Shown: piece by piece, positions 1 through 64,000 of the stretch
Layout of the letters: the number at the start of each line of letters is the position of its first letter
Position numbering within the stretch: the first letter of the stretch is position 1
Source: Clostridiales bacterium
Lineage (GTDB): Bacteria > Bacillota > Clostridia > Lachnospirales > Lachnospiraceae
DNA length: 64,000 bases
Direction: 5' to 3'
Assembly: GCA_015655075.1 (NCBI GenBank)
Contig: JAATFT010000084.1
Span: forward strand, 1 to 64,000
Program-made: the position numbers and the translations under genes
Notes under the pieces: generated by a model
The model's database searches: none
Seen by the model: only the letters and a program-made list of their open reading frames with translations
What the model was told of the DNA's origin: nothing

Positions 1-120
1 CTTTGTGGGAGGCAAGGAGCGATTTTAGGCGCGTAGTGGTGCTACGCTCCCAAAATTGCGACGCAGTATACCGCAGAGTGGGACGTTCAGAACGGTGCGA
101 GCATTTTTCAAACACGCTTT
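1..120 (-). repeat. Dispersed palindromic element, copy A (cut by window edge)
   Basis: This non-coding stretch is the inverted counterpart of the copies at 17505-17667 and 29523-29684. It ends at 120 with the terminal motif AAACACGCTTT, the complement of the AGAGCGTGTTT start seen in the other copies. The left end lies outside the window. It shares the internal blocks around the GGTGCTACG and CCCAAAATTGCG motifs. No open frame is convincing. It looks like a MITE-type or other miniature palindromic element. Confidence 0.7.
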
Positions 121-210
121 AGAGCACTTTGCCGGCCGGAGGAATTAGCTGGAATATCAGATAATAAACTGGATATCAACAGTAATTATTACACCAGCAA
201 AATTTCTTCT

Positions 211-238
211 TTGATTTCTTCTTTCAATGTTTTATAAT
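211..238 (+). promoter_or_regulatory. Sigma-A type promoter upstream of the DUF4317 gene
   Basis: TTGATT (211-216) and TATAAT (233-238) are separated by 16 bases, and the start codon at 296 follows. This fits a vegetative promoter. It was called by eye only. Confidence 0.45.
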
Positions 239-295
239 AAGAAATTAGGTTCCTTAATTTTTCTTAAAAAAGCCAATCAATCATGGAGGGAAGAT

Positions 296-1681
296 ATGAA
301 TAGAAAAGAAGTATTTGAGATAAAAAGCCGGTTAAAGAAAACCGGGTGTACCTTCACAAAAATGTGTGGATGCTATGTAAATTCAGAAAAAGAAATCGTG
401 TTAAAACTGAATGAAACATTTTTAAATCTGGAGGAAGAAGAATTTTACAAATATTTGGATATTGCGAAAAAAACTTTTTCAGGAACCTTGGGAAATAATC
501 TGCTTGAACTGGAGTTTCCGTTAGAGGAAGAAAAAACAGGCGGCAAACAACAGTTTTTAATGGGACTTAGAGAAAGTAAATTAAAGAATGAGGAACTGTT
601 AGAGACCTTCTATCGGCTCATTATTGACAGCTATGATTATGCAGGGAATTATCTTATCTTAGTCTATCATGATGCTTATGATGTCCCGGCAAAAACAACG
701 GATAACCGCAGACTGGACGAATCGGAAGAAGTATATGAATATCTGGTAACAGCTATTTGCCCGGTTGCACTGACAAAGCCCGGACTTGGATATTTGGAAG
801 ACGAAAACAAAATCGGAGCACGCAAACGGGACTGGGTAGTCGGAGCGCCGGAGAACGGTTTTATCTTTCCGGCATTTACAGATCGCAGCACCGATATTCA
901 TTCGGTTATGTTTTACACGAAAAATGCGGTAGAACCTCACAAAGAATTGATGGAACTGGTATTAGGCTGTCCTGTGAAAGCCACCGCTACCGAACAGAAA
1001 AACCTCTTCCAAAACATTATTAAAAATTCGGTAGCTGATTCGGAAAAAAGCAGCAGTATCTTTAGCGGTATTCAGGAAAGTCTAGGCCAGATTGCAGAAG
1101 AACAGGCGGCAGTTACTGATTCCTCGGAGGAACCGGTGATTTTGACCAATGAAACCGTTCAGGAGATTTTAGTTGAAAATGGTTTGCCGGAAGAGATTAT
1201 ATCCAAAATAGAAACTGCCTATACGGAAAATTTCAGTGAGGAACCGCCTGTAATTGACCACTTGATTGATAAAAAAGTGTTAGCGGAAAATGAAAAACGC
1301 AAAGTGGAAAAAGCACTTGTTGAAAAGGTTCAAAAACTGCAGGAAAAACTGGAGAAAGCGACGAAAGGTACAGGTACTTCCCCATTCTATGATGATTTAG
1401 GCAGCCAATCAGAAGAGGTGTTAACTTCTGGATACGATAACAATGTTAATGGTAATAACACGAATGATAATATCATGAATGAAAATGTCATGGATGAAAA
1501 TATCATGGATGAAAACATACTGAAAGAAAACAGCTCCGAGGAAAGCTATGATATCGTACTGCAGGTAAAACCCCAAAAAAAGAATCAAATCAAATCACAG
1601 ATTATAGATGGTAAGAAATATATTTTGATTCCTATGGAGGAAGAGGAACAGGCCAAAGTGAATGGAGAAAGGATTTCTTAA
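296..1681 (+). CDS. DUF4317 family protein
   Basis: A 461-residue protein that I recognise as the DUF4317 family, common in Lachnospiraceae and without a known function. The typical opening MNRKEVFEIKSRLKK is present. I chose the ATG at 296 because GGAGGG sits 5 bases before it; an in-frame ATG at 227 has no ribosome site. There is no signal peptide or membrane segment, so the protein is probably cytosolic. The middle (about residues 260-380) is acidic and helical. Near residues 400-435 there is an Asn-rich low-complexity stretch of repeated NENxMDEN-type units, encoded by near-identical codons, which suggests slippage expansion. The gene stands alone between a repeat element and a terminator. 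Confidence 0.75.
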   Translation: MNRKEVFEIKSRLKKTGCTFTKMCGCYVNSEKEIVLKLNETFLNLEEEEFYKYLDIAKKTFSGTLGNNLLELEFPLEEEKTGGKQQFLMGLRESKLKNEELLETFYRLIIDSYDYAGNYLILVYHDAYDVPAKTTDNRRLDESEEVYEYLVTAICPVALTKPGLGYLEDENKIGARKRDWVVGAPENGFIFPAFTDRSTDIHSVMFYTKNAVEPHKELMELVLGCPVKATATEQKNLFQNIIKNSVADSEKSSSIFSGIQESLGQIAEEQAAVTDSSEEPVILTNETVQEILVENGLPEEIISKIETAYTENFSEEPPVIDHLIDKKVLAENEKRKVEKALVEKVQKLQEKLEKATKGTGTSPFYDDLGSQSEEVLTSGYDNNVNGNNTNDNIMNENVMDENIMDENILKENSSEESYDIVLQVKPQKKNQIKSQIIDGKKYILIPMEEEEQAKVNGERIS

Positions 1682-1781
1682 GAAATTTAATACATACGTT
1701 GAACGGAAACTGCAACAGCTGTTAATTTATTAAATAGTAAATTTCTCAAATTTTCTATTTAATAAAGAGCCTTCCAGGAAG

Positions 1782-1940
1782 GATGCGTATGACGTGCCGG
1801 AGGTTGGTGACCGCTGGCTGTTTTTAAGGATACAAGTGATGATACAATCAGGAGAATTGATTGAAGTTTCTGCGGAAACAGATGCTTATCCTTATTCAGG
1901 AGTTGTAAAACGAAATAGCAAAAGTGAACGGAATAGATAA
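1782..1940 (+). pseudogene. Short coding-like remnant, origin unknown
   Basis: One frame stays open for 52 codons and reads like real protein (AYDVPEVGDRWLFLRIQ near its start, then VIIQSGELIEV-like text), but no start codon with a ribosome site precedes it. It ends with TAA just before the terminator at 1962. It looks like the 3' end of a deleted gene. I do not recognise the family. Confidence 0.3.
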
Positions 1941-1961
1941 AACCGATGTCAAAAAATTGGA

Positions 1962-2003
1962 AAACCCCCTCCTATTTAGAGTTACCGCAGGAGGGGGTTT
2001 CTT
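1962..2003 (+). terminator. Rho-independent terminator
   Basis: AACCCCCTCCT pairs with AGGAGGGGGTT across a 15-base loop and is followed by a short TTTCTT tract. It closes the transcription unit of the DUF4317 gene. Confidence 0.8.
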
Positions 2004-2048
2004 GCCGGAATAAAATAAATATGCTTTGGATGTAGGTTTATCTAACTA

Positions 2049-2077
2049 TTGCCAATATTTCACATGGACGGTATAAT
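2049..2077 (+). promoter_or_regulatory. Promoter of the MoxR/VWA/SWIM operon
   Basis: TTGCCA (2049-2054), a 17-base spacer and TATAAT (2072-2077) lie 88 bases before the first start codon of the operon. Five further genes follow without an obvious internal terminator. Confidence 0.6.
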
Positions 2078-2164
2078 AAAGGTTATAATTGTTTTCCGCT
2101 TACGGACACGACAGGAACCATGGAGGAATGCATTATTTTGCAGATAACAAAAGGAGATATCAGA

Positions 2165-3280
2165 ATGAATACAAACGAGCAGATAAAACCGCCGGTAGAA
2201 GTGGTTTATGAGGAGGAACTGCGGGCCATAGGGGCAAATGATACGGCGAAAAAGCCCTTAAACTGGCAGATGTCACCCCAGGCAGTGAGGACCTTTATTT
2301 TAGGCAGTAAAAATCCCATAGTCTATGAGGGAAAGGAATACACCATACAAAAAAAGTATTTAGGGAATGATGCTTTAGTGGAACGCTGTATTGTGACGCT
2401 GGCAGGAAACCGCGGTTTAATGCTGGTAGGAGAGCCGGGCACCGCAAAGACCATGTTATCGGAGCTTTTATCGGCGGCTGTCAGCGGCGTAAGCATCAAC
2501 ACTATTCAGGGAACGGCGGGAACAACGGAGGACATGATCAAATATTCCTGGAATTATGCCCTGCTTCTGGCAAAAGGGCCGGTCAGGGAAGCACTGGTAC
2601 CTTCGCCTTTATATATCGGTATGGAAAAAGGTATTATTACGAGATTTGAGGAAATTACAAGAACACCGGCAGAAATACAGGACAGTTTAATCAGTATCTT
2701 AAGTGATAAGGTATTAAATGTGCCGGAGTTTAAGGAGGAAGGTTTCTTATTTGCCAGACAGGGCTTTAATGTAATAGGGACAGCTAATACCAGAGATAAG
2801 GGAGTTAATGAAATGAGCAGTGCCCTAAAGCGGAGATTTAATTTTGAAACAGTATTTCCCATCCGGGAAGCCGCTTTGGAAAAACAGATTATCATGAATG
2901 AAGTCAATAAGCTGGCGGAGGAAAACAATATAGAGAGAACCGCTGATGAGGATATTGCGGAATTGCTGGCATCCACCTATCACGAATTGCGGGAAGGTAT
3001 TTCCAGTATGGGGCATCAGATTGATAAACCGGTTGCCGTAATGAGTACGGCAGAAGCAGTTTCCGTCTATTATCAGACCATGCTGGCCGGCTATTATTAC
3101 GGTGACGGAACCATAAGCACGGATTGTCTGGTTCAGAACCTGCTGGGTGCCGTTGCCAAGGAAAGCAGAGAGGACATTGAGAAGATAAAGGGATATTTTA
3201 ATACGGTAATCAAGGATAAAGGAAATAAAGAGGGCGGAATATGGATGAAATATTACGAAGCGAGGAAATGGATCAGATAG
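2165..3280 (+). CDS. MoxR-type AAA+ ATPase (YehL-like)
   Basis: A 371-residue AAA+ ATPase. Walker A is GEPGTAKT at residues 89-96. A Walker B-like strand (IITRFEEI) lies near 157-164, and a sensor-1 segment (NVIGTANT) follows further on. The ATG at 2165 has AAAGGAGA 7 bases upstream; the in-frame ATG at 2120 lacks a ribosome site. MoxR ATPases usually act with a VWA-domain protein as chaperone-like remodelling machines, and such a protein is encoded two genes downstream at 5713. The 3' end overlaps the next gene by 40 bases, so translation is probably coupled. The gene order resembles E. coli yehL-yehM-yehP-yehQ; that comparison is from memory. Confidence 0.85.
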   Translation: MNTNEQIKPPVEVVYEEELRAIGANDTAKKPLNWQMSPQAVRTFILGSKNPIVYEGKEYTIQKKYLGNDALVERCIVTLAGNRGLMLVGEPGTAKTMLSELLSAAVSGVSINTIQGTAGTTEDMIKYSWNYALLLAKGPVREALVPSPLYIGMEKGIITRFEEITRTPAEIQDSLISILSDKVLNVPEFKEEGFLFARQGFNVIGTANTRDKGVNEMSSALKRRFNFETVFPIREAALEKQIIMNEVNKLAEENNIERTADEDIAELLASTYHELREGISSMGHQIDKPVAVMSTAEAVSVYYQTMLAGYYYGDGTISTDCLVQNLLGAVAKESREDIEKIKGYFNTVIKDKGNKEGGIWMKYYEARKWIR

Positions 3281-5637
3281 AGGGAATGGTCAGGCTGGCT
3301 TTTTCTTATGAGCAGACAGCATTATATTTTCCCATAAGACATCATAGCCCTGTCTGCGCTTATCATTTAAAAAAGGTAATCGAGGAATACAGGCCGGACT
3401 GCATCCTGGTGGAAGGTCCCGCAAGTGCAGGCGGACTGCTTGATATTATGACTCATGAAGATACCAGGACACCCTTTGCTATTTATTATTCCTACCGGGA
3501 CTTACCGGGTTATGTGAGCGAAGAAAAGGAGGATTATAAGTGCTATTATCCCTTTCTTGATTATTCCCCGGAGCTGGTGGCTGCCAGGGAAGGGCAGAAA
3601 AGAGGGATACCGGTGGAATTTATAGACCTTCCTTACAGCGAAATCCTCATTGCCTCCGAAAAGGGAAAGGGACTTTTAAAAAGGTCGGAAAAGAATACCT
3701 ATAATGATGATTACCTGTTATCGAAAAACCATTACATAAAACAGCTCATAACCAGGGCAGGGCTTAGAAGCTTTGATGAATTGTGGGAAAAATATTTTGA
3801 AATAGGCGGAAGGCAGGAGAGTACGGAACAATTTGTAAAACATATGCTGGCCTACTGTCTACTTTCCAGACTTCATTCCGGAGAGGAGGACTTGGAAGCG
3901 GAAGGCTGCTTAAGCAGGGAAGCCTATATGGCACAGCGTATAAGGAAAAAGGAGAAGGAGTTTCAGAAGCTTCTGGTAGTGACAGGAGGCTTTCATACCC
4001 CTGCTCTCATAAAGCTCTGTCAGGATAAAACAAAACCCCTCACGGAATATACTCTGCATAACATGGAGAAAGGGGCGGAGGGAACCTATCTTTTGCCCTA
4101 TTCCATGGAGGCCTGTGACAGCCTTAACGGCTATGCCAGCGGTATGCCTTATCCCGGCTTTTATCAGGATATTTATGAAGAGGCGGAAAAACAAAACCCG
4201 AAAGCTTTTGAGGATACGGTCTTAAAATACATTGTTGCCACCGGCGGTGCGGTACGAAAAAAAGAAGGAGGACTGTCTGCCTGCGATGAAATCAGTGCCT
4301 ATTCCATGCTTACGGGACTGTCTTTTCTGCGCGGGAAAAAGGCTCCGGGTGTTTACGAACTTTTTGACAGCATACTGGCCACTTTTATTAAGGGAGAGTA
4401 TGGCCCCTCCACAGATACCCCTCTTCGTATTTTAAAAGAGAAGTTAACCGGAAATGGTGTAGGCAGGCTGTGTCAAAATGCTAAGATTCCTCCCATTGTG
4501 CAGGATTTTGAAGAAAAATGCAGGGAGTTTAAGCTGAATATCCATTCAACCCTGTTAAGTGAAGTGACCCTTGAAATATTTTCATCAAAAAAGCACCGTT
4601 TAATCAGCAAATTCTTTTATCAGATGGAATTTCTGAATACGGATTTTGCAGTAAAAACCAAAGGACCCAGTCTTCGTACCGGAAAGGACAGAAACTTAAT
4701 CCGTGAGATATGGAAGTATAAGTGGAGCAGCCAGGTGGTGGCGGCCCTTATTGACGTGTCCGTATCCGGGGCTGTGCTGGAGGAAGCCTGTACTGCCATA
4801 GCCTTAAAGCGTATGAAAGAGGATATGAACAGTAGAGAAGGAGCCGAATTGTTGACACGGATGTATGAAATGGGAATGAAGGAGCAGCTTCCAAAGATTT
4901 TATACCGAATGGAAGGCATCCTGCACACGGACGGGGATTTCTTTTCCCTGGTTGATGCTTTGTCAAGGCTTATTATGCTCGAGGAACAAAACCGGCTGTA
5001 TCAGACGGAAATAGAGCTTGCGGAGTTCATCGGTGCCGCATGTGAAAAAATCATAATCCTCCTGCCTTTGATGGCCAAGATAAAAGAGGAGGATTTATCC
5101 TCTGTCATGACAGCGCTGAAAACCATGTACCAATTGATGCAAAGGGAAGATTATCAGGAAAATCGGGAAATATTTTATGAAGCGCTGCAAAAGCTTCTGG
5201 AACAGGAGGAGTTACAGGCGGGGCTGGAGGGCTGTATCCGGGGAATTCTTTACGGTACCAGCCTTAATACCGCTTCCGAGATCGAGAGAGCTTGCTACGG
5301 TTATATGTCAGGTACCCATGACAAACTGTTGTCGGGGTCAAAACTGTTCCGGGGACTTTTTTTTACTGCAAGGGATTTGGTTTTTGTGGGAAATTCCTTT
5401 ATTGTGATGATGGATACTTTTATCGGAAAGCTGTCAGAGGAAGATTTTATGGGAATCCTGCCGGAACTTCGTATGGCTTTCAGTTATTTTACACCAAGAG
5501 AAATCGACGAGATCGCAAAAAAAGCAGCAGAGCAGCACGGAAGAAAAGGAAAGGACCTGCTGGCTTTAAAAGAAATCTCCCCTCTCATTTATAAATACGG
5601 CAGGGAGCTGAATGATACGGTATTAAATAAAATGTGA
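3241..5637 (+). CDS. DUF5682-like protein (YehM-like)
   Basis: A 798-residue protein with no signal peptide or membrane span. Near the N-terminus are a RHHSP motif and an LVEGP motif, and near residue 245 a VTGGFHTPAL motif. This combination reminds me of DUF5682 and of the wider TraB/EreA/ChaN-like hydrolase fold, where Glu and GxxH residues form the active site; I infer the enzyme link. The C-terminal half is helical and resembles no domain I know. The start overlaps the MoxR gene and has AGAGGGCGG upstream. The VWA gene follows after a 75-base gap holding a hairpin. The target of the complex is unknown. Confidence 0.7.
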   Translation: MDEILRSEEMDQIEGMVRLAFSYEQTALYFPIRHHSPVCAYHLKKVIEEYRPDCILVEGPASAGGLLDIMTHEDTRTPFAIYYSYRDLPGYVSEEKEDYKCYYPFLDYSPELVAAREGQKRGIPVEFIDLPYSEILIASEKGKGLLKRSEKNTYNDDYLLSKNHYIKQLITRAGLRSFDELWEKYFEIGGRQESTEQFVKHMLAYCLLSRLHSGEEDLEAEGCLSREAYMAQRIRKKEKEFQKLLVVTGGFHTPALIKLCQDKTKPLTEYTLHNMEKGAEGTYLLPYSMEACDSLNGYASGMPYPGFYQDIYEEAEKQNPKAFEDTVLKYIVATGGAVRKKEGGLSACDEISAYSMLTGLSFLRGKKAPGVYELFDSILATFIKGEYGPSTDTPLRILKEKLTGNGVGRLCQNAKIPPIVQDFEEKCREFKLNIHSTLLSEVTLEIFSSKKHRLISKFFYQMEFLNTDFAVKTKGPSLRTGKDRNLIREIWKYKWSSQVVAALIDVSVSGAVLEEACTAIALKRMKEDMNSREGAELLTRMYEMGMKEQLPKILYRMEGILHTDGDFFSLVDALSRLIMLEEQNRLYQTEIELAEFIGAACEKIIILLPLMAKIKEEDLSSVMTALKTMYQLMQREDYQENREIFYEALQKLLEQEELQAGLEGCIRGILYGTSLNTASEIERACYGYMSGTHDKLLSGSKLFRGLFFTARDLVFVGNSFIVMMDTFIGKLSEEDFMGILPELRMAFSYFTPREIDEIAKKAAEQHGRKGKDLLALKEISPLIYKYGRELNDTVLNKM

Positions 5638-5652
5638 CGATTCAGTGCACTA

Positions 5653-5687
5653 GTACAGCATTAAGCGAAATCTATGCAATGCTGTAC
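5653..5687 (+). other. Perfect 10-bp hairpin inside the operon
   Basis: GTACAGCATT (5653-5662) and AATGCTGTAC (5678-5687) are exact inverted repeats with a 15-base loop. No T-tract follows, so an mRNA processing or stability element is more likely than a terminator. It separates the 798-residue gene from the VWA gene. Confidence 0.5.
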
Positions 5688-5712
5688 CAGGAAATAAAGG
5701 CAGGTGAAACCA

Positions 5713-6834
5713 ATGGCGGATGATATGGAGCAATTGAATAAATGGCGGCTTCTGCTCGGCAAATATGCAAAGGAGCATATATCTTTTGAAGGAGCAAGCC
5801 TTCACTATATGGACATGGAAGAAGTAATGGATTATCTGTATGAAAGGGAATATGGGGAGGATTCGGGAGTACGAAAGGAAGGAGGCAGCGGCGATTCCAA
5901 TTTAACGGTTTCGGACTGGCTGAATAAAATCAGGGTACTGTTTCCGAAAGAAACCGTGGAAATCATGGAACGCCATGCTCTGGAAAATTATGGAATGTCG
6001 GAGCTTTTAACAGATAAGGAAGTATTGGAAAAGCTGGAGCCGAACAGAGAACTGTTAAAAACAATCCTTCAGCTTAAGTCCCTGATGAAAGGTGAGATTC
6101 TTAACACTGCCCGGAAAATTGTGAAAAAAGTGACGGAGGAGCTGATGAAAAAGCTGGAGCAGGATATGAAGAAAACCCTGTTGGGAAGGCTGGACCGGTC
6201 AAAATCAAGCCAGGTACCCTCCATCCGTAATTTAGACATCAAAAAAACCATATCCGGGAATTTAAAGAATTATGATATGGAAAGCAAACGGCTGATGCTT
6301 CAACGGGTCTATTTTCATTCCAGGGTTAAAAGATACCATACCTGGCGGATTATCCTGGCGGTGGATGAAAGCGGCTCCATGTTGGACTCGGTGATACACA
6401 GCGCCGTGATGGCAGGGATTTTTGCAAGGCTTCCCATGCTGGATACCAGGCTGGTCATATTTGATACCAATGTGGTGGACTTAAGCGGGTATATCGAGGA
6501 CCCGGTGGAAACGCTCATGAGTATCCAGCTGGGCGGCGGAACCGATATTGCCGGTGCATTGGTTTATTGTGAAGGTCTGATTGACAATCCATGCCGGACT
6601 ATGGTAGTTCTGATATCGGATTTATACGAGGGAGGCGGTTACCAGAGGCTTTATGCCGTGGCCAGGGGAATCATTGAATCCGGTGCAAAATTAATTGCAC
6701 TTACGGCTCTTGATGTGGATGCAAATCCCAATTATGACCGGAATGCGGCTGCCCGCCTGGCTGATATGGGAGCGCATGTAGCTGCCGTGACTCCGGAAAA
6801 GCTGGCGGACTGGGTAGGGAGGATTATCGGATGA
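5713..6834 (+). CDS. VWA-domain protein (YehP-like)
   Basis: A 373-residue protein with a helical N-terminal half and a C-terminal von Willebrand A domain. The MIDAS motif DESGS is at residues 218-222, and a later GGGTDI segment supplies the usual metal-site threonine. I chose the ATG at 5713 because AGGTGA ends 5 bases upstream; an in-frame GTG at 5704 is an alternative. VWA proteins of this type partner with MoxR ATPases, here the gene at 2165. The last four bases (ATGA) overlap the start of the SWIM gene, showing a tight operon. Function is inferred from family context only. Confidence 0.85.
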   Translation: MADDMEQLNKWRLLLGKYAKEHISFEGASLHYMDMEEVMDYLYEREYGEDSGVRKEGGSGDSNLTVSDWLNKIRVLFPKETVEIMERHALENYGMSELLTDKEVLEKLEPNRELLKTILQLKSLMKGEILNTARKIVKKVTEELMKKLEQDMKKTLLGRLDRSKSSQVPSIRNLDIKKTISGNLKNYDMESKRLMLQRVYFHSRVKRYHTWRIILAVDESGSMLDSVIHSAVMAGIFARLPMLDTRLVIFDTNVVDLSGYIEDPVETLMSIQLGGGTDIAGALVYCEGLIDNPCRTMVVLISDLYEGGGYQRLYAVARGIIESGAKLIALTALDVDANPNYDRNAAARLADMGAHVAAVTPEKLADWVGRIIG

Positions 6835-8573
6835 AGGATTGGAAGAAATTACTGCAAGCCGTAAGTGAGGATTACCTGACAGGACTGACAAATAAGGGCA
6901 TTGTAAAGAGGGCTTGCAAGGATCTGGAGCAGACAGATGTTTGTTTAAAAGAGAAAGAAAGCTGTCTTACAGTCCGAGTGGGGGATACCACCTGCTCCCT
7001 TGTATTTCCCCTGGGAGAGAGCAAATGCAGCTGCCCGTCAGTAAGTATTTGCAGGCATATTGTGATGGCAGTTCTTTATGCCAAAGGCCGGTACGGTTCC
7101 GAGGATAAAGGAGAGGAAGAAGAGGCACAAAAGGAGGTAGAAGGACAGGCCTTGCCGGCAGCGGAACAAAGGAACAAAAACGGACAAAACAGCGAAGAAA
7201 AACAAACGGAAGGGCTCAGGACAGAAAACTTTGGCACCATTCTTAACTATCCTCTGGCAAAGCTAAAAAGAGCAATAGGGGACAGAAGGTTTCAGGACCT
7301 TTATTATAATATGGGCCAGGGACCCGAAACGGAAATTACGGTAAGTTCCATTATCACGGTTCTTTTCCCGGATACCGGCATAACGGTCCGTTTGCTGGAG
7401 CCGGTGGAATACTCCTCCTGTACCTGTCATAAAAAGGAGCTCTGCCGGCATAAAGCGGAGGCAATCCTTTCTTATCAGCTGTATACGGGAAAATTAGCAG
7501 TAAGTGATTTGATACCGGAGACAGGGGAGAAGAAAGCGATCCAAACGGAGGGCGTAAAAGAGTACGGGGAACTTTTAATAAGCTTTCTAGAGGAGCAGCT
7601 GGCTACGGGACTGGCAAGAAGTTCTCCTGCCGTAACGGATTCTTTGGAACGTCTGGCTATTTTAAGCCATAATCAAAAACTGCCGGATTTTGAAAGACGG
7701 TTAAGAGAAATAAACGGGGAATATCAACTGTATTTTAAGCGGGCGGCTTCCTTTCAGGTAAATAACCTGCTGTACCGGCTTTGCAGCCTATATAAAAAGG
7801 CCGAAGCTTTACAGGCATCCCAAACCAATGAGGAATTGGCAGAGCTTGCAGGAGAATTCCGAACCGGATATTTCCCCTGCCCTGCCTTAAGCCTGCTTGG
7901 AATGGGACAAAGAGAGTTTCACAGCAAGTCGGGCTATGAGGGGGAAACCTATTATTTTTTAAGTGAAGATACCATGGAATGGTACACCTATACCAATGTA
8001 AGGCCGGTTTTTTATGAAAATGGCAAAAAGAGAATCCCAAGTGACAGATCTAAGGCTCCCTGGCAGCTTCCGTGCAAGTTAGAGGAACTGGCAGAGGCAA
8101 GGATTCTTTTGTATAACGGGAAAACCTCAAGGAATCACAGGCTGTCTGCCACAGGCGAAGCAAAAGCAGAGTATTTGGGAAAACGCAGACTGGAAAAGGA
8201 GAAGCTTAAAAAACAGTACTATGAAGATTTTTTACGGCTGTTTGAAGAACGTATGGCAGATTCCTGGCAGCAGGAGGGGGAGACAAAGGAAGAAAAGCGT
8301 CTGGTCCTGATACAGCCTGTCTGTGTGAAAAACGCTTCCTTTGACAGCATTAAACAGGAATATTCCATGGAGTTGTATGATAAAGGGAATCACAGGATTG
8401 TCCTTGAAGTTCCCTATTCAAAAACAGAACATTATACCATACGGTATCTGGAGCGTCTGGCAAAGAGAATCGGACAGGGGGATATGCCGGCTCCCTGCTT
8501 CTTTGGTTCCCTTTACATCAAGGAAGGCATCATGAGACTGTATCCCATCAATTATTATGAAGACCTGGACTGA
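6831..8573 (+). CDS. SWIM zinc-finger protein (YehQ-like)
   Basis: A 580-residue protein with two SWIM-type zinc motifs of the form CxC-x(5-6)-CxH: one at residues 66-76 (CSCPSVSICRH) and one at 197-207 (CTCHKKELCRH). SWIM domains bind DNA or proteins. Between them lies a charged, low-complexity linker (about 88-135). The C-terminal half has no motif I recognise. The start overlaps the VWA stop by four bases, so the two products are probably made in step. SWIM proteins accompany MoxR-VWA pairs in several bacteria. Confidence 0.8.
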   Translation: MKDWKKLLQAVSEDYLTGLTNKGIVKRACKDLEQTDVCLKEKESCLTVRVGDTTCSLVFPLGESKCSCPSVSICRHIVMAVLYAKGRYGSEDKGEEEEAQKEVEGQALPAAEQRNKNGQNSEEKQTEGLRTENFGTILNYPLAKLKRAIGDRRFQDLYYNMGQGPETEITVSSIITVLFPDTGITVRLLEPVEYSSCTCHKKELCRHKAEAILSYQLYTGKLAVSDLIPETGEKKAIQTEGVKEYGELLISFLEEQLATGLARSSPAVTDSLERLAILSHNQKLPDFERRLREINGEYQLYFKRAASFQVNNLLYRLCSLYKKAEALQASQTNEELAELAGEFRTGYFPCPALSLLGMGQREFHSKSGYEGETYYFLSEDTMEWYTYTNVRPVFYENGKKRIPSDRSKAPWQLPCKLEELAEARILLYNGKTSRNHRLSATGEAKAEYLGKRRLEKEKLKKQYYEDFLRLFEERMADSWQQEGETKEEKRLVLIQPVCVKNASFDSIKQEYSMELYDKGNHRIVLEVPYSKTEHYTIRYLERLAKRIGQGDMPAPCFFGSLYIKEGIMRLYPINYYEDLD

Positions 8574-8614
8574 TTCCGCTGTTACGATCCGGGTCCGTAT
8601 AGGAGGAATATAGA

Positions 8615-8929
8615 ATGGAAACCAATGATTTTCTGATAGAAGTGATAAAAGAAACAGAAAGGTTGCTTTCGGAATTATTCACCAGCGGATTTCTTTCCGC
8701 TCATGACAGTACTCTGGAGGAAATGGAAAGAATGTCGGAAACCTGTATGCAATGCGGACTTATTTTTGCAGGAGAGAAGCTGAAAGGTCTTTCAGAGGAG
8801 GTCAGGGCAAACAGGCACCGGATATCCCGGGATTTTGTTCAGGGGACAAATATGTTCTGCAGCCTGTACCAATATGTATCCCTGTGTGAAAAGAAGCTGG
8901 AACTGGATAAGGTAATAGAACACTTATAG
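8615..8929 (+). CDS. Small operon protein, unknown function
   Basis: A 104-residue, mostly helical, soluble protein with a strong AGGAGG site before its ATG. It sits between the SWIM and DUF4132 genes, with 41- and 13-base gaps, so it is clearly part of the operon. A CMQCG motif occurs near residue 45, but there is no second Cys pair for a zinc site. I do not recognise the family. Its position suggests an accessory subunit of the MoxR/VWA/SWIM system. Confidence 0.7.
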   Translation: METNDFLIEVIKETERLLSELFTSGFLSAHDSTLEEMERMSETCMQCGLIFAGEKLKGLSEEVRANRHRISRDFVQGTNMFCSLYQYVSLCEKKLELDKVIEHL

Positions 8930-8942
8930 GAGGATGTGACAA

Positions 8943-11900
8943 ATGAAGAATCAAAAAGAACTGCAGTTGGAAAAAATGCTGGAGGTATTAAGGGGCTTAG
9001 GGTTAAGCGCTGACTTACTTGAGACAGCGGAAAAATATGTTTTAGAGGGAAATAAGGAACTGCTGTCCTTATTTCCGAAACAGAATTTATCAAAAATAAA
9101 GGGAGAGGAACAACAAAATTCCATTCATATGTTTTCCAATCTATTAAAAAAGAACCGGCTGGAGGAAGTCCTCCGGTTATTCCATATTGTATACCAAATA
9201 GGCGGCTCTACCAGTGCCAATGTATTTCCGGTTAAGGAATTATGGTACTATACCCTGAATAATGATTTTATAAAGAATATTGAAGCACATCAGGCAATCT
9301 CCCTGTATGCCGAGGGAGTTGCTTATGAATGGTACCATCTGCGCAGGGAGACGGTTAATAAGCTTTTAATGCTTGCAGAAAACAGGAAGGAAGTGCTTTC
9401 AGAAGTTCTTGATAACTGGCAGAGTGAATACAATAACGGTAAAATGCTGATTTACACCGCTTATTTTTCTCTGATAAAGAAAAAGGAGCCAAAGCCTGAG
9501 GAAAAAAGCGGCATCTTAAGCGGAATAGCAGGCATTTTCCTGAAGAAGGAAGTTGAATACGCAAAAACGCCGGAAGAAGGAAGGCATATGAAAAGTTTTG
9601 AAAAGAGTATTCTTGTGAGCATAGGCAAACTGATACCTGTCAGTGAAACAGAGAATGAGAGAATACAGGAATATCTTAAAGCGGATAAGGGGGAAAACGG
9701 CTCCCTTAAGGAGGAAGCAGCCAAACTTTTTAAAAAACATCCTATGAATGAATATCTGCTAAAGCTTATAGCCGGATGCATTAATATACATTACGAGATG
9801 TCCGGCTGCCTGCTAAACTTTTTGAAGCTGTGTGCCTATGGGAATATGGAGGGCACCATGGATGCGGTATATGCATTTATGGAAAAAGAAGACACCGGTT
9901 ATTTTAAGGGAAAAATCAAAGCCGATCTGATGCTGGAGGCTGTTCCGTATATTATCTGGTGCGGAAAAAACAGGATCAAGGCGGCGCTGTATTATGAAAT
10001 AGAACAGGATTACGAGGAGTATGCAAAGGCAGTAGAACAGGCTCCATTGGATATCCATGCAGTTCTCATGGAGGCACTTAAGGAAAAATCCCCCGGACAA
10101 TATGAAAAGCTGGCTTACAGCAGTGCCTTGGAACTACAGAGAAAAATAACAGACAGCATCCTTCCGGGAGGAAATGCAAGATCGGCGGTTCAGGAATTTC
10201 TTCTGGGTAATGGAGCGGTAGAGGCTTTGTATCCTTATGTAAAAGAATTACAAAAAAATAAAAGATATTATTACAGCCATACGAGGGAGAACCTGGAGAG
10301 CTACAAAAAAGCCAACGGACATGATGATTTTTATAAACGCTGCATGACTTATCTGGTATTCCGTGAGAGAGGATCTTTCTTTTTTCATAATTTTATACCG
10401 GATGGGGAAGACGGATTTCAGGCTAAGGATATCGAAGCTTTATTTCGGGATTGGGAGGACACGGGACTGACTCTTTTGCATCAGCTAAGCGCTGCGGAGT
10501 TTATTTATGAGGATATCTATCAGGAGAAACAAAAAGCCTCCTTTTTAGGCCATGCAGTTAATATCTTTACGAAATATTTAGGCGAAAAAGAGGAAGAGAT
10601 GCAAAAAGCCTTTGAACTGTCAGGAGCTACCGGGAGATTTATGGGAATCTGCACTCTGGGAGCAAATGCAGAGCGGTATAAGGAAAATTTGCTGAAGGCG
10701 TTTTCGGATACCTCCAGGCTGGTAAAGGAGCGTTTGGTTGAGGTCGTGGCGGAACAGGAAGAATGGGAACAGGACGTACTGGACAAATTAAAGTCTAAAA
10801 AATCCGCGGAGCGGGAGGTTGCCCTGCTTATCCTTACGAAATGGAAGAAGGATTATAAGGCTGCCCTGGAAGAGGCATTAGCTGCGGAAAAAAGCAATAA
10901 GATGCAGGACATGATAAAAAATCTCCTGTGTATAGAAGAAAGCACGGAAGGCGCCGGTAATATCTCCGCCTCGGAATATATCAGGGAAATGCATAAGGGA
11001 GGAAGAAAAAAAGGGCTGCAATGGGCTTATGAAACTCCTTTTACAACGGTGCACGCAGAAGATGGGACGGAAATTTCCGAGGAATATATGCAGGCAATCC
11101 TCCTTAGTTACTACGGCATGACAGTACCGGGAGTAAACAAGGCGGTGCTTCTTCTGACAGAACCTTTAGACCGGAAAGAGCTTGCGCTTTATATGAACGA
11201 GCTGTTCGACAAATGGCTGGAGAAGGGAGCGGAGGCAAAGAAAAAATGGGTTCTCTATGCGGCAGCCATTCACGGTGGCGACGATATTGTCCATAAGCTT
11301 CGGGCCGGCATCAACCAGTGGCCCCAGAATGCAAGAGGTGCCATTGCGGCCGAAGCGGTAAAAGCACTGGCCGTAAATGATTCCCCTTCCGCCCTCCTCT
11401 TTGTGGACAGTATTTCCAGAAAATTTAAATTTAAGCAGATTAAAACGGCAGCTTCGGAGGCACTGCGGTTTGCGGCAGAGCAGCTTGGCCTCACCACGGA
11501 GGAATTAGCGGATAAAATCGTGCCGGATCTTGGCTTTGATGAAAAAATGCAGAGAATCGTTGACTACGGAGGGAGACACTTTAGTGTATCCATAACACCT
11601 GCATTGGAGATTGAGATATCGGATGAAAACGAAAAGAAGATAAAAAATCTTCCCTCACCCGGCAAGAAGGATGATGAAGCCAAGGCACAGGCGGCTCTTG
11701 AGGAGTTTAAGCTGTTAAAGAAGCAAATGAAAGCAGCCGTGGCAAACCAGAAGCTCCGCCTGGATTTAGCCTTGTCTGTTGAAAGAAAATGGGATATTAA
11801 AGCATGGAAGACTCTCTTTATTAAAAACCCGATTATGCACCAGTTTGCCATTGGTTTAATCTGGGGAACCTATGAAGGGGACAAGCTTCTTAATACCTTC

Positions 11901-12503
11901 CGTTATATGGAGGACGGAAGCTTTAACACGGAGGACGAAGAGGAGCTCGTGCTGCCTTTGGAAGGGAAAATCGGGCTGGTGCATCCCATTGAACTATCGA
12001 AGGAAAGTATTGCAAAATGGGAGGAACAGCTTAAGGATTATGAAGTTACGCAGCCGGTGGAGCAGTTAACAAGAAAGGTATTTGAACTGAAAGAGGAGGA
12101 AAAAGGGAAAAAATATCTGGAACGTTTCGGAGGTTATATACTAAATCCCATGTCCTTATCCGGAAAGCTGCTGGGAATGGGATGGTACCGCGGTTCCGTA
12201 CAGGATGCGGGAGGATATTATACCTTTTACAGGGAAGATATCCCGCTTTCCCTGGGAGTAGAGCTTCATTTTTCCGGTTCCTTTGTTGGATATGAAACGG
12301 AGGATGTCACCGTATATGAAGCCAGGTTTTACGAGGCGGGTACGATTAAGAGAGGAAGTTATGAATATGATGAGGTAACGGAGGAAAAGGCCATAGCTCT
12401 TGACAAGGTGCCGGCAAGATACTTTAGCGAAATTGTTTGCCAGCTGGAAAAGGCAACTGCCTCCAGTCAGGAAAGGGATGAGAACTGGAGGAAAAATTTA
12501 TAG
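8943..12503 (+). CDS. DUF4132 domain protein
   Basis: A 1186-residue soluble protein rich in helices, with HEAT-like alternation through its middle. The C-terminal 200 residues, with GWYRGSVQDAGGYYTFYRE at about 1080-1100, look like the DUF4132 module found in E. coli YehI/MolR-type proteins. Start: ATG after AGGAGGATG. It is the last gene of the operon; no strong terminator is visible after it. In enterobacteria a DUF4132 gene lies next to yehLMPQ, which supports a shared role here. Biochemical function is unknown. Confidence 0.75.
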   Translation: MKNQKELQLEKMLEVLRGLGLSADLLETAEKYVLEGNKELLSLFPKQNLSKIKGEEQQNSIHMFSNLLKKNRLEEVLRLFHIVYQIGGSTSANVFPVKELWYYTLNNDFIKNIEAHQAISLYAEGVAYEWYHLRRETVNKLLMLAENRKEVLSEVLDNWQSEYNNGKMLIYTAYFSLIKKKEPKPEEKSGILSGIAGIFLKKEVEYAKTPEEGRHMKSFEKSILVSIGKLIPVSETENERIQEYLKADKGENGSLKEEAAKLFKKHPMNEYLLKLIAGCINIHYEMSGCLLNFLKLCAYGNMEGTMDAVYAFMEKEDTGYFKGKIKADLMLEAVPYIIWCGKNRIKAALYYEIEQDYEEYAKAVEQAPLDIHAVLMEALKEKSPGQYEKLAYSSALELQRKITDSILPGGNARSAVQEFLLGNGAVEALYPYVKELQKNKRYYYSHTRENLESYKKANGHDDFYKRCMTYLVFRERGSFFFHNFIPDGEDGFQAKDIEALFRDWEDTGLTLLHQLSAAEFIYEDIYQEKQKASFLGHAVNIFTKYLGEKEEEMQKAFELSGATGRFMGICTLGANAERYKENLLKAFSDTSRLVKERLVEVVAEQEEWEQDVLDKLKSKKSAEREVALLILTKWKKDYKAALEEALAAEKSNKMQDMIKNLLCIEESTEGAGNISASEYIREMHKGGRKKGLQWAYETPFTTVHAEDGTEISEEYMQAILLSYYGMTVPGVNKAVLLLTEPLDRKELALYMNELFDKWLEKGAEAKKKWVLYAAAIHGGDDIVHKLRAGINQWPQNARGAIAAEAVKALAVNDSPSALLFVDSISRKFKFKQIKTAASEALRFAAEQLGLTTEELADKIVPDLGFDEKMQRIVDYGGRHFSVSITPALEIEISDENEKKIKNLPSPGKKDDEAKAQAALEEFKLLKKQMKAAVANQKLRLDLALSVERKWDIKAWKTLFIKNPIMHQFAIGLIWGTYEGDKLLNTFRYMEDGSFNTEDEEELVLPLEGKIGLVHPIELSKESIAKWEEQLKDYEVTQPVEQLTRKVFELKEEEKGKKYLERFGGYILNPMSLSGKLLGMGWYRGSVQDAGGYYTFYREDIPLSLGVELHFSGSFVGYETEDVTVYEARFYEAGTIKRGSYEYDEVTEEKAIALDKVPARYFSEIVCQLEKATASSQERDENWRKNL

Positions 12504-12614
12504 CACTAAGACAGGAAAAAATCACAGTTCTGAAGGTTTTAAACCGGAATAAATTCTGGTTAATTATAATGCTAAGGACGCATAAGAAAGTAACCAGCAG
12601 TTCCCTATTATGTA

Positions 12615-12815
12615 TTAAAAACCCACCCAGCTAATATCCGGGAGAGCATCGTTTAATAAAGCGGAGGTATTGCTTAAATTAGGGATAACATAGGGTTCAT
12701 TTCCTGCATAGGCAGTCACCTTTCCTGATATTTTAACCATAACAGGAAGCTGCTGCAAAATTTTAAAACCGGAAAAGTAACTCGGTTTCAGTAAAGCCGA
12801 TGAATTTTGCAGCAA
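12615..12815 (-). pseudogene. Remnant of a GAF-domain protein (YtsP/free-Met-sulfoxide-reductase type)
   Basis: The reading frame contains EPYVIPNLSNTSALLNDAL followed by PDISWVGF, which matches the opening of small GAF proteins. It then hits a stop where the family continues with a YLL-type strand. In the next frame, similar text (LIHNRELLV) follows, so a small indel seems to have broken the gene. The N-terminal part is also atypical. The stretch 12504-12614 next to it holds nothing I can identify. Confidence 0.45.
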
Positions 12816-12869
12816 GCTCTTGTTTGGATAATCTTAATTTAGTGTATACCAAATAACCGGATACTTCAG

Positions 12870-13073
12870 CTACTTAAAACTATTACCCTCTGTCAAATTA
12901 GAAACATATTGCCGCATTTCATTTTTGGATCTGACGCCGTGGCAATTATTGATTACTTCCTGTTTTTGCTGTTCATCCAGTGATGCGAAGTAACTCATGG
13001 CTTCACTGTTCTGAGCCAGAGCCATTCCAAACCCCAAAGGAATACCTTTTCCATCCACATAATTTTTTTCCAT
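12870..13073 (-). CDS. Small conserved clostridial protein, unknown function
   Basis: A 67-residue soluble protein. The pattern GIPLGFGMALAQNSEAMSYF, followed by a DEQQKQEVI helix and a KNEMRQYV segment, resembles a small family often seen in Clostridia whose function is not known to me. The start codon has only a weak GGTG-type ribosome site. It stands alone, between the GAF remnant and rubredoxin. The 13074-13318 gap upstream is AT-rich and I see no gene in it. Confidence 0.65.
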   Translation of the reverse strand: MEKNYVDGKGIPLGFGMALAQNSEAMSYFASLDEQQKQEVINNCHGVRSKNEMRQYVSNLTEGNSFK

Positions 13074-13318
13074 AGATCACACCGTGCCTTTCATAAAAAT
13101 AGTATAAAACGATAGAAATAAAAACAAGAAATTAAATCGGCTTAAAGATAATTTGTTGATATGGTTACAAGATTAGTATGGTTTTTTCACAGAATATTAT
13201 GAAGGACAAATATTGATACCAATAAAAATTTTTGCATATTTTAACTAAAAAAAGAATAAATTAGATTGAGATTTGTAAAAGTAGAAGTTGCAGAATACAA
13301 TAGGAGCAAGTATAAATT

Positions 13319-13483
13319 ATGAAAAAATATATATGTCAGGTTTGCGGTTATATTTATAATCCCGAAGGCGGAGATGCAGATAATGGAATCGCACCTGGAA
13401 CACCATTTGAAAATCTTCCGGATGATTGGGTATGTCCGGTATGCGGAGCCGGAAAAGACGAATTTGAGGTGTATGAGGATTAA
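13319..13483 (+). CDS. Rubredoxin
   Basis: A 54-residue protein with both CxxCG iron-binding knuckles: CQVCGYIY at residues 6-13 and [11 protein letters not shown] at 39-49, plus the conserved [17 protein letters not shown] block between them. One Fe is bound by four cysteines. Rubredoxins pass single electrons, in anaerobes often to peroxide or superoxide reductases. Start: ATG at 13319 with AGGAG 12 bases upstream, a slightly long spacing. A terminator follows at 13497, so the gene is monocistronic. Length and motif spacing match the family exactly. Confidence 0.97.
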
Positions 13484-13496
13484 ATATAAAATAGGG

Positions 13497-13557
13497 AATG
13501 TATTCTGAAAAAAAGATAAGCTAAAATATCAATCTTTCGGGATACATTCTTTTTTTG
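13497..13557 (+). terminator. Terminator after rubredoxin
   Basis: GAATGTAT (13497-13504) pairs with ATACATTC (13542-13549), with a second inner helix (AAAGAT/ATCTTT), followed by eight T residues. Confidence 0.8.
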
Positions 13558-13628
13558 ATAACTATGGCTATACTGAGGTGTCAAAGTTGTAAAATACAAT
13601 TGATAACTGTTGAAGTTCTAAAGTAACA

Positions 13629-13658
13629 TTGCAATCCTTTATTATTTTATGCTATAAT
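13629..13658 (+). promoter_or_regulatory. Promoter of the YitT-family gene
   Basis: TTGCAA (13629-13634) and TATAAT (13653-13658) with an 18-base spacer, 21 bases before the start codon. Confidence 0.55.
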
Positions 13659-13678
13659 TTAAAGAAAAGGAGGGTTTT

Positions 13679-14536
13679 ATGCAGAAAAAAAAATATAAGA
13701 TACTCCATTTCGTTACCAAAGTCTTTATTTTAATTTTAGGTTCTGTTCTCGCTTCAACGGGTCTTGAAATTTTTTTAATTCCTAATAATATCATAGACGG
13801 CGGAATGACGGGTATCTCTATTATAGCAAGCAGTTTGACGAAATTACCATTAGGTATGTTTATACTTATTCTGAACTTGCCCTTTTTAGTTATGGGCTAT
13901 AAGCAGATAGGGAAAACCTTTGCTCTATCAACCTTATTTTCCGTTATATGTCTGTCGGTTGGGGTGTCGGTTTTACATCCCATACCCGGACTGACTCATG
14001 ACATACTCTTAGCAACTGTATTTGGAGGTATTGTACTTGGAATGGGAGTCGGATTGATTATAAGAAACGGAGGTTCCCTGGACGGAACGGAAATCGTTGC
14101 CGTTATATTGGATAAAAGATCGTCATTTTCTATCGGAGAAATTGTAATGTTTTTTAATTTATTTATATTAGGCGGCTCCGGTTTCGTATTCGGATGGGAT
14201 AGGGCGATGTATTCCCTGATTGCCTACTTTATTGCATTTAAAGCCATAGATATTATGGTGGATGGCTTGGATGAATCCAAGGCGGTAATTATTATATCGG
14301 AAAAAAGCAGGGAAATTTCCGAAGCAATTATTGACAGGCTTGGAAGAGGGCTTACTTTTTTAGATGGCAAGGGGGCGTACAGGGGACTTTCAACCGATGT
14401 GATATATGTTATCGTATCAAGGCTGGAAATAGCTAAGCTGAAAAATATTGTGCAGGGATTTGATCAAGGTGCATTGGTAACTATTACCAATGTGGAAGTT
14501 ACCGGAAAGCGGTATAAGAAAAAATCAATCCATTAA
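13679..14536 (+). CDS. YitT family membrane protein
   Basis: A 285-residue integral membrane protein. About five hydrophobic segments fill residues 10-180 and carry the family pattern GLEIFLIPNNIIDGGMTGIS and a later RNGGSLDGTEIVA motif. A soluble C-terminal domain (about 200-280, DUF2179-like, with AIIDRLGRGLTFLDGKGAY) follows. The substrate is unknown; members are annotated as YitT or DUF161 proteins. Start: ATG after GGAGGG. The gene converges on feoB, and a repeat with several hairpins lies between them. Confidence 0.9.
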   Translation: MQKKKYKILHFVTKVFILILGSVLASTGLEIFLIPNNIIDGGMTGISIIASSLTKLPLGMFILILNLPFLVMGYKQIGKTFALSTLFSVICLSVGVSVLHPIPGLTHDILLATVFGGIVLGMGVGLIIRNGGSLDGTEIVAVILDKRSSFSIGEIVMFFNLFILGGSGFVFGWDRAMYSLIAYFIAFKAIDIMVDGLDESKAVIIISEKSREISEAIIDRLGRGLTFLDGKGAYRGLSTDVIYVIVSRLEIAKLKNIVQGFDQGALVTITNVEVTGKRYKKKSIH

Positions 14537-14602
14537 ATTGATATATCAGTCCGCCTGTCCGTCTATAGCAATACGGGTCAGGAAGAAAGCAGAAATTTGT
14601 GT

Positions 14603-14796
14603 CTATTAGGAACAAAGAACATGTTCCTATAGTCGGATGCACAGCGCAAAAGCAGCACCTTTTATCGGAAGATAAAGAACATCTTCCGATAAGTTATACT
14701 ATAGGAACGAAGAACATGTTCCTATAATCGGATGCACGGCGGTAAAAAGCACCGCCTTTTATCGGAAAATAAAAAGCATATTCCGATAAAATTATA
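14603..14796. repeat. Tandem hairpin repeat, two units of about 97 bp
   Basis: Unit 1 (14603-14698) and unit 2 (14699-14796) align almost throughout. Each holds three small inverted repeats: TAGGAAC...GTTCCTA, a GGCGGT...ACCGCC-type stem (clean in unit 2, decayed in unit 1), and ATCGGAA...TTCCGAT. The array fills the gap between the convergent YitT and feoB genes and could end transcription from both sides. It is non-coding. Confidence 0.75.
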
Positions 14797-14882
14797 TTTT
14801 TCGGAATATTACATAAATTCCAGTCGCAAGTAATAACGTTTATAAATTTTGAAACAGCCCCCTGGGCCGGCGTTAGTCTGGG

Positions 14883-17042
14883 CTATGCCAGCCTTAAAAT
14901 CCGCGCGGTGCTTGCAACGAGAAAACAAACAAGAATTCCGGTTATCGTTGGGATGGCGAAGGAAAGCAAAGTCCATTTTACACTCTGCGTTTCTTCTTTG
15001 ATGGTAAGGCAGGTCGTGCCGCAGGGCCAGTGCAGGAGGGAAAACAGCATGGTGCAGACGGCGGTCAGCCAGGTCCACCCATGACTGATGAACAGGGCGC
15101 GTAGCTGGGTGAGGCTTTCATAGTCGGTTAAAGCGCCCGTAGCCGTATAGCTCATGATTATAATTGGAACCACGATTTCATTTGCAGGGAACCCGAGGAT
15201 AAACGCCATGAGGATGTAGCCGTCCAGTCCCAGCAGGCGGGCAAACGGGTCGAGAAATCCGGCGCACTGCGCAAGAAGACTCATGCCGCCGGCCTGAATA
15301 TTGGCAAGAAACCAGATAACAAGTCCTGCCGGGGCGGCAACCACAACGGCACGGCGCAGTACAAACAGCGTGCGGTCGAGAATGGAGCGTACAATTACCC
15401 TGCCAATCTGCGGACGGCGATAAGGCGGCAATTCCAGATTAAAGGAGGAAGGCAGCCCCTTTAGAAGAGTTCTCGATAAAAATTTAGAGATCAGCATGGT
15501 CATGCTTACACCAAATACAATAACCGCCGTAAGAGTAAGTGCGGATGCGAGGGACTTAAACGGCCCTGCCACTGCAGCAGTAAAAAACATGGTGATTACT
15601 GCAATCAATGTGGGAAAGCGTCCGTTGCAGGGGACAAAGTTGTTGGTTAGAATGGCGATCAGCCGCTCACGCGGGGAGTCGATAATCCGGCAGCCGATTA
15701 CGCCGCACGCATTGCACCCGAATCCCATGCACATGGTAAGAGCCTGCTTCCCGTGGGCGTTAGCCTTGCGGAAAAAATTATCCAGATTGAAAGCGATGCG
15801 CGGAAGGTATCCCAAATCCTCCAAAAGTGTAAATAGCGGAAAAAAGATCGCCATAGGCGGCAGCATGACGGAAACAACCCAGGCCAGCGTACGATAGATT
15901 CCTTCCACCAGCAGCCCTGTCACCCATGAGGGAGCAGAAATCCAATGAAAAAATTCCATGAGCCGGTCTCCCGCCCAAAACAATCCGTTTGCAATCAGTT
16001 CGGACGGTACGTTGGCCCCGGTGATTGTAATCCAAAAAATACCAAGAAGCATCAGGAGCATAATCGGTATACCGGTAACCTTTGAAGTCAGAATTTTATC
16101 GATTTTCCAATCTCGTTCGGCATATTCTTTTTCCTCGTAGACTATGGCCTCACGGCCGATTGCTTCACAGGTTTCAATGATCTGTGTAACGATCCGGTCC
16201 CGATAGGATTCGTTTGAAATTCCCCCTTGCTCCAAATACTCTTTTGCTTCTCTCAACCGGGCTGAGACCGTTTCATCCTCCGGAATATCTTTCCCCAGGT
16301 AATTTTTCAAAGACGTCAACAGACTTTCGTCGCCGTCCAGCAGCTTAAGAGCAACCCATCGGCTGTTTAATCTTTTGCCGAGAATTTGTTCTATGGCGGG
16401 CTGCAACATGGTAACTGCCTCCTCGATTTCCTTTCCGTATGTGATTTTTAAAGGAGCTGTTTCAATATCATCCTGGGTTAAAGCTTCTACCGTGTCCATG
16501 AGGCCGTGAAGCCCCTTTCCGCTGCGTGCGCTGGTTCCCACCACCGGAATTCCAAGCTTTTGCGAAAGCAGCCCAAGGTTAATATGGATTTTTTTCTTCT
16601 TTGCCTCATCCAGCAGGTTGACACACAGTACAACGCGGCCGGAAATTTCCATTGTTTGAAGGACCAGATTTAAATTACGTTCCAGACAGGTGGCGTCGGC
16701 TACGACAACCACTGCATCCGGTTCCCCAAAGCAGATGAAGTCGCGGGCAATTTCCTCCTCTTCAGAATTAGCCATTAAGGAATAGGTGCCTGGAATGTCC
16801 ACCAGAATAAAATTTGTATCTTTATACCGATATATTCCCTGGGCGTTGGCCACGGTTTTACCGGGCCAGTTTCCCGTATGTTGATTCATTCCCGTCAGGC
16901 TGTTGAACACCGTGCTTTTCCCCACATTGGGGTTCCCAGCCAGAGCGATTACTTTATCTTGCGCGGTTTCCTTTTCAATTTGCAGCACATTGTCGCAGCC
17001 GCATAATACTCCTGTTCCCGTTGATTTTATAGACAATCTCAT
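14883..17042 (-). CDS. feoB: Ferrous iron transport protein B (FeoB)
   Basis: A 719-residue Fe(II) transporter of the inner membrane. The N-terminal G domain has the G1 motif GNPNVGKST at residues 36-44, a G3 DIPGTYSL block and a G4-like NLLD. It is followed by a linker and a polytopic C-terminal half with two gate regions (CMGFGCNACGV and PANEIVVPI). I chose the ATG at 17042 behind GGGAGGG; an in-frame TTG at 17057 is not needed. A short CGC pair near residue 15 precedes the G domain. feoA lies just upstream on the same strand. Known role: GTP-dependent uptake of ferrous iron in anaerobes. Confidence 0.96.
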   Translation of the reverse strand: MRLSIKSTGTGVLCGCDNVLQIEKETAQDKVIALAGNPNVGKSTVFNSLTGMNQHTGNWPGKTVANAQGIYRYKDTNFILVDIPGTYSLMANSEEEEIARDFICFGEPDAVVVVADATCLERNLNLVLQTMEISGRVVLCVNLLDEAKKKKIHINLGLLSQKLGIPVVGTSARSGKGLHGLMDTVEALTQDDIETAPLKITYGKEIEEAVTMLQPAIEQILGKRLNSRWVALKLLDGDESLLTSLKNYLGKDIPEDETVSARLREAKEYLEQGGISNESYRDRIVTQIIETCEAIGREAIVYEEKEYAERDWKIDKILTSKVTGIPIMLLMLLGIFWITITGANVPSELIANGLFWAGDRLMEFFHWISAPSWVTGLLVEGIYRTLAWVVSVMLPPMAIFFPLFTLLEDLGYLPRIAFNLDNFFRKANAHGKQALTMCMGFGCNACGVIGCRIIDSPRERLIAILTNNFVPCNGRFPTLIAVITMFFTAAVAGPFKSLASALTLTAVIVFGVSMTMLISKFLSRTLLKGLPSSFNLELPPYRRPQIGRVIVRSILDRTLFVLRRAVVVAAPAGLVIWFLANIQAGGMSLLAQCAGFLDPFARLLGLDGYILMAFILGFPANEIVVPIIIMSYTATGALTDYESLTQLRALFISHGWTWLTAVCTMLFSLLHWPCGTTCLTIKEETQSVKWTLLSFAIPTITGILVCFLVASTARILRLA

Positions 17043-17069
17043 AAATTTCCCTCCCAAATTTTTAAGTTT

Positions 17070-17306
17070 TTACGCAGTAACCAATATTTTATCGGAAACA
17101 TCGGACCGCAGTGCAATGACTGCCCCGCGGATCCAATAGGCGGTCGGATTTCCGGAGGGGCTTTTGTAAAGCGCTACGATTTCCGTGCCGTTTACGATGC
17201 CAAGATCCAGTATTCGTCTTCTGACGGCGCCGCTTGCCTCTAAGGATGTAACACTGGCCTTGACTCCCAAGGGCAGCTGATTTAACGGTATTTTTTTATG
17301 ATTCAT
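17070..17306 (-). CDS. feoA: Ferrous iron transport protein A (FeoA)
   Basis: A 78-residue SH3-like protein (FeoA domain) with the typical LPLGVKASVTSLEASGAVRR opening and a LGIVNGTEIVALYKSPSGNP core. It modulates FeoB. The ATG at 17306 has AGGAGG 7 bases upstream; longer in-frame starts are not supported. feoB follows after 27 bases, so the two form an operon. Two GGCTAAT direct repeats lie 56-81 bases upstream and could be part of an iron-responsive operator. Confidence 0.93.
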   Translation of the reverse strand: MNHKKIPLNQLPLGVKASVTSLEASGAVRRRILDLGIVNGTEIVALYKSPSGNPTAYWIRGAVIALRSDVSDKILVTA

Positions 17307-17361
17307 AACATGACCTCCTAAAGATTGTTTTGTAACCCGGACAATTAATAGATAAAGCACC

Positions 17362-17387
17362 GGCTAATTTTTTTTCACTAGGCTAAT
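17362..17387 (-). promoter_or_regulatory. Possible iron-regulator site upstream of feoA
   Basis: GGCTAAT occurs at 17362-17368 and again at 17381-17387, 19 bases apart. The ATTAGCC half-site, read toward feoA, resembles half of a DtxR/IdeR-type box. No perfect palindrome is present, so the call is tentative. Confidence 0.25.
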
Positions 17388-17504
17388 ATATGTTTTTTTA
17401 ACTGAAAATGTGCTTGCCATTTGCGGCTATTTTTCCATCAGTGGTAAAACCGCAGATACGATAAATAAGCCTTTTTTGCGGCTCTGAAAGCATCTTACTG
17501 ACCT

Positions 17505-17667
17505 AGAGCGTGTTTGAAAAATCATTGCACCGTTCTGACCGCCCCACTTTGCGGTATGCAGCGCCATAATTTTGGAAACGTAGCCCCAACTATGCTCCCA
17601 AAATCGTTCCTTACCTCCCACAAAGTGGAACACCTAACCCGGCACAAGCATTTTTCAAACATGCTCT
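17505..17667 (+). repeat. Dispersed palindromic element, copy B
   Basis: A 163-bp non-coding element beginning AGAGCGTGTTTGAAAAA and ending with the complementary TTTTTCAAACATGCTCT. The two halves are imperfect inverted repeats of each other, so the whole can fold into one long hairpin. It matches copies at 1-120 and 29523-29684. Apparent reading frames across it are not genes. It lies between feoA and the lacI-type gene. Confidence 0.85.
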
Positions 17668-17869
17668 GGACAGCAATAATTTAATGATCTCTCCACCGCT
17701 TAACATGAATAATTTTTTCTTGCTGTCATATTGAGAAAAATCCAGCTGGTGGTCTTGACTCTTTAAGCGCTGCTTCGGATATGATGTAAAAAAATGCAAA
17801 ATAAAATGTAAAATATGAACAAAAAAAGAGTGAAAATTCTTATATAATATACAAAGTGTAGAAAAATAA

Positions 17870-17898
17870 TTGACATTTTAGAGTAATTAAACTATAGT
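17870..17898 (+). promoter_or_regulatory. Promoter of the LacI-family gene
   Basis: TTGACA (17870-17875), a 17-base spacer, then TATAGT (17893-17898), 75 bases before the start codon. Confidence 0.65.
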
Positions 17899-17972
17899 GA
17901 GTATATAAATATTAAACAAGTTTTTATGGTGTAGTGTAACTTATATTGTAAAAATAATAAAAGAGGAGTGAC

Positions 17973-18989
17973 ATGAGAGTGGCCGATGTAACCATTCAGG
18001 ATATAGCCAGAGAAGCAGGAGTGTCTAAAGCAACAGTGTCACGCGTCTTGAATAATCCGTATATTGTAGAAATTGAGACAAGAACTAGAGTGGAGAAAAT
18101 TATTAAGAAGAGGAATTATACTCCATCCGCATCTGCGAGGAACTTGTCAAAGAGAATGTCTGATACAATTGGGTTTGTAGTACCTGAAATCGACAATCCA
18201 TTTTTTTGTGACATTCTAAGAGCTGTATCCAGTGCAATTGATGATTTTCATTTCACATTAATTTGCTGCAATACTGACGATGATATGGAAAAGGATTTAA
18301 AGGCCCTAGTGATGCTAAAGGAACATCGGGTCAGAGGGCTTCTTTATACCCCAGCTGTGGATTACCGTACAGAAGAAGAAAGAGTTCATCTTGTGAAAAT
18401 CTTAAAGGAGATGGAAACACCGGTAGTAATCATGGACAGACATATAAATATAGGTGATTTTGATGGTATATATTTCAATGATTATCAGGGAATGTATAAT
18501 GCGACAAAGGCTCTTATTCAACAGGGACATACAAAGATTGCAATTATTAATGCAACTTTAGATCGTGTACTGGCACGTACAAGAAGAGACGGCTACATAG
18601 ATGCACTAAGAGATTCCGGTATTGAACCGGAAGAAAGATATAATGTTGAAGGTGACTATAGGATGTTAAAAGCCTATGAACTATCTAAGAAGCTATTAGC
18701 GCTGAAGGACAGGCCTACAGCAGTAATTACTTGTAATAATAATACAACATTGGGGTTTTTTAAAGCACTTAGGGAGCGTAATGAACAGGTTCCAAGGGAT
18801 ATTGTGAATATTGGTTTGGATATGATAAAAGAATTGGACGTGATGGGATATAGGATGAATTTTATAGAGAGGGACCCTAAGCTAATGGGGCAAAAAGCGT
18901 ATGAGTTATTATCAAGGCGTATGAAAGATAACAAAAAGCCTATAAAGGAAGTTATATTGGATACCAAACTTCATCTTTATGATATATAG
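17973..18989 (+). CDS. LacI-family transcriptional regulator
   Basis: A 338-residue DNA-binding repressor. The N-terminal helix-turn-helix (TIQDIAREAGVSKATVSRVL, about residues 7-26) and hinge (TPSASARNLS) are followed by a periplasmic-binding-protein-like sugar domain. Start: ATG at 17973 after AGAGGAGTG. It precedes a sugar operon whose leader contains three TGTAACCGGTTACA palindromes; these are plausible targets. The last 147 bases of this gene are duplicated in decayed form at 19207-19350. The effector is probably the sugar, or its phosphate, handled by the operon. Confidence 0.92.
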   Translation: MRVADVTIQDIAREAGVSKATVSRVLNNPYIVEIETRTRVEKIIKKRNYTPSASARNLSKRMSDTIGFVVPEIDNPFFCDILRAVSSAIDDFHFTLICCNTDDDMEKDLKALVMLKEHRVRGLLYTPAVDYRTEEERVHLVKILKEMETPVVIMDRHINIGDFDGIYFNDYQGMYNATKALIQQGHTKIAIINATLDRVLARTRRDGYIDALRDSGIEPEERYNVEGDYRMLKAYELSKKLLALKDRPTAVITCNNNTTLGFFKALRERNEQVPRDIVNIGLDMIKELDVMGYRMNFIERDPKLMGQKAYELLSRRMKDNKKPIKEVILDTKLHLYDI

Positions 18990-19044
18990 TAATTGTATGG
19001 TAGATAATAATAAATCGGAGAGCTGAAAATTGTTGTATAGGGAA

Positions 19045-19058
19045 TGTAACCGGTTACA
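19045..19058 (+). promoter_or_regulatory. Operator O1 (LacI/CcpA-type palindrome)
   Basis: TGTAACCGGTTACA is a perfect 14-base palindrome with the central CG typical of LacI-family sites. It also fits the catabolite-response (cre) consensus. It is the first of three identical copies. Confidence 0.7.
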
Positions 19059-19100
19059 AAAAGCAGGATTTTAGCAACATATACTAACTATAAGATAGAA

Positions 19101-19190
19101 GGGAATGATAGGAAACAACGATTAAAACTGATTATGGGTGTGGCTTAGCAGCCCATGATTTTAAATACGGATATTAGAGGCTATGCAAAA
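19101..19190 (+). pseudogene. Decayed duplicate of the rpiB 5' end
   Basis: This stretch matches the ribosome site and the first 25 or so codons of the intact gene at 19560 (shared text such as ATTAAAACTGATTATGGG), but it has indels and no continuing frame. It lies right after operator O1, as the real gene lies after O3. Confidence 0.7.
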
Positions 19191-19206
19191 GAGGTGGAAA
19201 TTATGA

Positions 19207-19350
19207 GATAATAGGATGAATTTTAAAAAGAGGCCTCCCTAAGTTAATGGGGTAAAAAGCGTATGAATTATTATGAAGACATAGAAAAGGAAAGAAAAAA
19301 TCTATAAAAAAATTATATTGGATACTAAATATCACTTTGACAATATATAA
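19207..19350 (+). pseudogene. Decayed duplicate of the lacI-type 3' end
   Basis: It aligns with 18843-18989, the last 49 codons of the repressor gene: shared blocks include AGGATGAATTTTA and AAAAAGCGTATGA. Stops and indels interrupt it. With the rpiB fragment before it and operator O2 after it, it marks a tandem duplication of the lacI-operator-rpiB junction. Confidence 0.75.
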
Positions 19351-19391
19351 GCGATAAAACAGAAATTTAGGAAGGAATATTATATATGGAA

Positions 19392-19405
19392 TGTAACCGG
19401 TTACA
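19392..19405 (+). promoter_or_regulatory. Operator O2
   Basis: A second exact TGTAACCGGTTACA, with similar flanks (ATATATGGAA before it). A short decayed copy of the rpiB leader follows at about 19440-19470. Confidence 0.7.
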
Positions 19406-19498
19406 GAGGACGAGATTTTAGAAACATTGCAAAATATACGAGGGGAATGATAGGGAATAGCAATAAAACGGTAATTTGAAAAAATACTATATATGGAA

Positions 19499-19512
19499 TG
19501 TAACCGGTTACA
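19499..19512 (+). promoter_or_regulatory. Operator O3, next to rpiB
   Basis: The third exact TGTAACCGGTTACA, 47 bases before the rpiB start codon. It would sit at or just after the operon promoter, fitting repression by the upstream LacI-type protein or by CcpA. Confidence 0.75.
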
Positions 19513-19559
19513 AAAGGCGGATTTTAGCAATATATACAAAGTATAGAGGAGGGAATGTT

Positions 19560-20021
19560 ATGGAACAACAATTAAAACTGATTATGGGATGTGACTTAGC
19601 AGCCTATGACTTTAAATGCGAAATATTAGATGCTATGCGCAGGAATGGATATACCATAAAAGATGTTGGATGTAATTCTTCCAAAGAAGGTCTTTATGCA
19701 CCTATTGCTAAACAAGTTGCAGATGCGGTTGCAAGCGGTGAGTATAATTATGGCATTTTAATTTGCGGCACCGGACAGGGAATGGCTATGGCAGCGAACA
19801 AAGTAAAGGGGATAAAGGCAGCACTTTGCTATGATATATTTCCGGCTGTTATGAGTAAAGAGCATAACAATTCTAATATCCTATGTACCGGGTCTTGGAT
19901 GATAGACGTGCCAAAAGCCTTGAAAATGATAGAGGCGTGGCTTTTTTCAACATATGCGGGAAACCACGACGACGGGCTTGCACTTGTAGAACAATATGAG
20001 GAGGAACGCTGGTGTGAGTGA
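19560..20021 (+). CDS. RpiB/LacAB-family sugar-phosphate isomerase
   Basis: A 153-residue isomerase of the RpiB fold. The catalytic Cys69 lies in the ICGTGQGM motif, and His102 in the EHNNSN segment. RpiB proteins interconvert ribose-5-P and ribulose-5-P; close relatives act on allose-6-P or galactose-6-P. An AlsE-like epimerase in the same operon favours allose-6-P to allulose-6-P, but this is inference. Start: ATG at 19560 after GAGGAGGG; a longer frame from 19476 would run through operator O3. The stop overlaps the next gene by 8 bases. Confidence 0.88.
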   Translation: MEQQLKLIMGCDLAAYDFKCEILDAMRRNGYTIKDVGCNSSKEGLYAPIAKQVADAVASGEYNYGILICGTGQGMAMAANKVKGIKAALCYDIFPAVMSKEHNNSNILCTGSWMIDVPKALKMIEAWLFSTYAGNHDDGLALVEQYEEERWCE

Positions 20022-20577
20022 CAGATTTAAAGAACTATCGACCATGGCATTAAAAGAACTGGAAGCTGTATTTTCCAGAATGGGTGATTCCAATGTAAGG
20101 AATTTATTGGAGTTAATAAAAAAAACACCTAGAATATTTTTATTTGGTGCAGGAAGAGAGGGATTGGCAACAAGAACATTTGCCATGAGGCTTATGCATC
20201 TAGGAAAACAGGCTTTCTGGGTGTGGGATGATACGACTCCATCAATTGGAGAAGGTGATCTTATGATTTGTGCATGTGGGTCAGCCGATGTGGGACATGA
20301 AAACTATATGACACAGTTGGCAAAAGAACAGGGGTGTACCTTGGCACTTGTGACGCCATCTGACCAAGGCCATATTCTTCAAATTGCAGACTTGGTGGTG
20401 AATCTGCCGGCTGCAGCATATAAGGCACAGGGAGATTTCGTTATATCAGAGCAGCTAATGGGGAATCTTTTTGAACAGGCTTTATTTATTTTCTTTGATG
20501 TAATCGTTATGATGCTAAGAGAAGAATTGAACGTTAGCAAGGAAGAAATGATAGGCAGGCATCGCAATATTGAGTAG
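20014..20577 (+). CDS. SIS-domain isomerase, 6-phospho-3-hexuloisomerase-like (paralogue 1)
   Basis: A 187-residue SIS-domain protein. The FLFGAGREG loop near residue 45, the MRLMHLG helix and the C-terminal MGNLFEQAL and RHRNIE motifs match the HxlB/PHI family. PHI interconverts 3-hexulose-6-P and fructose-6-P. The start is probably GTG at 20014, because GAGGAGG ends 9 bases earlier; it overlaps rpiB by 8 bases. It is the most divergent of three paralogues (others at 27396 and 28801): the usual GSGSGET loop reads ACGSADV, so its substrate may differ. Confidence 0.8.
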   Translation: MSDRFKELSTMALKELEAVFSRMGDSNVRNLLELIKKTPRIFLFGAGREGLATRTFAMRLMHLGKQAFWVWDDTTPSIGEGDLMICACGSADVGHENYMTQLAKEQGCTLALVTPSDQGHILQIADLVVNLPAAAYKAQGDFVISEQLMGNLFEQALFIFFDVIVMMLREELNVSKEEMIGRHRNIE

Positions 20578-20664
20578 AAACGATGCACATGATTTAGCCC
20601 ATTCAAGGGCCGCGTTACTGCGGGTTTACATATTAATATACAGATATAAAGGAGGGTTTACAAC

Positions 20665-21780
20665 ATGAAAAAGATGAAAAAGTTACTGGCGGTATTGCTG
20701 ACAGGAGTTCTGGTATTTTCTTTGGCAGCTTGCTCACAGGAAGGAGGAAGCGCTTCACAAGAAACTGCTACAGATGGAAGAGAGGAAACAACAGGCAGCG
20801 ATTCAGCAGGCGGAGACTTATTTGATCCGGCCAACTATAAATCATCAAAAGACAAGTCCGAATGGACAATTGCTGTAGTAACAAAAGATAATACGGCAAA
20901 CTGGTTCAAACGTATGGAAATTGGCGTAAATGAGTTTGGAGAAGAAACAGGAATCAATGTAATTCAAAAAGGACCGGCTAATGCAGATGCAGCTTCTCAG
21001 GTACAAGTAATCGATGATCTTATTAACCAAGGTGTTGATGCTCTTTGTGTAGTGCCGATTGATCCAGGCGCTATTGAAGCATCTTTAAAGACAGCTATGG
21101 AAAAAGGGATAGTGGTAGTAACTCATGAAGCTTCTAACCAGAAGAACACTCTATTTGACACAGAGGCGTTTACAGCAGATGCATTTGGTGCAGCTTTAAT
21201 GGATGCTTTAGCGAAAGATATGGGTGAAACCGGTAAGTATGCATTAATGGTAGCTTACACAACCTCAACAACTCATATGGAATATGCAAATGCTCAAAAG
21301 GCACGTCAGCTAGAAGCATATCCAAATATGGAATTAATCAATGATGGTGCAGTACCAAGTGCCGAATCAGAAGAAAGTATTGATACGGCTTACGAAAGAG
21401 CAAAAGAAATCTTAAAAGCAAATCCGGATCTTAAAGGATTTACTGGTGTAGCTTCTACAGACTGCCCGGGTATTGCAAAAGCGGTAGAAGAATTAGGATT
21501 AGATGTTAAGGTTGTTGGTGTTGGTACTCCAAATGAATTCAAACCTTATGTAGAATCAGGAACCATTTCCACAATTAAATTATGGGATCCAAAGGATTCA
21601 GGATACATTATGTGTAAAGTGGCTTCCATGATTCTTGGAGGGGAAAAAATTAGCGAAGGGGCCGACCTTGGTATTGAAGGATATAACAATGTATCTATTG
21701 TAGAAGGCGACAATAAGTGTATTATCGGAGAAGCAGATTTAACAATTACAAAAGATAATATTAACGATTATGATTTCTAA
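20665..21780 (+). CDS. Sugar ABC transporter substrate-binding lipoprotein
   Basis: A 371-residue binding protein of the ribose/allose/rhamnose type (periplasmic-binding-protein fold I). The lipoprotein signal ends with LAAC, Cys23 being the likely lipidated residue, then an acidic Ser/Thr-rich linker. The body has the VQVIDDLINQGVDALCVVPID block typical of this family. It captures a monosaccharide outside the cell for the ATPase and two permeases downstream. Start: ATG after AAAGGAGGG. A strong hairpin follows and may raise its mRNA level relative to the membrane genes. Confidence 0.92.
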   Translation: MKKMKKLLAVLLTGVLVFSLAACSQEGGSASQETATDGREETTGSDSAGGDLFDPANYKSSKDKSEWTIAVVTKDNTANWFKRMEIGVNEFGEETGINVIQKGPANADAASQVQVIDDLINQGVDALCVVPIDPGAIEASLKTAMEKGIVVVTHEASNQKNTLFDTEAFTADAFGAALMDALAKDMGETGKYALMVAYTTSTTHMEYANAQKARQLEAYPNMELINDGAVPSAESEESIDTAYERAKEILKANPDLKGFTGVASTDCPGIAKAVEELGLDVKVVGVGTPNEFKPYVESGTISTIKLWDPKDSGYIMCKVASMILGGEKISEGADLGIEGYNNVSIVEGDNKCIIGEADLTITKDNINDYDF

Positions 21781-21806
21781 AATATAAACAAAATCGGATA
21801 CAGTGG

Positions 21807-21861
21807 CTAAAATACTCGCACACCTTACAATAATTTGTGTGAGGTGTGCGATGTATTTTAG
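21807..21861 (+). other. Strong intra-operon hairpin after the binding-protein gene
   Basis: A stem of about 19 pairs: CTAAAATAC and CGCACACCT (from 21807) pair with AGGTGTGCG and GTATTTTAG (to 21861). The following bases are GAAAAAG rather than a T run, so it is more likely an mRNA-stabilising or partial-termination element than a full terminator. Confidence 0.6.
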
Positions 21862-21951
21862 AAAAAGTAATCAAACAAGTGAAGGTTTTAATTAGGTACA
21901 GGCAGGAAAATCAGGTATAAGGATATGTGATGAATGGGAAGGTACGGTGAT

Positions 21952-23439
21952 ATGATGAGTAATATTCTATGTGCAAAAGGAATTAAAAAATCATTCGATG
22001 GCGTACATGCATTAAAAGGTGTTGACCTGACTATTAATAAAGGGGAGATCCATTGCTTAGCAGGAGAAAATGGGTGCGGTAAGTCAACAATTATAAAAAT
22101 TATTTCTGGGTTTTATAGGCCGGATGAAGGGGCTATTGAAGTAGCGGGGAAGGGCTTTCCTGTTATGACGCCTACACAAGCTATTAAGGCTGGCATACAA
22201 GTGATTTATCAGGATTTTTCTGTTTTCCCCAATTTAACTGTTTTGGAGAATCTAGCTTTTAACCAGGTATTAGCGAATAAGAAAAGGCTTGTTAATAAAA
22301 AGGAATTTAGAAAGATTGCTGAAGAAGCAGTTAAAAAAATAAATTTCGAAGTGGATTTAGATGCATTGGTTGAAACCTTACCGGTAGCTGATAAACAGTT
22401 AATTGCAATTTCGAGAGCTTTACTGGACAACGCTAAATTAATCATTATGGATGAACCTACGACTGCACTTACCAAAAAAGAAATCAAGCGTTTGTTTGAA
22501 ATCATAGCAGCTTTGAAAAAAAACGGTGTAACTATACTATTCGTTTCACATAAGTTAGATGAGGTATTTGAGATATCAGATAGTATTACTATATTACGAA
22601 ATGGTGAGAATGTAATCAGCTGCCCGACATCTGAGATTACAGAAGAGAAATTTGCATACTATATGACAGGCCGTCATTTTGATACTGCTCAGACAAGAAA
22701 AAATATGAAAAAAAATATTGGTGCGAAAATGCTGGAAGTTAAGAATTTAAGTGCACCGGGGTTTGAAAATGTAAGCTTTGAATTACATAAGGGCGAAATC
22801 TTAGGTGTTATAGGGCAGCTTGGTTCGGGGCGTACAGAATTATCACTTGCCCTTTTTGGATTATTAAAACCGACAGACGGAAAAATCATTATGGAAGGCA
22901 AGGAGGTTAAGCTGCCAAATGTAAATGTTGCTCATAAGCTTGGTATTGCATTGGTACCGGAAGATAGATTGACCGAGGGATTATTCCTCTCTCAATCCAT
23001 TGTGAAGAACATCACTGTTTGCAGAATGGATGAGCTGGCAAGTTCAATAGGAATCTTAAGCAACAAAAAGTCAGTAGAAGAGTCTGATAAATGGGTGAAA
23101 GGCATGGGAGTTGTAACGAAAAATCATGAGCTTCCAGTACAGACACTATCCGGAGGTAACCAGCAGAAGGTAGTCCTGGGAAGATGGCTTGCTACGACTC
23201 CGAAAGTGTTGATTCTTAACGGACCAACAGTGGGTGTTGATATTGGTGCAAAATATGATATTCATAATTTATTGCGTAAGCTGGCGGAAGAAGGCATGGC
23301 GATTATTGTTGTATCTGATGATGCGGAAGAAGTTATTGAAACCTGTAACAGGGCGATCATCATGCGGAGTGGGTATGTAACAGGAGAAATAAGCGAAGAA
23401 GCTTTAAGTAGGGAAGCATTGGCTTTGGCATCAAACTAA
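21952..23439 (+). CDS. Sugar ABC transporter ATP-binding protein (RbsA/MglA type)
   Basis: A 495-residue protein with two fused ABC domains. The first has Walker A GENGCGKST and Walker B IIMDEPT. The second has a degenerate Walker A (GQLGSGRTE) and the signature LSGGNQQK, as is usual for RbsA/MglA proteins. It drives import with the permeases encoded directly downstream. The start is uncertain: ATG codons at 21934, 21952 and 21955 are in frame; I prefer 21952, with AAGG 9 bases upstream. The next gene follows after 16 bases. Confidence 0.92.
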   Translation: MMSNILCAKGIKKSFDGVHALKGVDLTINKGEIHCLAGENGCGKSTIIKIISGFYRPDEGAIEVAGKGFPVMTPTQAIKAGIQVIYQDFSVFPNLTVLENLAFNQVLANKKRLVNKKEFRKIAEEAVKKINFEVDLDALVETLPVADKQLIAISRALLDNAKLIIMDEPTTALTKKEIKRLFEIIAALKKNGVTILFVSHKLDEVFEISDSITILRNGENVISCPTSEITEEKFAYYMTGRHFDTAQTRKNMKKNIGAKMLEVKNLSAPGFENVSFELHKGEILGVIGQLGSGRTELSLALFGLLKPTDGKIIMEGKEVKLPNVNVAHKLGIALVPEDRLTEGLFLSQSIVKNITVCRMDELASSIGILSNKKSVEESDKWVKGMGVVTKNHELPVQTLSGGNQQKVVLGRWLATTPKVLILNGPTVGVDIGAKYDIHNLLRKLAEEGMAIIVVSDDAEEVIETCNRAIIMRSGYVTGEISEEALSREALALASN

Positions 23440-23455
23440 AGGGAGGGAGAACAGG

Positions 23456-24478
23456 ATGAAGAAGTTTGATTTTAAGAAAATTTTAAAGCATACTGAATTC
23501 TATGTATTTGTTATTATTATTGCACTATCCCTCATTATACAGGCACGTTCAGGATTGTTTTTTGCGAATAATAATATAGTAGATTTGCTGCGCTCACTTA
23601 TTGTTCCGTCTATTTATGCCCTTTGCGCACTCTTGGCATTTGTAAGTACGGGACCGGACGTATCATTTCCATTGATTGCTGCTCTTAGTGCATACCTGGC
23701 AATTATCGTGACAAAAGCAATCGGCTATACGGGGTCAGCCTTCTTAGTATTCATTTTTGCAATTATATTTGGAATGGTTATGGGAGCCTTAAACGGATGG
23801 ATTATTGTAAAATATAAATTTCCAAGTTTAATTGTTACACTTGGTACAAGCTCTATCTTCAATGGTATCTTGTTAGGGGCTTTTGAAGCCGGCCGTATGG
23901 ACTTGCCTCAGCCTTTAGAAAGGCTTGGCGAAACATCATTATTAACAGTTAAAAATGCCAGGACAGGGCTTGGTTCATCCCTTCCAATGACGTTCTTAAT
24001 TATGATAGGGCTTTATATCATTACATATTTAGTTCTAAATTATACTATGGTAGGACGTGGAGTCTATGCCTTAGGCGGAGATGAAATATCAGCTGAAAGG
24101 GCTGGGTTTAATGTAAAGGCAATCCGTTTTGGCATATTTGTTGCTAACGGTGCAATTGCTGCAATTGCAGGTGTATGTTACTCAGTTATGTCTATGAGGT
24201 ACCTTCCTACAGAGTATGAAGGGGGAGAAATGATCGTTATCGCCGCTGTTATTCTGGGGGGAACCAGAATGGCTGGAGGCGTTGGAACATTAAAGGGATG
24301 TATCCTTGGAACACTGTTACTAACTATGGTTTCTAATAGCTTGATTCTTGTTGGAATTCCGGTATCCTGGCAGAGGGTATTCATTGGCGTAATTATCATC
24401 ATCGGTACTGCAATATCAGCTCTTCAAAGCTATACGGCAGGACGAATAAAAAGCAAAGTAAAAAAGGAGGCAGCATAA
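23456..24478 (+). CDS. Sugar ABC transporter permease (RbsC-like), first
   Basis: A 340-residue membrane protein with about nine hydrophobic segments, of the RbsC/AraH/AlsC family (BPD_transp_2). The conserved region GALNGWIIVKYKFPSLIVTLG and the later AVILGGTRMAGGVGTLKG loop are present; the latter contacts the ATPase. Start: ATG after GGGAGGGAG. The stop is followed after one base by the second permease gene, so the two probably form a heterodimeric channel. Confidence 0.92.
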   Translation: MKKFDFKKILKHTEFYVFVIIIALSLIIQARSGLFFANNNIVDLLRSLIVPSIYALCALLAFVSTGPDVSFPLIAALSAYLAIIVTKAIGYTGSAFLVFIFAIIFGMVMGALNGWIIVKYKFPSLIVTLGTSSIFNGILLGAFEAGRMDLPQPLERLGETSLLTVKNARTGLGSSLPMTFLIMIGLYIITYLVLNYTMVGRGVYALGGDEISAERAGFNVKAIRFGIFVANGAIAAIAGVCYSVMSMRYLPTEYEGGEMIVIAAVILGGTRMAGGVGTLKGCILGTLLLTMVSNSLILVGIPVSWQRVFIGVIIIIGTAISALQSYTAGRIKSKVKKEAA

Positions 24479-24479
24479 C

Positions 24480-25469
24480 ATGATTAAAGCGAAGAAAATT
24501 GATGATAATATCGTGAGATTACTTATAATTCTTACTGCCTTTATTATGATAGCTTGTGTTACAAGACCTGCAAACTTTATACAGCTAGGCAACTTCCAGA
24601 CAATGGTTAAACAGATGTCTGAATACGGACTGATGGCATTGGGGGTCGGAATCTGTATGATTTCCGGCGGTATTGATTTATCAACGGTTTACATCGCCAA
24701 CTTAACAGGTATTATTGCCGGCATGATGATGCAGAATATGGCAGCTGGCAGCAACGGAAACGGATATATCTATTTAGCTATCCTTGTTGCACTATTAGTA
24801 GGGGCAATCTGCGGCATTTTTAACGGATTCCTGGTATCTTACTTAAGAATTCCAGCTATGCTGGCGACTCTTGGGTCTTATCAGTTGTTTATGGGTATCG
24901 CTATCGTTATTTCACATGGAAGTACAGTAAGCGGGATTCCAGAGGCTTATACCAGATTTGGGACAACACTGATAGCACAAATTCCTGTTGCATTTATTAT
25001 CTTTCTATTAGTAACAATAGTATTAAGCTTTATTATCAGTAAGACTAAATTCGGTCAAAGGATTTATCTTGTAGGAACTAATGCGCAAGCGGTAAAGTTC
25101 GCGGGCATTAAGTATAATGCAATAATTATCAGAGCATATATGATATCTGGTTTAATTTCGGCTATCGCAGGCCTTGTAAGCCTGGCGAGAATTAACTCTG
25201 CAAAGGCGGATTTTGGTTCAAGTTATACTATGCAGACTATCTTAATTGCTGTACTTGGAGGAGTTCACCCGGATGGTGGATTTGGATCTATTCCAGGAAT
25301 TGCTATCGCTGTAGTAATCCTTCAGATTTTATCTTCTTATTTGAATATGTTTCCTAATATCAGCAATTACTACAGAAATTTAATCTGGGGTTTTGTACTC
25401 ATTGCAGTATTAATTATTAATTTTGTCATAAATAAAAGGAAAGCAGCAAAACTTAGAAAAATGAGTTGA
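24480..25469 (+). CDS. Sugar ABC transporter permease (RbsC-like), second
   Basis: A 329-residue partner permease of the same family, with about nine membrane segments, the ISGGIDLS motif near residue 60 and the AVLGGVHPDGGFGSIPG coupling loop. AAGGAGG lies inside the end of the previous gene. Two permease genes, rather than one, are typical of rhamnose- and AI-2-type importers, so the channel is probably asymmetric. The 25470-25738 gap after it holds hairpins but no gene. Confidence 0.92.
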   Translation: MIKAKKIDDNIVRLLIILTAFIMIACVTRPANFIQLGNFQTMVKQMSEYGLMALGVGICMISGGIDLSTVYIANLTGIIAGMMMQNMAAGSNGNGYIYLAILVALLVGAICGIFNGFLVSYLRIPAMLATLGSYQLFMGIAIVISHGSTVSGIPEAYTRFGTTLIAQIPVAFIIFLLVTIVLSFIISKTKFGQRIYLVGTNAQAVKFAGIKYNAIIIRAYMISGLISAIAGLVSLARINSAKADFGSSYTMQTILIAVLGGVHPDGGFGSIPGIAIAVVILQILSSYLNMFPNISNYYRNLIWGFVLIAVLIINFVINKRKAAKLRKMS

Positions 25470-25678
25470 CAAAAAGAGGACGTACCTGGAGGGTATCCCA
25501 ATATTCTTACATATACACGGAGAATAGTGCGAAATAAAAGGAAATTTCACGCTTTTTATTTAAGGCAGTACCGCAGACCAGCCTGCGGTATGCAATGGGC
25601 GTTAGTGTTGAAAGAAAATATAAAAGTGAAAGGAAGCCGCATTGTGATTTTTTCAATACTGTTTTATTTTAGTATTGG

Positions 25679-25711
25679 CAATAGAATGCTTGTTTTACCC
25701 ACATTCTATTG
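25679..25711 (+). other. Hairpin in the gap before the PfkB kinase gene
   Basis: CAATAGAATG (25679-25688) pairs with CATTCTATTG (25702-25711). It lies 28 bases before the kinase start. A second small stem (CAATACT/AGTATTG) precedes it, as does a TACCGCAG/CTGCGGTA stem near 25568. They may shape translation or stability of the polycistronic mRNA; I see no T-tract. Confidence 0.4.
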
Positions 25712-25738
25712 TATGTGGCAAATGTAATGGGTGTAAAA

Positions 25739-26665
25739 ATGAAACAGCCAAAAATATTAGTCGTTGGAAGTATGAACATGGACTTATATATGTATAATAT
25801 ACCTAGAATCCCAATTTTGGGTGAATCGGTTATGAGCAGTGGGTATGCTTATGCTACAGGCGGCAAAGGCTCTAATCAGGCGTATGCCTGTGCTCTTCAG
25901 GGAGGGGATGCCGTTATGGTAGGACGCGTAGGAAAAGACAGCAACGGATATGCTCTTAAAAAACAGCTGGAATGTGTAGGTGTGAATACCCAATATATGA
26001 TCTTTGATGAAGAATCACAGACAGGTTTGGCTGTTATGAATGTAACGGAAGATGGAACGTATTTTTCTTGTGTTGCATTAGGAGCAAACCAAAAATTAAG
26101 TCCTGAAGATGTGGAAAATGCTTTAAACCAAGAGGATTTTGATATGGTTGTTATGCAGCTGGAATTTCCTCTCGAAACAGTTTACCGCACATATGAGATG
26201 GCCTCAGAGAAGAATATCCCTGTTTTTCTAGATGCAGGTCCGGCAATGTCTATTCCTTTAGAACGGTTGAAAGGAATCTTTGTAATATCTCCAAATGAAG
26301 CTGAAACCGAAGCACTTACGGGGATTTATTTGGATTCGAATGAGGCTATTGAATTAGCAGCAAGAAAATTATATGAAGCTGTAAAGCCAGAATACGTTAT
26401 TTTGAAGCTGGGAAGCAGGGGAGCTTATCTTTTTAATGGGAAAGAAGAAAGTTTGATTCCCTGCTTTAAAGTTAAGGCTGTAGATACTACGGCGGCAGGA
26501 GATACCTTTGGAGCAGCACTTGCTATCCAGTTATGTAAAGGAGTAGAAATGAAAGAGGCTATTCGTTTTGCCCATGCAGCCGCCGGTATCTGTGTCTCGA
26601 GAAAGGGGGCTCATCCTTCTATACCGACAGATAAGGAAGTTGTTGAGTTTCTTAGCAGAAAATAG
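25739..26665 (+). CDS. PfkB-family carbohydrate kinase (ribokinase-like)
   Basis: A 308-residue sugar kinase. It has the N-terminal GSMNMDLYM strand, the GGKGSNQAYA substrate-site motif and the C-terminal DTTAAGDTFGAAL motif with the catalytic Asp. It would phosphorylate the imported sugar. E. coli uses a ROK-family kinase (AlsK) for allose, so use of a PfkB enzyme here is a difference. The ATG at 25739 is preferred over 25709 and 25727; GGGTG is the only ribosome-site-like sequence. Confidence 0.9.
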   Translation: MKQPKILVVGSMNMDLYMYNIPRIPILGESVMSSGYAYATGGKGSNQAYACALQGGDAVMVGRVGKDSNGYALKKQLECVGVNTQYMIFDEESQTGLAVMNVTEDGTYFSCVALGANQKLSPEDVENALNQEDFDMVVMQLEFPLETVYRTYEMASEKNIPVFLDAGPAMSIPLERLKGIFVISPNEAETEALTGIYLDSNEAIELAARKLYEAVKPEYVILKLGSRGAYLFNGKEESLIPCFKVKAVDTTAAGDTFGAALAIQLCKGVEMKEAIRFAHAAAGICVSRKGAHPSIPTDKEVVEFLSRK

Positions 26666-26717
26666 TTAAAAGGCGGATGCGGATAATGGATGACAGGATT
26701 TTACAAGAACAGAAAGG

Positions 26718-27381
26718 ATGAGATTAGAAGTGAAAAGATATATTTCGCCGTCGCTTATGTGTGTAGATTTGATGAATGTGGAGCGTGATATCAAAGTGTT
26801 AGATGAAGTGGGGGTTGATTATCTTCATATTGATATTATGGATAATCATTTCGTACCTAATATTGCTTTGAGTACGGATTTTATTGATAAATTGAGGACG
26901 ATTACGTCTTATGATTGAGAGGCCGGAGTTGTCTTTTACCCGTTTGAAAGGCTGTACAAAGGATGATATTGTGTCTATTCACTATGAGTCTACGGTACAT
27001 ATACAAAGGGCTCTTGAAATGTTAAAGGATATGGGGGTAAAGGCAGGTATTTCTCTAAACCCGGGTACGCCGCTTACTGTACTTGAGGATTTGTTTCCAG
27101 ATTTGGATGTAATTTTAATTATGACTGTAAATCCAGGATTTGCAGGTCAGAAGTTAATTCCAGCTACGCTTGATAAAATCAGGAGACTAAGGAAGTTTTT
27201 GGATGATAAGGATTATACAGATATATTAATAGAAGTAGATGGAAATGTAAGCTTTGAGCATGCAGCCAAAATGCATAAAGCGGGAGCCAATATTTATGTT
27301 GCAGGAAGCTCCAGTATATTTAGGAGTGATGGCAATTTATTGAAAAATACAAATAAGATGCGGAAAATTATAAATACATAG
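26718..27381 (+). pseudogene. Frameshifted AlsE/Rpe-type hexulose-phosphate 3-epimerase
   Basis: The first frame (to 26918) has ISPSLMCVDL and HIDIMDNHFVPN, the opening of D-allulose-6-P 3-epimerase. The second (from 26911) holds the rest of the barrel, with MTVNPGFAGQ and IEVDGNVS. At the junction, the family's 'xDxHLMIxRP' strand is missing its first half and the frame shifts by one. TTATGATT at the joint suggests a deletion of about 20 bases between short direct repeats. Without a contiguous barrel the enzyme is probably inactive. The start may be ATG 26718 or GTG 26730; the latter has the better-placed AAGGATGAG. Confidence 0.82.
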
Positions 27382-27395
27382 AAAGAAATGATGAC

Positions 27396-27962
27396 ATGGA
27401 TAAACAACTATATAATATTACTTCAAAGATAATTATTACGGAATGTGAAAAGGCACTCTCCGCCATAGATAGCGAGCAGGTAATAGATTATATCAACATG
27501 GTGCTAAGTGCAAAAAAGGTGTTTTTTGTAGGCGTCGGTCGTGTACTTCTTGCTTTGGAGTGCATTGCCAAACGCTATGCACATCTTGGAATTAGAAGTG
27601 TAATTGTAGGTGAGATTACAGAGCCGGCGATTACGAAGGATGATGTATTGATTGTGGGATCTGGCAGCGGTGGAACACTTTTTCCGGTGGGGATAGCAAG
27701 AAAAGCCAAAGAAGCCGGAGCTAAAATTATACATATCGGAAGTAATCCCAATAGCGAGATTAGGAAAATTGTAGATTTGTTTGTCCGAATTCCTGTAGAG
27801 AGCAAGGCAAAGCAGCCTGATGAAATACATTCTGTTCAACCGATGACATCTCTATTTGAGCAGTCTTTACTTTTATTTGGGGATGTAACATCTATGATGA
27901 TTGTGGAAGATAAAAGGATAAATATTCAGGAATTATGGCAGTATCATGCGAATTTAGAATAG
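27396..27962 (+). CDS. SIS-domain isomerase, 6-phospho-3-hexuloisomerase-like (paralogue 2)
   Basis: A 188-residue SIS protein with FFVGVGRVLLA at about 45-55, GSGSGGT at about 85-91 and the C-terminal MTSLFEQSL and YHANLE motifs, like HxlB. The catalytic region resembles paralogue 3 more than paralogue 1, although RSG in the first loop reads RVL. It lies 14 bases after the broken epimerase. The ribosome site is weak (GAAATGATGAC), so expression may be low. Confidence 0.8.
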   Translation: MDKQLYNITSKIIITECEKALSAIDSEQVIDYINMVLSAKKVFFVGVGRVLLALECIAKRYAHLGIRSVIVGEITEPAITKDDVLIVGSGSGGTLFPVGIARKAKEAGAKIIHIGSNPNSEIRKIVDLFVRIPVESKAKQPDEIHSVQPMTSLFEQSLLLFGDVTSMMIVEDKRINIQELWQYHANLE

Positions 27963-28161
27963 AGAGGATGAGAGTTGGCTGATAAAACTTTGAGATGGGT
28001 AATTGCAGGTAAAGGTTATATTGCACATCTAAATGTTGTATACGCGGTATTGCCGGATGATTGGATTACAAATTAAAGGTAACGGCTATGAAAGGATAAA
28101 TTAAACAAGTAGCAGTTGCATTTTTATTTCCGTGAAAAAAAGTTTATTAAAGGAGGAAACT

Positions 28162-28797
28162 ATGAAATTACAGTTAGCATTAGATGATATTACGCTTGAG
28201 GATGCATTAGAATTAGTAGAAAAGGTAAAAGATTACATAGATATTATTGAAGTTGGAACCCCTCTTGTAATAGAAGAGGGCATGAGACCAGTTCGGGCAT
28301 TAAGAAAGCATTTTCCAGACAAGGAGATTTTAGCCGATTTAAAGATTATGGATGCCGGTTATTACGAAACAGAAGAGGCCTTAAAAGCAGGGGCAGATTA
28401 TGTGACTGTGCTGGGAGTTACGGATACCTTAACAGTAAAAGGCTGTGTAGAAGCAGCAAATGCCTATGGAAAAGAAGTTGTAGTAGATATGATCTGTGTT
28501 TCAGATATGCCAAAGCGCATTGCTGAATTGGAAGACGCTGGAGTGCACGGATTATCTGTACACATCGGTGTGGATCAACAGGCGGCGGGTATAGAACCAA
28601 TTGATGATTTGCGTCTTATGAAAGCTCATACGAGGAAGGCAAAAATATCAGTTGCCGGTGGTATCAATATTGATACGATTCCTATGTATGCCAAAGAAAA
28701 ACCAGATGTGATGATTGTAGGCGGCGGTATCTGCCATGCAAAGAATCCGATTGTAGCGGCAAAAGAAATCTATGAAGCTTTGAAAGGATGTGAATAA
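28162..28797 (+). CDS. hxlA: 3-hexulose-6-phosphate synthase (HxlA-like)
   Basis: A 211-residue TIM-barrel enzyme of the orotidine-5'-phosphate decarboxylase superfamily. The DLKIMD metal and catalytic motif is at residues 59-64, and the VDMICVSD and VAGGIN strands follow. HxlA joins formaldehyde and ribulose-5-P to 3-hexulose-6-P, or cleaves it in reverse; close relatives act on ketogulonate-6-P. An HxlB-like gene directly after it supports the HPS assignment. Start: ATG 28162 after AAAGGAGGAA. The gap 27963-28161 upstream holds no gene I can support. Confidence 0.88.
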   Translation: MKLQLALDDITLEDALELVEKVKDYIDIIEVGTPLVIEEGMRPVRALRKHFPDKEILADLKIMDAGYYETEEALKAGADYVTVLGVTDTLTVKGCVEAANAYGKEVVVDMICVSDMPKRIAELEDAGVHGLSVHIGVDQQAAGIEPIDDLRLMKAHTRKAKISVAGGINIDTIPMYAKEKPDVMIVGGGICHAKNPIVAAKEIYEALKGCE

Positions 28798-28800
28798 GTT

Positions 28801-29361
28801 ATGGTACAAGCAGTATATCTAAAGAAAATCCTAGAAGAATTACAAGTAGGGGCAGCTTTTATCAGTGAAGAAGAGCTTCAGGGCTTTGCAGACCTAATTC
28901 TTCAGTCAAAGCGTATCTTTGTAGCCGGTGTAGGACGCTCTGGGTTCGCAGCCAGGGCGTTGTCTAATCGACTGATGCACCTTGGATTAACAGTCTATTT
29001 TGTAGGAGAACCGACAACTCCATCGATAGGAAAAGAAGATTTACTTATCATAGGTTCAGGATCAGGAGAGACGGGAAGCCTTATAACTATGGCAAGGAAG
29101 GCTAAAAAGCTTGGCGTAAAGATTGCTACTGTCACTATTTTCCCAGAGGCAACTATTGGAAGCCTTGCAGACAGGATTATTAAAATTCCAGGTGTGACTC
29201 CAAAAAGTGAGCTACAAAGCAACTTTGAATCCTTTCAGCCAATGGGAAATTCCTTTGAACAGTTAACATGGCTTGTCTATGATAATTTAATTATGATTCT
29301 CATGGAAAAAATGAATAAGACAGCAGATGAGATGTTTAAATTACACGCAAATTTGGAATAG
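28801..29361 (+). CDS. hxlB: 6-phospho-3-hexuloisomerase (HxlB, paralogue 3)
   Basis: A 186-residue SIS-domain enzyme closest to the classic PHI: GVGRSGFAARALSNRLMHLG, GEPTTPSIG, GSGSGETGS and a C-terminal MGNSFEQL and LHANLE. It interconverts 3-hexulose-6-P and fructose-6-P. It follows hxlA by three bases, so the pair forms a ribulose-monophosphate module: formaldehyde fixation to F6P, or in reverse ribulose-5-P supply. The start has AAAGGATG upstream. It is the last intact gene of the sugar operon. Confidence 0.9.
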   Translation: MVQAVYLKKILEELQVGAAFISEEELQGFADLILQSKRIFVAGVGRSGFAARALSNRLMHLGLTVYFVGEPTTPSIGKEDLLIIGSGSGETGSLITMARKAKKLGVKIATVTIFPEATIGSLADRIIKIPGVTPKSELQSNFESFQPMGNSFEQLTWLVYDNLIMILMEKMNKTADEMFKLHANLE

Positions 29362-29375
29362 AAATGAGGGAAAAA

Positions 29376-29522
29376 GAAGTTTAACTGGGAAAGTATTCAA
29401 GAAATATGGCAAGAAAACCGAACGAGCCTGAAGAAAACCTCCTTCACCATGTGGAAGTATTGGCTTCATGTCGGGTAATATCGTATTATTTGCCGTTAAG
29501 GCTCCTCTCGTTAAACTTGGCT
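29376..29522 (+). pseudogene. Possible gene-end remnant
   Basis: Two frames carry protein-like text: one with ESIQEIWQENRTSLKKTSF, and, after a shift, SGNIVLFAVKAPLVKLG ending at a stop just at the repeat element. It could be the C-terminus of a lost membrane protein. I do not recognise the family, and chance cannot be excluded. Confidence 0.25.
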
Positions 29523-29684
29523 AGAGCGTGTTTGAAAAATCATTGCACCGTTCCGAACGCCCCACTTTGCGGTATTCTGCGTCGCAATTTTGGGAACGTA
29601 GCACCACTACGCGCCCAAAATCGCTCCTTGCCTCCCACAAAGTGGAGCATCCAGCCCGGCATAAGCATTTTTCAAACACACTCT
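29523..29684 (+). repeat. Dispersed palindromic element, copy C
   Basis: A complete 162-bp copy in the same orientation as copy B, from AGAGCGTGTTTGAAAAA to TTTTTCAAACACACTCT. The central part contains AACGTAGCACCACTACGC, and both arms share a CCACTTTG block in inverted order. It lies between the end of the sugar operon and the choice-of-anchor gene. An open frame through it is accidental. Confidence 0.88.
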
Positions 29685-29849
29685 AAGCCATTTATCAATT
29701 CTATAAAAATTATTTTCTTGCAGATTTTAAAAATAAATGGAATATTTTCAATAGAATGAGCATAAAACTTGCACAATAATTTTTTTATAGAATAGACTGA
29801 AATGAGAATAGGATTCATAGCAGTCCAAGGTAGTTTTACAGGAGTTAAT

Positions 29850-31475
29850 ATGGATTATAATAATTTTGGAAATGTAGCTGTAACAGATGTAGGAGTACCT
29901 TATGATGATATTAGTTGGTATGATATAGAAGGTCAGCCGTTTGGCCTGGCTTCTCGGTTTAATGCAATTGTATTTGATGATGCCAATAACATTATTGATG
30001 TGGAAGGCCCCATGGCAATAGGCGGAAGTTTTTACAGCCCGCGGGGCTTAAGTGTTGGATTTGAAAGAGATTCCAGGAATCAGATAAGGTATTCTCCTGA
30101 TTTAGTAAGATTTTTAGTAGGCGGTAATATATCCATGGGAGGGCCCTTGGTTGTTATCGGTCATGTTGTAGCCGGCGGCGGTTTCCGTGCGGCGAAAGGA
30201 AGTTCCTATTTAATTGGGAAAGACGGAACACAGGAGCAGAACCAGGAACTGAATTATTTATATCAGGCAGCCGGTGGTAGCAGATATTGGACTATTAGTG
30301 ATAAAGGGGATCATTATGTGATTCCCAGCTATGATGTGCCGCGTTATATTCCGGCTTCCAGAATCGGTGCGAATTTGCCTTTGTTTTTCCAGAATGCAAG
30401 GGCAGGTATGGATTATTATATGAACTGTATAGAATCGCTGGAGGTTAACGGTACTGTAGTAGATAATAATTATGAACTGATACTTCGAGGCAACGATCCA
30501 AACCAAAATGTATTTCTGATTGACGCCCGGCCCAACGGTCTGTTAAATAAAGGGTTAAGGGCTGAAGTACCGGCAGGAAGTCGGGTTATTGTACGTTTAA
30601 GAACAGGAGATAACGCGCATTTGCAGTACGGCGTTTATGGTGAGGAAAGCAGAGCCGGCCAGACTCTTTACGTATTTGAAGATGCCTCCAATATCTATAT
30701 GGAAAAGTCCTCTGATATATGGGGCAGCATATTAGCACCCCAGGCTATGTTCCATGCTCATCCCACAGGCGGTCATGTAACTGGAAATGTAGCACTTCGT
30801 GCTTTTGCCGTAAATGCGGGCAGCGGATTTGAGTTTCATTATTACCCGTTTGTCGGAGGCTTAATCTGTGCTGAAGTAGCACCGGCACCACCGGTACCTC
30901 CGCCAACGCCGGTTTGCCCGCCCTGTCCGGAACCGGAACCTTGTCCTCCGGCACCGCCCTGTCCGGAACCGGAACCCTGCCCTTCGGCACCGCCTTGCCC
31001 GGAGCCGAAACCTTGTCCTCCGGCACCGCCCTGTCCGGAGTCGAAACCCTGCCCAACTTGTCCGGAACCGAAGCCGTGCCCGACCTGCCCAGAGCCGAAG
31101 CCGTGCCCAACCTGTCCGGAGCCGTCCACAGAGTACGTTGTTTATCCTATACCCGTTCCGGTTCCTGTAGCAAAAGAACCGATTGAATGCCCGAAGTGCC
31201 CGATTACACCCGGTGTCATTATAGGGTGCATATGGGGATGCCATTGCTGCAAAACCCATGAATGGGAAGTTAAGCTTTATAAAATATGCGATGATACGAA
31301 ATCATTGCTTTATTGCCGGAGAATAATCGGCTATGGCTGCTTTGAGTTCAAAGTACCTTATGAAGGCTGCTATTCACTAACCGTATGCCCTGCCGGTAAT
31401 TATAGAATGGGCAACAGATGCAAACCAATTATTTCTTTAAAGAATATCGGCGTTACAAATTTTTTAGTTGAATAG
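29850..31475 (+). CDS. Choice-of-anchor A protein with Pro-Cys repeats
   Basis: A 541-residue protein. The first 350 residues form a choice-of-anchor-A domain (GNVAV, GPMAIGGSFYS and DIWGSILAPQA motifs), a beta-rich surface module. Then come about 90 residues of repeated CPEPxPC(P/T) units. A Cys-rich C-terminal domain of about 120 residues follows. There is no signal peptide or sortase signal in the reading frame, so how it leaves the cell is unclear; spore-coat location is one option. The ATG at 29850 has AGGAG at a 5-base distance; the earlier ATG at 29802 has none. It is a single-gene unit. Confidence 0.8.
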   Translation: MDYNNFGNVAVTDVGVPYDDISWYDIEGQPFGLASRFNAIVFDDANNIIDVEGPMAIGGSFYSPRGLSVGFERDSRNQIRYSPDLVRFLVGGNISMGGPLVVIGHVVAGGGFRAAKGSSYLIGKDGTQEQNQELNYLYQAAGGSRYWTISDKGDHYVIPSYDVPRYIPASRIGANLPLFFQNARAGMDYYMNCIESLEVNGTVVDNNYELILRGNDPNQNVFLIDARPNGLLNKGLRAEVPAGSRVIVRLRTGDNAHLQYGVYGEESRAGQTLYVFEDASNIYMEKSSDIWGSILAPQAMFHAHPTGGHVTGNVALRAFAVNAGSGFEFHYYPFVGGLICAEVAPAPPVPPPTPVCPPCPEPEPCPPAPPCPEPEPCPSAPPCPEPKPCPPAPPCPESKPCPTCPEPKPCPTCPEPKPCPTCPEPSTEYVVYPIPVPVPVAKEPIECPKCPITPGVIIGCIWGCHCCKTHEWEVKLYKICDDTKSLLYCRRIIGYGCFEFKVPYEGCYSLTVCPAGNYRMGNRCKPIISLKNIGVTNFLVE

Positions 31476-31563
31476 TATTTTTATGTTTGTATTTTAAACC
31501 GGGTTGTAATTAGATAATTTATACATCTTTAAATTACCTAATTATAGCCCATAAAATGGAAGA

Positions 31564-31620
31564 GAACTGCCCCATGTATCTTGTACAGTATTAGTTGATG
31601 CATTTGAGGCAGTTCCTTTT
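31564..31620. terminator. Terminator between convergent genes
   Basis: GAACTGCC (31564-31571) pairs with GGCAGTTC (31608-31615), then CTTTT. The loop is long (36 bases). It can serve the anchor-protein gene on the plus strand and perhaps the aminotransferase on the minus strand. Confidence 0.5.
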
Positions 31621-31644
31621 ATAATAAAATAAATTGCCTGCACA

Positions 31645-32874
31645 TTATGAATTTTTCAGTGCATTATCCAGTCTTTCCACCAGATATTCTATATCAGTCT
31701 CGTCTATTACCAGGGGAGGCTGAAAAGCCAGGACATTGCGGTATAGTCCGTTCTTACCCAGAATAATTCCATCCTCCTTCAGCAGTTCAAGGACGGCGTC
31801 GGTTTTAGCCGAAAGGGGCTCTTTACCTTCGTACCCAAGCTCCATGCCAAGCATAAGGCCTTTTCCCCTTACCTCTCTTACAAAGGGGTACCTTTCCTTT
31901 AAAACCAGAAGCTTTTCATACAATAAATCCCCAAGCTTTTTTGCCCGCTCACATAAGTTATGCTTTTCTATATAATCCAAAACTGCCAGAGCAGAGGCGC
32001 AGGCCACCGGATTGCCGCCCAGGGTAGAGGCGGAGGGGGAGGTAAAGCTTGCCGCAATTTCTCTGGTTGTTGAAAATGCGGCAATGGGTATGCCGTTTCC
32101 CAGGGCTTTTGACATAGTCATAATATCCGGAACCACACCATAATGCTCAATTGCAAATAATTTTCCCGTCCGGGCAAATCCCGTCTGCACTTCATCACAA
32201 ATCATGAGAACCCCGTAACTCTTTAAAAGGCTTGCGATTTCTTTAAAATACCCGTCCGGCGGTGTAATGATACCTCCGTTTCCCTGGATAGGTTCAAAAA
32301 TGAATGCGGCGATGTCCCTGTCCTTTTTTAAAATACTTTCTATTTGGGCAAGAGTTTCTTCCGGAGTATTGGATACAAAGCAGAAATCCTCAGGAAGAAA
32401 GGGATCGGCCCGCCACATGGGTATGGAGGTGGCCGCCATGGTCAGGTTTGTTCTGCCGTGAAGGCTCCTATTTAAAGCAATGAATTTCCGTTTGCCCGTA
32501 TAAATTCTGGCTAAGAGCATGGCGCCTTCATTTGCTTCCGAGCCGGACATGCAAAAAAAAGAATTATGCAGATTTCCCGGTAAAATTTCAGAAAGCCTTT
32601 TGGCCAGTTCTACCACCGGCTGTGTCAGGTAAACATTGGTGACATGCTGGAGGGTGCCAAGCTGCTTTGTCACCCGGTCAATTATTTCAGGATTACTGTG
32701 GCCGCAGTTCATTACGGAGACACCTGCAAAAAAGTCCAGATATTTCTTTCCCTTTTCGTCAAATAAATACTGCATATCCCCCCGGACAAACACAGGGGGA
32801 TCCTTATAAAAATAACCCAGGCAGGGCATTAAATAATCCCTGCGCATCTGTAATATTTCTTTGGAGCTTAACAT
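31645..32874 (-). CDS. Class III pyridoxal-phosphate aminotransferase
   Basis: A 409-residue PLP enzyme. The cofactor lysine is Lys256 in TMSKALGNG. DEVQTGFARTG (227-237) binds the PLP nitrogen, and GSEANEGA (111-118) the phosphate. The family includes acetylornithine, GABA and alanine-glyoxylate 2 aminotransferases; sequence alone does not fix the substrate. Start: ATG behind AAGGAGG. It follows the U32 peptidase gene by 12 bases on the same strand, so peptide or RNA-modification products might feed it, but no known pathway joins the two. Confidence 0.88.
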   Translation of the reverse strand: MLSSKEILQMRRDYLMPCLGYFYKDPPVFVRGDMQYLFDEKGKKYLDFFAGVSVMNCGHSNPEIIDRVTKQLGTLQHVTNVYLTQPVVELAKRLSEILPGNLHNSFFCMSGSEANEGAMLLARIYTGKRKFIALNRSLHGRTNLTMAATSIPMWRADPFLPEDFCFVSNTPEETLAQIESILKKDRDIAAFIFEPIQGNGGIITPPDGYFKEIASLLKSYGVLMICDEVQTGFARTGKLFAIEHYGVVPDIMTMSKALGNGIPIAAFSTTREIAASFTSPSASTLGGNPVACASALAVLDYIEKHNLCERAKKLGDLLYEKLLVLKERYPFVREVRGKGLMLGMELGYEGKEPLSAKTDAVLELLKEDGIILGKNGLYRNVLAFQPPLVIDETDIEYLVERLDNALKNS

Positions 32875-32886
32875 ACAAAATCCTCC

Positions 32887-34767
32887 TTATAATGAAAACG
32901 AACCAAGGGAGAAACTTCCGCCGGCAGCCAGCTCTTCATATAAATCTTCGCAGGCATCCATATCCTTTAAGGCCTGTTTATAAGCGGCAACGGTCGATGC
33001 CAGTTCCTCCTCCTTTAAATGGCATGCTTCTATCCTGAAATTTTTAAGCCCGGCCTGATACAACTCTTTCAGTATGGGCAGATAGCAGATATTTTTATAT
33101 AAAAGCATGTGGTTTCTTCCATACTGGTCTTTATAAACCGGGTGGTTAAAACCGGCTTCGTCGGTTAAATACAAAAGGCCGTTTCCAGCCTCCTTTACAT
33201 TATCATATAAATCATGTTCCATATACATGACCGTCGGGGAACCATGGACAATCAACTCAGCCTGGCCGCCCATATGGTTTAAAATGGAAAGTGTTTCGGA
33301 CAGGGTTGCCTCCGGTGTAATGGTAAAACGCTTAAGTCCCTGTCTTAAATAAAATTCTGCCGTTTTGGCATTTAATATATTCAACGGGTAATCGCCGATC
33401 AGCTCCCTGCCCTTAAATGCCCGGATACCGCCGATATTGGTTGCCAGCAGTCCGTCAAGGGGTATTAAGGAAGATAGGAATTGTTCATACTCTTCCATCT
33501 GAATATCAAAGGTCATATGGGGCATACCCAGATATACTTTGGTATCCCCTTTGCATTTGATAAGTTCTTCTATCTCTTTCCTGGAAAATGGTTTATCCGG
33601 TAAAAATACGTCCCCGGATAAATAAATGGCGTCCGCTTTTAGATCCAGGCATGTCTTTGCCTGGCGGAAGTTATTTACCTTTACGGTTAAGTTAGCTTTT
33701 TCCTTACCGCCGACGGCCTGTTCTTTCAGCAAAGCACCGACGTTCCGGAGCCTTTCCCCGGTGGTTTCCCTTTCCTGTGTGGCGGTGCTGAAAACTTTCC
33801 CGCTGCTAAAGAGGGTGCCGGTGCCTTCGTATCTGGCGTTAATATTCTTAAGTCCGGGTCTTCCAAAAGCATAGGCTGTGGAAGTATCCCGCTTACGGCT
33901 TTCATCTAATTTTACGGCTTCCTTCCTGCGGTCATAATTCAGAGGATCCTTAATATATCTGTCAATCCCGTCACCGTAGGCATTGATGAGCATGGTAAGA
34001 TAATCCGGATCCCGCATACGTCCCTCAATTTTAAAGGAAGTGATACCCCCGTCGATTAACTCCGGGATATTCTCATACATGCACATATCCTTTACCGCCA
34101 GAGGAAATTGTGTTACATATTCCTTATCGTTATAGTGTATCCCATAACCCCAGCGGCAGGGCTTTAAACACCGTCCCCTGTTGGAGCTTTGTCCGAACAG
34201 CATCCCGCTGTAAAGGCACTGTCCCCCGTGGGTAATACACATGTCACCGTGGACAAAGTATTCCAGTTCCAGATGGGTCTTAGCCGCCAGATATTTGCCG
34301 TAAGCTAAGGGGGCCTCGCGGGAGAGTACCACCCTGGTTACGCCAAGCTCCTGCAAAGCATACATACTTTGAAGATTATGCACATTCATCATTACCGATG
34401 CGTGTACGGGCAGTTTAAGGGACATTTCCCTTATCAATTCTATTACACTGAAATCCTGAACAATTAAGGCGTCCGGCTTTATATCGTGAAGCAGTAGCAG
34501 AAACTCTTTAAGCTGGCCGAGTTCCTGATCGTTATACATGTTATTTACGGTAATATAAGCTTTCTTTCCCAATGAATGAGCCATCCTGACCGCTTCGGAC
34601 AATTCCTGGTCCGTAAAATTATAGTTCTTGCGGTGCAGACGCATATTCAGAATTTTACCCCCGAAATAGGCGGCGTCACATTTTAAGGTTATAATTTCCT
34701 TGAAAATTTCAAAGTTCCCGGCGGGGGCCAGCAGCTCTACAGGTTTGTTGTTAAAATATCTTACCAT
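32887..34767 (-). CDS. U32-family peptidase-like protein
   Basis: A 626-residue protein of the U32 family (PrtC/YhbU/RlhA type). The N-terminal barrel has ELLAPAGNFEIFKE and AAYFGGK. The Cys-containing motif HGDMCITHGGQCLYSG and the later GRCLKPCRW carry the conserved cysteines, which in related proteins bind an iron-sulfur cluster. The long C-terminal part matches the extended subfamily. Some members hydroxylate RNA rather than cut protein, so the peptidase name is cautious. The ATG at 34767 has GGGAGGA upstream. Confidence 0.88.
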   Translation of the reverse strand: MVRYFNNKPVELLAPAGNFEIFKEIITLKCDAAYFGGKILNMRLHRKNYNFTDQELSEAVRMAHSLGKKAYITVNNMYNDQELGQLKEFLLLLHDIKPDALIVQDFSVIELIREMSLKLPVHASVMMNVHNLQSMYALQELGVTRVVLSREAPLAYGKYLAAKTHLELEYFVHGDMCITHGGQCLYSGMLFGQSSNRGRCLKPCRWGYGIHYNDKEYVTQFPLAVKDMCMYENIPELIDGGITSFKIEGRMRDPDYLTMLINAYGDGIDRYIKDPLNYDRRKEAVKLDESRKRDTSTAYAFGRPGLKNINARYEGTGTLFSSGKVFSTATQERETTGERLRNVGALLKEQAVGGKEKANLTVKVNNFRQAKTCLDLKADAIYLSGDVFLPDKPFSRKEIEELIKCKGDTKVYLGMPHMTFDIQMEEYEQFLSSLIPLDGLLATNIGGIRAFKGRELIGDYPLNILNAKTAEFYLRQGLKRFTITPEATLSETLSILNHMGGQAELIVHGSPTVMYMEHDLYDNVKEAGNGLLYLTDEAGFNHPVYKDQYGRNHMLLYKNICYLPILKELYQAGLKNFRIEACHLKEEELASTVAAYKQALKDMDACEDLYEELAAGGSFSLGSFSL

Positions 34768-34858
34768 TTCTAATCCTCCCAAGTTTCCTTTGAAATGTTT
34801 GCAATTTTTCCTTATCTATATTAACATGACGTAAAAATATTTACAATATAAGCTTTCG

Positions 34859-34886
34859 CGCGTGTTTGAAAAAGCATTGCACCGAC
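34859..34886 (+). repeat. Fragment of the dispersed palindromic element, copy D
   Basis: Only the first arm start remains: CGCGTGTTTGAAAAAGCATT followed by GCACCG. The rest is missing. It borders the promoter of the RelA-like gene. Confidence 0.55.
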
Positions 34887-34894
34887 ATGCGCGA

Positions 34895-34923
34895 TTGCAG
34901 TGAAGTTAAGTGTATGGTATAAT
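34895..34923 (+). promoter_or_regulatory. Promoter of the RelA-like/small-partner pair
   Basis: TTGCAG (34895-34900), 17-base spacer, TATAAT (34918-34923), 43 bases before the ATG. Confidence 0.6.
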
Positions 34924-34966
34924 TAGTCAATAAGTCACAGGAATAAGCAGGTGAGGCGCTAAATTA

Positions 34967-35572
34967 ATGGATAACATGAATCTTTTTAAAAATAACGAAA
35001 TACCTTCTGAAGAGTTGTTAAAAAAGTTATCGTTTAGGTCAAGTTATGGCAAGAGTTTAAATAAACTTTCTTTGTCGGAAGATCTGTTGAAAATAGTTAT
35101 TGATGATTTACCAGTCTATCATAGTAAAATTTTACTCTGTGATGAAATAACTTTTTATACTTCCAGAATAAAGTCTAAAGATTCATGTATAAAGAAATAC
35201 TATAAAGGGTTGAATAAGTCTTTGAGGTTTAATAGTACCTCTAATGATTTATTTGGTTTTAGACTTAAGGTTGACGAGTACAGTCAGGACTATCCTGATT
35301 ATTACAGGATTGTTGATTTACGTAATGGTAAAAGAGAAAATGATGGATACAGGGCAATCCACCTTTATTATCAATTAGATAATTTTCATTACCAGATTGA
35401 AGTACAATTATGGGGATCTGATGACTATAATTTTAATCACTGGAGTCATCTGTATGGGTATAAGTATCAATCTTCAGAGGTGCTTAGGCAGGTGAGAATT
35501 GAATACGACCAAGGATATATACGGAATGAAAGTGAATTTATAGAAAGGATGAATTACTATGGAACCAGATAG
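34967..35572 (+). CDS. RelA/SpoT-fold synthetase, candidate toxSAS toxin
   Basis: A 201-residue single-domain RelA/SpoT-type protein without hydrolase or regulatory domains. Visible are RIKSKDSCIKK (67-77), DLFGFR (94-99, metal Asp94), DGYRAIH (126-132) and the catalytic Glu145 in EVQLWG, then HWSH (158-161). All core residues are kept. Small synthetases make (p)ppGpp; toxSAS members instead make ppApp or pyrophosphorylate tRNA. The next gene overlaps by 14 bases and encodes a small acidic protein, the layout of a toxin-antitoxin pair. Base composition is more AT-rich than the neighbouring genes, which hints at transfer. Confidence 0.75.
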   Translation: MDNMNLFKNNEIPSEELLKKLSFRSSYGKSLNKLSLSEDLLKIVIDDLPVYHSKILLCDEITFYTSRIKSKDSCIKKYYKGLNKSLRFNSTSNDLFGFRLKVDEYSQDYPDYYRIVDLRNGKRENDGYRAIHLYYQLDNFHYQIEVQLWGSDDYNFNHWSHLYGYKYQSSEVLRQVRIEYDQGYIRNESEFIERMNYYGTR

Positions 35573-35843
35573 ATTTGTTGTAATTAAGGATTTTAATAAA
35601 ATCGGTAGTGTTGTCTATGCGTGTACAAAAGAGGATAGGTTAAAATTTATAGGTATAGCTAATACATTACGAGATATTTCAAAGAGTCCTATCCAAGTGG
35701 TTACCCTATTAGGAAAAGATGCATTAGATGTTTATAGTGAGTATAAACCTTATACTTTTGAAACGGATGAAGAAGAATTAATTAAAATGGTAATCTCAGG
35801 CGAAGTTCCGGGGACCCCTAATCCATTTGCCAAAAATGATTAG
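35559..35843 (+). CDS. Small partner of the RelA-like protein, candidate antitoxin
   Basis: A 94-residue acidic, soluble protein, with no motif I can name. Its start (GAAAGGATG then ATG) lies inside the RelA-like gene, 14 bases before that stop, so the two are translationally coupled. The C-terminal part (about 65-94) is strongly acidic, then Pro-rich (GEVPGTPNPF). The role as antitoxin is inferred only from gene order, size and overlap. Confidence 0.65.
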   Translation: MEPDRFVVIKDFNKIGSVVYACTKEDRLKFIGIANTLRDISKSPIQVVTLLGKDALDVYSEYKPYTFETDEEELIKMVISGEVPGTPNPFAKND

Positions 35844-35973
35844 ATACTTTTTCTTTGGAATTATATGATTTATATAAATTTGTAAAAAATAGGGTGGATT
35901 ATAAATTTTCATTATGTTATACTCTCATATATTAGCAATATGTATTAATATAAAATCAGTTACAGGTGATATA

Positions 35974-37767
35974 ATGAAAATAAAAGATGTGGTTAAAACC
36001 TCTATGCTTTCCAAAAGGAAGACGTTTTATAATCAATTGTACACAAAATGGGGGGAAGAATTGGATGCGGAACACGTTTTGGAGGAATACCCCAGGCCTC
36101 AGCTGAAACGAGATAATTTTACTATTTTAAACGGGTATTGGGATTATTGTATTACCAAGGAAAAGGGAAAGCCGGTTCATTTTGAAGGAAAGATTTTAGT
36201 TCCGTTTTCACCTGAAAGTGTTTTATCCGGCGTCGGCAGGCAGGTAATGCCGGAGGATTATTTGTGGTATGAAAGGACTGCCGTAATTGATAAAAAGTCT
36301 GACGGGAAAAGATGTATCCTGCACTTTGGTGCTGTTGACCAATACTGTGAAGTATTTATAAATAATAAAAAGATAAAGAAGCATATCGGAGGATATCTGC
36401 CGTTTTCCGTTGATATTACCAGGTTTATAAAGAAAGGTGAAAACCGTATAACCGTAAGGGTAATTGATTTAAGTGATACTTCTTACCACAGCAGGGGAAA
36501 ACAGGTGCTGGACCGGGGAGGTATGTTTTATACGGCACAAAGCGGAATATGGCAGACGGTCTGGCTGGAATGGGTACCGGAGCAATATATCAGATCTATA
36601 AAAATAACACCGTCGGTGGAGGAGTGCTGTATTCAGCTGGAAATTGCCATGAATCACCGGGAAGAGAAAGAAATCCGTGTTGAAATTTTTGCAGATAAGC
36701 AATTGGTCTGTTCCATAAAGGATTTCGGCACCGGTTTTATTATTCCCATAAAAGAGCCTAAGCTTTGGAGCCCGGAAAACCCCTTTTTATATGACATGGT
36801 TATAGCCGTAGGAGAAGATAAGGTAGAAAGCTATTTTGCCATGCGTAAATTTGAGGTTAAAAAAGATGAGGAAGGAATTCCTAGAATTTATCTGAATAAT
36901 AAGGCGTATTTTCAAAATGGGGTTTTGGACCAGGGATACTGGCCGGACGGCCTGTACACGGCGCCCAGTGACGAGGCCATGATTTATGATGTACAGATGA
37001 CGAAAGACCTGGGCTTTAATATGCTGCGTAAACATATTAAAATTGAACCTCTTCGCTGGTATTATCATTGTGACAGGCTTGGAGTCATAGTTTGGCAGGA
37101 TATGGTAAACGGCGGCGGGAAATACAATATGATCTGGCTTGGGTATATACCCACCGTCTTTCCTGAATTAATAACCAGGGTAAAGGATAATTGTTATTTT
37201 TTATTTTCCAGAATGAATAAAAAAGGCAGGAAAGAATGGATCTGTGAATGTAAAAAGACAGTGGAGCATCTATACAATTGTCCTTGTATTGCCGTCTGGG
37301 TGCCTTTTAATGAAGGCTGGGGGCAGTTTGATGCCGCTAAGGCGGTTAAGCTGATAAGGAGAATCGATAAGACCCGGCTGATTGATCAGGCCAGCGGATG
37401 GTTTGACCAAAGGGGCGGGGACTTTAGCAGCGTCCACAATTATTTCCGCGAACTGGATGTCGTTTTGGAAAACAGAGCCGTTGTGCTGTCGGAATTTGCA
37501 GGATATGCCTGCTATATACCGAGGCACTCCTATTCGGACCATATATTCGGTTATAAAGTTTACATTAATAAAAAACAGTTGAATAAAGCTTTTCAGGATT
37601 TATATAATATTGAAATAAGGCAGCTGATTAAAAAGGGTTTAGCGGCCGCAGTTTTTACACAGCTTTCCGATGTGGAGGACGAGGTAAACGGTCTGATGAC
37701 TTATGACAGGAAAGTGTGCAAGGTAACCGGAATTGAAAGTCCGCAGAATACAAAGAGTACAAATTAA
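35974..37767 (+). CDS. Glycoside hydrolase family 2 enzyme
   Basis: A 597-residue GH2-type enzyme with a sugar-binding jelly-roll domain (about 45-200), an immunoglobulin-like domain (about 205-295) and a catalytic barrel. The acid/base is Glu447 in PFNEGWGQ, the nucleophile probably Glu507 in LSEFAG. Substrate may be a beta-galactoside, glucuronide or similar. There is no signal peptide, so it acts inside the cell. I chose the ATG at 35974 after AGGTGAT; the frame opens earlier at 35914 without a ribosome site. It stands between the toxSAS-like pair and the agr locus, without a partner transporter. Confidence 0.88.
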   Translation: MKIKDVVKTSMLSKRKTFYNQLYTKWGEELDAEHVLEEYPRPQLKRDNFTILNGYWDYCITKEKGKPVHFEGKILVPFSPESVLSGVGRQVMPEDYLWYERTAVIDKKSDGKRCILHFGAVDQYCEVFINNKKIKKHIGGYLPFSVDITRFIKKGENRITVRVIDLSDTSYHSRGKQVLDRGGMFYTAQSGIWQTVWLEWVPEQYIRSIKITPSVEECCIQLEIAMNHREEKEIRVEIFADKQLVCSIKDFGTGFIIPIKEPKLWSPENPFLYDMVIAVGEDKVESYFAMRKFEVKKDEEGIPRIYLNNKAYFQNGVLDQGYWPDGLYTAPSDEAMIYDVQMTKDLGFNMLRKHIKIEPLRWYYHCDRLGVIVWQDMVNGGGKYNMIWLGYIPTVFPELITRVKDNCYFLFSRMNKKGRKEWICECKKTVEHLYNCPCIAVWVPFNEGWGQFDAAKAVKLIRRIDKTRLIDQASGWFDQRGGDFSSVHNYFRELDVVLENRAVVLSEFAGYACYIPRHSYSDHIFGYKVYINKKQLNKAFQDLYNIEIRQLIKKGLAAAVFTQLSDVEDEVNGLMTYDRKVCKVTGIESPQNTKSTN

Positions 37768-37795
37768 AATTCCAGATTAAATTCGTCAGAAATTA

Positions 37796-37824
37796 TTGAC
37801 TGATGCATGTAAATAATATACTAT
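37796..37824 (+). promoter_or_regulatory. Promoter of the agr regulator-kinase genes
   Basis: TTGACT (37796-37801), a 17-base spacer and TACTAT (37819-37824), 50 bases before the start codon. Confidence 0.55.
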
Positions 37825-37873
37825 TTAATGTAGAAAAAAGTATATTTAACCATTTTAAGAGGTGAGGTTGATA

Positions 37874-38494
37874 ATGAATATTGCAATATGTGATGATGAT
37901 GTGGCTATCACCCGCTCGATCAGAGCTTTTTTGTCACGATTTCAAGATAAATTTCCCGATTTGTACATAGAAGAATTTAACTCAGGGGAAAATTTACTTG
38001 CAGCATTTAAGGAAGGTATCATATTTGAGATCATATTTTTAGATATTCAAATGAGCAAAGTAAATGGAATTCAGAGTGCTATTAAAATTAAAGAAAAATA
38101 TAAAAATGTGTTAATCATTTTCTTAACCGGCTATTCTAATTATGTTAAGGAGGCTTTTCGCCTACGTGCCTTTCAATATCTTTTAAAGCCGGTTAAGAAG
38201 GAAGAGGTTATAAAAGAGTTCGAACGTGCATTAGAACAATACAAGATTAATCATATAAAATATGAATTAAAAATGAATGATCGTATTACCTATTTGGAAA
38301 TTCACGACATACAATACATGGAAGTGAGAAATCATATAATTATTATTAATACAGTAAGTGAAAAATATATGATAAGAGGAAAACTGCAGAATGAAGAAGT
38401 TAAATTGAAAAGCTGTGATTTTATCCGTTGTCATCAGGGCTTTCTTGTAAATATGATGTGGATTAAATCAATTGGTGAAGGACAGATTATTTAA
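37874..38494 (+). CDS. LytTR response regulator (AgrA-like), C-terminally truncated
   Basis: A 206-residue regulator. The receiver domain has acidic residues DDD near the start and phospho-acceptor Asp in IFLDIQM (about residue 59); Lys in LLKPVK (about 106). A LytTR DNA-binding domain follows from about 135. An in-frame TAA ends it at 38494, but the same frame continues for 29 codons of typical LytTR text (GTSIPVSRRMKKTVLDEF) to a TGA at 38584 that overlaps the kinase start. The stop therefore looks like a recent TTA-to-TAA change. The ATG at 37874 has AGGTGAGG upstream. Confidence 0.85.
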   Translation: MNIAICDDDVAITRSIRAFLSRFQDKFPDLYIEEFNSGENLLAAFKEGIIFEIIFLDIQMSKVNGIQSAIKIKEKYKNVLIIFLTGYSNYVKEAFRLRAFQYLLKPVKKEEVIKEFERALEQYKINHIKYELKMNDRITYLEIHDIQYMEVRNHIIIINTVSEKYMIRGKLQNEEVKLKSCDFIRCHQGFLVNMMWIKSIGEGQII

Positions 38495-38584
38495 AAAAAC
38501 GGAACCAGCATTCCTGTTAGTAGACGGATGAAAAAAACAGTTTTAGATGAATTTGCAGTTTATCTTACTGGAAAATGCATATGA
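38495..38584 (+). pseudogene. Detached C-terminal end of the LytTR regulator
   Basis: These 29 codons plus stop continue the regulator in frame after its TAA. They encode the last strand and helix of the LytTR fold. The TGA overlaps the kinase ATG as ATGA, which is how two-component genes are often joined, supporting this as the original gene end. Confidence 0.7.
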
Positions 38585-39909
38585 ACAGTATAAAATTAAT
38601 TATTGATTTATTCGGTGCTTTTTTTGAAATTTATATGGTTTTTCAGTTTTTTTCTCTTTTATTTGAAAGAAAGAGCAATAATAAAAGACAGTATTTCTTT
38701 TTATTTCCCTTCTCATTATTTCTATTGATCAGTTCAAATTTAGTACCGGAAGAACTGAATAGTATCCCATTTATTTCTTTTTTTGCAGTATTTATTCTAT
38801 CCTATATTTTTAGGGCACAATATATTATTAGAATTATTATATCTTTAATTATTTTTTCTATGTTTATGGTATCAGAAATTCTAATAGGAATGATATTAAT
38901 TTCTACTAATGATTTAACAATTTCTATTACTAGAGAAAATTTATTTTTCTATTTATGCGCAGTTATCCTATCCAAATTCATTGTTTACCTCATTTTTCTG
39001 ATTGTAAGAGAAAAGGTTGCTAAGAACAAGATGCAGAAGCCTAAATATATTTTTGCTATTTTAATTATGCCTGTCTGTTCCACATTTATAATATACTTGC
39101 TTTTTTTGTTAACTTATGGGATTCAGAACAGACATATTGTAATTCTTGTTGAAATTGCAGTTATTTTATTAGTTATGGCTAATATGGCCATAATCTATAT
39201 CATTAATAAGCTGTTGGATTTTGAAAATAGCAAAAAGAGGATCCAATTTATGGAGAAGCAATTGGAACTACAAAGCAAACATTATAAAGAAATGGAACAA
39301 TCACAAAGTGAAAGAAATGAGTTCTATCATAATATGAAAAATTATCTACTTGCTGTAGGTGGTTATTTAAATAACAAGGAATATGATAGAGCAAAAGAAA
39401 AAATATATCAGGCGAATGAAAATTTATTTATTGATAAACATAGAATACATACTGGAAATATCTGCCTAGACGCTTTATTAGTTGCTAAAATGGTTGGAAT
39501 GAAACAGGAAGGTATTGAATTTGAACATAAAATTAATATGCCGGACAAGTTAACAATAGATTATATTGATTTTTGTATTATTATTGGAAATGCAATGGAT
39601 AATGCAATAGAGGCCTGCTGTAAAATAAAGGAGGGTATAAGAAAAATATCATTAATCTGTACACAGGTAGATGATTATATTACAATAATCATAATAAATA
39701 CTATATCTGCGGAGATGTTTAGACCTTTGGATAGATGTCAGGATGGAACAATTAAAAGCATTTTAACCACAAAACAGGATAACAGGTTTCATGGGTATGG
39801 AGTACAAAGTATAAAAAATATTGCTGAAAAAAATAAGGGTAATATTCTAATAAAATTTGACAAGAATATATTTCAAATTAAAATTATTTTGTATAATGAG
39901 ATTAATTGA
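38581..39909 (+). CDS. AgrC-like sensor histidine kinase
   Basis: A 442-residue membrane kinase of the GHKL class. Six or so hydrophobic segments fill residues 1-210, as in AgrC peptide receptors. The phospho-accepting His lies in FYHNMKNYL, the N-box is GNAMDNAIEAC, and the G-box is HGYGVQSIKNIA. It should sense the cyclic peptide made from the AgrD encoded at 40751. Start: ATG 38581, joined to the regulator by an ATGA overlap; an in-frame ATG at 38575 is possible. AT-rich, like the rest of the agr locus. Confidence 0.9.
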   Translation: MNSIKLIIDLFGAFFEIYMVFQFFSLLFERKSNNKRQYFFLFPFSLFLLISSNLVPEELNSIPFISFFAVFILSYIFRAQYIIRIIISLIIFSMFMVSEILIGMILISTNDLTISITRENLFFYLCAVILSKFIVYLIFLIVREKVAKNKMQKPKYIFAILIMPVCSTFIIYLLFLLTYGIQNRHIVILVEIAVILLVMANMAIIYIINKLLDFENSKKRIQFMEKQLELQSKHYKEMEQSQSERNEFYHNMKNYLLAVGGYLNNKEYDRAKEKIYQANENLFIDKHRIHTGNICLDALLVAKMVGMKQEGIEFEHKINMPDKLTIDYIDFCIIIGNAMDNAIEACCKIKEGIRKISLICTQVDDYITIIIINTISAEMFRPLDRCQDGTIKSILTTKQDNRFHGYGVQSIKNIAEKNKGNILIKFDKNIFQIKIILYNEIN

Positions 39910-39924
39910 GGTTGTCTGACCAAA

Positions 39925-39951
39925 TACGTTTTAGAACCTACCATTTACGTT
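39925..39951 (+). promoter_or_regulatory. Candidate AgrA/LytTR binding repeats before agrB
   Basis: TACGTT occurs at 39925-39930 and 39946-39951, exactly 21 bases apart, two helical turns, as expected for LytTR regulators. A possible TTGTAA (39959) with TAAACT further on would be the agrBD promoter just downstream. Confidence 0.4.
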
Positions 39952-40010
39952 GAAAATATTGTAAAAGAAATAAAAAGGTGTAAACTTTAAATCAGAAAGG
40001 AGAAGTATTA

Positions 40011-40604
40011 ATGCTCCTCATGGCTAAAAAGTTAACATCTTTTTTTATTCATAATCAAGTTATTAAAGAGGAAGAAAAGGATATTTATGAATATTGCTTT
40101 CAAATCTTTATTTCAAGTATAGCTAATTTTGGTACAATTTTTTTAATTTCAATTATAACAGGAAGATTTTTAGAAACTGTATATTATATAATAGGTTTTT
40201 TCATTTTAAGATCGCAGACAGGTGGTTACCATACCAAGACACATTTTAGATGTTATATTTTAACTGTAATCATGTACCTCATTTTTAGATTAATAATAAA
40301 TTGGATTTTTTTATCTTGGAGTTACTGGATGACTTTAATTTTATTTATTGTATCTTTTGTTATTATGTGGCTATTTGCTCCTATATCTGATAGAAATAAG
40401 CCTTTTGATGCTGATGAGTTTAAAAAATACAAAAGAAATAGCAGGATTATTATTATTTTATTTACAATTATTTACACTTTATGTTCTTTTAAATTATATA
40501 AAGATTATGGAATATATATACTATCATTATGTTTGGGAAATGTATTTGCTGCGGTTTCAATATTGATGGCTTTATTTTCAAAATATAAAAATAAAGAATT
40601 TTAA
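40011..40604 (+). CDS. agrB: AgrB-like peptide-processing membrane protease
   Basis: A 197-residue membrane protein of the AgrB family. The catalytic His74 and Cys81 lie in GGYHTKTHFRC, with the same seven-residue spacing as in staphylococcal AgrB. About five or six membrane helices follow. It cuts the AgrD precursor and forms the thiolactone. Start: ATG 40011 with AAGGAGAAG upstream; an ATG at 40020 (MAKK) is an alternative. The agrD gene lies 146 bases downstream. Confidence 0.92.
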   Translation: MLLMAKKLTSFFIHNQVIKEEEKDIYEYCFQIFISSIANFGTIFLISIITGRFLETVYYIIGFFILRSQTGGYHTKTHFRCYILTVIMYLIFRLIINWIFLSWSYWMTLILFIVSFVIMWLFAPISDRNKPFDADEFKKYKRNSRIIIILFTIIYTLCSFKLYKDYGIYILSLCLGNVFAAVSILMALFSKYKNKEF

Positions 40605-40750
40605 AAAACATGCTAGCAAAAGATTAATATATTTATTAATCTAAACTTACTTAAGGAGAAAGCAAAAATGAATTAGAGTTATCATTTCCACTAAAAATTT
40701 TTAAAGGAAACTATTTTATATAGTATGTACAAAAGAAAGGAGGCATAAGA

Positions 40751-40906
40751 ATGTTAAGGTTAAAGCCTATTTTATTAAGATTAGGTAAACCTATAATAGC
40801 AATAGTACTATGTATGGGCGTATCGACGGTTAATTCAGCTTGTTTTGGATGGTATTATCAGCCAAAAATTCCGGAAGCTATGAATAAATTTAAGAGAAAA
40901 AGATAG
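40751..40906 (+). CDS. agrD: AgrD-like cyclic autoinducer peptide precursor
   Basis: A 51-residue precursor. An amphipathic, hydrophobic leader (residues 1-28) is followed by SACFGWYY and the charged recognition tail QPKIPEAMNKFKRKR, the QPK-x-P pattern common in clostridial AgrD. Cys31 would form a thiolactone with Tyr35, giving a CFGWY ring; the ring end (Tyr35 or Tyr36) is a guess. A strong AAAGGAGG site precedes the ATG. Position directly after agrB makes the call firm. Confidence 0.9.
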   Translation: MLRLKPILLRLGKPIIAIVLCMGVSTVNSACFGWYYQPKIPEAMNKFKRKR

Positions 40907-40961
40907 TGACAAAATATACAGAGTGAAAATGTAAATGCTTGTAATATGAAAGGATGGTAAT

Positions 40962-41960
40962 ATGTATAATAAATTTGTAAAGCTTTTTTCAAGTTTTCTT
41001 TTAATTTTTAGTATTATAATATGTAGTAATGTTACCTATATTAAAGCTGCAACAGAAAATAATGATGATTTTATTAAAGCTATTGAAGATACTTTAGAAG
41101 TTAATATTGTAAAAGATAGTATTATATCATTGCATGATAAAAACAATGACATAGTTGCCTACTTTTATCAACTTACACCAATCGGCTATATAATTATTGA
41201 CAGTAAAACTAATGGTGTAATTGAATATTGTGTATCTGAAAATAGTGAATACATAACTGATCAAAACAAAGTTTATTTTTACAGCGGTCCATTAAGTTAC
41301 TATGAAGCATCTTCATTATCAGATAAGCAAATTTATGATTGTAAAAGACATACGAAAATTTCTAAAAATAAAATTAACTTTGAAAGTAAAACATTTTTTA
41401 AATATGATACCTCAAATGATGAAAATTTGAATTCAAGTGAATCAAGTAATTCAGTATCTGCTACATCATCTTCATTACCATATTTGACGAAACCATATGA
41501 TACAAATAATGGTAATATTTGTGGAGCAACTGCTTCGGCAATACTGTTAGAATATTACTATTCACATATTGATTCTTCTGTTGTATTACCTGCCAATATA
41601 ACCAGTGATGGTGAAATATTAACTAATTTACTTGTTTCATATGTACCAGGTGGTGCAAATGTTATTGTGTTGGATTCAGGACTTGATTTATATTTAGATA
41701 GTGTGCGTAGCTCGAAAACGGCTTCCCATGTAACAATAGCTAATATTATAACTTCACCTACAACGAGAATGGAATTGTGTATAGCAGCTTCTAAGCCTTG
41801 TATTATTGGTTTAACTGAAGAGCCTACATATGGTGAACATTGGGCAGTAGCTACAGGTTATCAAAAAAATGTAGAATTTGTAAATATTAATGATGGTTGG
41901 GGCCATAGAGGCATATTAGTATCTTATGTGTATGTCGATTCATGCGTATATTTAAAATAG
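40962..41960 (+). CDS. Secreted papain-like cysteine protease (C10/C39-like)
   Basis: A 332-residue exported protein. A signal peptide (residues 1-29, cleaved near IKAA) is followed by a pro-domain of about 140 residues with the streptopain-prodomain-like GYIIIDSKT strand. The catalytic domain has Cys187 in ICGATASA, His293 in GEHWAVATGY and Asn310 in NINDGWG, the Cys-His-Asn order of streptopain-like proteases. It lies 55 bases after agrD and could be in the same transcript, which suggests quorum control of an extracellular protease. Start: ATG after GAAAGGATGG. Confidence 0.8.
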   Translation: MYNKFVKLFSSFLLIFSIIICSNVTYIKAATENNDDFIKAIEDTLEVNIVKDSIISLHDKNNDIVAYFYQLTPIGYIIIDSKTNGVIEYCVSENSEYITDQNKVYFYSGPLSYYEASSLSDKQIYDCKRHTKISKNKINFESKTFFKYDTSNDENLNSSESSNSVSATSSSLPYLTKPYDTNNGNICGATASAILLEYYYSHIDSSVVLPANITSDGEILTNLLVSYVPGGANVIVLDSGLDLYLDSVRSSKTASHVTIANIITSPTTRMELCIAASKPCIIGLTEEPTYGEHWAVATGYQKNVEFVNINDGWGHRGILVSYVYVDSCVYLK

Positions 41961-42062
41961 TGTGTATAGCTGTTTGATGTTAATTAATATTAAAGCTATA
42001 TAAAAGTAGTATTAGTATTAGACAGAAATTTAAATATTCAAAAAAAATAATAATAATGAACA

Positions 42063-42106
42063 ACTGTTCTCTATGACTTATAAATGTTATAGAGAGCAGT
42101 CTTTTT
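42063..42106 (+). terminator. Terminator of the agr/protease unit
   Basis: ACTGTTCTCTAT (42063-42074) pairs with ATAGAGAGCAGT (42089-42100), with one mismatch, followed by CTTTTT. The rest of the 41961-42319 gap is AT-rich and holds only this and the promoter at 42224. Confidence 0.8.
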
Positions 42107-42223
42107 AATATTAATTTAATAAATATTTTCTTATATTCTTTAATAATATTAGCATAATATATATGCCTATTTTTATAAAAAGAGAGAATATGAAGTTATT
42201 TTGTGTGCATATTTTGTAAATAT

Positions 42224-42252
42224 TTGCTATTTAAAATATAATGTAGTATAAT
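42224..42252 (+). promoter_or_regulatory. Promoter of the 134-residue membrane-anchored protein
   Basis: TTGCTA (42224-42229), 17-base spacer, TATAAT (42247-42252), 67 bases before the ATG. Confidence 0.55.
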
Positions 42253-42319
42253 ATAAATCATATCAATTAATTAAAATAAATGCCAAGATATACTTATAAA
42301 TAAACCAGGAGGTAATAGT

Positions 42320-42724
42320 ATGAATGTGAAAAATAAAATATTAGTTAAAATCTTAATAGGTATTGTAGTAATAGTTGCTATTGTGATTTTATTCCAGTTT
42401 TTTAATATGAAAAAGTTTAGAATAAATACAATCGATATAGTAAAAGTTACTATTCAGTATAAAACTCAAGAAATAACAATCAAAGAATCAGAAAAGCTAG
42501 ATGAATTTTGTGATAATTTTTCTAATAAAGAATTTGTTCTAAATAAGAGTGCTTTAGGACATAAAGGCTGGATGTATCGGGTTAAATTTTATACTACTGA
42601 TAAGCTTATTTATGATTTTACTATCCAGGATGAAAATACAATAATATACAATGGTTGGTATTATAAAACCGAAGAAGATATTATTGATTTAAGCTATATG
42701 GAGGATATTTTTAAAGGCCTGTAA
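42320..42724 (+). CDS. Membrane-anchored small protein, unknown function
   Basis: A 134-residue protein with one N-terminal membrane anchor (residues 9-28) and an extracellular domain of about 100 residues. It has an alternating strand pattern and aromatic motifs (GHKGWMYRVKFY, NGWYYKTEED). I do not recognise the family. Start: ATG after CAGGAGG. It has its own promoter and shares the high AT content of the agr locus, so it may belong to the same acquired segment. Confidence 0.65.
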   Translation: MNVKNKILVKILIGIVVIVAIVILFQFFNMKKFRINTIDIVKVTIQYKTQEITIKESEKLDEFCDNFSNKEFVLNKSALGHKGWMYRVKFYTTDKLIYDFTIQDENTIIYNGWYYKTEEDIIDLSYMEDIFKGL

Positions 42725-42765
42725 TAAAACATTTTTATTAAGTTGTAAGGGACATTCAGTTGTAA

Positions 42766-42955
42766 AACCCTTGAGTCCCCGCCACGTTAACCTTCTCAAA
42801 CCGAACCGCATATGGCCCTTCATAGCCTTTTTCAATCTGCATCTCCTTTGAAAATATAAGATTTTTTGGCCTCCAGCAGGCTGCCATTAACGGAGCCGCC
42901 GCTCACCGGGGTTCCTTGTGCCATTGACCTTGGTATAAAAAGGGACGGGAGTGAA
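42766..42955 (-). pseudogene. Fragment of a pmbA-type gene 3' end
   Basis: On the minus strand this aligns with the last 60 or so codons of the intact PmbA-like gene at 58328: shared text includes GGAGCCGCC, TTCATAGCCTTTTTCAATCT and CTCAAACCG. Single-base changes and indels break the frame and the stop is lost. No 5' part is present. It is either the scar of a second pmbA copy or a segment copied from the 58-kb locus. Confidence 0.8.
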
Positions 42956-43042
42956 ACGGGTAAAAAAATAAATAAAGCTGTCATTCCATAATGCTATTTT
43001 AGGAGAAAGTATTCAGTCTATCATAGTATGTAAGGGTTGTTA

Positions 43043-44041
43043 CTAGGGAAGACTAACCTCACCTGCCAAACTTTTCAAAAAGTATTTTCTGATATCTTCT
43101 TGATTCTCTGTCTGTCCCAGAACCCACATAAGTTTAGTGACAGCGGCTTCTGTAGTCATATCATAGCTTTGGAGGGCGCCCTTTTGTAATATTTTTTGTC
43201 CGGCCTGATATATGGACAAATTACTGCCGCCATAAATACATTGGCTTCCGATTAGGATTGTCATACCGTTTTTTATGGCATTCCCGATAGCTTCTGCTAA
43301 ATCCCGTCTGTAAAATGGCAATCCCCCGATACCAAAAGCTTCTATAAAGACTCCTTTATACCCCATCTGAAACAGCATATGGAATATATCCGGGGTAAGT
43401 CCGGGAATCAGTTTAAGCAGGAACACATTTGTATTCAGCTCTTTTTGTAATATAAGGGTTTCATTAGGGGGAATAATAGTGTATCTGGTAAGGTCCAGAC
43501 CATTGGAATTAACAACCCCTACATAGGGGCTGTTAATGCTCTCAAATGCGTCAAAACTAATGGTGCGAACCTTGGAGGCTCTGCATCCTAAAATTACTTT
43601 CCGATTAAAAGCGATAAAAACACCCGGTACATTACTTACTGCCATATTAATGGCAAGGCGGCAGTTTTCTTCCGCATCAGCAATGGGATTTAAGATAGAT
43701 AGCTGACTGCCGGTCAGGACAACAGGTTTTGAAATGTTTTGAAGCATAAAGGTGAGCGCGGACGCAGTGTAAGCCATAGTATCTGTTCCGTGTATAATTA
43801 TAATGCCGTCAAACTCCTTTACATTTGTGTAAATAGTCTCCGCCAAAGCCTGCCATTCTTCCGGCTGTATATTAGAACTGTCTAAAGAAAACATATCTAT
43901 TGTTATAATATCAAAATCTTTTGCCATTCTTTCAATTCTTGAAAATATATAGCTGCTATCAAGCTGTGGAACTAAACCTTCCTTACTGTACGAAGAAGCT
44001 AAGGTCCCTCCGGTTGTAATAATAAGAATTCTTTTATTCAT
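43043..44041 (-). CDS. L-asparaginase, cytosolic type
   Basis: A 332-residue asparaginase. The first catalytic Thr lies in TTGGTLASS (residues 9-17), the second in HGTDTMAYTASAL (about 84-96), with the conserved GSQ after it. It converts asparagine to aspartate and ammonia. No signal peptide, so it is cytosolic. Start: ATG after GAAGGAAG. It is the last gene of a minus-strand set behind a GntR regulator and an amino-acid importer, 89 bases after the ATPase, suggesting the importer carries Asn, Asp or Gln. Confidence 0.93.
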   Translation of the reverse strand: MNKRILIITTGGTLASSYSKEGLVPQLDSSYIFSRIERMAKDFDIITIDMFSLDSSNIQPEEWQALAETIYTNVKEFDGIIIIHGTDTMAYTASALTFMLQNISKPVVLTGSQLSILNPIADAEENCRLAINMAVSNVPGVFIAFNRKVILGCRASKVRTISFDAFESINSPYVGVVNSNGLDLTRYTIIPPNETLILQKELNTNVFLLKLIPGLTPDIFHMLFQMGYKGVFIEAFGIGGLPFYRRDLAEAIGNAIKNGMTILIGSQCIYGGSNLSIYQAGQKILQKGALQSYDMTTEAAVTKLMWVLGQTENQEDIRKYFLKSLAGEVSLP

Positions 44042-44130
44042 AATGCTTCCTTCTCTGATTCTTAGTATAAATATATATGTAATGAGAAAACTCCTTATGC
44101 CATAAGCGGTAAGAGGTTGGACAGCTGCTT

Positions 44131-44862
44131 TTATTCACAATTAATTACTTTATTTAAAAATTCTCTGCAGCGTTCGCATGCCGGATTGGTAAATATCTTT
44201 TCAGGAGTATCGTTTTCCAATATATATCCTTGATCCATGAATATAACACGGTCGGCAACGTCCCTAGCAAATCCCATCTCATGAGTCACGATGACCATAG
44301 TCATTCCCTTGGCTGCCAAATCTTTCATAACTATAAGTACTTCTCCTACCATTTCCGGATCCAGTGCAGAAGTAGGCTCGTCAAATAACATGATTTTAGG
44401 ATTCATTTCTAACGCCCTTGCAATCGCAGCTCTTTGTTTTTGACCACCGGATAAAGTATCAGGATACACATCTCTCTTATCAAATAATCCTACCTGGTCT
44501 AATAATTCTTCCGCTTTTTTAATTGCATCTCCTTTTGACATCTTCTTAAGTTCAACGGGAGCTAAGATCATGTTTTCCAACACGGTTAAATGAGGGAAGA
44601 GATTAAAATGCTGAAAAACCATGCCGATATTTTCTCGTATATTATCTATTTTCTTATTCTTTACTAAATCCTTCCCCAATATATTAATATTCCCTGCCTG
44701 TATTTCCTCCAAGCGATTTAAGCATCGAAGCAATGTACTTTTACCGGAACCGGAAGGACCGATAATGCATACGACTTCACCTTCCCTAATTTCCAAGGAG
44801 ATATCTTTTAACACTTCCAAATCACCAAAATTTTTTTTAATATTAATTGCTTTTATGACCAC
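44131..44862 (-). CDS. Amino-acid ABC transporter ATP-binding protein (GlnQ type)
   Basis: A 243-residue ATPase with Walker [10 protein letters not shown], the Q-loop in [16 protein letters not shown], signature LSGGQKQR and Walker [13 protein letters not shown]: the polar amino-acid (PAAT) subfamily. The start is GTG at 44862 with AAAGGAG 10 bases upstream, overlapping the permease gene by 20 bases. It powers the permease encoded just before it. Confidence 0.95.
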
Positions 44863-45508
44863 GGTGTAATCTCCTTTCTACGTAAGATGATAATAAGCTT
44901 AAGACTGTAATTAAAAGAAAATACATAACCGCTATTACGCCATAGGTTTCCAATGGCCTAAAGTTTCTGGCAACAATAATCTGGCCGCTGGCGGTTAATT
45001 CGCGGATACTGATCACTGTGAGGATGGAAGTATCCTTAATTGTTACAATAAACTGATTAATTATGGAGGGAATCATTATTTTAATTGCCTGTGGCAATAT
45101 AACCTTTTGCATTGTCTTTAAATAACTTAGGCCTAAGCTTCTGGAGGCTTCCGTCTGGCCGAAATCTACAGCTAAAATTCCGGCTCGGAATATTTCTGAC
45201 ATGTAGGCACCTGCATTTAAAGACAGAGCAATGACCCCGCAGATAAAAGGATCACTTCTGGGAATGATTAACGGCGCAATACCAAAATAGATAAATAACG
45301 CCTGAACCATTAATGGAGTACCTCTGATAATATACAGATAAGAGGCAGCTATGCCTTCCAGTATCCTGATTTTACTGAGTCTGAAAATTCCGAACAATAT
45401 TCCTAATATTACTGCCATAAGCAAAGATATTATTGACAACTTAATGGTAACCATGATACCGGATAATATGCTTGGCAGATTATCCATGAATATAGTATAC
45501 AGCCGCAT
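44843..45508 (-). CDS. Amino-acid ABC transporter permease
   Basis: A 221-residue membrane protein of the HisMQ/GlnP family with about five helices. The EAxxxxG-type coupling loop reads [32 protein letters not shown] is the usual N-terminal signature. A single permease gene implies a homodimer. Start: ATG after AAGGAGCG. It sits 16 bases after the binding protein and overlaps the ATPase gene. Confidence 0.95.
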
Positions 45509-45524
45509 TTTATTCGCTCCTTAT

Positions 45525-46325
45525 TTATTCTCCTATATATTGGCCTACGATTTTATCGTAAGTACCATCCTCTTTAAGCTTTTTAAGGCCATCGTTGAAC
45601 ATCTTTAAAAGCTCCTGGTTTTCACCTTTTTTAACTGCAAAACCATAATTAACGGTAGTTAATTTTTCTCCGGCTATTCTTAATTTTGAATCACCGTCTA
45701 CCTTAATTTTATAAGCAATAACAGGATAATCTTCTAATAAGAAATCAGAATTACCATTTTCAACATCTAAGAACATGGTTGGTGAATCATCAAAATAATT
45801 TAATTTCAAATCGTATTTATCAGCATTATCTTCCGCAAATTGAGAACCTGCGGTTCCTTTCTTGATGGAAGCAGCTTTTCCTGTTAAATCTGCTTCCCCG
45901 TTAATATCCGTATTTTTTGCATTAACAACTAAGGAAAGGCCGGATTCGAAGTAGCCGTCGGAAAAATCCAGGGATTGCTTTCTTTCATCTGTAATACTCA
46001 TACCGGCAATGGCTCCGTCAAGCTGTCTGGAAGTAATACTTGGGATAACAGCGCTAAAATCCATTGGTTTCAGTTCGTATTCAAATCCTTCGATTTCTGC
46101 AATGGCATCTAAAAGCTCGACATCAATTCCTTTATATGCTCCATTTTCTTCAAATGAAAATGGAGCATATTTTGCATCGCAGGCAATGAGATACACTTTA
46201 TCTTCTGACGCCGTATCTGCCGAGTTATTAGCAACGGTTTGGTCCTTTTTCGAACCGCACCCTGTAAGTGCTCCCATAGCAAGTATTAAAGTACAGGTAA
46301 GTGCAACAATTGTTTTTCTTTTCAT
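45525..46325 (-). CDS. Amino-acid-binding lipoprotein
   Basis: A 266-residue binding protein (SBP family 3). The lipobox ends LTGC, Cys23. The body has the YAPFSFEENGAYKGIDVELL ligand-site opening typical of Gln, Asp/Glu or His binders. I chose the ATG at 46325, 7 bases after GGAG; the ATG at 46331 is too close to the site. It is the receptor of the importer encoded by the next two genes. The exact ligand cannot be read; the asparaginase in the operon suggests Asn or Gln. Confidence 0.93.
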   Translation of the reverse strand: MKRKTIVALTCTLILAMGALTGCGSKKDQTVANNSADTASEDKVYLIACDAKYAPFSFEENGAYKGIDVELLDAIAEIEGFEYELKPMDFSAVIPSITSRQLDGAIAGMSITDERKQSLDFSDGYFESGLSLVVNAKNTDINGEADLTGKAASIKKGTAGSQFAEDNADKYDLKLNYFDDSPTMFLDVENGNSDFLLEDYPVIAYKIKVDGDSKLRIAGEKLTTVNYGFAVKKGENQELLKMFNDGLKKLKEDGTYDKIVGQYIGE

Positions 46326-46360
46326 AGTCATTCTCCTTTAATTAATAAATTACAAAACCT

Positions 46361-47023
46361 TTAGCTGTTCCAGATATTGGAGTTATGAAGGCGTATCCGC
46401 TCTTCTAAACTATAGATGTGAAGGTCTAATAATTTTTCGGTTTTTTCAACATCCCGGCTCATTAATGCCCTGGCTATTTCAGAGTGGGCAACTTTTTCTT
46501 CCGGAAAGGTAAGATAGTAAGTATCCTGCATCCGTATGCGGGTAAGACTTTCCATAATCTGCCCGTACATCTGTGTTAACTGGGAGTTATGTGAGGCTTT
46601 CACAATTGCCATATGAAATATGTCGTTGAGATGATTGAATTGTAATAGTTCCTTCTGACTTATCTTTTCCGGAAACTGATCTGCCAGGTCGCATATATTC
46701 TCTAATTCCTTATCGCTTGCATTTAAGATTGCCAGTCTGGCAGCAGCTTTTTCAAAAATAATACGCATCTCAAGAGATTCTTTTATATCCCTTCCGGTAA
46801 CAGGCTTAACCAGATATCCTTTTCTGGGAATAGAGATTAGGTATCCTTTACTCTCCAGTGTGCCCAGTGCGTCTCTGATAGGAGTTTTACTTACTTGATA
46901 TTTGCTGGCTAATTCAGCTAAAGTAAGGAATTCTCCATCCGTAATAGCCCCGTTAAGAATATCGGATTTGATTTTTTGATAAATTTCTTTTGAATAGGAT
47001 TCTTCAATACTATTTAAACCCAA
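46361..47023 (-). CDS. GntR-family regulator (FadR/FCD type)
   Basis: A 220-residue regulator. The winged helix (ELASKYQVSKTPIRDALGTLE) lies at about residues 37-57 and is followed by a C-terminal FCD-type helical domain with its metal His residues. The start is probably TTG at 47023: AGGAGGTGG lies 7 bases upstream, and the longer ATG-initiated frame from 47104 would read through that ribosome site. It is the first gene of the amino-acid uptake and asparaginase operon and probably controls it. Confidence 0.88.
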   Translation of the reverse strand: MGLNSIEESYSKEIYQKIKSDILNGAITDGEFLTLAELASKYQVSKTPIRDALGTLESKGYLISIPRKGYLVKPVTGRDIKESLEMRIIFEKAAARLAILNASDKELENICDLADQFPEKISQKELLQFNHLNDIFHMAIVKASHNSQLTQMYGQIMESLTRIRMQDTYYLTFPEEKVAHSEIARALMSRDVEKTEKLLDLHIYSLEERIRLHNSNIWNS

Positions 47024-47055
47024 TATCAGACCACCTCCTAATATCCTGATAAAAT

Positions 47056-47075
47056 CCCACTGATATATCAGCGGG
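47056..47075 (-). promoter_or_regulatory. Palindrome in the gntR leader, candidate operator
   Basis: CTGATATATCAG (47060-47071) is a perfect 12-base palindrome, extended by CCC and GGG on its sides. It lies between the promoter and the TTG start, fitting autoregulation by the GntR protein. Confidence 0.4.
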
Positions 47076-47147
47076 GACAAATAAAAAAGGCGACAGACAC
47101 CCATTTATGCATCGTCGCATTTTCTATCTAATATTAATATGATGTTG

Positions 47148-47176
47148 ATTATATAGTATATAAAAGTATATGTCAA
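47148..47176 (-). promoter_or_regulatory. Promoter of the gntR/amino-acid operon
   Basis: Read on the minus strand: TTGACA (47176-47171), 17-base spacer, TATAAT (47153-47148), a consensus sigma-A promoter. Confidence 0.75.
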
Positions 47177-47194
47177 GAAATTTAATAATAGATT

Positions 47195-47500
47195 TAGGAC
47201 AAACGCAGGAGGGAATATTTTGTAAAATTTCCGGACGGCTTCCAGGTGTAGTTGTTCAATTTTGCAGGGAAAGAACCCCTATGACACTAGAGCGTGTTTG
47301 AAAACTCCCGGAAATTGCTTAAAACGGGAGTGAAAAACGGAAAACTCGCTACGCGGGGACAATTCCGCTTCTCACTCCTGGTGCAATTTCTGGAGTTTAA
47401 GTGTCATAAGGAACCTTTCCAATACAAAAGTCTCCCAACTACACCTGGAAGCTGCCTTAGTTTTTGAAATTATTTTCCTTCGTGCGTTTGTCCTGTAATA
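47195..47500. repeat. Long inverted-repeat element with a nested repeat tag
   Basis: Two arms of about 100 bp are imperfect inverted repeats: AGGACAAACGC (47196) with GCGTTTGTCCT (to 47494), GGCTTCCAGGTGTAGTTG (47237) with CAACTACACCTGGAAGCT (47436), and TATGACACT with AGTGTCATA. Inside, AGAGCGTGTTTGAAAA at 47289 is the terminal tag of the 163-bp dispersed element, followed by a CTCCCG/CGGGAG-rich second palindrome. It is non-coding, between divergent operons. Confidence 0.75.
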
Positions 47501-47669
47501 GAATTAGTGAGGGTTGAGTTTCAAGAATATTTGTTGTAAAATGAAAGTGAAAAACTACAAGTAACAAATGTAACCGTTTTGTGTAAAATAGTGTTAAATT
47601 TTCTATGTGCATATTAGGCTTTTGGTATCTTAGTTATAAGATTTTATTAAAAAGATGGGAGATAATCCG

Positions 47670-49361
47670 TTGAAAAAGCAGACATTATTTAGTTATAGTA
47701 ATAGAGTAAAATTAATGATTAAACAATTATTAAACTCAATTAGTATAAAGATCATACTCCTATTTAGTATTATGACATTTTTAATTTCGTCTATAGCGAC
47801 TTATAGCGCTTCTTATTCAATGCATCTGCTTCATGCGCAGGTTATCGAAACCGGTGAATATAATATTGAATTGGCTGTAAATCAGATTGACAGTGAATTG
47901 GTAAATATAAATAATTATTTGTATTCTGTGATGACAGATAATGCAGATATTGATGTTTTAAGCGATACGGCGATGAAGGACAGTAACAAGTACCATTTGT
48001 CGCGGACAATCCTCTGGAATTCCATGGGTAAGCAAATTCTGAGTTTTAACTATGCCGAAGCTCTTTTTTTGTTTGTTCCCGAAAATAATGAATTATTGCT
48101 GAGAATACGGTCTCTGACCTATGCCAGAAGCCAGGAGCTTAAACAATTTATTCTAAATATCCAAGAAACACAAAGAGAAAATAACTGGACAGTTATACAG
48201 ATCGGAGAAGAGAAATATCTGGTACGGACAGTTAGTTATAACCAGAGTATGCTGGGAGCATTTATCCGGGTTTCGGATCTCTTGCGCAAATTAAAGATTA
48301 TTGAAAATTATGAAAGCAGGATTGTTCAAATCCACAGCCTGAACGGGAGTATAGAAGATAAAAATCATATTATAATGGAGTGTGCGTCGAAAAAGGGAGA
48401 GTATAAAATTATTGGAGGAATCTCCAAGGATGAGATTTACAGGAAGCTGCCGATAATCCAAAAGGCGGCATTTGTAATTGCAATCGGGAGCTTTTTTTGC
48501 ATTCCGGGGTGGATTATTCTATTAAATTTTTGGTTGATTAAACCCTTGTCAATAATAAAGAAAGCGATGGAACGGTTTAAGGAGGGAGTTATCGATTATA
48601 AAATTCCTCAATTCCGTACTTCCTATGAATTTTCACAGATAAATGAAACCTTTAATAAAATGACCGCTGCAATTAAAGATCTGACTATAGAGAATTACGA
48701 AAAAAAGCTTGAAAAACAGCGTGCAGATTTTCAAATACTCCAGTTAAAAATTAACCCGCATTTTCTGCTTAATTCCTTTAATATTATGTATAGTCTGGCT
48801 CAGATTAAGGATTTTAAGGCAGTGCAGATGTTATGTTTTAATTTATCCAATTATTTCAGGTATATATTCCAGAAGGACTGCGAATATGTGGCATTAAAAA
48901 GGGAATTGGATTTCGTTCGGGATTACCTTAATATCTCTTCCATGCGTTTTCCAGACTGCTTTATTGCGGATTTTGATGTGGACGAATCGTTGATGGATTA
49001 TCCGGTGCTTCCTTTGCTGGTAGAGAATTTTGTGGAAAATTGTATTAAACATGCAATTATACCGGGTGATTGCATAAATATCCGCATTATTGCCAAGGAC
49101 CGAGGGGAGTACGTGGAAATTAAGGTAATTGATAATGGCAGAGGTATGGAACAGACCAAGGCGGATCTTATTCTTGCAGGGGAGTTTGTTGATGAAAAGG
49201 GGATTCATACAGGAATTCTTAATTGTAAAAAGCGGCTGAAATCTTTTTATGGGGAGGATGCAAAGCTTTTGTTGAAAAGTATTTTAAATCAGGGCACCGA
49301 AGTTATCATACAGATATTGAAAAAGGGGGCGGCTAAGGATGAATCTGCTGATTGTCGATGA
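47670..49361 (+). CDS. Sensor histidine kinase, YesM family
   Basis: A 563-residue kinase with an N-terminal membrane helix (about 20-45), an extracellular sensing domain of about 200 residues, a second helix near 280, a HAMP segment and a His-kinase domain. The phospho-His lies in LKINPHFLLNSFN; the ATP-site N-box is VENFVENCIKHA, and NGRGM marks the G1 box. The start is probably TTG at 47670 behind GGGAGAT; an ATG at 47655 lacks a ribosome site. It overlaps its regulator gene by 23 bases and lies before a sugar importer it likely controls. Confidence 0.9.
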   Translation: MKKQTLFSYSNRVKLMIKQLLNSISIKIILLFSIMTFLISSIATYSASYSMHLLHAQVIETGEYNIELAVNQIDSELVNINNYLYSVMTDNADIDVLSDTAMKDSNKYHLSRTILWNSMGKQILSFNYAEALFLFVPENNELLLRIRSLTYARSQELKQFILNIQETQRENNWTVIQIGEEKYLVRTVSYNQSMLGAFIRVSDLLRKLKIIENYESRIVQIHSLNGSIEDKNHIIMECASKKGEYKIIGGISKDEIYRKLPIIQKAAFVIAIGSFFCIPGWIILLNFWLIKPLSIIKKAMERFKEGVIDYKIPQFRTSYEFSQINETFNKMTAAIKDLTIENYEKKLEKQRADFQILQLKINPHFLLNSFNIMYSLAQIKDFKAVQMLCFNLSNYFRYIFQKDCEYVALKRELDFVRDYLNISSMRFPDCFIADFDVDESLMDYPVLPLLVENFVENCIKHAIIPGDCINIRIIAKDRGEYVEIKVIDNGRGMEQTKADLILAGEFVDEKGIHTGILNCKKRLKSFYGEDAKLLLKSILNQGTEVIIQILKKGAAKDESADCR

Positions 49362-50124
49362 TGAGATGATTGCAATTAAGGCTATTTTGGACGGCGTAAA
49401 ATGGGAACATATGGATATCGATAAAATATACACGGCTAATAGTGCCGTACAGGCAAGGAAAATTTTGACAAAAGATAAGATAGATATCCTTTTGTGTGAT
49501 ATTGAAATGACTCCGGAGGATGGAATTAGTCTGGTACGTTGGATTCGTGAATATTACAATAGTATAGAATGTATCTTTATTACCTGCCATGCCGATTTTA
49601 ATTTTGCAAGAGAAGCCATAAAATTAAACAGTTTTGATTATCTGCTCAAACCAGTATCTTATGATAAACTGGAAGAAATCCTGCATAAAGTTATTGATAA
49701 GATTCATGATAAAATGAATCAGAGCAAAGTAATGCAATATGGAGAAATTTATCTTAAAGAATTTACCGGCAATGCAGAATGCAAGGAGAGCGTTAAAAAA
49801 ACGGTTGCAGAAATTGTTGATGAGGTATCCAAATATATTAGATTCCACTTGTCAGAAACCTTAACAGTGGAAGAAATAGCCGGGCAGATATATTTGAATC
49901 CGGATTATCTGACACGTATATTCAGAAAGGAAACAGGGGAACCTCTGATTAAGTTTATTATTCGCGAGAGGATGTATATGGCGGCCAAGCTGCTGACTGA
50001 TACCCAGTTGTCGGTAAACAGTATTGCATTAGAAGTAGGTTATTCCGATTATTCTCATTTTACAAAAATGTTTAAACAGATATATGGAATAACGCCCACC
50101 GTTTATAGGCAGAAGCATAAGTAA
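49339..50124 (+). CDS. AraC-type response regulator, YesN family
   Basis: A 261-residue regulator. The receiver domain carries DDE at residues 7-9 and the phospho-acceptor Asp in LLCDIEM (about 56), with Lys in LLKPVS. The C-terminal AraC domain has two helix-turn-helix units (LTVEEIAGQIYLNPDYLTRIF and the VNSIALEVGYSDYSHFTKMF region). It forms a two-component pair with the overlapping kinase and likely activates the ABC and C-deglycosidase genes downstream. Confidence 0.92.
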   Translation: MNLLIVDDEMIAIKAILDGVKWEHMDIDKIYTANSAVQARKILTKDKIDILLCDIEMTPEDGISLVRWIREYYNSIECIFITCHADFNFAREAIKLNSFDYLLKPVSYDKLEEILHKVIDKIHDKMNQSKVMQYGEIYLKEFTGNAECKESVKKTVAEIVDEVSKYIRFHLSETLTVEEIAGQIYLNPDYLTRIFRKETGEPLIKFIIRERMYMAAKLLTDTQLSVNSIALEVGYSDYSHFTKMFKQIYGITPTVYRQKHK

Positions 50125-50160
50125 CATTAGCTAACTTATAATTGTATAATATATATATAA

Positions 50161-50194
50161 AAAAGCACTTTAATTATAAATTATAGTGCTTTTT
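50161..50194 (+). terminator. Terminator after the YesMN pair
   Basis: AAAAGCACT (50161-50169) pairs with AGTGCTTTT (50185-50193), ending in T residues. The A run before the stem makes it usable on both strands. Confidence 0.75.
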
Positions 50195-50295
50195 GCTATT
50201 TGGTCGGAAAAATACATAATCAAGTCGGGAAAAAAATATAAAAGAATCAATGAATATAATATAATTATTGTGTAAAAATCAATAATATAAATGCA

Positions 50296-50458
50296 GAGCA
50301 CTCTCGGAAACTCCCCTGTACGCATCTTTGCGGCTGATTTTTCGCCGGCTGCACACAAATTTAATCAACGTACGCTCCACGTACGCCTCATAAATTTATG
50401 CATATCTGACAAAAAATCATATTACAAATCTGCATACAAAGAGTTTCCGAGAGTACTC
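50296..50458. repeat. 163-bp palindromic element with 18-bp terminal inverted repeats
   Basis: GAGCACTCTCGGAAACTC (50296-50313) and GAGTTTCCGAGAGTACTC (50441-50458) are inverted repeats with one mismatch. Inner segments (GTACGCTCCACGTACGC; CTGATTTTTC with CAAAAAATCA) are also inverted. No coding frame. It sits directly before the binding-protein gene, and has the size but not the sequence of the AGAGCG element. Confidence 0.75.
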
Positions 50459-50485
50459 ATACATTGAAAGGAGAAGGAAGGGTTT

Positions 50486-52081
50486 ATGAAAAGATGTAAA
50501 AATATTTTTACAATGTTACTGTCTTTTGTTATGTCTTTCGCTATGATTTTAAGTCTTTCGGCCTGCGGCAAAAATGATGCGGGAACAACAAAAGAGAAAA
50601 CTACGGAGGATACAAAGCAGACTGATGTTGGGAAGGATACAGAGCAGGTGGCTGATGCGGAGGAACCGGTAAATTTAACCGTGGCTTTTGCTATTTTTGG
50701 TGAAACACCCATGGATTTGAACAAGATTAATGAAAAAATTAATGAATATTTAAAGGAAAAAGTTAACGCCACTATTACTCTTTTGCCAATTAGTGGAAGC
50801 TCCTATTCCCAACAGATTGATTTAATGTTAACAAGCGGTGAGAAATTAGATTTATTGGTAGACGGCACCATTACGGCGTTGTTTAACTACACCTCCCATG
50901 CGTCCAAAGGCCAGCTATATCCCATGAAGGATCTGCTGGATGAATATGGGCAGGGGATTCAGAAAGCTATGGGGAAGTATCTGGATGCGGCGGTTGTCAA
51001 CGGAGAAATTTATGGCGTTCCGACAAATAGAGATCTGGCGGCGCGTGTCAGCCTGCTGGTTCGCAGTTCCCTCCTTGAAAAATATAAGATTGACCCGGCT
51101 TCTATTAAGACCTATGAAGATATGGAGGGATTGTTCCAGACAATTAAAGAAAAGGAACCTTCGGTAACTCCGTTAATGATTGCCGACAGTGCCTCGGGGA
51201 CGATTTTTGACAGCCTTGGGTTAAGCTTTGACACTGCCGGAGACCAGCTAAGCGATATGATAGGCGTGTTAATGGACAATCAGGTTCTTAAGGTTGCGGA
51301 TTATTATGAAACGGAGGAATGTAAAGCAGCTTGCAAACGTATTCGTGACTGGTATGAAAAAGGCTATGTTCTTCAGGACGCGGCGACAAATCAATCTTCT
51401 CCTACGGACTTGATAAAGGCGGGCACCGTATTTGGATATATTTCAAACTCCAAACCGGGTATGGAAGCGCAAATAGCTTCCACCGTTGGGGAAGATATAA
51501 CGGAAATACCATTAACGGAAGCTTTATCCGATACCCAGAAAGTAACAGGATTCATGTGGGCGATTGCCGGGGAGAGTAAATATTCGGAAAAAGCTATGGA
51601 GGTTTTAAATTTAATGTATACCGATCCGGTGTTTATTAATCTGCTGGATCATGGTATTGAAGGCGTGCATTACAAGGTGGTGGATAAAGAAAATAATATA
51701 ATTGATTTTGCAGACGGCGTTACGCCGGATACTACCGGCTATGATATGAATATTGATTTTCAATTTGGCAATCAGTTGCTGTCCTACATATGGGAAGGGG
51801 ATTCTCCTACTTTGTGGAAGGATATGGAACAGTTCAATACGTCTGCCAAGGTTTCCAAGGCTATGGGCTTTCAGTTTGATGCAACTAAGGTAAAGACGGA
51901 GTACGCATCGGTTAATGCGGTTATTAACCAGTACAAAACCGCCCTGGGACAAGGGACGGTTGATCCGACACAGTATTTGCCGGAATTTATACAAAAATTA
52001 AAAGCGGCTGGCATTGACGCAATTGTTACTGAAAAGCAGGCCCAGCTGGACGCATTTGTCAAGGCTGGCGGAAATGATTAG
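50486..52081 (+). CDS. Oligosaccharide/glycoside-binding lipoprotein
   Basis: A 531-residue extracellular binding protein (SBP family 1, LplA-like). The lipobox ends LSAC, Cys27, followed by a Thr/Glu-rich linker. The length, and the later DUF3502-like C-terminal region, fit receptors that work with LplB/LplC-type permeases. It is the receptor for the two permeases encoded next. No ATPase gene is present, as is usual in these clusters, where a shared MsmX-type ATPase serves. Start: ATG after GAAAGGAGAAGG. Ligand may be a plant glycoside, judging from downstream genes. Confidence 0.9.
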   Translation: MKRCKNIFTMLLSFVMSFAMILSLSACGKNDAGTTKEKTTEDTKQTDVGKDTEQVADAEEPVNLTVAFAIFGETPMDLNKINEKINEYLKEKVNATITLLPISGSSYSQQIDLMLTSGEKLDLLVDGTITALFNYTSHASKGQLYPMKDLLDEYGQGIQKAMGKYLDAAVVNGEIYGVPTNRDLAARVSLLVRSSLLEKYKIDPASIKTYEDMEGLFQTIKEKEPSVTPLMIADSASGTIFDSLGLSFDTAGDQLSDMIGVLMDNQVLKVADYYETEECKAACKRIRDWYEKGYVLQDAATNQSSPTDLIKAGTVFGYISNSKPGMEAQIASTVGEDITEIPLTEALSDTQKVTGFMWAIAGESKYSEKAMEVLNLMYTDPVFINLLDHGIEGVHYKVVDKENNIIDFADGVTPDTTGYDMNIDFQFGNQLLSYIWEGDSPTLWKDMEQFNTSAKVSKAMGFQFDATKVKTEYASVNAVINQYKTALGQGTVDPTQYLPEFIQKLKAAGIDAIVTEKQAQLDAFVKAGGND

Positions 52082-52159
52082 TTAAAAAAAGGGCGTTGCT
52101 TTACGCACATTGCACAATTATCATTTGTAAAGAATGCAGGGACAGAGAGGTGGTATATT

Positions 52160-53107
52160 ATGGCGGACGGTAAGGCAGTCGCCCTTAAAAGAAAAAAAAG
52201 AGTTAAATTAAAACGCTATTTTATGTTATATCTGATGATGGTACCAGGTATGGTTTACTTGATTATTAACAATTACATTCCTATGTTTGGCCTGTATTTG
52301 GCATTTAAGAATATAGATTTCCGAAAAGGTCTTTGGGGAAGCGATTGGATTGGGCTTAAAAATTTTGAATTTTTGTTTAAATCCACGGATGCATTTATTA
52401 TTACACGCAACACAATTTTATATAATCTGGCTTTTATTGTGATTAATACTTTTCTGGCGGTAATGGTGGCAATTCTGCTCAATGAAATTGTCAAGGTAAG
52501 GCGCGTGAAGATATATCAAAGCCTCCTGCTCTTACCCTACCTGATTTCCATGGTGGTTGTTGCATATCTGGTTTTGGCCTTTCTGGATAACAAGGGATTT
52601 ATCAACAGTGCTGTTATTACCGGATTATTAAAAAGAAAGTCCGGTATTTCCTGGTATTCCGAGGCGGGTTATTGGTCTTTAATCATTATATTTGTAAATG
52701 CATGGAAGAATATAGGGTATCTATGCGTAATCTATTATGCGTCAATAATTGGTATCAGCGTCGAATATTATGAAGCCGCCAAGCTGGACGGTGCCTCCAT
52801 GATACAGCAAATACGCTTTGTTACCATACCTTTGATTAGACCGACAATCATTACTATGGTTCTTTTGAGCATAGGCCGTATGTTCTATTCGGACTTCGGA
52901 CTATTTTATCAGGTTCCTATGGATTCAGGAGCGTTGTATACGGCAACGAATGTTATTGATACATATGTCTACCGGGCATTAATTAAACTATCGGATATTG
53001 GTATGTCCTCAGCGGCAGGTGTATATCAGTCGGTTGTCGGTTTTGTAGTTGTTCTTTGTTCGAATCTGGCAGTCCGCAGGATAGACAAAGAGAGCGCATT
53101 ATTTTAG
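52160..53107 (+). CDS. ABC transporter permease (LplB type)
   Basis: A 315-residue membrane protein with six helices. The coupling loop reads EYYEAAKLDGASMIQQIRFVTIP (the EAA motif), and the N-terminus MYLIINNYIPMFGLYLAFKN-like text is typical of the LplB/YtcP group. Start: ATG after AGAGGTGG. It pairs with the permease encoded 14 bases downstream. Confidence 0.93.
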   Translation: MADGKAVALKRKKRVKLKRYFMLYLMMVPGMVYLIINNYIPMFGLYLAFKNIDFRKGLWGSDWIGLKNFEFLFKSTDAFIITRNTILYNLAFIVINTFLAVMVAILLNEIVKVRRVKIYQSLLLLPYLISMVVVAYLVLAFLDNKGFINSAVITGLLKRKSGISWYSEAGYWSLIIIFVNAWKNIGYLCVIYYASIIGISVEYYEAAKLDGASMIQQIRFVTIPLIRPTIITMVLLSIGRMFYSDFGLFYQVPMDSGALYTATNVIDTYVYRALIKLSDIGMSSAAGVYQSVVGFVVVLCSNLAVRRIDKESALF

Positions 53108-53121
53108 AGGGGGTGTTATAC

Positions 53122-53997
53122 ATGAAAAAAAGAGCTGTTGTACCCAATATTATTTTAAGTTTATTATGCATTTTGTGTGTTGCCCCGTTTATTCTATTGG
53201 TTATAGCGTCGCTGACGGATGAAAATGAACTAATTGTTCATGGATACTCATTTTTACCAAAGAAATGGAGTATAACCGCCTATGTATATCTGATACAGCA
53301 GGCTGCTGTGATTGTAAGGGCCTATGGTATCACGATTCTTGTGACAATAGCGGGAACATGTGTCGGCGTAATGCTTGTCTCCATGCTGGCATATCCCCTT
53401 TCAAGAAAGGATTTGCCATATGGAAAAGTACTGGCGTTTATTGTTTTTTTTACAATGCTATTTAACGGAGGGCTAGTTCCCACCTATTTAATGTATGTGC
53501 GGTATTTCGAATTAAAAAATACTCTTTGGGGGCTGCTGATTCCCGGGCTTTTGGTAAATAGCTTTTATGTTATGATAATGCGCGCCTATTTTGTTTCCAG
53601 TATACCGGAAGCCGTTATTGAATCCGCATATATGGACGGCGCCGGGGAGTTTATGATATATATCAAGATTGTCATGCCTTTGGCTGTGCCTATTGTGGCG
53701 ACAATCGGCTTGTTTGTAGGTATTGCATATTGGAACGACTGGTATAACGGCTTGATTTATATTACGGATCCCAAGCTGTTTAGTATACAAAATGTTTTAA
53801 ACAGGATTATCTCCGACGCCCAGTTTCTCTCCAGCAGCAATCTGGGAAGCACGGTAAATTCCGCGGCGGTTTCCCTGCCTACGACGGCCGTCCGTATGGC
53901 GATTGCCGTCATAACAATAATGCCTATACTGATAGCATATCCGTTTTTTCAAAAGTATTTTGTCAGGGGCATTTCCATTGGCGCTGTTAAAGGCTGA
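53122..53997 (+). CDS. ABC transporter permease (LplC type)
   Basis: A 291-residue six-helix membrane protein with the EAA loop ESAYMDGAGEFMIYIKIVMP. It forms the channel with the LplB-type partner. I chose the ATG at 53122 because GAGGGGGTG precedes it; the longer frame from 53056 would overlap the upstream gene. It is followed after 44 bases by the fused C-deglycosidase-like gene, linking uptake to that activity. Confidence 0.93.
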   Translation: MKKRAVVPNIILSLLCILCVAPFILLVIASLTDENELIVHGYSFLPKKWSITAYVYLIQQAAVIVRAYGITILVTIAGTCVGVMLVSMLAYPLSRKDLPYGKVLAFIVFFTMLFNGGLVPTYLMYVRYFELKNTLWGLLIPGLLVNSFYVMIMRAYFVSSIPEAVIESAYMDGAGEFMIYIKIVMPLAVPIVATIGLFVGIAYWNDWYNGLIYITDPKLFSIQNVLNRIISDAQFLSSSNLGSTVNSAAVSLPTTAVRMAIAVITIMPILIAYPFFQKYFVRGISIGAVKG

Positions 53998-54041
53998 AAA
54001 AAATATAAATAAAATCACATCAATAATTGGAGGTATGAAAA

Positions 54042-55382
54042 ATGTATGAAAAACAAATGTTAGTAGAACGTTACTTTCGTAATACTGCTTCAGACGGTGT
54101 TGTCACCGGTTTCCAGGTGGGAGTACGAGTAACCCATTATCATGGTATACCCATTGCCATTGTAAAAGGTTTCAGGATTACAGTGGACGGCGTCGAATAT
54201 GGAAGGGATGCCATACGTTTTATATTAAGGAACCAGGTGTTTAACCTGGACGAAATGAAAAATCATATGGATGTCTATTGGGGATTCGGCGAGGTGGCCA
54301 TAATAACCGTTGCCTGCATGGGAGGACTGTCAAAGGGAAACCATGAAATTATTTTTTCAGAGATTTTAGACGCCTACGGCCGCGGGGATACGGAACACCG
54401 TTTTATATTTAATTTTAACCTGGGCAGCATGATTCGCCGGGGAGTAACTTTATACAGCTATCAGCAGGAGTATTATACAGGCGATATGACGCTGGAGGAT
54501 ATGGTTGCCGCCGTGGCTGATTTGGATACCGACGGAGTGGAAATTCTTGCGGAAGCCTGTGTTAAGAATTATCCCAATCCCAGTGATTATTTTATCGGAC
54601 GGTGGTTTGAAATCCTTGAAAAATACCGCTGTAGGCCGATTGTTTTTGACGCTTCTTTTGGATATATACCCGGTAATGAAGCCGCCGCAAAAAAATTAAA
54701 GCAGGATATTGATGTCGCGCATCGGATGGGCTTTTCGGTTATCCGTGCACAAAACAACCTGGAAACACTAAAAATGTGTTTGGGTTATGCGGATGAAAAA
54801 GGAATTACTTTAGCACAGGAAATCCATTCGCCCAATACCCTGGACGGTCCGTTGGTGGAAGGACTCATGGAATATGTCTATAAGAACAATGTTAAGAATC
54901 TTGGCCTTATTCCGGATATGGGAATTTTCTGTCAAAGGCCGGTGCGTTTATGCTATGAAAAACATTTGAGGGCGGGAGCAACCGGGGAACTGGTGGAATA
55001 TGTATGCAAAGCCTATATGAATCACGCCGATATGGATGAAACCGTTGAATATGTACGTAATCATGGCGGAAATGAACTTGACCTGTTTTGGGCAAAGGAA
55101 GCTTTTGATTATGTCTGGTGCGATCCGTCGCTGCTCAAAAAATATGTCGCTTATATTCCGAATATTCACGGAAAATTTTATGAAATGACCAATGCGGGCG
55201 AAGAATATAGTATCCCCTATAAGGAAGTAATCGACGTTTTAAAGGAAAGCAACTGGTCCGGATATATTTGCAGCGAATTTGAAGGCCAGCGGCATTACCA
55301 CGATTTGCGCTATTTTGATATCAGCAGCGTTGACGAAGTAAAGCGGCATCATAAGATGCTGCAGAAATATATTAAAGCGTAA
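54042..55382 (+). CDS. Fused C-glycoside-deglycosidase-like protein (beta domain + TIM-barrel alpha domain)
   Basis: A 446-residue protein with two parts. Residues 1-125 resemble the separate small protein encoded at 56344 (compare GFQVGVRVTHYHG with GYEFYVQYPSYRG, and ITVDGV with IQIDGQ). Residues 145-446 resemble the barrel protein encoded at 56783; both have a YPNPSD motif. Likely metal ligands: Glu260 (QEIHSP), Asp292 (IPDMG), His376 (IHGKF) and Glu412/414 (SEFEG). In gut bacteria DgpB and DgpC form a C-deglycosidase as separate subunits; here both seem joined. Start: ATG after GGAGG. Substrate unknown. Confidence 0.75.
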   Translation: MYEKQMLVERYFRNTASDGVVTGFQVGVRVTHYHGIPIAIVKGFRITVDGVEYGRDAIRFILRNQVFNLDEMKNHMDVYWGFGEVAIITVACMGGLSKGNHEIIFSEILDAYGRGDTEHRFIFNFNLGSMIRRGVTLYSYQQEYYTGDMTLEDMVAAVADLDTDGVEILAEACVKNYPNPSDYFIGRWFEILEKYRCRPIVFDASFGYIPGNEAAAKKLKQDIDVAHRMGFSVIRAQNNLETLKMCLGYADEKGITLAQEIHSPNTLDGPLVEGLMEYVYKNNVKNLGLIPDMGIFCQRPVRLCYEKHLRAGATGELVEYVCKAYMNHADMDETVEYVRNHGGNELDLFWAKEAFDYVWCDPSLLKKYVAYIPNIHGKFYEMTNAGEEYSIPYKEVIDVLKESNWSGYICSEFEGQRHYHDLRYFDISSVDEVKRHHKMLQKYIKA

Positions 55383-55610
55383 TGTTGTCATAGACGATTT
55401 GAAGGATTGAATCCTAACGCCTTATCCATATTTCGCAGGATTACTGAATGAACCGTATTTTCAGGAAAGAGGAACATACCTATGAAAAAAGCATGAAAAT
55501 TAAGGCGGCAATCCATACAAAAAAGAATAGCTTAGCCCATTCTTGTGGTGGGCGATATCATGGATATTATTATCTATAGTAAATATATATAAATGATTGG
55601 AGGAACAGGA

Positions 55611-56327
55611 ATGGAAAAATTAAAAGCTGCGGTAATAGGCTGCGGAGGAATTGCAAATCAAAAACATTTTCCGGCATTGAAATTGAATAGTGATTTATGT
55701 GAAATGGTACCTGGGGGGTATTTCCGGATAAATCGCAGCAAGGCGGAGGCCCTTTAATCGATATCGGCACCCATGCTCTGGATATTACGCTATGGATGCT
55801 GAACAATTATAAGGTTGCCTCTGTAACCGGCTCCGTATTTGAAAAGCTGGGACATCTTCAGGAAGCCATCAGGGGCAATATTCGGACCATGGAAGCCGGA
55901 AACCTATGAAGTGGAAGATTCTGCCTTTGGATATATTAAAATGGAGGATGGCGCGGCTATATTCCTGGAAGCTTCCTGGGCTTTAAATGTATTGGAATCC
56001 AAGGAAGCGGCGACTACTCTGTGCGGAACCAAGGCGGGCGCCCAGATAAATGCCGGAATGAGTTATCCTGCCAGTGAATTAATTTATGTTAAGACGAATC
56101 ATGGGATGCTGACGGAAGAGAAGAATTCGCCGGCGGGTAATATTGCTTATTTTGATGGAAAAGAGGGAAAACCGGAAGTATTGGAAGCAAAACAATGGCT
56201 AGAGGCGGTTATTCATGATAAGGAACCGTTGGTAAAGCCGGAACAGGCGTTTATAGTGACGAAAATCCTGGATGCAATTTATCGGTCGGCTGCGGAAGGA
56301 AAAGAAATTACCTTTAAAAATATGTGA
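55611..56327 (+). pseudogene. Broken Gfo/Idh/MocA-type oxidoreductase
   Basis: The start is sound (GGAGG, ATG, then AAVIGCGGIANQKHFPAL with the NAD-binding glycines). After about 33 residues the text jumps to the C-terminal domain (GGGPLIDIGTHALDITLW), so roughly 120 codons have been lost. A second frameshift of about two bases near 55880 (GNI to FGPWKPE) follows. The remaining frame runs to 56327. In C-deglycosidase clusters this enzyme (DgpA-type) oxidises the sugar at C3 before cleavage. The gap 55383-55610 holds no intact gene. Confidence 0.85.
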
Positions 56328-56343
56328 ACTGGGAGGCACTTGT

Positions 56344-56760
56344 ATGGCATTTGAACTATTTAACAGATTATTGGTCTGCGATAAAGAGATTACGAATATG
56401 AAAGCTGAAGACGCCGCGGTAGGTTATGAATTTTATGTTCAATACCCATCTTATAGGGGAACGTATTTAAGCTGTATTGAAAAATTAGAAATACAAATAG
56501 ACGGACAGATTATCGATACTTCCCGGATCGGCTTTTATGTTAATGGGAAAGAGGTGCTGGTGGAGGAATTTCCCGATTTGTTCCGGGAATATTGGTTTAT
56601 ACTTGATTATGCCTCTGTCCGGATATATGGAGATGGATTAAAAGCCGGATCTAAACATGGGGTGCACGTTTTATTGCGTCATCGGATTCCCTATACAGGA
56701 TATTTTGGAAACTATATGATTGAAGACGCGGTTTGTGAAAAAGAGCTTACGGTAAAATAA
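56344..56760 (+). CDS. C-glycoside deglycosidase beta-subunit-like protein (DUF6379-like)
   Basis: A 138-residue beta-rich protein, matching what I remember of the DUF6379/DgpB family. Conserved blocks: GYEFYVQYPSYRGTYLS, IEIQIDGQII-like strand, FREYWFILDYASV and a C-terminal RHRIPYTGYFG. In known systems this subunit packs on the barrel subunit and completes the active site. I chose the ATG at 56344 behind GGGAGG. The barrel gene follows after 22 bases, as expected for a B-C pair. Confidence 0.75.
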   Translation: MAFELFNRLLVCDKEITNMKAEDAAVGYEFYVQYPSYRGTYLSCIEKLEIQIDGQIIDTSRIGFYVNGKEVLVEEFPDLFREYWFILDYASVRIYGDGLKAGSKHGVHVLLRHRIPYTGYFGNYMIEDAVCEKELTVK

Positions 56761-56782
56761 CGGCAAAGAGGAGGACAAGGAT

Positions 56783-57751
56783 ATGAGTGATAAAAAAATT
56801 AAATTGGGTATTACTCTGTTTAGCTTAACGCCTTACTATGTTACCAAGGAATGGGACCTTGAACGCTGTCTAAAGGAAGTGCACGAGATGGGATATCAGG
56901 GAATTGAGCTGGTGGCGGCTCAGATGGTGCCGGATTATCCGAATCCTTCGGATCAATGGCTGGAAAATTTTAAGGCGCTGCTTAAAAAATATGAGCTAAA
57001 CTTAATTACCTGGAGTGCCTATATTGATATGGGAATCCGGACTGACAGGGATTTAACAGAAAAAGAAATTATACAATATACAAGAAATGATATGATTTAT
57101 GCAAAGAAAGCGGGGGCCCGGATGGTCCGTACCCAACATGGGATTACTCCGGAAGTTTATCGGAAAATGCTTCCATTATGTAAGGTATTGGACATGAAAC
57201 TGGTAATTGAAATGCATTCCCCTCATCATCCTCAGGTGCCAGTATGGAAAGAATATTTAAAAATAATGGCGGACCCTGAAACAGAAGATTATTTCGGAGT
57301 AGTTCCGGATTTTAGCATTTTTCAGCATACGCCCCATAAATTAGCAATCGATGCCTTCCTTAAGGGGGGATGCCGTAAAGAAGTCCTGGACACCATTATT
57401 GCAATGCATGATGCAGGTTTGGGGGAAGAGGAGATGATATCAGGAGGCGATTATACCGATTATGAAAAAGAGGTGATAGCCGATATAAAACATAGATTCA
57501 GTGCCCCTGCAAAGGTGGAGGAGCTGGCAAAACTACTTCCGTGCACACCGTATATTCATGGAAAATTCCATTATATTACAAAAGATTGTAAAGATCCTAC
57601 CATTCCCTATGAAAGAGCTATAGAAATAATAAAAAAGTCCGATTTTCATGGATATATTGCATGTGAATATGAGGGACACCGGTTTGATATTGATGCCAAG
57701 GAACAATTATCTCGCTTTGTATCTATGATAAATCGATTGTCGGAAGAATGA
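56783..57751 (+). CDS. C-glycoside deglycosidase alpha-subunit-like TIM barrel
   Basis: A 322-residue protein of the sugar-phosphate isomerase/epimerase (AP endonuclease 2-like) superfamily. Likely divalent-metal ligands are Glu143 (IEMHSP), Asp176 (VPDFS), His259 (IHGKF) and Glu295/297 (CEYEG). In characterised systems (DgpC, CarC) this subunit breaks the C-C bond between a 3-keto sugar and an aromatic aglycone. Paired with the small gene just upstream. Start: ATG after GAGGAGGA. A different isomerase activity is possible, but the neighbour pair argues for C-deglycosylation. Confidence 0.78.
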   Translation: MSDKKIKLGITLFSLTPYYVTKEWDLERCLKEVHEMGYQGIELVAAQMVPDYPNPSDQWLENFKALLKKYELNLITWSAYIDMGIRTDRDLTEKEIIQYTRNDMIYAKKAGARMVRTQHGITPEVYRKMLPLCKVLDMKLVIEMHSPHHPQVPVWKEYLKIMADPETEDYFGVVPDFSIFQHTPHKLAIDAFLKGGCRKEVLDTIIAMHDAGLGEEEMISGGDYTDYEKEVIADIKHRFSAPAKVEELAKLLPCTPYIHGKFHYITKDCKDPTIPYERAIEIIKKSDFHGYIACEYEGHRFDIDAKEQLSRFVSMINRLSEE

Positions 57752-57858
57752 GTAAACGAAATAAATAATCTGTGGATTTGCCTGTCTGAATTGGAATAGG
57801 AGATAAGACGTAAGAAATTTAAATATAGTACTCTAAATATAGAAAGGCAGGGTTTATA

Positions 57859-58121
57859 ATGCTAAAGGTAGGTATTATCGGATATGGATTTATGGGACAC
57901 GTACATGCCAAAATGTTTGAAGGAATGAAAGAATTTAAGGTAGTAGCCATATGTGACTTATTATTGCGGAGGATATACCCAAGGTAAATATAGAATATGA
58001 AAACTATTTTAAAAATTACCTTAAGGCTATTCAAGGAGAAGAAGATTTCCTGGTTAAACCCTCGCGGGTCAGGAGGGTTTTGGCAGTTATGGAAGCCGTC
58101 GGAGAATCTGCAAAAAGCTAG
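57859..58121 (+). pseudogene. Second broken Gfo/Idh/MocA-type oxidoreductase
   Basis: The frame opens with VGIIGYGFMGHVHAKMF, a clear NAD-binding start, and stops after 42 codons. A second frame then shows only the C-terminal tail (about 50 codons, KPSRVRRVLAVMEAV near its end). Some 250 codons of the middle are missing. A typical family member has about 340-390 residues. With the 55611 pseudogene it means no intact oxidoreductase remains in the cluster. Confidence 0.8.
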
Positions 58122-58327
58122 ACTTTGAATAGCCGGCTTCCAGCGTGTCCGACCCGCCCGCCGTACGCTTAATTGATACTTTTAAAGAGAGCGTATCGCC
58201 CCTTCACAGTTTCTGGAACGGAATCCCCGGCTTAACGACCCGCTGGTCATCTATCCAATCAAAAAAAGATCGTTTATGTGATTGTCGACACACGTCGGGA
58301 CTATGGATGGCTTAACAGTTAAAGCTC
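58122..58327. other. Gap with coding-like fragments, unassigned
   Basis: No intact gene. On the minus strand two short frames read like protein (DDQRVVKPGIPFQKL, then RGDTLSLKVSIKRTAGG) with stops between. This may be one more decayed gene, but I cannot name it. Confidence 0.25.
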
Positions 58328-59602
58328 TCAAGTCCCTGCCACATTTACCTCCTCAAACCGTACCGCATAGGGCCCTTCATAGCCTTTTTCAATCTGCATT
58401 TCCTTTGAAAATACAAGATTTTTTTGGGCTTTAAGCAGATTGCCGTTAACGGAGCCGCCGGTCACCGGGGTTACGGTAGTGCCGTCGCATAAAAAGGCAA
58501 GACGGATTTCGCCTGCAAAATGCCCGGAAAAGGCATCCATCTGGAAATCAGAGAAATTTACCACATGAAGATATTTGCCGGATTTCATTTCGGAAAAGTA
58601 TTTGGTACCGGCAGGCACTAAAAAGCTGTCATAGACGCCGGTAGGTTCCAGGCCAAGATAATAAGCAAATCGGCTGTTTCCATGAATGGTCTGTAAAACG
58701 CCGTCTTTTAGCAGGGGACGGTGGGTCATGGGGATGCCTTCACTGCTGTAGGGCTCTTTTGCCTTTAGCGTGATTGTAAGCAGTTCTCCCGTAACATCAC
58801 CGCCTTGTATCCTGTCCCCGATTCGATAATTGGAATATTTGGGATAAACCATGCCGGCGGAAGAACGGCTTAAAAAGTATTCAAATATATCCCTGACATA
58901 TTGCCCGGACAGCAGGACGGTATAAGTCCCGGCGGCAGGGGCGGATTTCGCCTGTGCACGGGCTTTTGTCATTTCCAGTGCCCGTTTTACTTTTGCCCTT
59001 AAGGCTTCGGTATCCAGCTCGTCATAGGAGAAACTCTGATAGGTTTCAACATCCTGGGGAGTGATACACTGGGTGACAAATTCGCCTTTGACCGTATGTT
59101 TTTCATAGCCGACATCAATTCCGCCGGAGTTGATAATATGGCAGGAGTTTTTTTCAACAAACAGTTCAGCCGAATTTAAGAAGGTATCCTCCCAGCTGTC
59201 ATCAGCAAATAAGGCCTCCGCCATTTTACGGGCATTTTCCGCCAGGGTATTACGGCTTAAGGAGCTTTCTATGATAACGGGCTCTTCCTTTTTGCCGGAC
59301 GGCAGTTCATAATATGGGTTGCATACAAAGGAAGCGGCAAAATAAGCTTTTTTAATTGTTTCCTCCACTTCTTTATCAGTCATCCCGCAGTGGATGCCGA
59401 CGGTAGAGGAACCGCGCATTTTTACACCGTTTTTCTCAAAATCATGGTAAACGGTAATTCTGTATTGCCGTACCTCCTTTTGCCTTTTCATATCCAGATG
59501 CTCTTTTATGAAAAATAATTCCACGGTTTCTTTTCTGCTGTCATTTATTAAATAGGTTGCGATGTTATTTTGTTTTAAGGCGGATAATATTTTATGTAGC
59601 AA
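58328..59602 (-). CDS. PmbA/TldE-like protein of the TldD/PmbA family
   Basis: A 424-residue protein of the TldD/PmbA family, matching the non-metal-binding partner (TldE/PmbA). It has the VTGGSVNGNLL C-terminal block and the GGDVTGELL strand, and lacks the HExxxH motif of TldD. In E. coli, TldD-TldE is a peptidase pair used in microcin maturation and CcdA turnover. The start codon appears to be TTG at 59602 with GGTGAG upstream. The partner gene lies upstream on the same strand. The 3' end has a decayed relative at 42766. Confidence 0.88.
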   Translation of the reverse strand: MLHKILSALKQNNIATYLINDSRKETVELFFIKEHLDMKRQKEVRQYRITVYHDFEKNGVKMRGSSTVGIHCGMTDKEVEETIKKAYFAASFVCNPYYELPSGKKEEPVIIESSLSRNTLAENARKMAEALFADDSWEDTFLNSAELFVEKNSCHIINSGGIDVGYEKHTVKGEFVTQCITPQDVETYQSFSYDELDTEALRAKVKRALEMTKARAQAKSAPAAGTYTVLLSGQYVRDIFEYFLSRSSAGMVYPKYSNYRIGDRIQGGDVTGELLTITLKAKEPYSSEGIPMTHRPLLKDGVLQTIHGNSRFAYYLGLEPTGVYDSFLVPAGTKYFSEMKSGKYLHVVNFSDFQMDAFSGHFAGEIRLAFLCDGTTVTPVTGGSVNGNLLKAQKNLVFSKEMQIEKGYEGPYAVRFEEVNVAGT

Positions 59603-59694
59603 GATTGACTCACCAGTCCTTTCTTATTGTGGCTATTCAGATAATAGCGTAACAACATTATTGGATCTATATATCATACAGCTAAATACAATTC

Positions 59695-59763
59695 AAAAGC
59701 TGAATCCGGCCCTAAAGGCCGCGGAAGCGATGAAATTACTAACCAAGCCGGATTCTGGCTTTT
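59695..59763 (-). other. Hairpin at the tldD-pmbA junction
   Basis: AAAAGCTGAATCCGGC (59695-59710) and GCCGGATTCTGGCTTTT (59747-59763) are near-perfect inverted repeats; the right arm includes the last codons of tldD. Read on the minus strand it ends in TTTT, so it may partly stop transcription or protect the tldD message. Confidence 0.55.
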
Positions 59764-61169
59764 ATATAGGGGCCGCCGTCCGAAACTTTTACCCATTCCT
59801 TATAACCTTTGCCGCAGAAACCGCTGCCTTTAAGCTCTACGGTATCGGATATCATGGAAATGGATTTTAGTAAGTCAGGCACATATCCGGTTAAAACAAT
59901 AGGAGAATAAATCCTGCCGGTCAGTTTACCGTTTTTAATTTCCCTTGCTATATTAACCATACATTGAATTCCCCAATTCTTCGGATCCTCCATGCCGCTT
60001 CTGGCATTTTCCAATAGAAATCCATATTGAACGGAGGCAATCATATCTTCCGGTTTATCCTTTCCCGCCTCAAAATAAGTATTGGTCATACGGGTATAAG
60101 CTTTTCTCTCGTAGCTTTCCCGCCGGCCGTTGCCGGTGGGGGCTGAGGACAGATACATGGCTGTCTGGCTGTCACTGATACCCCGTTTTAAGATACCTTT
60201 TTCAATGATAACCGTATCCTGTGACAGCACGCCTTCATCGTCAAACAGATAAGTGGCTGTTTCTTTGGCCGCAGTAGCGCCATCATGCATGGTAATAAGG
60301 GGAGAAGCCACATATTTGCCTATGTATTTCCTGGCAAGTGCACGGTCTTTTACGAACATATCCATTTCCACACCATGGCCAAAGGCCTCGTGGGCTATCA
60401 TACCGGTAACCTCCGGAGTGCAGATGCAGTCATATTCGCCGGGTTTGATCGGTTCACTTTCCAACAGTTCAAGGGCTGTAAAAGCCACACTTTTTAAATC
60501 CCGTTCCATTTCTCCCAGCAGCTCCGTGCCGCCAAGGTTGGAATAAGTCTTAAAAAAGTATTTGATTTCCTCACTCCGGGAGGCCATAACCATCAGGCTT
60601 CCGTTTGTCCATAGAATATTCTGCTCCATGTCCTTGTTTTTTGATAAAAATAATTTATGGTACTGCTGATATCTGCAGCCGGCAGAACAATCCAATATTT
60701 TTTTATTATAAGCCAGGCCTTCTTCGCAAAGCTTTGACAGAAGAGCTATAATTTTTTCATCTCCCAGTTCTTCCGGATCCTGTATGTATTCGGTGCTTTC
60801 CTTTAAAGTTTTTGGATCGTCGGGAAGCACAGGATATTCACTTTCTGAAATTCCACCGGGCAGATAATCCTTAAGGGGCATTAAGCTATACTTAATCTTA
60901 TTCAGGATTCCGGGAATCCCTTCCTTTGTAATCTCATTAAAGGAATATTCCCCATAGCTTTTGCCGTCGTATACCTTTGCGACAAAACCCCGTCCGCTTA
61001 AAATATCGTCTTCCGAAATAACGGTGCCTTGTTTTGACACACTATAAATCATGGCTTTGGAATCCGATGCAAGAATAGAAGCATAACTGTAATGCTCAAG
61101 CAGGCTATTGAGTAATTCTTTAAGGAATGGTTTTGCCTCTTTTAAATAATGGCTTGATTTTACTTTCAT
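59739..61169 (-). CDS. TldD-type zinc metallopeptidase
   Basis: A 476-residue TldD-family protease. The metal motif is HEAFGHGVEMD, with a further conserved Cys near KGSGFCGKGY. N-terminal region: sensor-like KSSHYLKEAKPFLKELL. It forms a heterodimer with the PmbA-like protein encoded next and degrades unfolded or modified peptides. I chose the ATG at 61169, 8 bases after GGTGGA; the TTG at 61196 is less likely. About 136 bases and a hairpin separate it from the partner gene. Confidence 0.9.
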   Translation of the reverse strand: MKVKSSHYLKEAKPFLKELLNSLLEHYSYASILASDSKAMIYSVSKQGTVISEDDILSGRGFVAKVYDGKSYGEYSFNEITKEGIPGILNKIKYSLMPLKDYLPGGISESEYPVLPDDPKTLKESTEYIQDPEELGDEKIIALLSKLCEEGLAYNKKILDCSAGCRYQQYHKLFLSKNKDMEQNILWTNGSLMVMASRSEEIKYFFKTYSNLGGTELLGEMERDLKSVAFTALELLESEPIKPGEYDCICTPEVTGMIAHEAFGHGVEMDMFVKDRALARKYIGKYVASPLITMHDGATAAKETATYLFDDEGVLSQDTVIIEKGILKRGISDSQTAMYLSSAPTGNGRRESYERKAYTRMTNTYFEAGKDKPEDMIASVQYGFLLENARSGMEDPKNWGIQCMVNIAREIKNGKLTGRIYSPIVLTGYVPDLLKSISMISDTVELKGSGFCGKGYKEWVKVSDGGPYIKARIRLG

Positions 61170-61223
61170 TCTGAATCCACCTGTTCCTTTCTTCAATCTA
61201 TCTGTTTAATATTTGAAATGATG

Positions 61224-61273
61224 TAAAAAAGAGCCTTACATATTTTGGCTACTCTTGTATTATATTCTCATAG
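61224..61273 (+). repeat. Direct repeat of the PTS promoter region, first copy
   Basis: About 50 bases (AAAAAAGAGCCTTACATATT and onward) match 61475-61524 with few changes. Here the -35 box reads CTTACA and the -10 TATTAT with a 17-base spacer, so it may be a weaker promoter. Between the two copies lies half of a dispersed palindromic element. Confidence 0.6.
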
Positions 61274-61389
61274 GGTTTTAATGTCAATCTTGAAAGTAAT
61301 AGCGGGTAATAACGGAATATACATAACTGAATTTCTTTGATGATAATCTTAAAAAGTAATTTATTTACAAGAATAAATTGGCACTATCC

Positions 61390-61471
61390 AGAGTGTGTTT
61401 GAAAAATGCTTGTGCGGGTTGGGTGCTCCACTTTGTGGGAGGTAAGGAGCGATTTTGGGAGCGAAGTGGGA
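61390..61471 (-). repeat. Half copy of the dispersed palindromic element, copy F
   Basis: Starts AGAGTGTGTTTGAAAAATGC and runs through CTCCACTTTGTGGGAGG to GCGAAGTGGG, matching the right arm of copies B and C in reverse orientation. It breaks off at the element centre, right where the second promoter copy begins. Confidence 0.75.
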
Positions 61472-61485
61472 ACAAAAAAAAGCGC

Positions 61486-61514
61486 TTGACATATTTTAGC
61501 CGCTCTTATATTAT
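61486..61514 (+). promoter_or_regulatory. Promoter of the PTS gene
   Basis: TTGACA (61486-61491), 17-base spacer, TATTAT (61509-61514): nearly consensus. It is the second copy of the direct repeat (61475-61524) and gives a leader of about 570 bases. Confidence 0.75.
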
Positions 61515-61609
61515 ATTTTTATAGAGAATAAAGCCAATTCCAGAATATGTTAATTTGATTTAAAATATAAACGGTATAATTAAACAATAATAACTGAATA
61601 TATATAACT

Positions 61610-61638
61610 GGGTTGTGACTGGTTAGGCAGGCAAGACC
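61610..61638 (+). promoter_or_regulatory. RAT antiterminator site (BglG/GlcT-family target)
   Basis: GGGTTGTGACTGGTTAGGCA continuing GGCAAGACC resembles the ribonucleic antiterminator consensus, with its GGxTTGTxACTG and CAGGCAAxACC halves. It overlaps the terminator stem that follows, so binding of an antiterminator protein would allow read-through. No such protein gene lies in the window. Confidence 0.8.
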
Positions 61639-61685
61639 AAGCTTTGTGAAATAAAAGCAATATTTCATAAAGTTTGGTCTTTTTT
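61634..61685 (+). terminator. Regulated terminator in the PTS leader
   Basis: AGACCAAGCTTTGTGAAAT (61634) pairs with ATTTCATAAAGTTTGGTCT (to 61680), then TTTTTT. The overlap with the RAT site makes the two structures exclusive. Confidence 0.85.
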
Positions 61686-61899
61686 CTGCAAACGTGCCCG
61701 CGGCCGGAAGAAACTCGTATATGGATTTTTCCCGGTTTAAATATAAGCATTACCGTAAGTTTTTATGAGAAAAGAGGTGGGATACCCAGTAGTAGGAAGT
61801 AAAGCAGCCTGGTAATGCACGGATTATAAAATGAAAGGGGACAGGGAATAGGAAAGTGAGTTTATAAGGAGAACTAGGTTTTATTTACTAGCTAACCTT

Positions 61900-62018
61900 C
61901 AAGTAAGTCCCCTGCTTCTTAGCGAAATGCAGCGGTGGGTTTGGAGCTTACTTGTTTCAGTCGGAGCTTGAACCCCGACTGAAATACCAGCATAGCTGGT
62001 ATTAGGTTATGAGCAAGT
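61900..62018 (+). ncRNA. Multi-hairpin structured segment in the PTS leader
   Basis: CAAGTAAG (61900) pairs with CTTACTTG (to 61954), enclosing a CCTGCTT/GCAGCGG stem. Two further stems follow: CAGTCGGAGCTTG...CCCCGACTG and ATACCAGCATAGCTGGTAT. The compact fold, with no coding frame, suggests a structured RNA or the end of a miniature insertion element; IS605-type ends look similar from memory. Not verified. Confidence 0.4.
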
Positions 62019-62090
62019 AGTATAGCGGACCTGGAATATCCGTTTTACTAAGTTAAAAGAGTGCTCTAAAACAAAAAGGAGGAAATTATT

Positions 62091-63515
62091 ATGATGAAGT
62101 ATCTTCAAAAACTAGGAAAATCTTTAATGCTTCCGGTTGCCGTACTTCCGGTGGCAGGGATTTTAATGGGAATCGGTTATTGGATCGATCCCGACGGATG
62201 GGGTGCCAATAATGTTGCGGCGGCATTCCTGGTTAAGGGCGGCGGAGCCTTGATTGATAATATGGCTTTGCTCTTTGCCATTGGTGTCGCGGTAGGTATG
62301 GCTGACGATAAGGACGGAACTTCCGGGCTTGCCGGTTTGGTTTCCTGGCTGTTAATGACGTCCCTGCTTTCCAGTGAGGCGGTGGCCATGTACACGGGAG
62401 CGGAAGTTGATCCGGCGTTTGGTTACATTAAAAATCAGTTTATAGGCATATTGGCTGGTTTAATCGGCGCCAGTTGTTATAACAGGTTTAAAAATACGAA
62501 ATTGCCGGATTATCTTTCCTTTTTAAGCGGAAAGAGGAGCGTTGCCATTGTAACTGCCGGATATTCCGTTGTGGCAAGTGTGATATTGTTTTTTGTATGG
62601 CCCGTAGTTTATAACGCGCTGGTGGCTTTTGGTATCGCCATAACCGGAACAGGTGCCATAGGGGCCGGTATCTATGCTTTCTTTAACAGGCTTTTAATTC
62701 CCATAGGGCTTCATCACGCTCTGAATACTGTATTCTGGTTTGACGTGGCAGGTATTAATGACTTAGGTAATTTCTGGGCAGGCAAAGGTGAATTAGGGGT
62801 AACGGGTATGTATATGTCGGGTTTCTTCCCGATTATGATGTTTGGTCTGCCGGGAGGCGCTCTGGCTATGTACCATACCGCCAAAACAAATGGGAAGAAG
62901 GTTGTGGCCGGTCTGTTGGGTTCGGCCGCGCTCTGTTCTTTTCTTACCGGTATAACGGAGCCTTTGGAGTTTTCCTTTATGTTTTTAGCGCCTGTCCTGT
63001 ATGTGGTACATGCGTTATTGACGGGTATTTCGGCGGCCGTTGTAGCCTTGCTGCCGGTACGGGCAGGGTTTAATTTCAGTGCCGGGTTAATTGACTTTAT
63101 CTTAAGCTTTAAATCCCCTATGGCTTTGAATCCGTTATGGCTGCTTCCCATTGGTGTGGGATTCAATGTGGTTTATTATGTTGTATTCCGATTTGTTATA
63201 AGAGTATTTAATCTTAAGACACCCGGCAGGGAGGATGAGGAAGAGGAGGAACTTAAGGCCGGCCTGGCCAATGATGATTATACCGCAGTGGCAGCCATTA
63301 TATTAGAAGGACTGGGCGGCAAAGAAAATGTTACCAACGCCGATAATTGTATTACCAGACTTCGTTTGGAAATTAAAGATTATACCCTGGTAAACGAGAA
63401 GAAAATTAAATCCGCAGGTGTGGCGGGTGTCATAAGACCAAGTAAAACCAGCGTTCAGATTATTATAGGGCCAAAGGTACAATTTGTAGCGGACGAATTT
63501 AAGAAATTGCTGTAA
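62091..63515 (+). CDS. PTS transporter EIIBC, N-acetylglucosamine/glucose type (NagE-like)
   Basis: A 474-residue PTS permease. The membrane EIIC domain (about 1-375, around ten hydrophobic segments) holds the GITEPLEFSFMF signature at 287-298. An acidic linker leads to EIIB (about 395-474), with phospho-Cys420 in NADNCITRL. No EIIA domain, so a separate EIIA must serve. It imports and phosphorylates GlcNAc or glucose; NagE-like features (LPVAVLPVAGILMGIGYWIDP opening) favour GlcNAc. Start: ATG after AAGGAGG. Expression is controlled by the RAT/terminator pair upstream. Confidence 0.9.
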   Translation: MMKYLQKLGKSLMLPVAVLPVAGILMGIGYWIDPDGWGANNVAAAFLVKGGGALIDNMALLFAIGVAVGMADDKDGTSGLAGLVSWLLMTSLLSSEAVAMYTGAEVDPAFGYIKNQFIGILAGLIGASCYNRFKNTKLPDYLSFLSGKRSVAIVTAGYSVVASVILFFVWPVVYNALVAFGIAITGTGAIGAGIYAFFNRLLIPIGLHHALNTVFWFDVAGINDLGNFWAGKGELGVTGMYMSGFFPIMMFGLPGGALAMYHTAKTNGKKVVAGLLGSAALCSFLTGITEPLEFSFMFLAPVLYVVHALLTGISAAVVALLPVRAGFNFSAGLIDFILSFKSPMALNPLWLLPIGVGFNVVYYVVFRFVIRVFNLKTPGREDEEEEELKAGLANDDYTAVAAIILEGLGGKENVTNADNCITRLRLEIKDYTLVNEKKIKSAGVAGVIRPSKTSVQIIIGPKVQFVADEFKKLL

Positions 63516-63603
63516 AATCAGGTGAGGCCATACGAACAAAGAAGGTATCGGATGCCGTGTATGGAAGGCAGTAAGCAGACATTACAAAAATATTATGAAG
63601 TTT

Positions 63604-63640
63604 AACCGGAAGAAACCCGCCCAGCGGGTTTCTTCCGGTT
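63604..63640. terminator. Perfect 17-bp stem terminator-like hairpin
   Basis: AACCGGAAGAAACCCGC and GCGGGTTTCTTCCGGTT flank a CCA loop. There is no T run after the stem on either strand, but the stem is very strong. It separates the PTS gene from the truncated reductase. Confidence 0.65.
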
Positions 63641-63682
63641 ACGGGTGCATCCGGTCAAAATGCATCCGCCGGACCTTAGAAA

Positions 63683-63820
63683 TTAACGGTATCCGGACTC
63701 AATTGCATACTTTACGGCAGATACGGCCGTATCTCCGTCAGGAGTCTGCCAGGTTCCAAAGCCTATACAGGGAATAGACACGCCGTTGTATAGTTGGTAA
63801 GAATCAGTTAAAGACTTCAT
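63683..63820 (-). pseudogene. Truncated aldo/keto reductase, N-terminal fragment
   Basis: The 45-residue frame reads like an aldo/keto reductase start: NGVSIPCIGFGTWQTPDGD followed by AVKYAIESGYR. The family continues with HIDTA and about 230 more residues, but a TAA comes right after GYR and no further homologous text is found. A good ribosome site (AAGGGGG) and promoter remain. Most of the gene has been deleted. Confidence 0.82.
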
Positions 63821-63876
63821 TAATTTTAAACCCCCTTAAAATGTTTTTTATTACAAGCTCAATCTGTAATAATTTT

Positions 63877-63908
63877 ATTATAAGATTTTAGAGGTAACTC
63901 GAGATCAA
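63877..63908 (-). promoter_or_regulatory. MerR-type promoter of the truncated reductase
   Basis: On the minus strand TTGATC (63908-63903) and TATAAT (63882-63877) are 20 bases apart, longer than normal. The spacer holds the near-palindrome GAGTTACCTC. This layout is typical of MerR-family activation, as known for aldo/keto reductase genes. No MerR gene is seen. Confidence 0.55.
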
Positions 63909-64000
63909 TAAATATTTTTATGTAAAACGTAAAATATTTTTTTCCTAATTTCCGGTAGAGCTCTTTTCTCCAATCCATTATAGTATGTTCTCCTTATGGT

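Follow-up and report, generated by a model that had tools for sequence, protein, structure and literature searches.

The window (the whole 64,000-nucleotide stretch of Lachnospiraceae DNA analyzed here) carries a locus that is best read as an importer plus lyases, with the 3-oxidation fed in trans. The best explanation of its genes is that they encode two C-glycoside lyases of different lineage, one made of a single chain and the other of two DgpB/DgpC-like subunits. Beyond that, taken as a single locus, it is a neat but unexceptional new member of a known family. All the parts proposed by a previous sequence-only reading were found in place between positions 50486 and 58121, with the YesMN regulators just upstream:

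47655..49361, + strand, YesM-type sensor histidine kinase (Pfam His_kinase, HATPase_c and HAMP; 46% identity to its counterpart in G727:C34)
49339..50124, + strand, YesN-type response regulator with receiver and AraC-type HTH (Pfam; 54% identity to its counterpart in G727:C34)
50486..52081, + strand, extracellular substrate-binding protein (SBP; Pfam DUF3502 6.4e-27, SBP_bac_1 3.5e-11)
52160..53107, + strand, ABC permease 1 (BPD_transp_1 1.2e-11)
53056..53997, + strand, ABC permease 2 (BPD_transp_1 3e-11)
54042..55382, + strand, fused C-glycoside deglycosidase (CGD): CGDB at residues 2-108, a linker and an alpha TIM barrel at about 129-446
55611..56327, + strand, broken DgpA-type (Gfo/Idh/MocA) oxidoreductase (tblastn with its homologue on contig C58)
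56344..56760, + strand, CGD beta subunit (CGDB), 138 aa (Pfam 4.4e-25, 88.1 bits, cut-off 27.6)
56783..57751, + strand, CGD alpha subunit, TIM barrel (AP_endonuc_2 3.8e-14; DgpC 7bvr_A 3.1e-49)
57859..58121, + strand, broken DgpA2-type (Gfo/Idh/MocA) oxidoreductase (tblastn with its homologue on C58)

The locus in G727:C34 is syntenic and has counterparts of the kinase, the regulator, the SBP and both permeases. Identity of the SBP is 64% in G727:C34 and 31% in G123:C69, with corresponding values of 78% and 50% for permease 1 and of 67% and 51% for permease 2; the listed TTG start of the latter overlaps permease 1, and a later one may be the true start. The Pfam matches bear out the importer, whose label "Lpl" is that of the sequence-only reading alone. 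In Lpl/DUF3502-type importers, an MsmX/UgpC-type ATPase is supplied in trans. In this genome there were 0 matches to OB_MalK, a marker for such an ATPase, and the UgpC model gave full-length matches, the best of them (380.5 bits) under the cut-off of 432.

The fused protein had been described as a beta/alpha fusion, and Pfam agrees, with a CGDB N-domain (residues 2-108, 3.8e-29; 101.2 bits, the cut-off being 27.6) and an AP_endonuc_2 barrel (residues 155-417) that at 31.2 bits is barely above its cut-off of 31.1. The HMM check thus placed both this N-domain and the small protein at 56344 in the CGDB family. The published catalytic set is present, with Y33 in the beta domain, the metal ligands Glu, Asp, His and Glu (plus Lys) at E260/D292/H376/K378/E412, and the catalytic base His with its Glu partner at H262/E414. 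CGDs are alpha-beta complexes whose active site sits where the two parts meet. In the structure model of the fused protein (pLDDT 94.9, pTM 0.85) both domains are folded, and the fold matches and PDB relatives are CGDs, to the solved members of which identity is 22-37%. The barrel fits other CGDs well, but the whole chain superposes on 8qrz with an rmsd of 16 A, which may mean that the two enzymes arrange their domains differently.

The split pair resembles the enzymes of strain PUE (DgpBC/PuCGD; 7bvr, 7exz and 7xrf). Its beta subunit, with an ATG start after GGGAGG, matches DgpB (7bvr_B) at 1.3e-16, and the alpha subunit, 31% identical to DgpC, falls in the DgpC clade in two trees (support 0.993 and 92) and has the same tested catalytic residues as DgpBC: metal ligands E143/D176/H259/K261/E295, and base and partner H145/E297. 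Altogether, both window enzymes retain Tyr39 of the beta part and the seven residues of the alpha part known from the literature, and the Tyr39 position, in the aglycone pocket, is Tyr in 182 of the 183 sequences of our set. PDB relatives, the alpha tree and fold matches group the two barrels with CGD alpha subunits ahead of isomerases, so that neither outcome named by the sequence-only reading as refuting it was observed. We give almost no credence to the view that they are ordinary sugar isomerases or epimerases with the small protein as an accessory, even if the barrel's Pfam family (AP_endonuc_2) is shared and the split barrel has a weak iolE match (0.0026).

We infer the substrate and activity of the lyases from their sequences. 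Three things favor a C-glucoside substrate, as had been suggested: the enzyme family, the residues and the type of the oxidoreductase remnants. The alternative is that the lyases work mainly on 3-keto-O-glucosides, or on other 3-keto sugars, and not on C-C bonds. In the portions of the sources covered, PuCGE also cleaves 3-keto-phlorizin (PMC10628242) and DgpA oxidizes many O-glucosides (PMC11239390), and the low identity of the fused protein to solved CGDs points the same way. Nevertheless, we consider this improbable. AtOGE, a known O-glucoside eliminase, needs no CGDB partner, and its aglycone site is less elaborate, as described in the part of PMC10628242 covered, whereas both window enzymes have a beta partner and the equivalent of Tyr39, a residue reported to matter for C-C cleavage and little for C-O. 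Besides, several flavonoid 3-keto-O-glucosides break down non-enzymatically (PMC12724307 and PMC11239390, as far as covered), which makes a dedicated lyase less necessary.

The resemblance to dgp/car clusters claimed by the sequence-only reading holds for family and residues but does not extend to a complete cluster, because the locus has no intact C3-oxidoreductase. The two Gfo/Idh/MocA remnants are indeed genes broken by internal deletions and loss of frame. What is left of the one at 55611-56327 corresponds to residues 4-34, 167-224 and 222-367 of the intact C58 homologue; about 132 codons are deleted internally, and there is a further frame shift. The longest open piece of this remnant (55839-56327) matches DgpA (7xr9) at 1.1e-53. 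In the one at 57859-58121, roughly residues 2-43 survive along with a C-terminal stretch, the middle being gone. Hence, the locus alone cannot run the two-step pathway, and the oxidation has to be provided from outside it. Intact homologues of both genes lie on contig C58 of this genome, one matching DgpA at 9e-174 and the other DgpA2 (9m37) at 7.8e-132, so the genome does have the DgpA-type gene that a dgpABC-type pathway requires. Most likely, these C58 enzymes supply the 3-keto-glycoside in trans.

The loss of both oxidoreductases could also mean that the locus is a decaying relic, with lyases under weak or no selection and doing nothing useful. Of a third CGD locus, on C51, only fragments are left, which indicates that the genome is losing CGD genes, and the fused enzyme itself shows some peculiarities. 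L053 and L015, its sisters, share 79% identity with each other but 46-47% with the window protein, which is closer than L053 to just 5 of 182 other sequences; it thus appears to evolve faster than they do, and decay could explain this. The end of its beta domain is 11 residues shorter than that of the Anaerobium sister, and residue 214 is Ala where Glu is conserved in 171 of 181 sequences. However, the eight tested catalytic residues are all in place, none of the three lyase reading frames is interrupted, the fused model is complete, and the genome still has its DgpA and DgpA2 homologues. Furthermore, on the syntenic contig C34 of G727 neither oxidoreductase search gave a match (E<=1e-20), yet sister lyases are kept there. 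We rate the relic explanation as the less likely one, though it is a serious rival.

Instead, the locus probably senses and imports a glycoside and supplies two lyases, with oxidation provided in trans from C58; here we infer expression, supply and substrate. The scheme takes its chemistry from the literature and is built on observed family membership, residues, fold, gene order, breakage and intact copies. YesMN would sense an aromatic C-glucoside or related plant glycoside, which the DUF3502 SBP and two permeases would import with an ATPase acting in trans. C3 of the glucose would be oxidized before either lyase acts, formerly by the two DgpA-type enzymes of the locus and, now that these are broken, by the DgpA/DgpA2-like ones of C58. 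The lyase would bind the 3-keto sugar at the metal held by Glu/Asp/His/Glu (plus Lys), the conserved His would remove the C2 proton, and the beta-domain Tyr would hold the aglycone oxyanion. Beta-elimination would then expel the aglycone and leave 1,5-anhydro-D-erythro-hex-1-en-3-ulose, which would join sugar metabolism.

Compared with known systems, the window differs from strain PUE in that dgpA is intact within the same operon there (from the part of PMC11170127 covered) and broken here; unlike DgpA and DgpA2, the window copies have lost large parts of the protein. According to the same text, Catenibacillus scindens and C. decagia, also Lachnospiraceae, have dgpBC not adjacent to dgpA and several lyases per genome; a fused lyase or a broken dgpA is not mentioned in the portion covered. 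The CGD of Deinococcus aerius (8qvc, 8umc), from a different organism group, has two separate subunits. A fused CGD of known structure exists in Microbacterium testaceum (8qrz/8un2), one chain with the beta domain followed by the barrel, and both domains of the window protein match it (27% identity). However, that enzyme has Gln where the window enzyme bears the metal His and occupies a different place in the alpha tree.

Fused CGDs are found in five places of this tree and in both domain orders, so the fusion here seems, from the phylogeny, to be of separate origin. A single origin of all seven beta-alpha fusions, M. testaceum among them, was rejected (AU p 1.3e-5), also without the long branch L154 (5.5e-7), as was a clade of the window protein with L053, L015 and L131 (1.2e-4). 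These AU tests used 54 of the 185 alpha sequences, hand-picked to span the tree, and the p-values are weakened because the groups were named only after inspection of the FastTree tree. The group table for the tree gives one change per order, with orders set only against each other and split rows omitted. Stop-codon readthrough as a way of joining beta and alpha was also rejected. There were 8 matches across one in-frame stop (7 + 1), and the seven inspected (L044 included, G385:C21 left out) were ordinary split genes, with beta and alpha adjacent and one stop between them (four TAG, three TAA). Each stop runs into a ribosome site resembling GGAGG (observed at the DNA level in six), and a few codons later alpha begins with its ATG, without a change of frame; a single lost stop would easily fuse such a pair. 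L018, L023, L028 and L045, suspected of fusion from long open frames around the barrel, are actually split. Our literature search turned up nothing published on 8qrz/8un2 or about CGDs fused in nature, which does not mean that no such paper exists; the word "fused" is absent from the main texts of PMC8563793, PMC10628242, PMC11170127 and PMC12724307.

CGDB was absent from the 14 control genomes (0/14) and present in 34 of 397 sampled Lachnospiraceae genomes, this one counted; the find is therefore not due to chance. One sheep-abomasum MAG had 33 CGDB copies. The beta subunits of two CGDs are not interchangeable (PMC8563793), hence the idea that fusion guards against alpha/beta mispairing. It was not supported by how often fusion occurs: 4 of the 35 copies in genomes with at least four are fused, against 1 of the 43 copies in the other genomes (Fisher p 0.17). 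A broader proposal, toward which we are more doubtful than favorable, is that in multi-lyase bacteria the halves have fused repeatedly, in either order, to prevent mixing, while single operons lost their own oxidoreductase and became satellites of one oxidizing hub. If true, the locus would offer a clear example from nature of both repeated fusion and the satellite-of-hub lifestyle. A natural one-chain CGD, seemingly arisen on its own, would be convenient as a biocatalyst and for studying why the alpha and beta parts have to pair. Shared oxidation, with one DgpA hub serving several lyases, can be tested directly with this locus in one organism. By cleaving the C-C bonds of plant C-glucosides, gut bacteria determine which aglycones the host receives.

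This stretch holds a real C-glycoside deglycosidase (CGD) locus, in which the TIM-barrel (alpha) and CGDB (beta, Pfam PF19906) parts of the lyase occur both as one fused protein and as a split pair. The reading frames and domains that had been claimed for it were borne out by the frames and domain matches obtained here.

Features of the locus (from reading frame and domains unless stated)
47655-49361, + strand: YesM-type kinase
49339-50124, + strand: YesN-type regulator
50486-52081, + strand: DUF3502 substrate-binding protein (SBP)
52160-53107 and 53056-53997, + strand: two permeases
54042-55382, + strand: fused protein, N-terminal CGDB domain and C-terminal TIM barrel
55611-56327, + strand: first broken oxidoreductase (residues matched to its homologue on contig C58 of the same genome)
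56344-56760, + strand: CGDB protein
56783-57751, + strand: TIM-barrel protein
57859-58121, + strand: second broken oxidoreductase (residues matched to its C58 homologue)
After the second broken oxidoreductase, opposite strand: PmbA/TldD-type gene (domains)

The regulators and importer are presumably of the YesMN and Lpl types, and an MsmX-type ATPase may serve the importer. We infer the substrate and activity of the lyases; that they act chiefly on O-glucosides seems improbable, and C-glycosides are the reading kept here. The gap upstream of the SBP gene contains an inverted repeat with 18-base arms (50296-50313 and 50441-50458, 94% complementary, 127 bases between arms), which could be a regulatory or a mobile-element mark. 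An AT-rich stretch (37862-42724; 27% GC over 38001-42000) encodes a peptide-signalling set of the agr type, made up of a LytTR regulator, AgrB and a GHKL kinase, together with two frames for which Pfam gave nothing at 1e-5.

CGDB is uncommon near this genome (4.5 Mb, 98 contigs, 78.6% completeness). Within the genus it was present in 2 of 15 genomes, this one counted, and, at E<=1e-8, in 34 of the 397 sampled family genomes, with 1 to 11 copies each and 78 in total. The maximum of 11 compares with 33 matches, all above cut-off, in a 2.6-Mb sheep abomasum MAG, Lachnospiraceae bacterium isolate RGIG5178 (JAFVHP01, G728; loci L131 and L158-L168). Fusions, of both orders, account for four of the copies. 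The same genome gave 36 match rows for alpha, which reduce to ca. 32 genes once rows in one frame are merged. The excerpt of the Catenibacillus paper (PMC11170127) gives six dgpBC clusters for its richest genome. A literature search listed nothing on this case; the microbe looks like a C-glycoside specialist. The yak abomasum MAG Oscillospiraceae RGIG9359 (G730, source of L077) has nine CGDB matches in 1.2 Mb, including at least two alpha-beta fusions.

The fused enzyme is uncommon, with a solved precedent. Across the collected loci (L-numbers), 20 of 213 alpha-like frames also carry a beta domain, 12 of them distinct, as several genes were fetched twice. The order is beta-alpha in the window, L053 (Clostridiales MAG G727), Anaerobium acetethylicum (L054/L015; also a member of Lachnospiraceae), L131, L123 and L154 (a second one in Anaerobium), and alpha-beta in L077, L131, L132, L138, L161 and L163. 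The family sample adds two fusions, one per order, and 5 of its 78 CGDB copies are fused. Since fusions exist in opposite orders, at least two events are required, and split genes are the rule. Fused alphas fall in five places in a FastTree phylogeny of 185 alpha sequences (181 non-identical, from the 198 of 213 frames that were long enough, plus four PDB pieces), and five fused/split changes are needed in an IQ-TREE phylogeny of 54 chosen rows, counts that cannot separate gain from loss of fusion. A single group of all beta-alpha proteins was rejected (p 1.3e-5, groups named after the tree was seen). The window protein forms a clade with L053 and Anaerobium (support 0.991 in FastTree; 88, not starred, in IQ-TREE). 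A fused CGD of known structure, from Microbacterium testaceum (8qrz, 8un2), sits in a different clade, so this type of layout is already known. In split pairs L016, L020, L025 and L043, the beta stop is a TAG running directly into the alpha ribosome site, and the alpha ATG is in the beta frame; loss of one stop would fuse the pair.

The window fused enzyme is 46-47% identical to its sisters, which share 79% between themselves, and is closer than L053 to just 5 of the other 182 sequences. Among 18 highly conserved columns, one differs (Glu to Ala at 214). Such divergence points to weaker constraint and fits either relaxed selection or a switch of substrate; the intact active site favors the switch, without being decisive. 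The base His is replaced in a few alphas, by Tyr in L146 (from 2607) and Asp in L077 (from 3369), and the metal His by Gln in 8qrz, L123 and L074.

C-glycoside cleavage requires earlier C3 oxidation of glucose by DgpA, a NAD enzyme whose cofactor is regenerated on 3-oxo-glucose (excerpts of PMC8563793 and PMC11239390). In the window, the first broken oxidoreductase retains homologue residues 4-34, 167-224 and 222-367, with one further frame change, and its open piece matches DgpA best (1.1e-53); little beyond its two ends is left of the second. The sequence-only reading of a C-glycoside locus holds, with two corrections: with both oxidoreductases broken, the initial oxidation has to come from outside the locus, and the fused enzyme has a solved precedent. 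Of two intact homologues on C58, one matches DgpA (7xr9, 9e-174) and the other DgpA2 (9m37, 7.8e-132; the entry title names a complex with the C-glucoside isoorientin). They adjoin two more alpha-beta pairs, and the importer there is of another type than the window's (Peripla_BP_4, BPD_transp_2, ABC_tran). Remoter homologues lie on contigs C68 and C74. At a third C-glycoside locus (C51 4870-5540, L012) there are fragments only, an oxidoreductase piece (66% over 83 residues) and an alpha piece (50% over 38), with a CGDB match below cut-off. From these remnants and the intact C58 copies, the genome prunes C-glycoside genes yet retains intact oxidoreductases.

Contig C34 of G727 has the order fused gene (43% identity to the window), YesM (46%), YesN (54%), SBP (64%), two permeases (78 and 67%), beta (50%) and alpha (50%). 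Two oxidoreductase searches (E<=1e-20) gave no match on that contig; other G727 contigs hold several. The fused gene of Anaerobium (G123:C69; the same gene is in record NZ_FMKA01000022.1) is immediately preceded by an SBP and two permeases of the window kind (31, 50 and 51%). The window is therefore not the only place where importer and lyase lack a neighboring DgpA-type gene. Of the 80 named loci (those kept from 94 relatives), 18 have a close homologue of one or the other C58 oxidoreductase in the fetched flank; many of the loci without one belong to groups that, according to an excerpt of PMC12724307, may use unrelated FAD oxidases. In the excerpted text of Goris and Braune (PMC11170127), Catenibacillus dgpA is separate from dgpBC, and supply in trans has therefore already been proposed within the family of the window genome.
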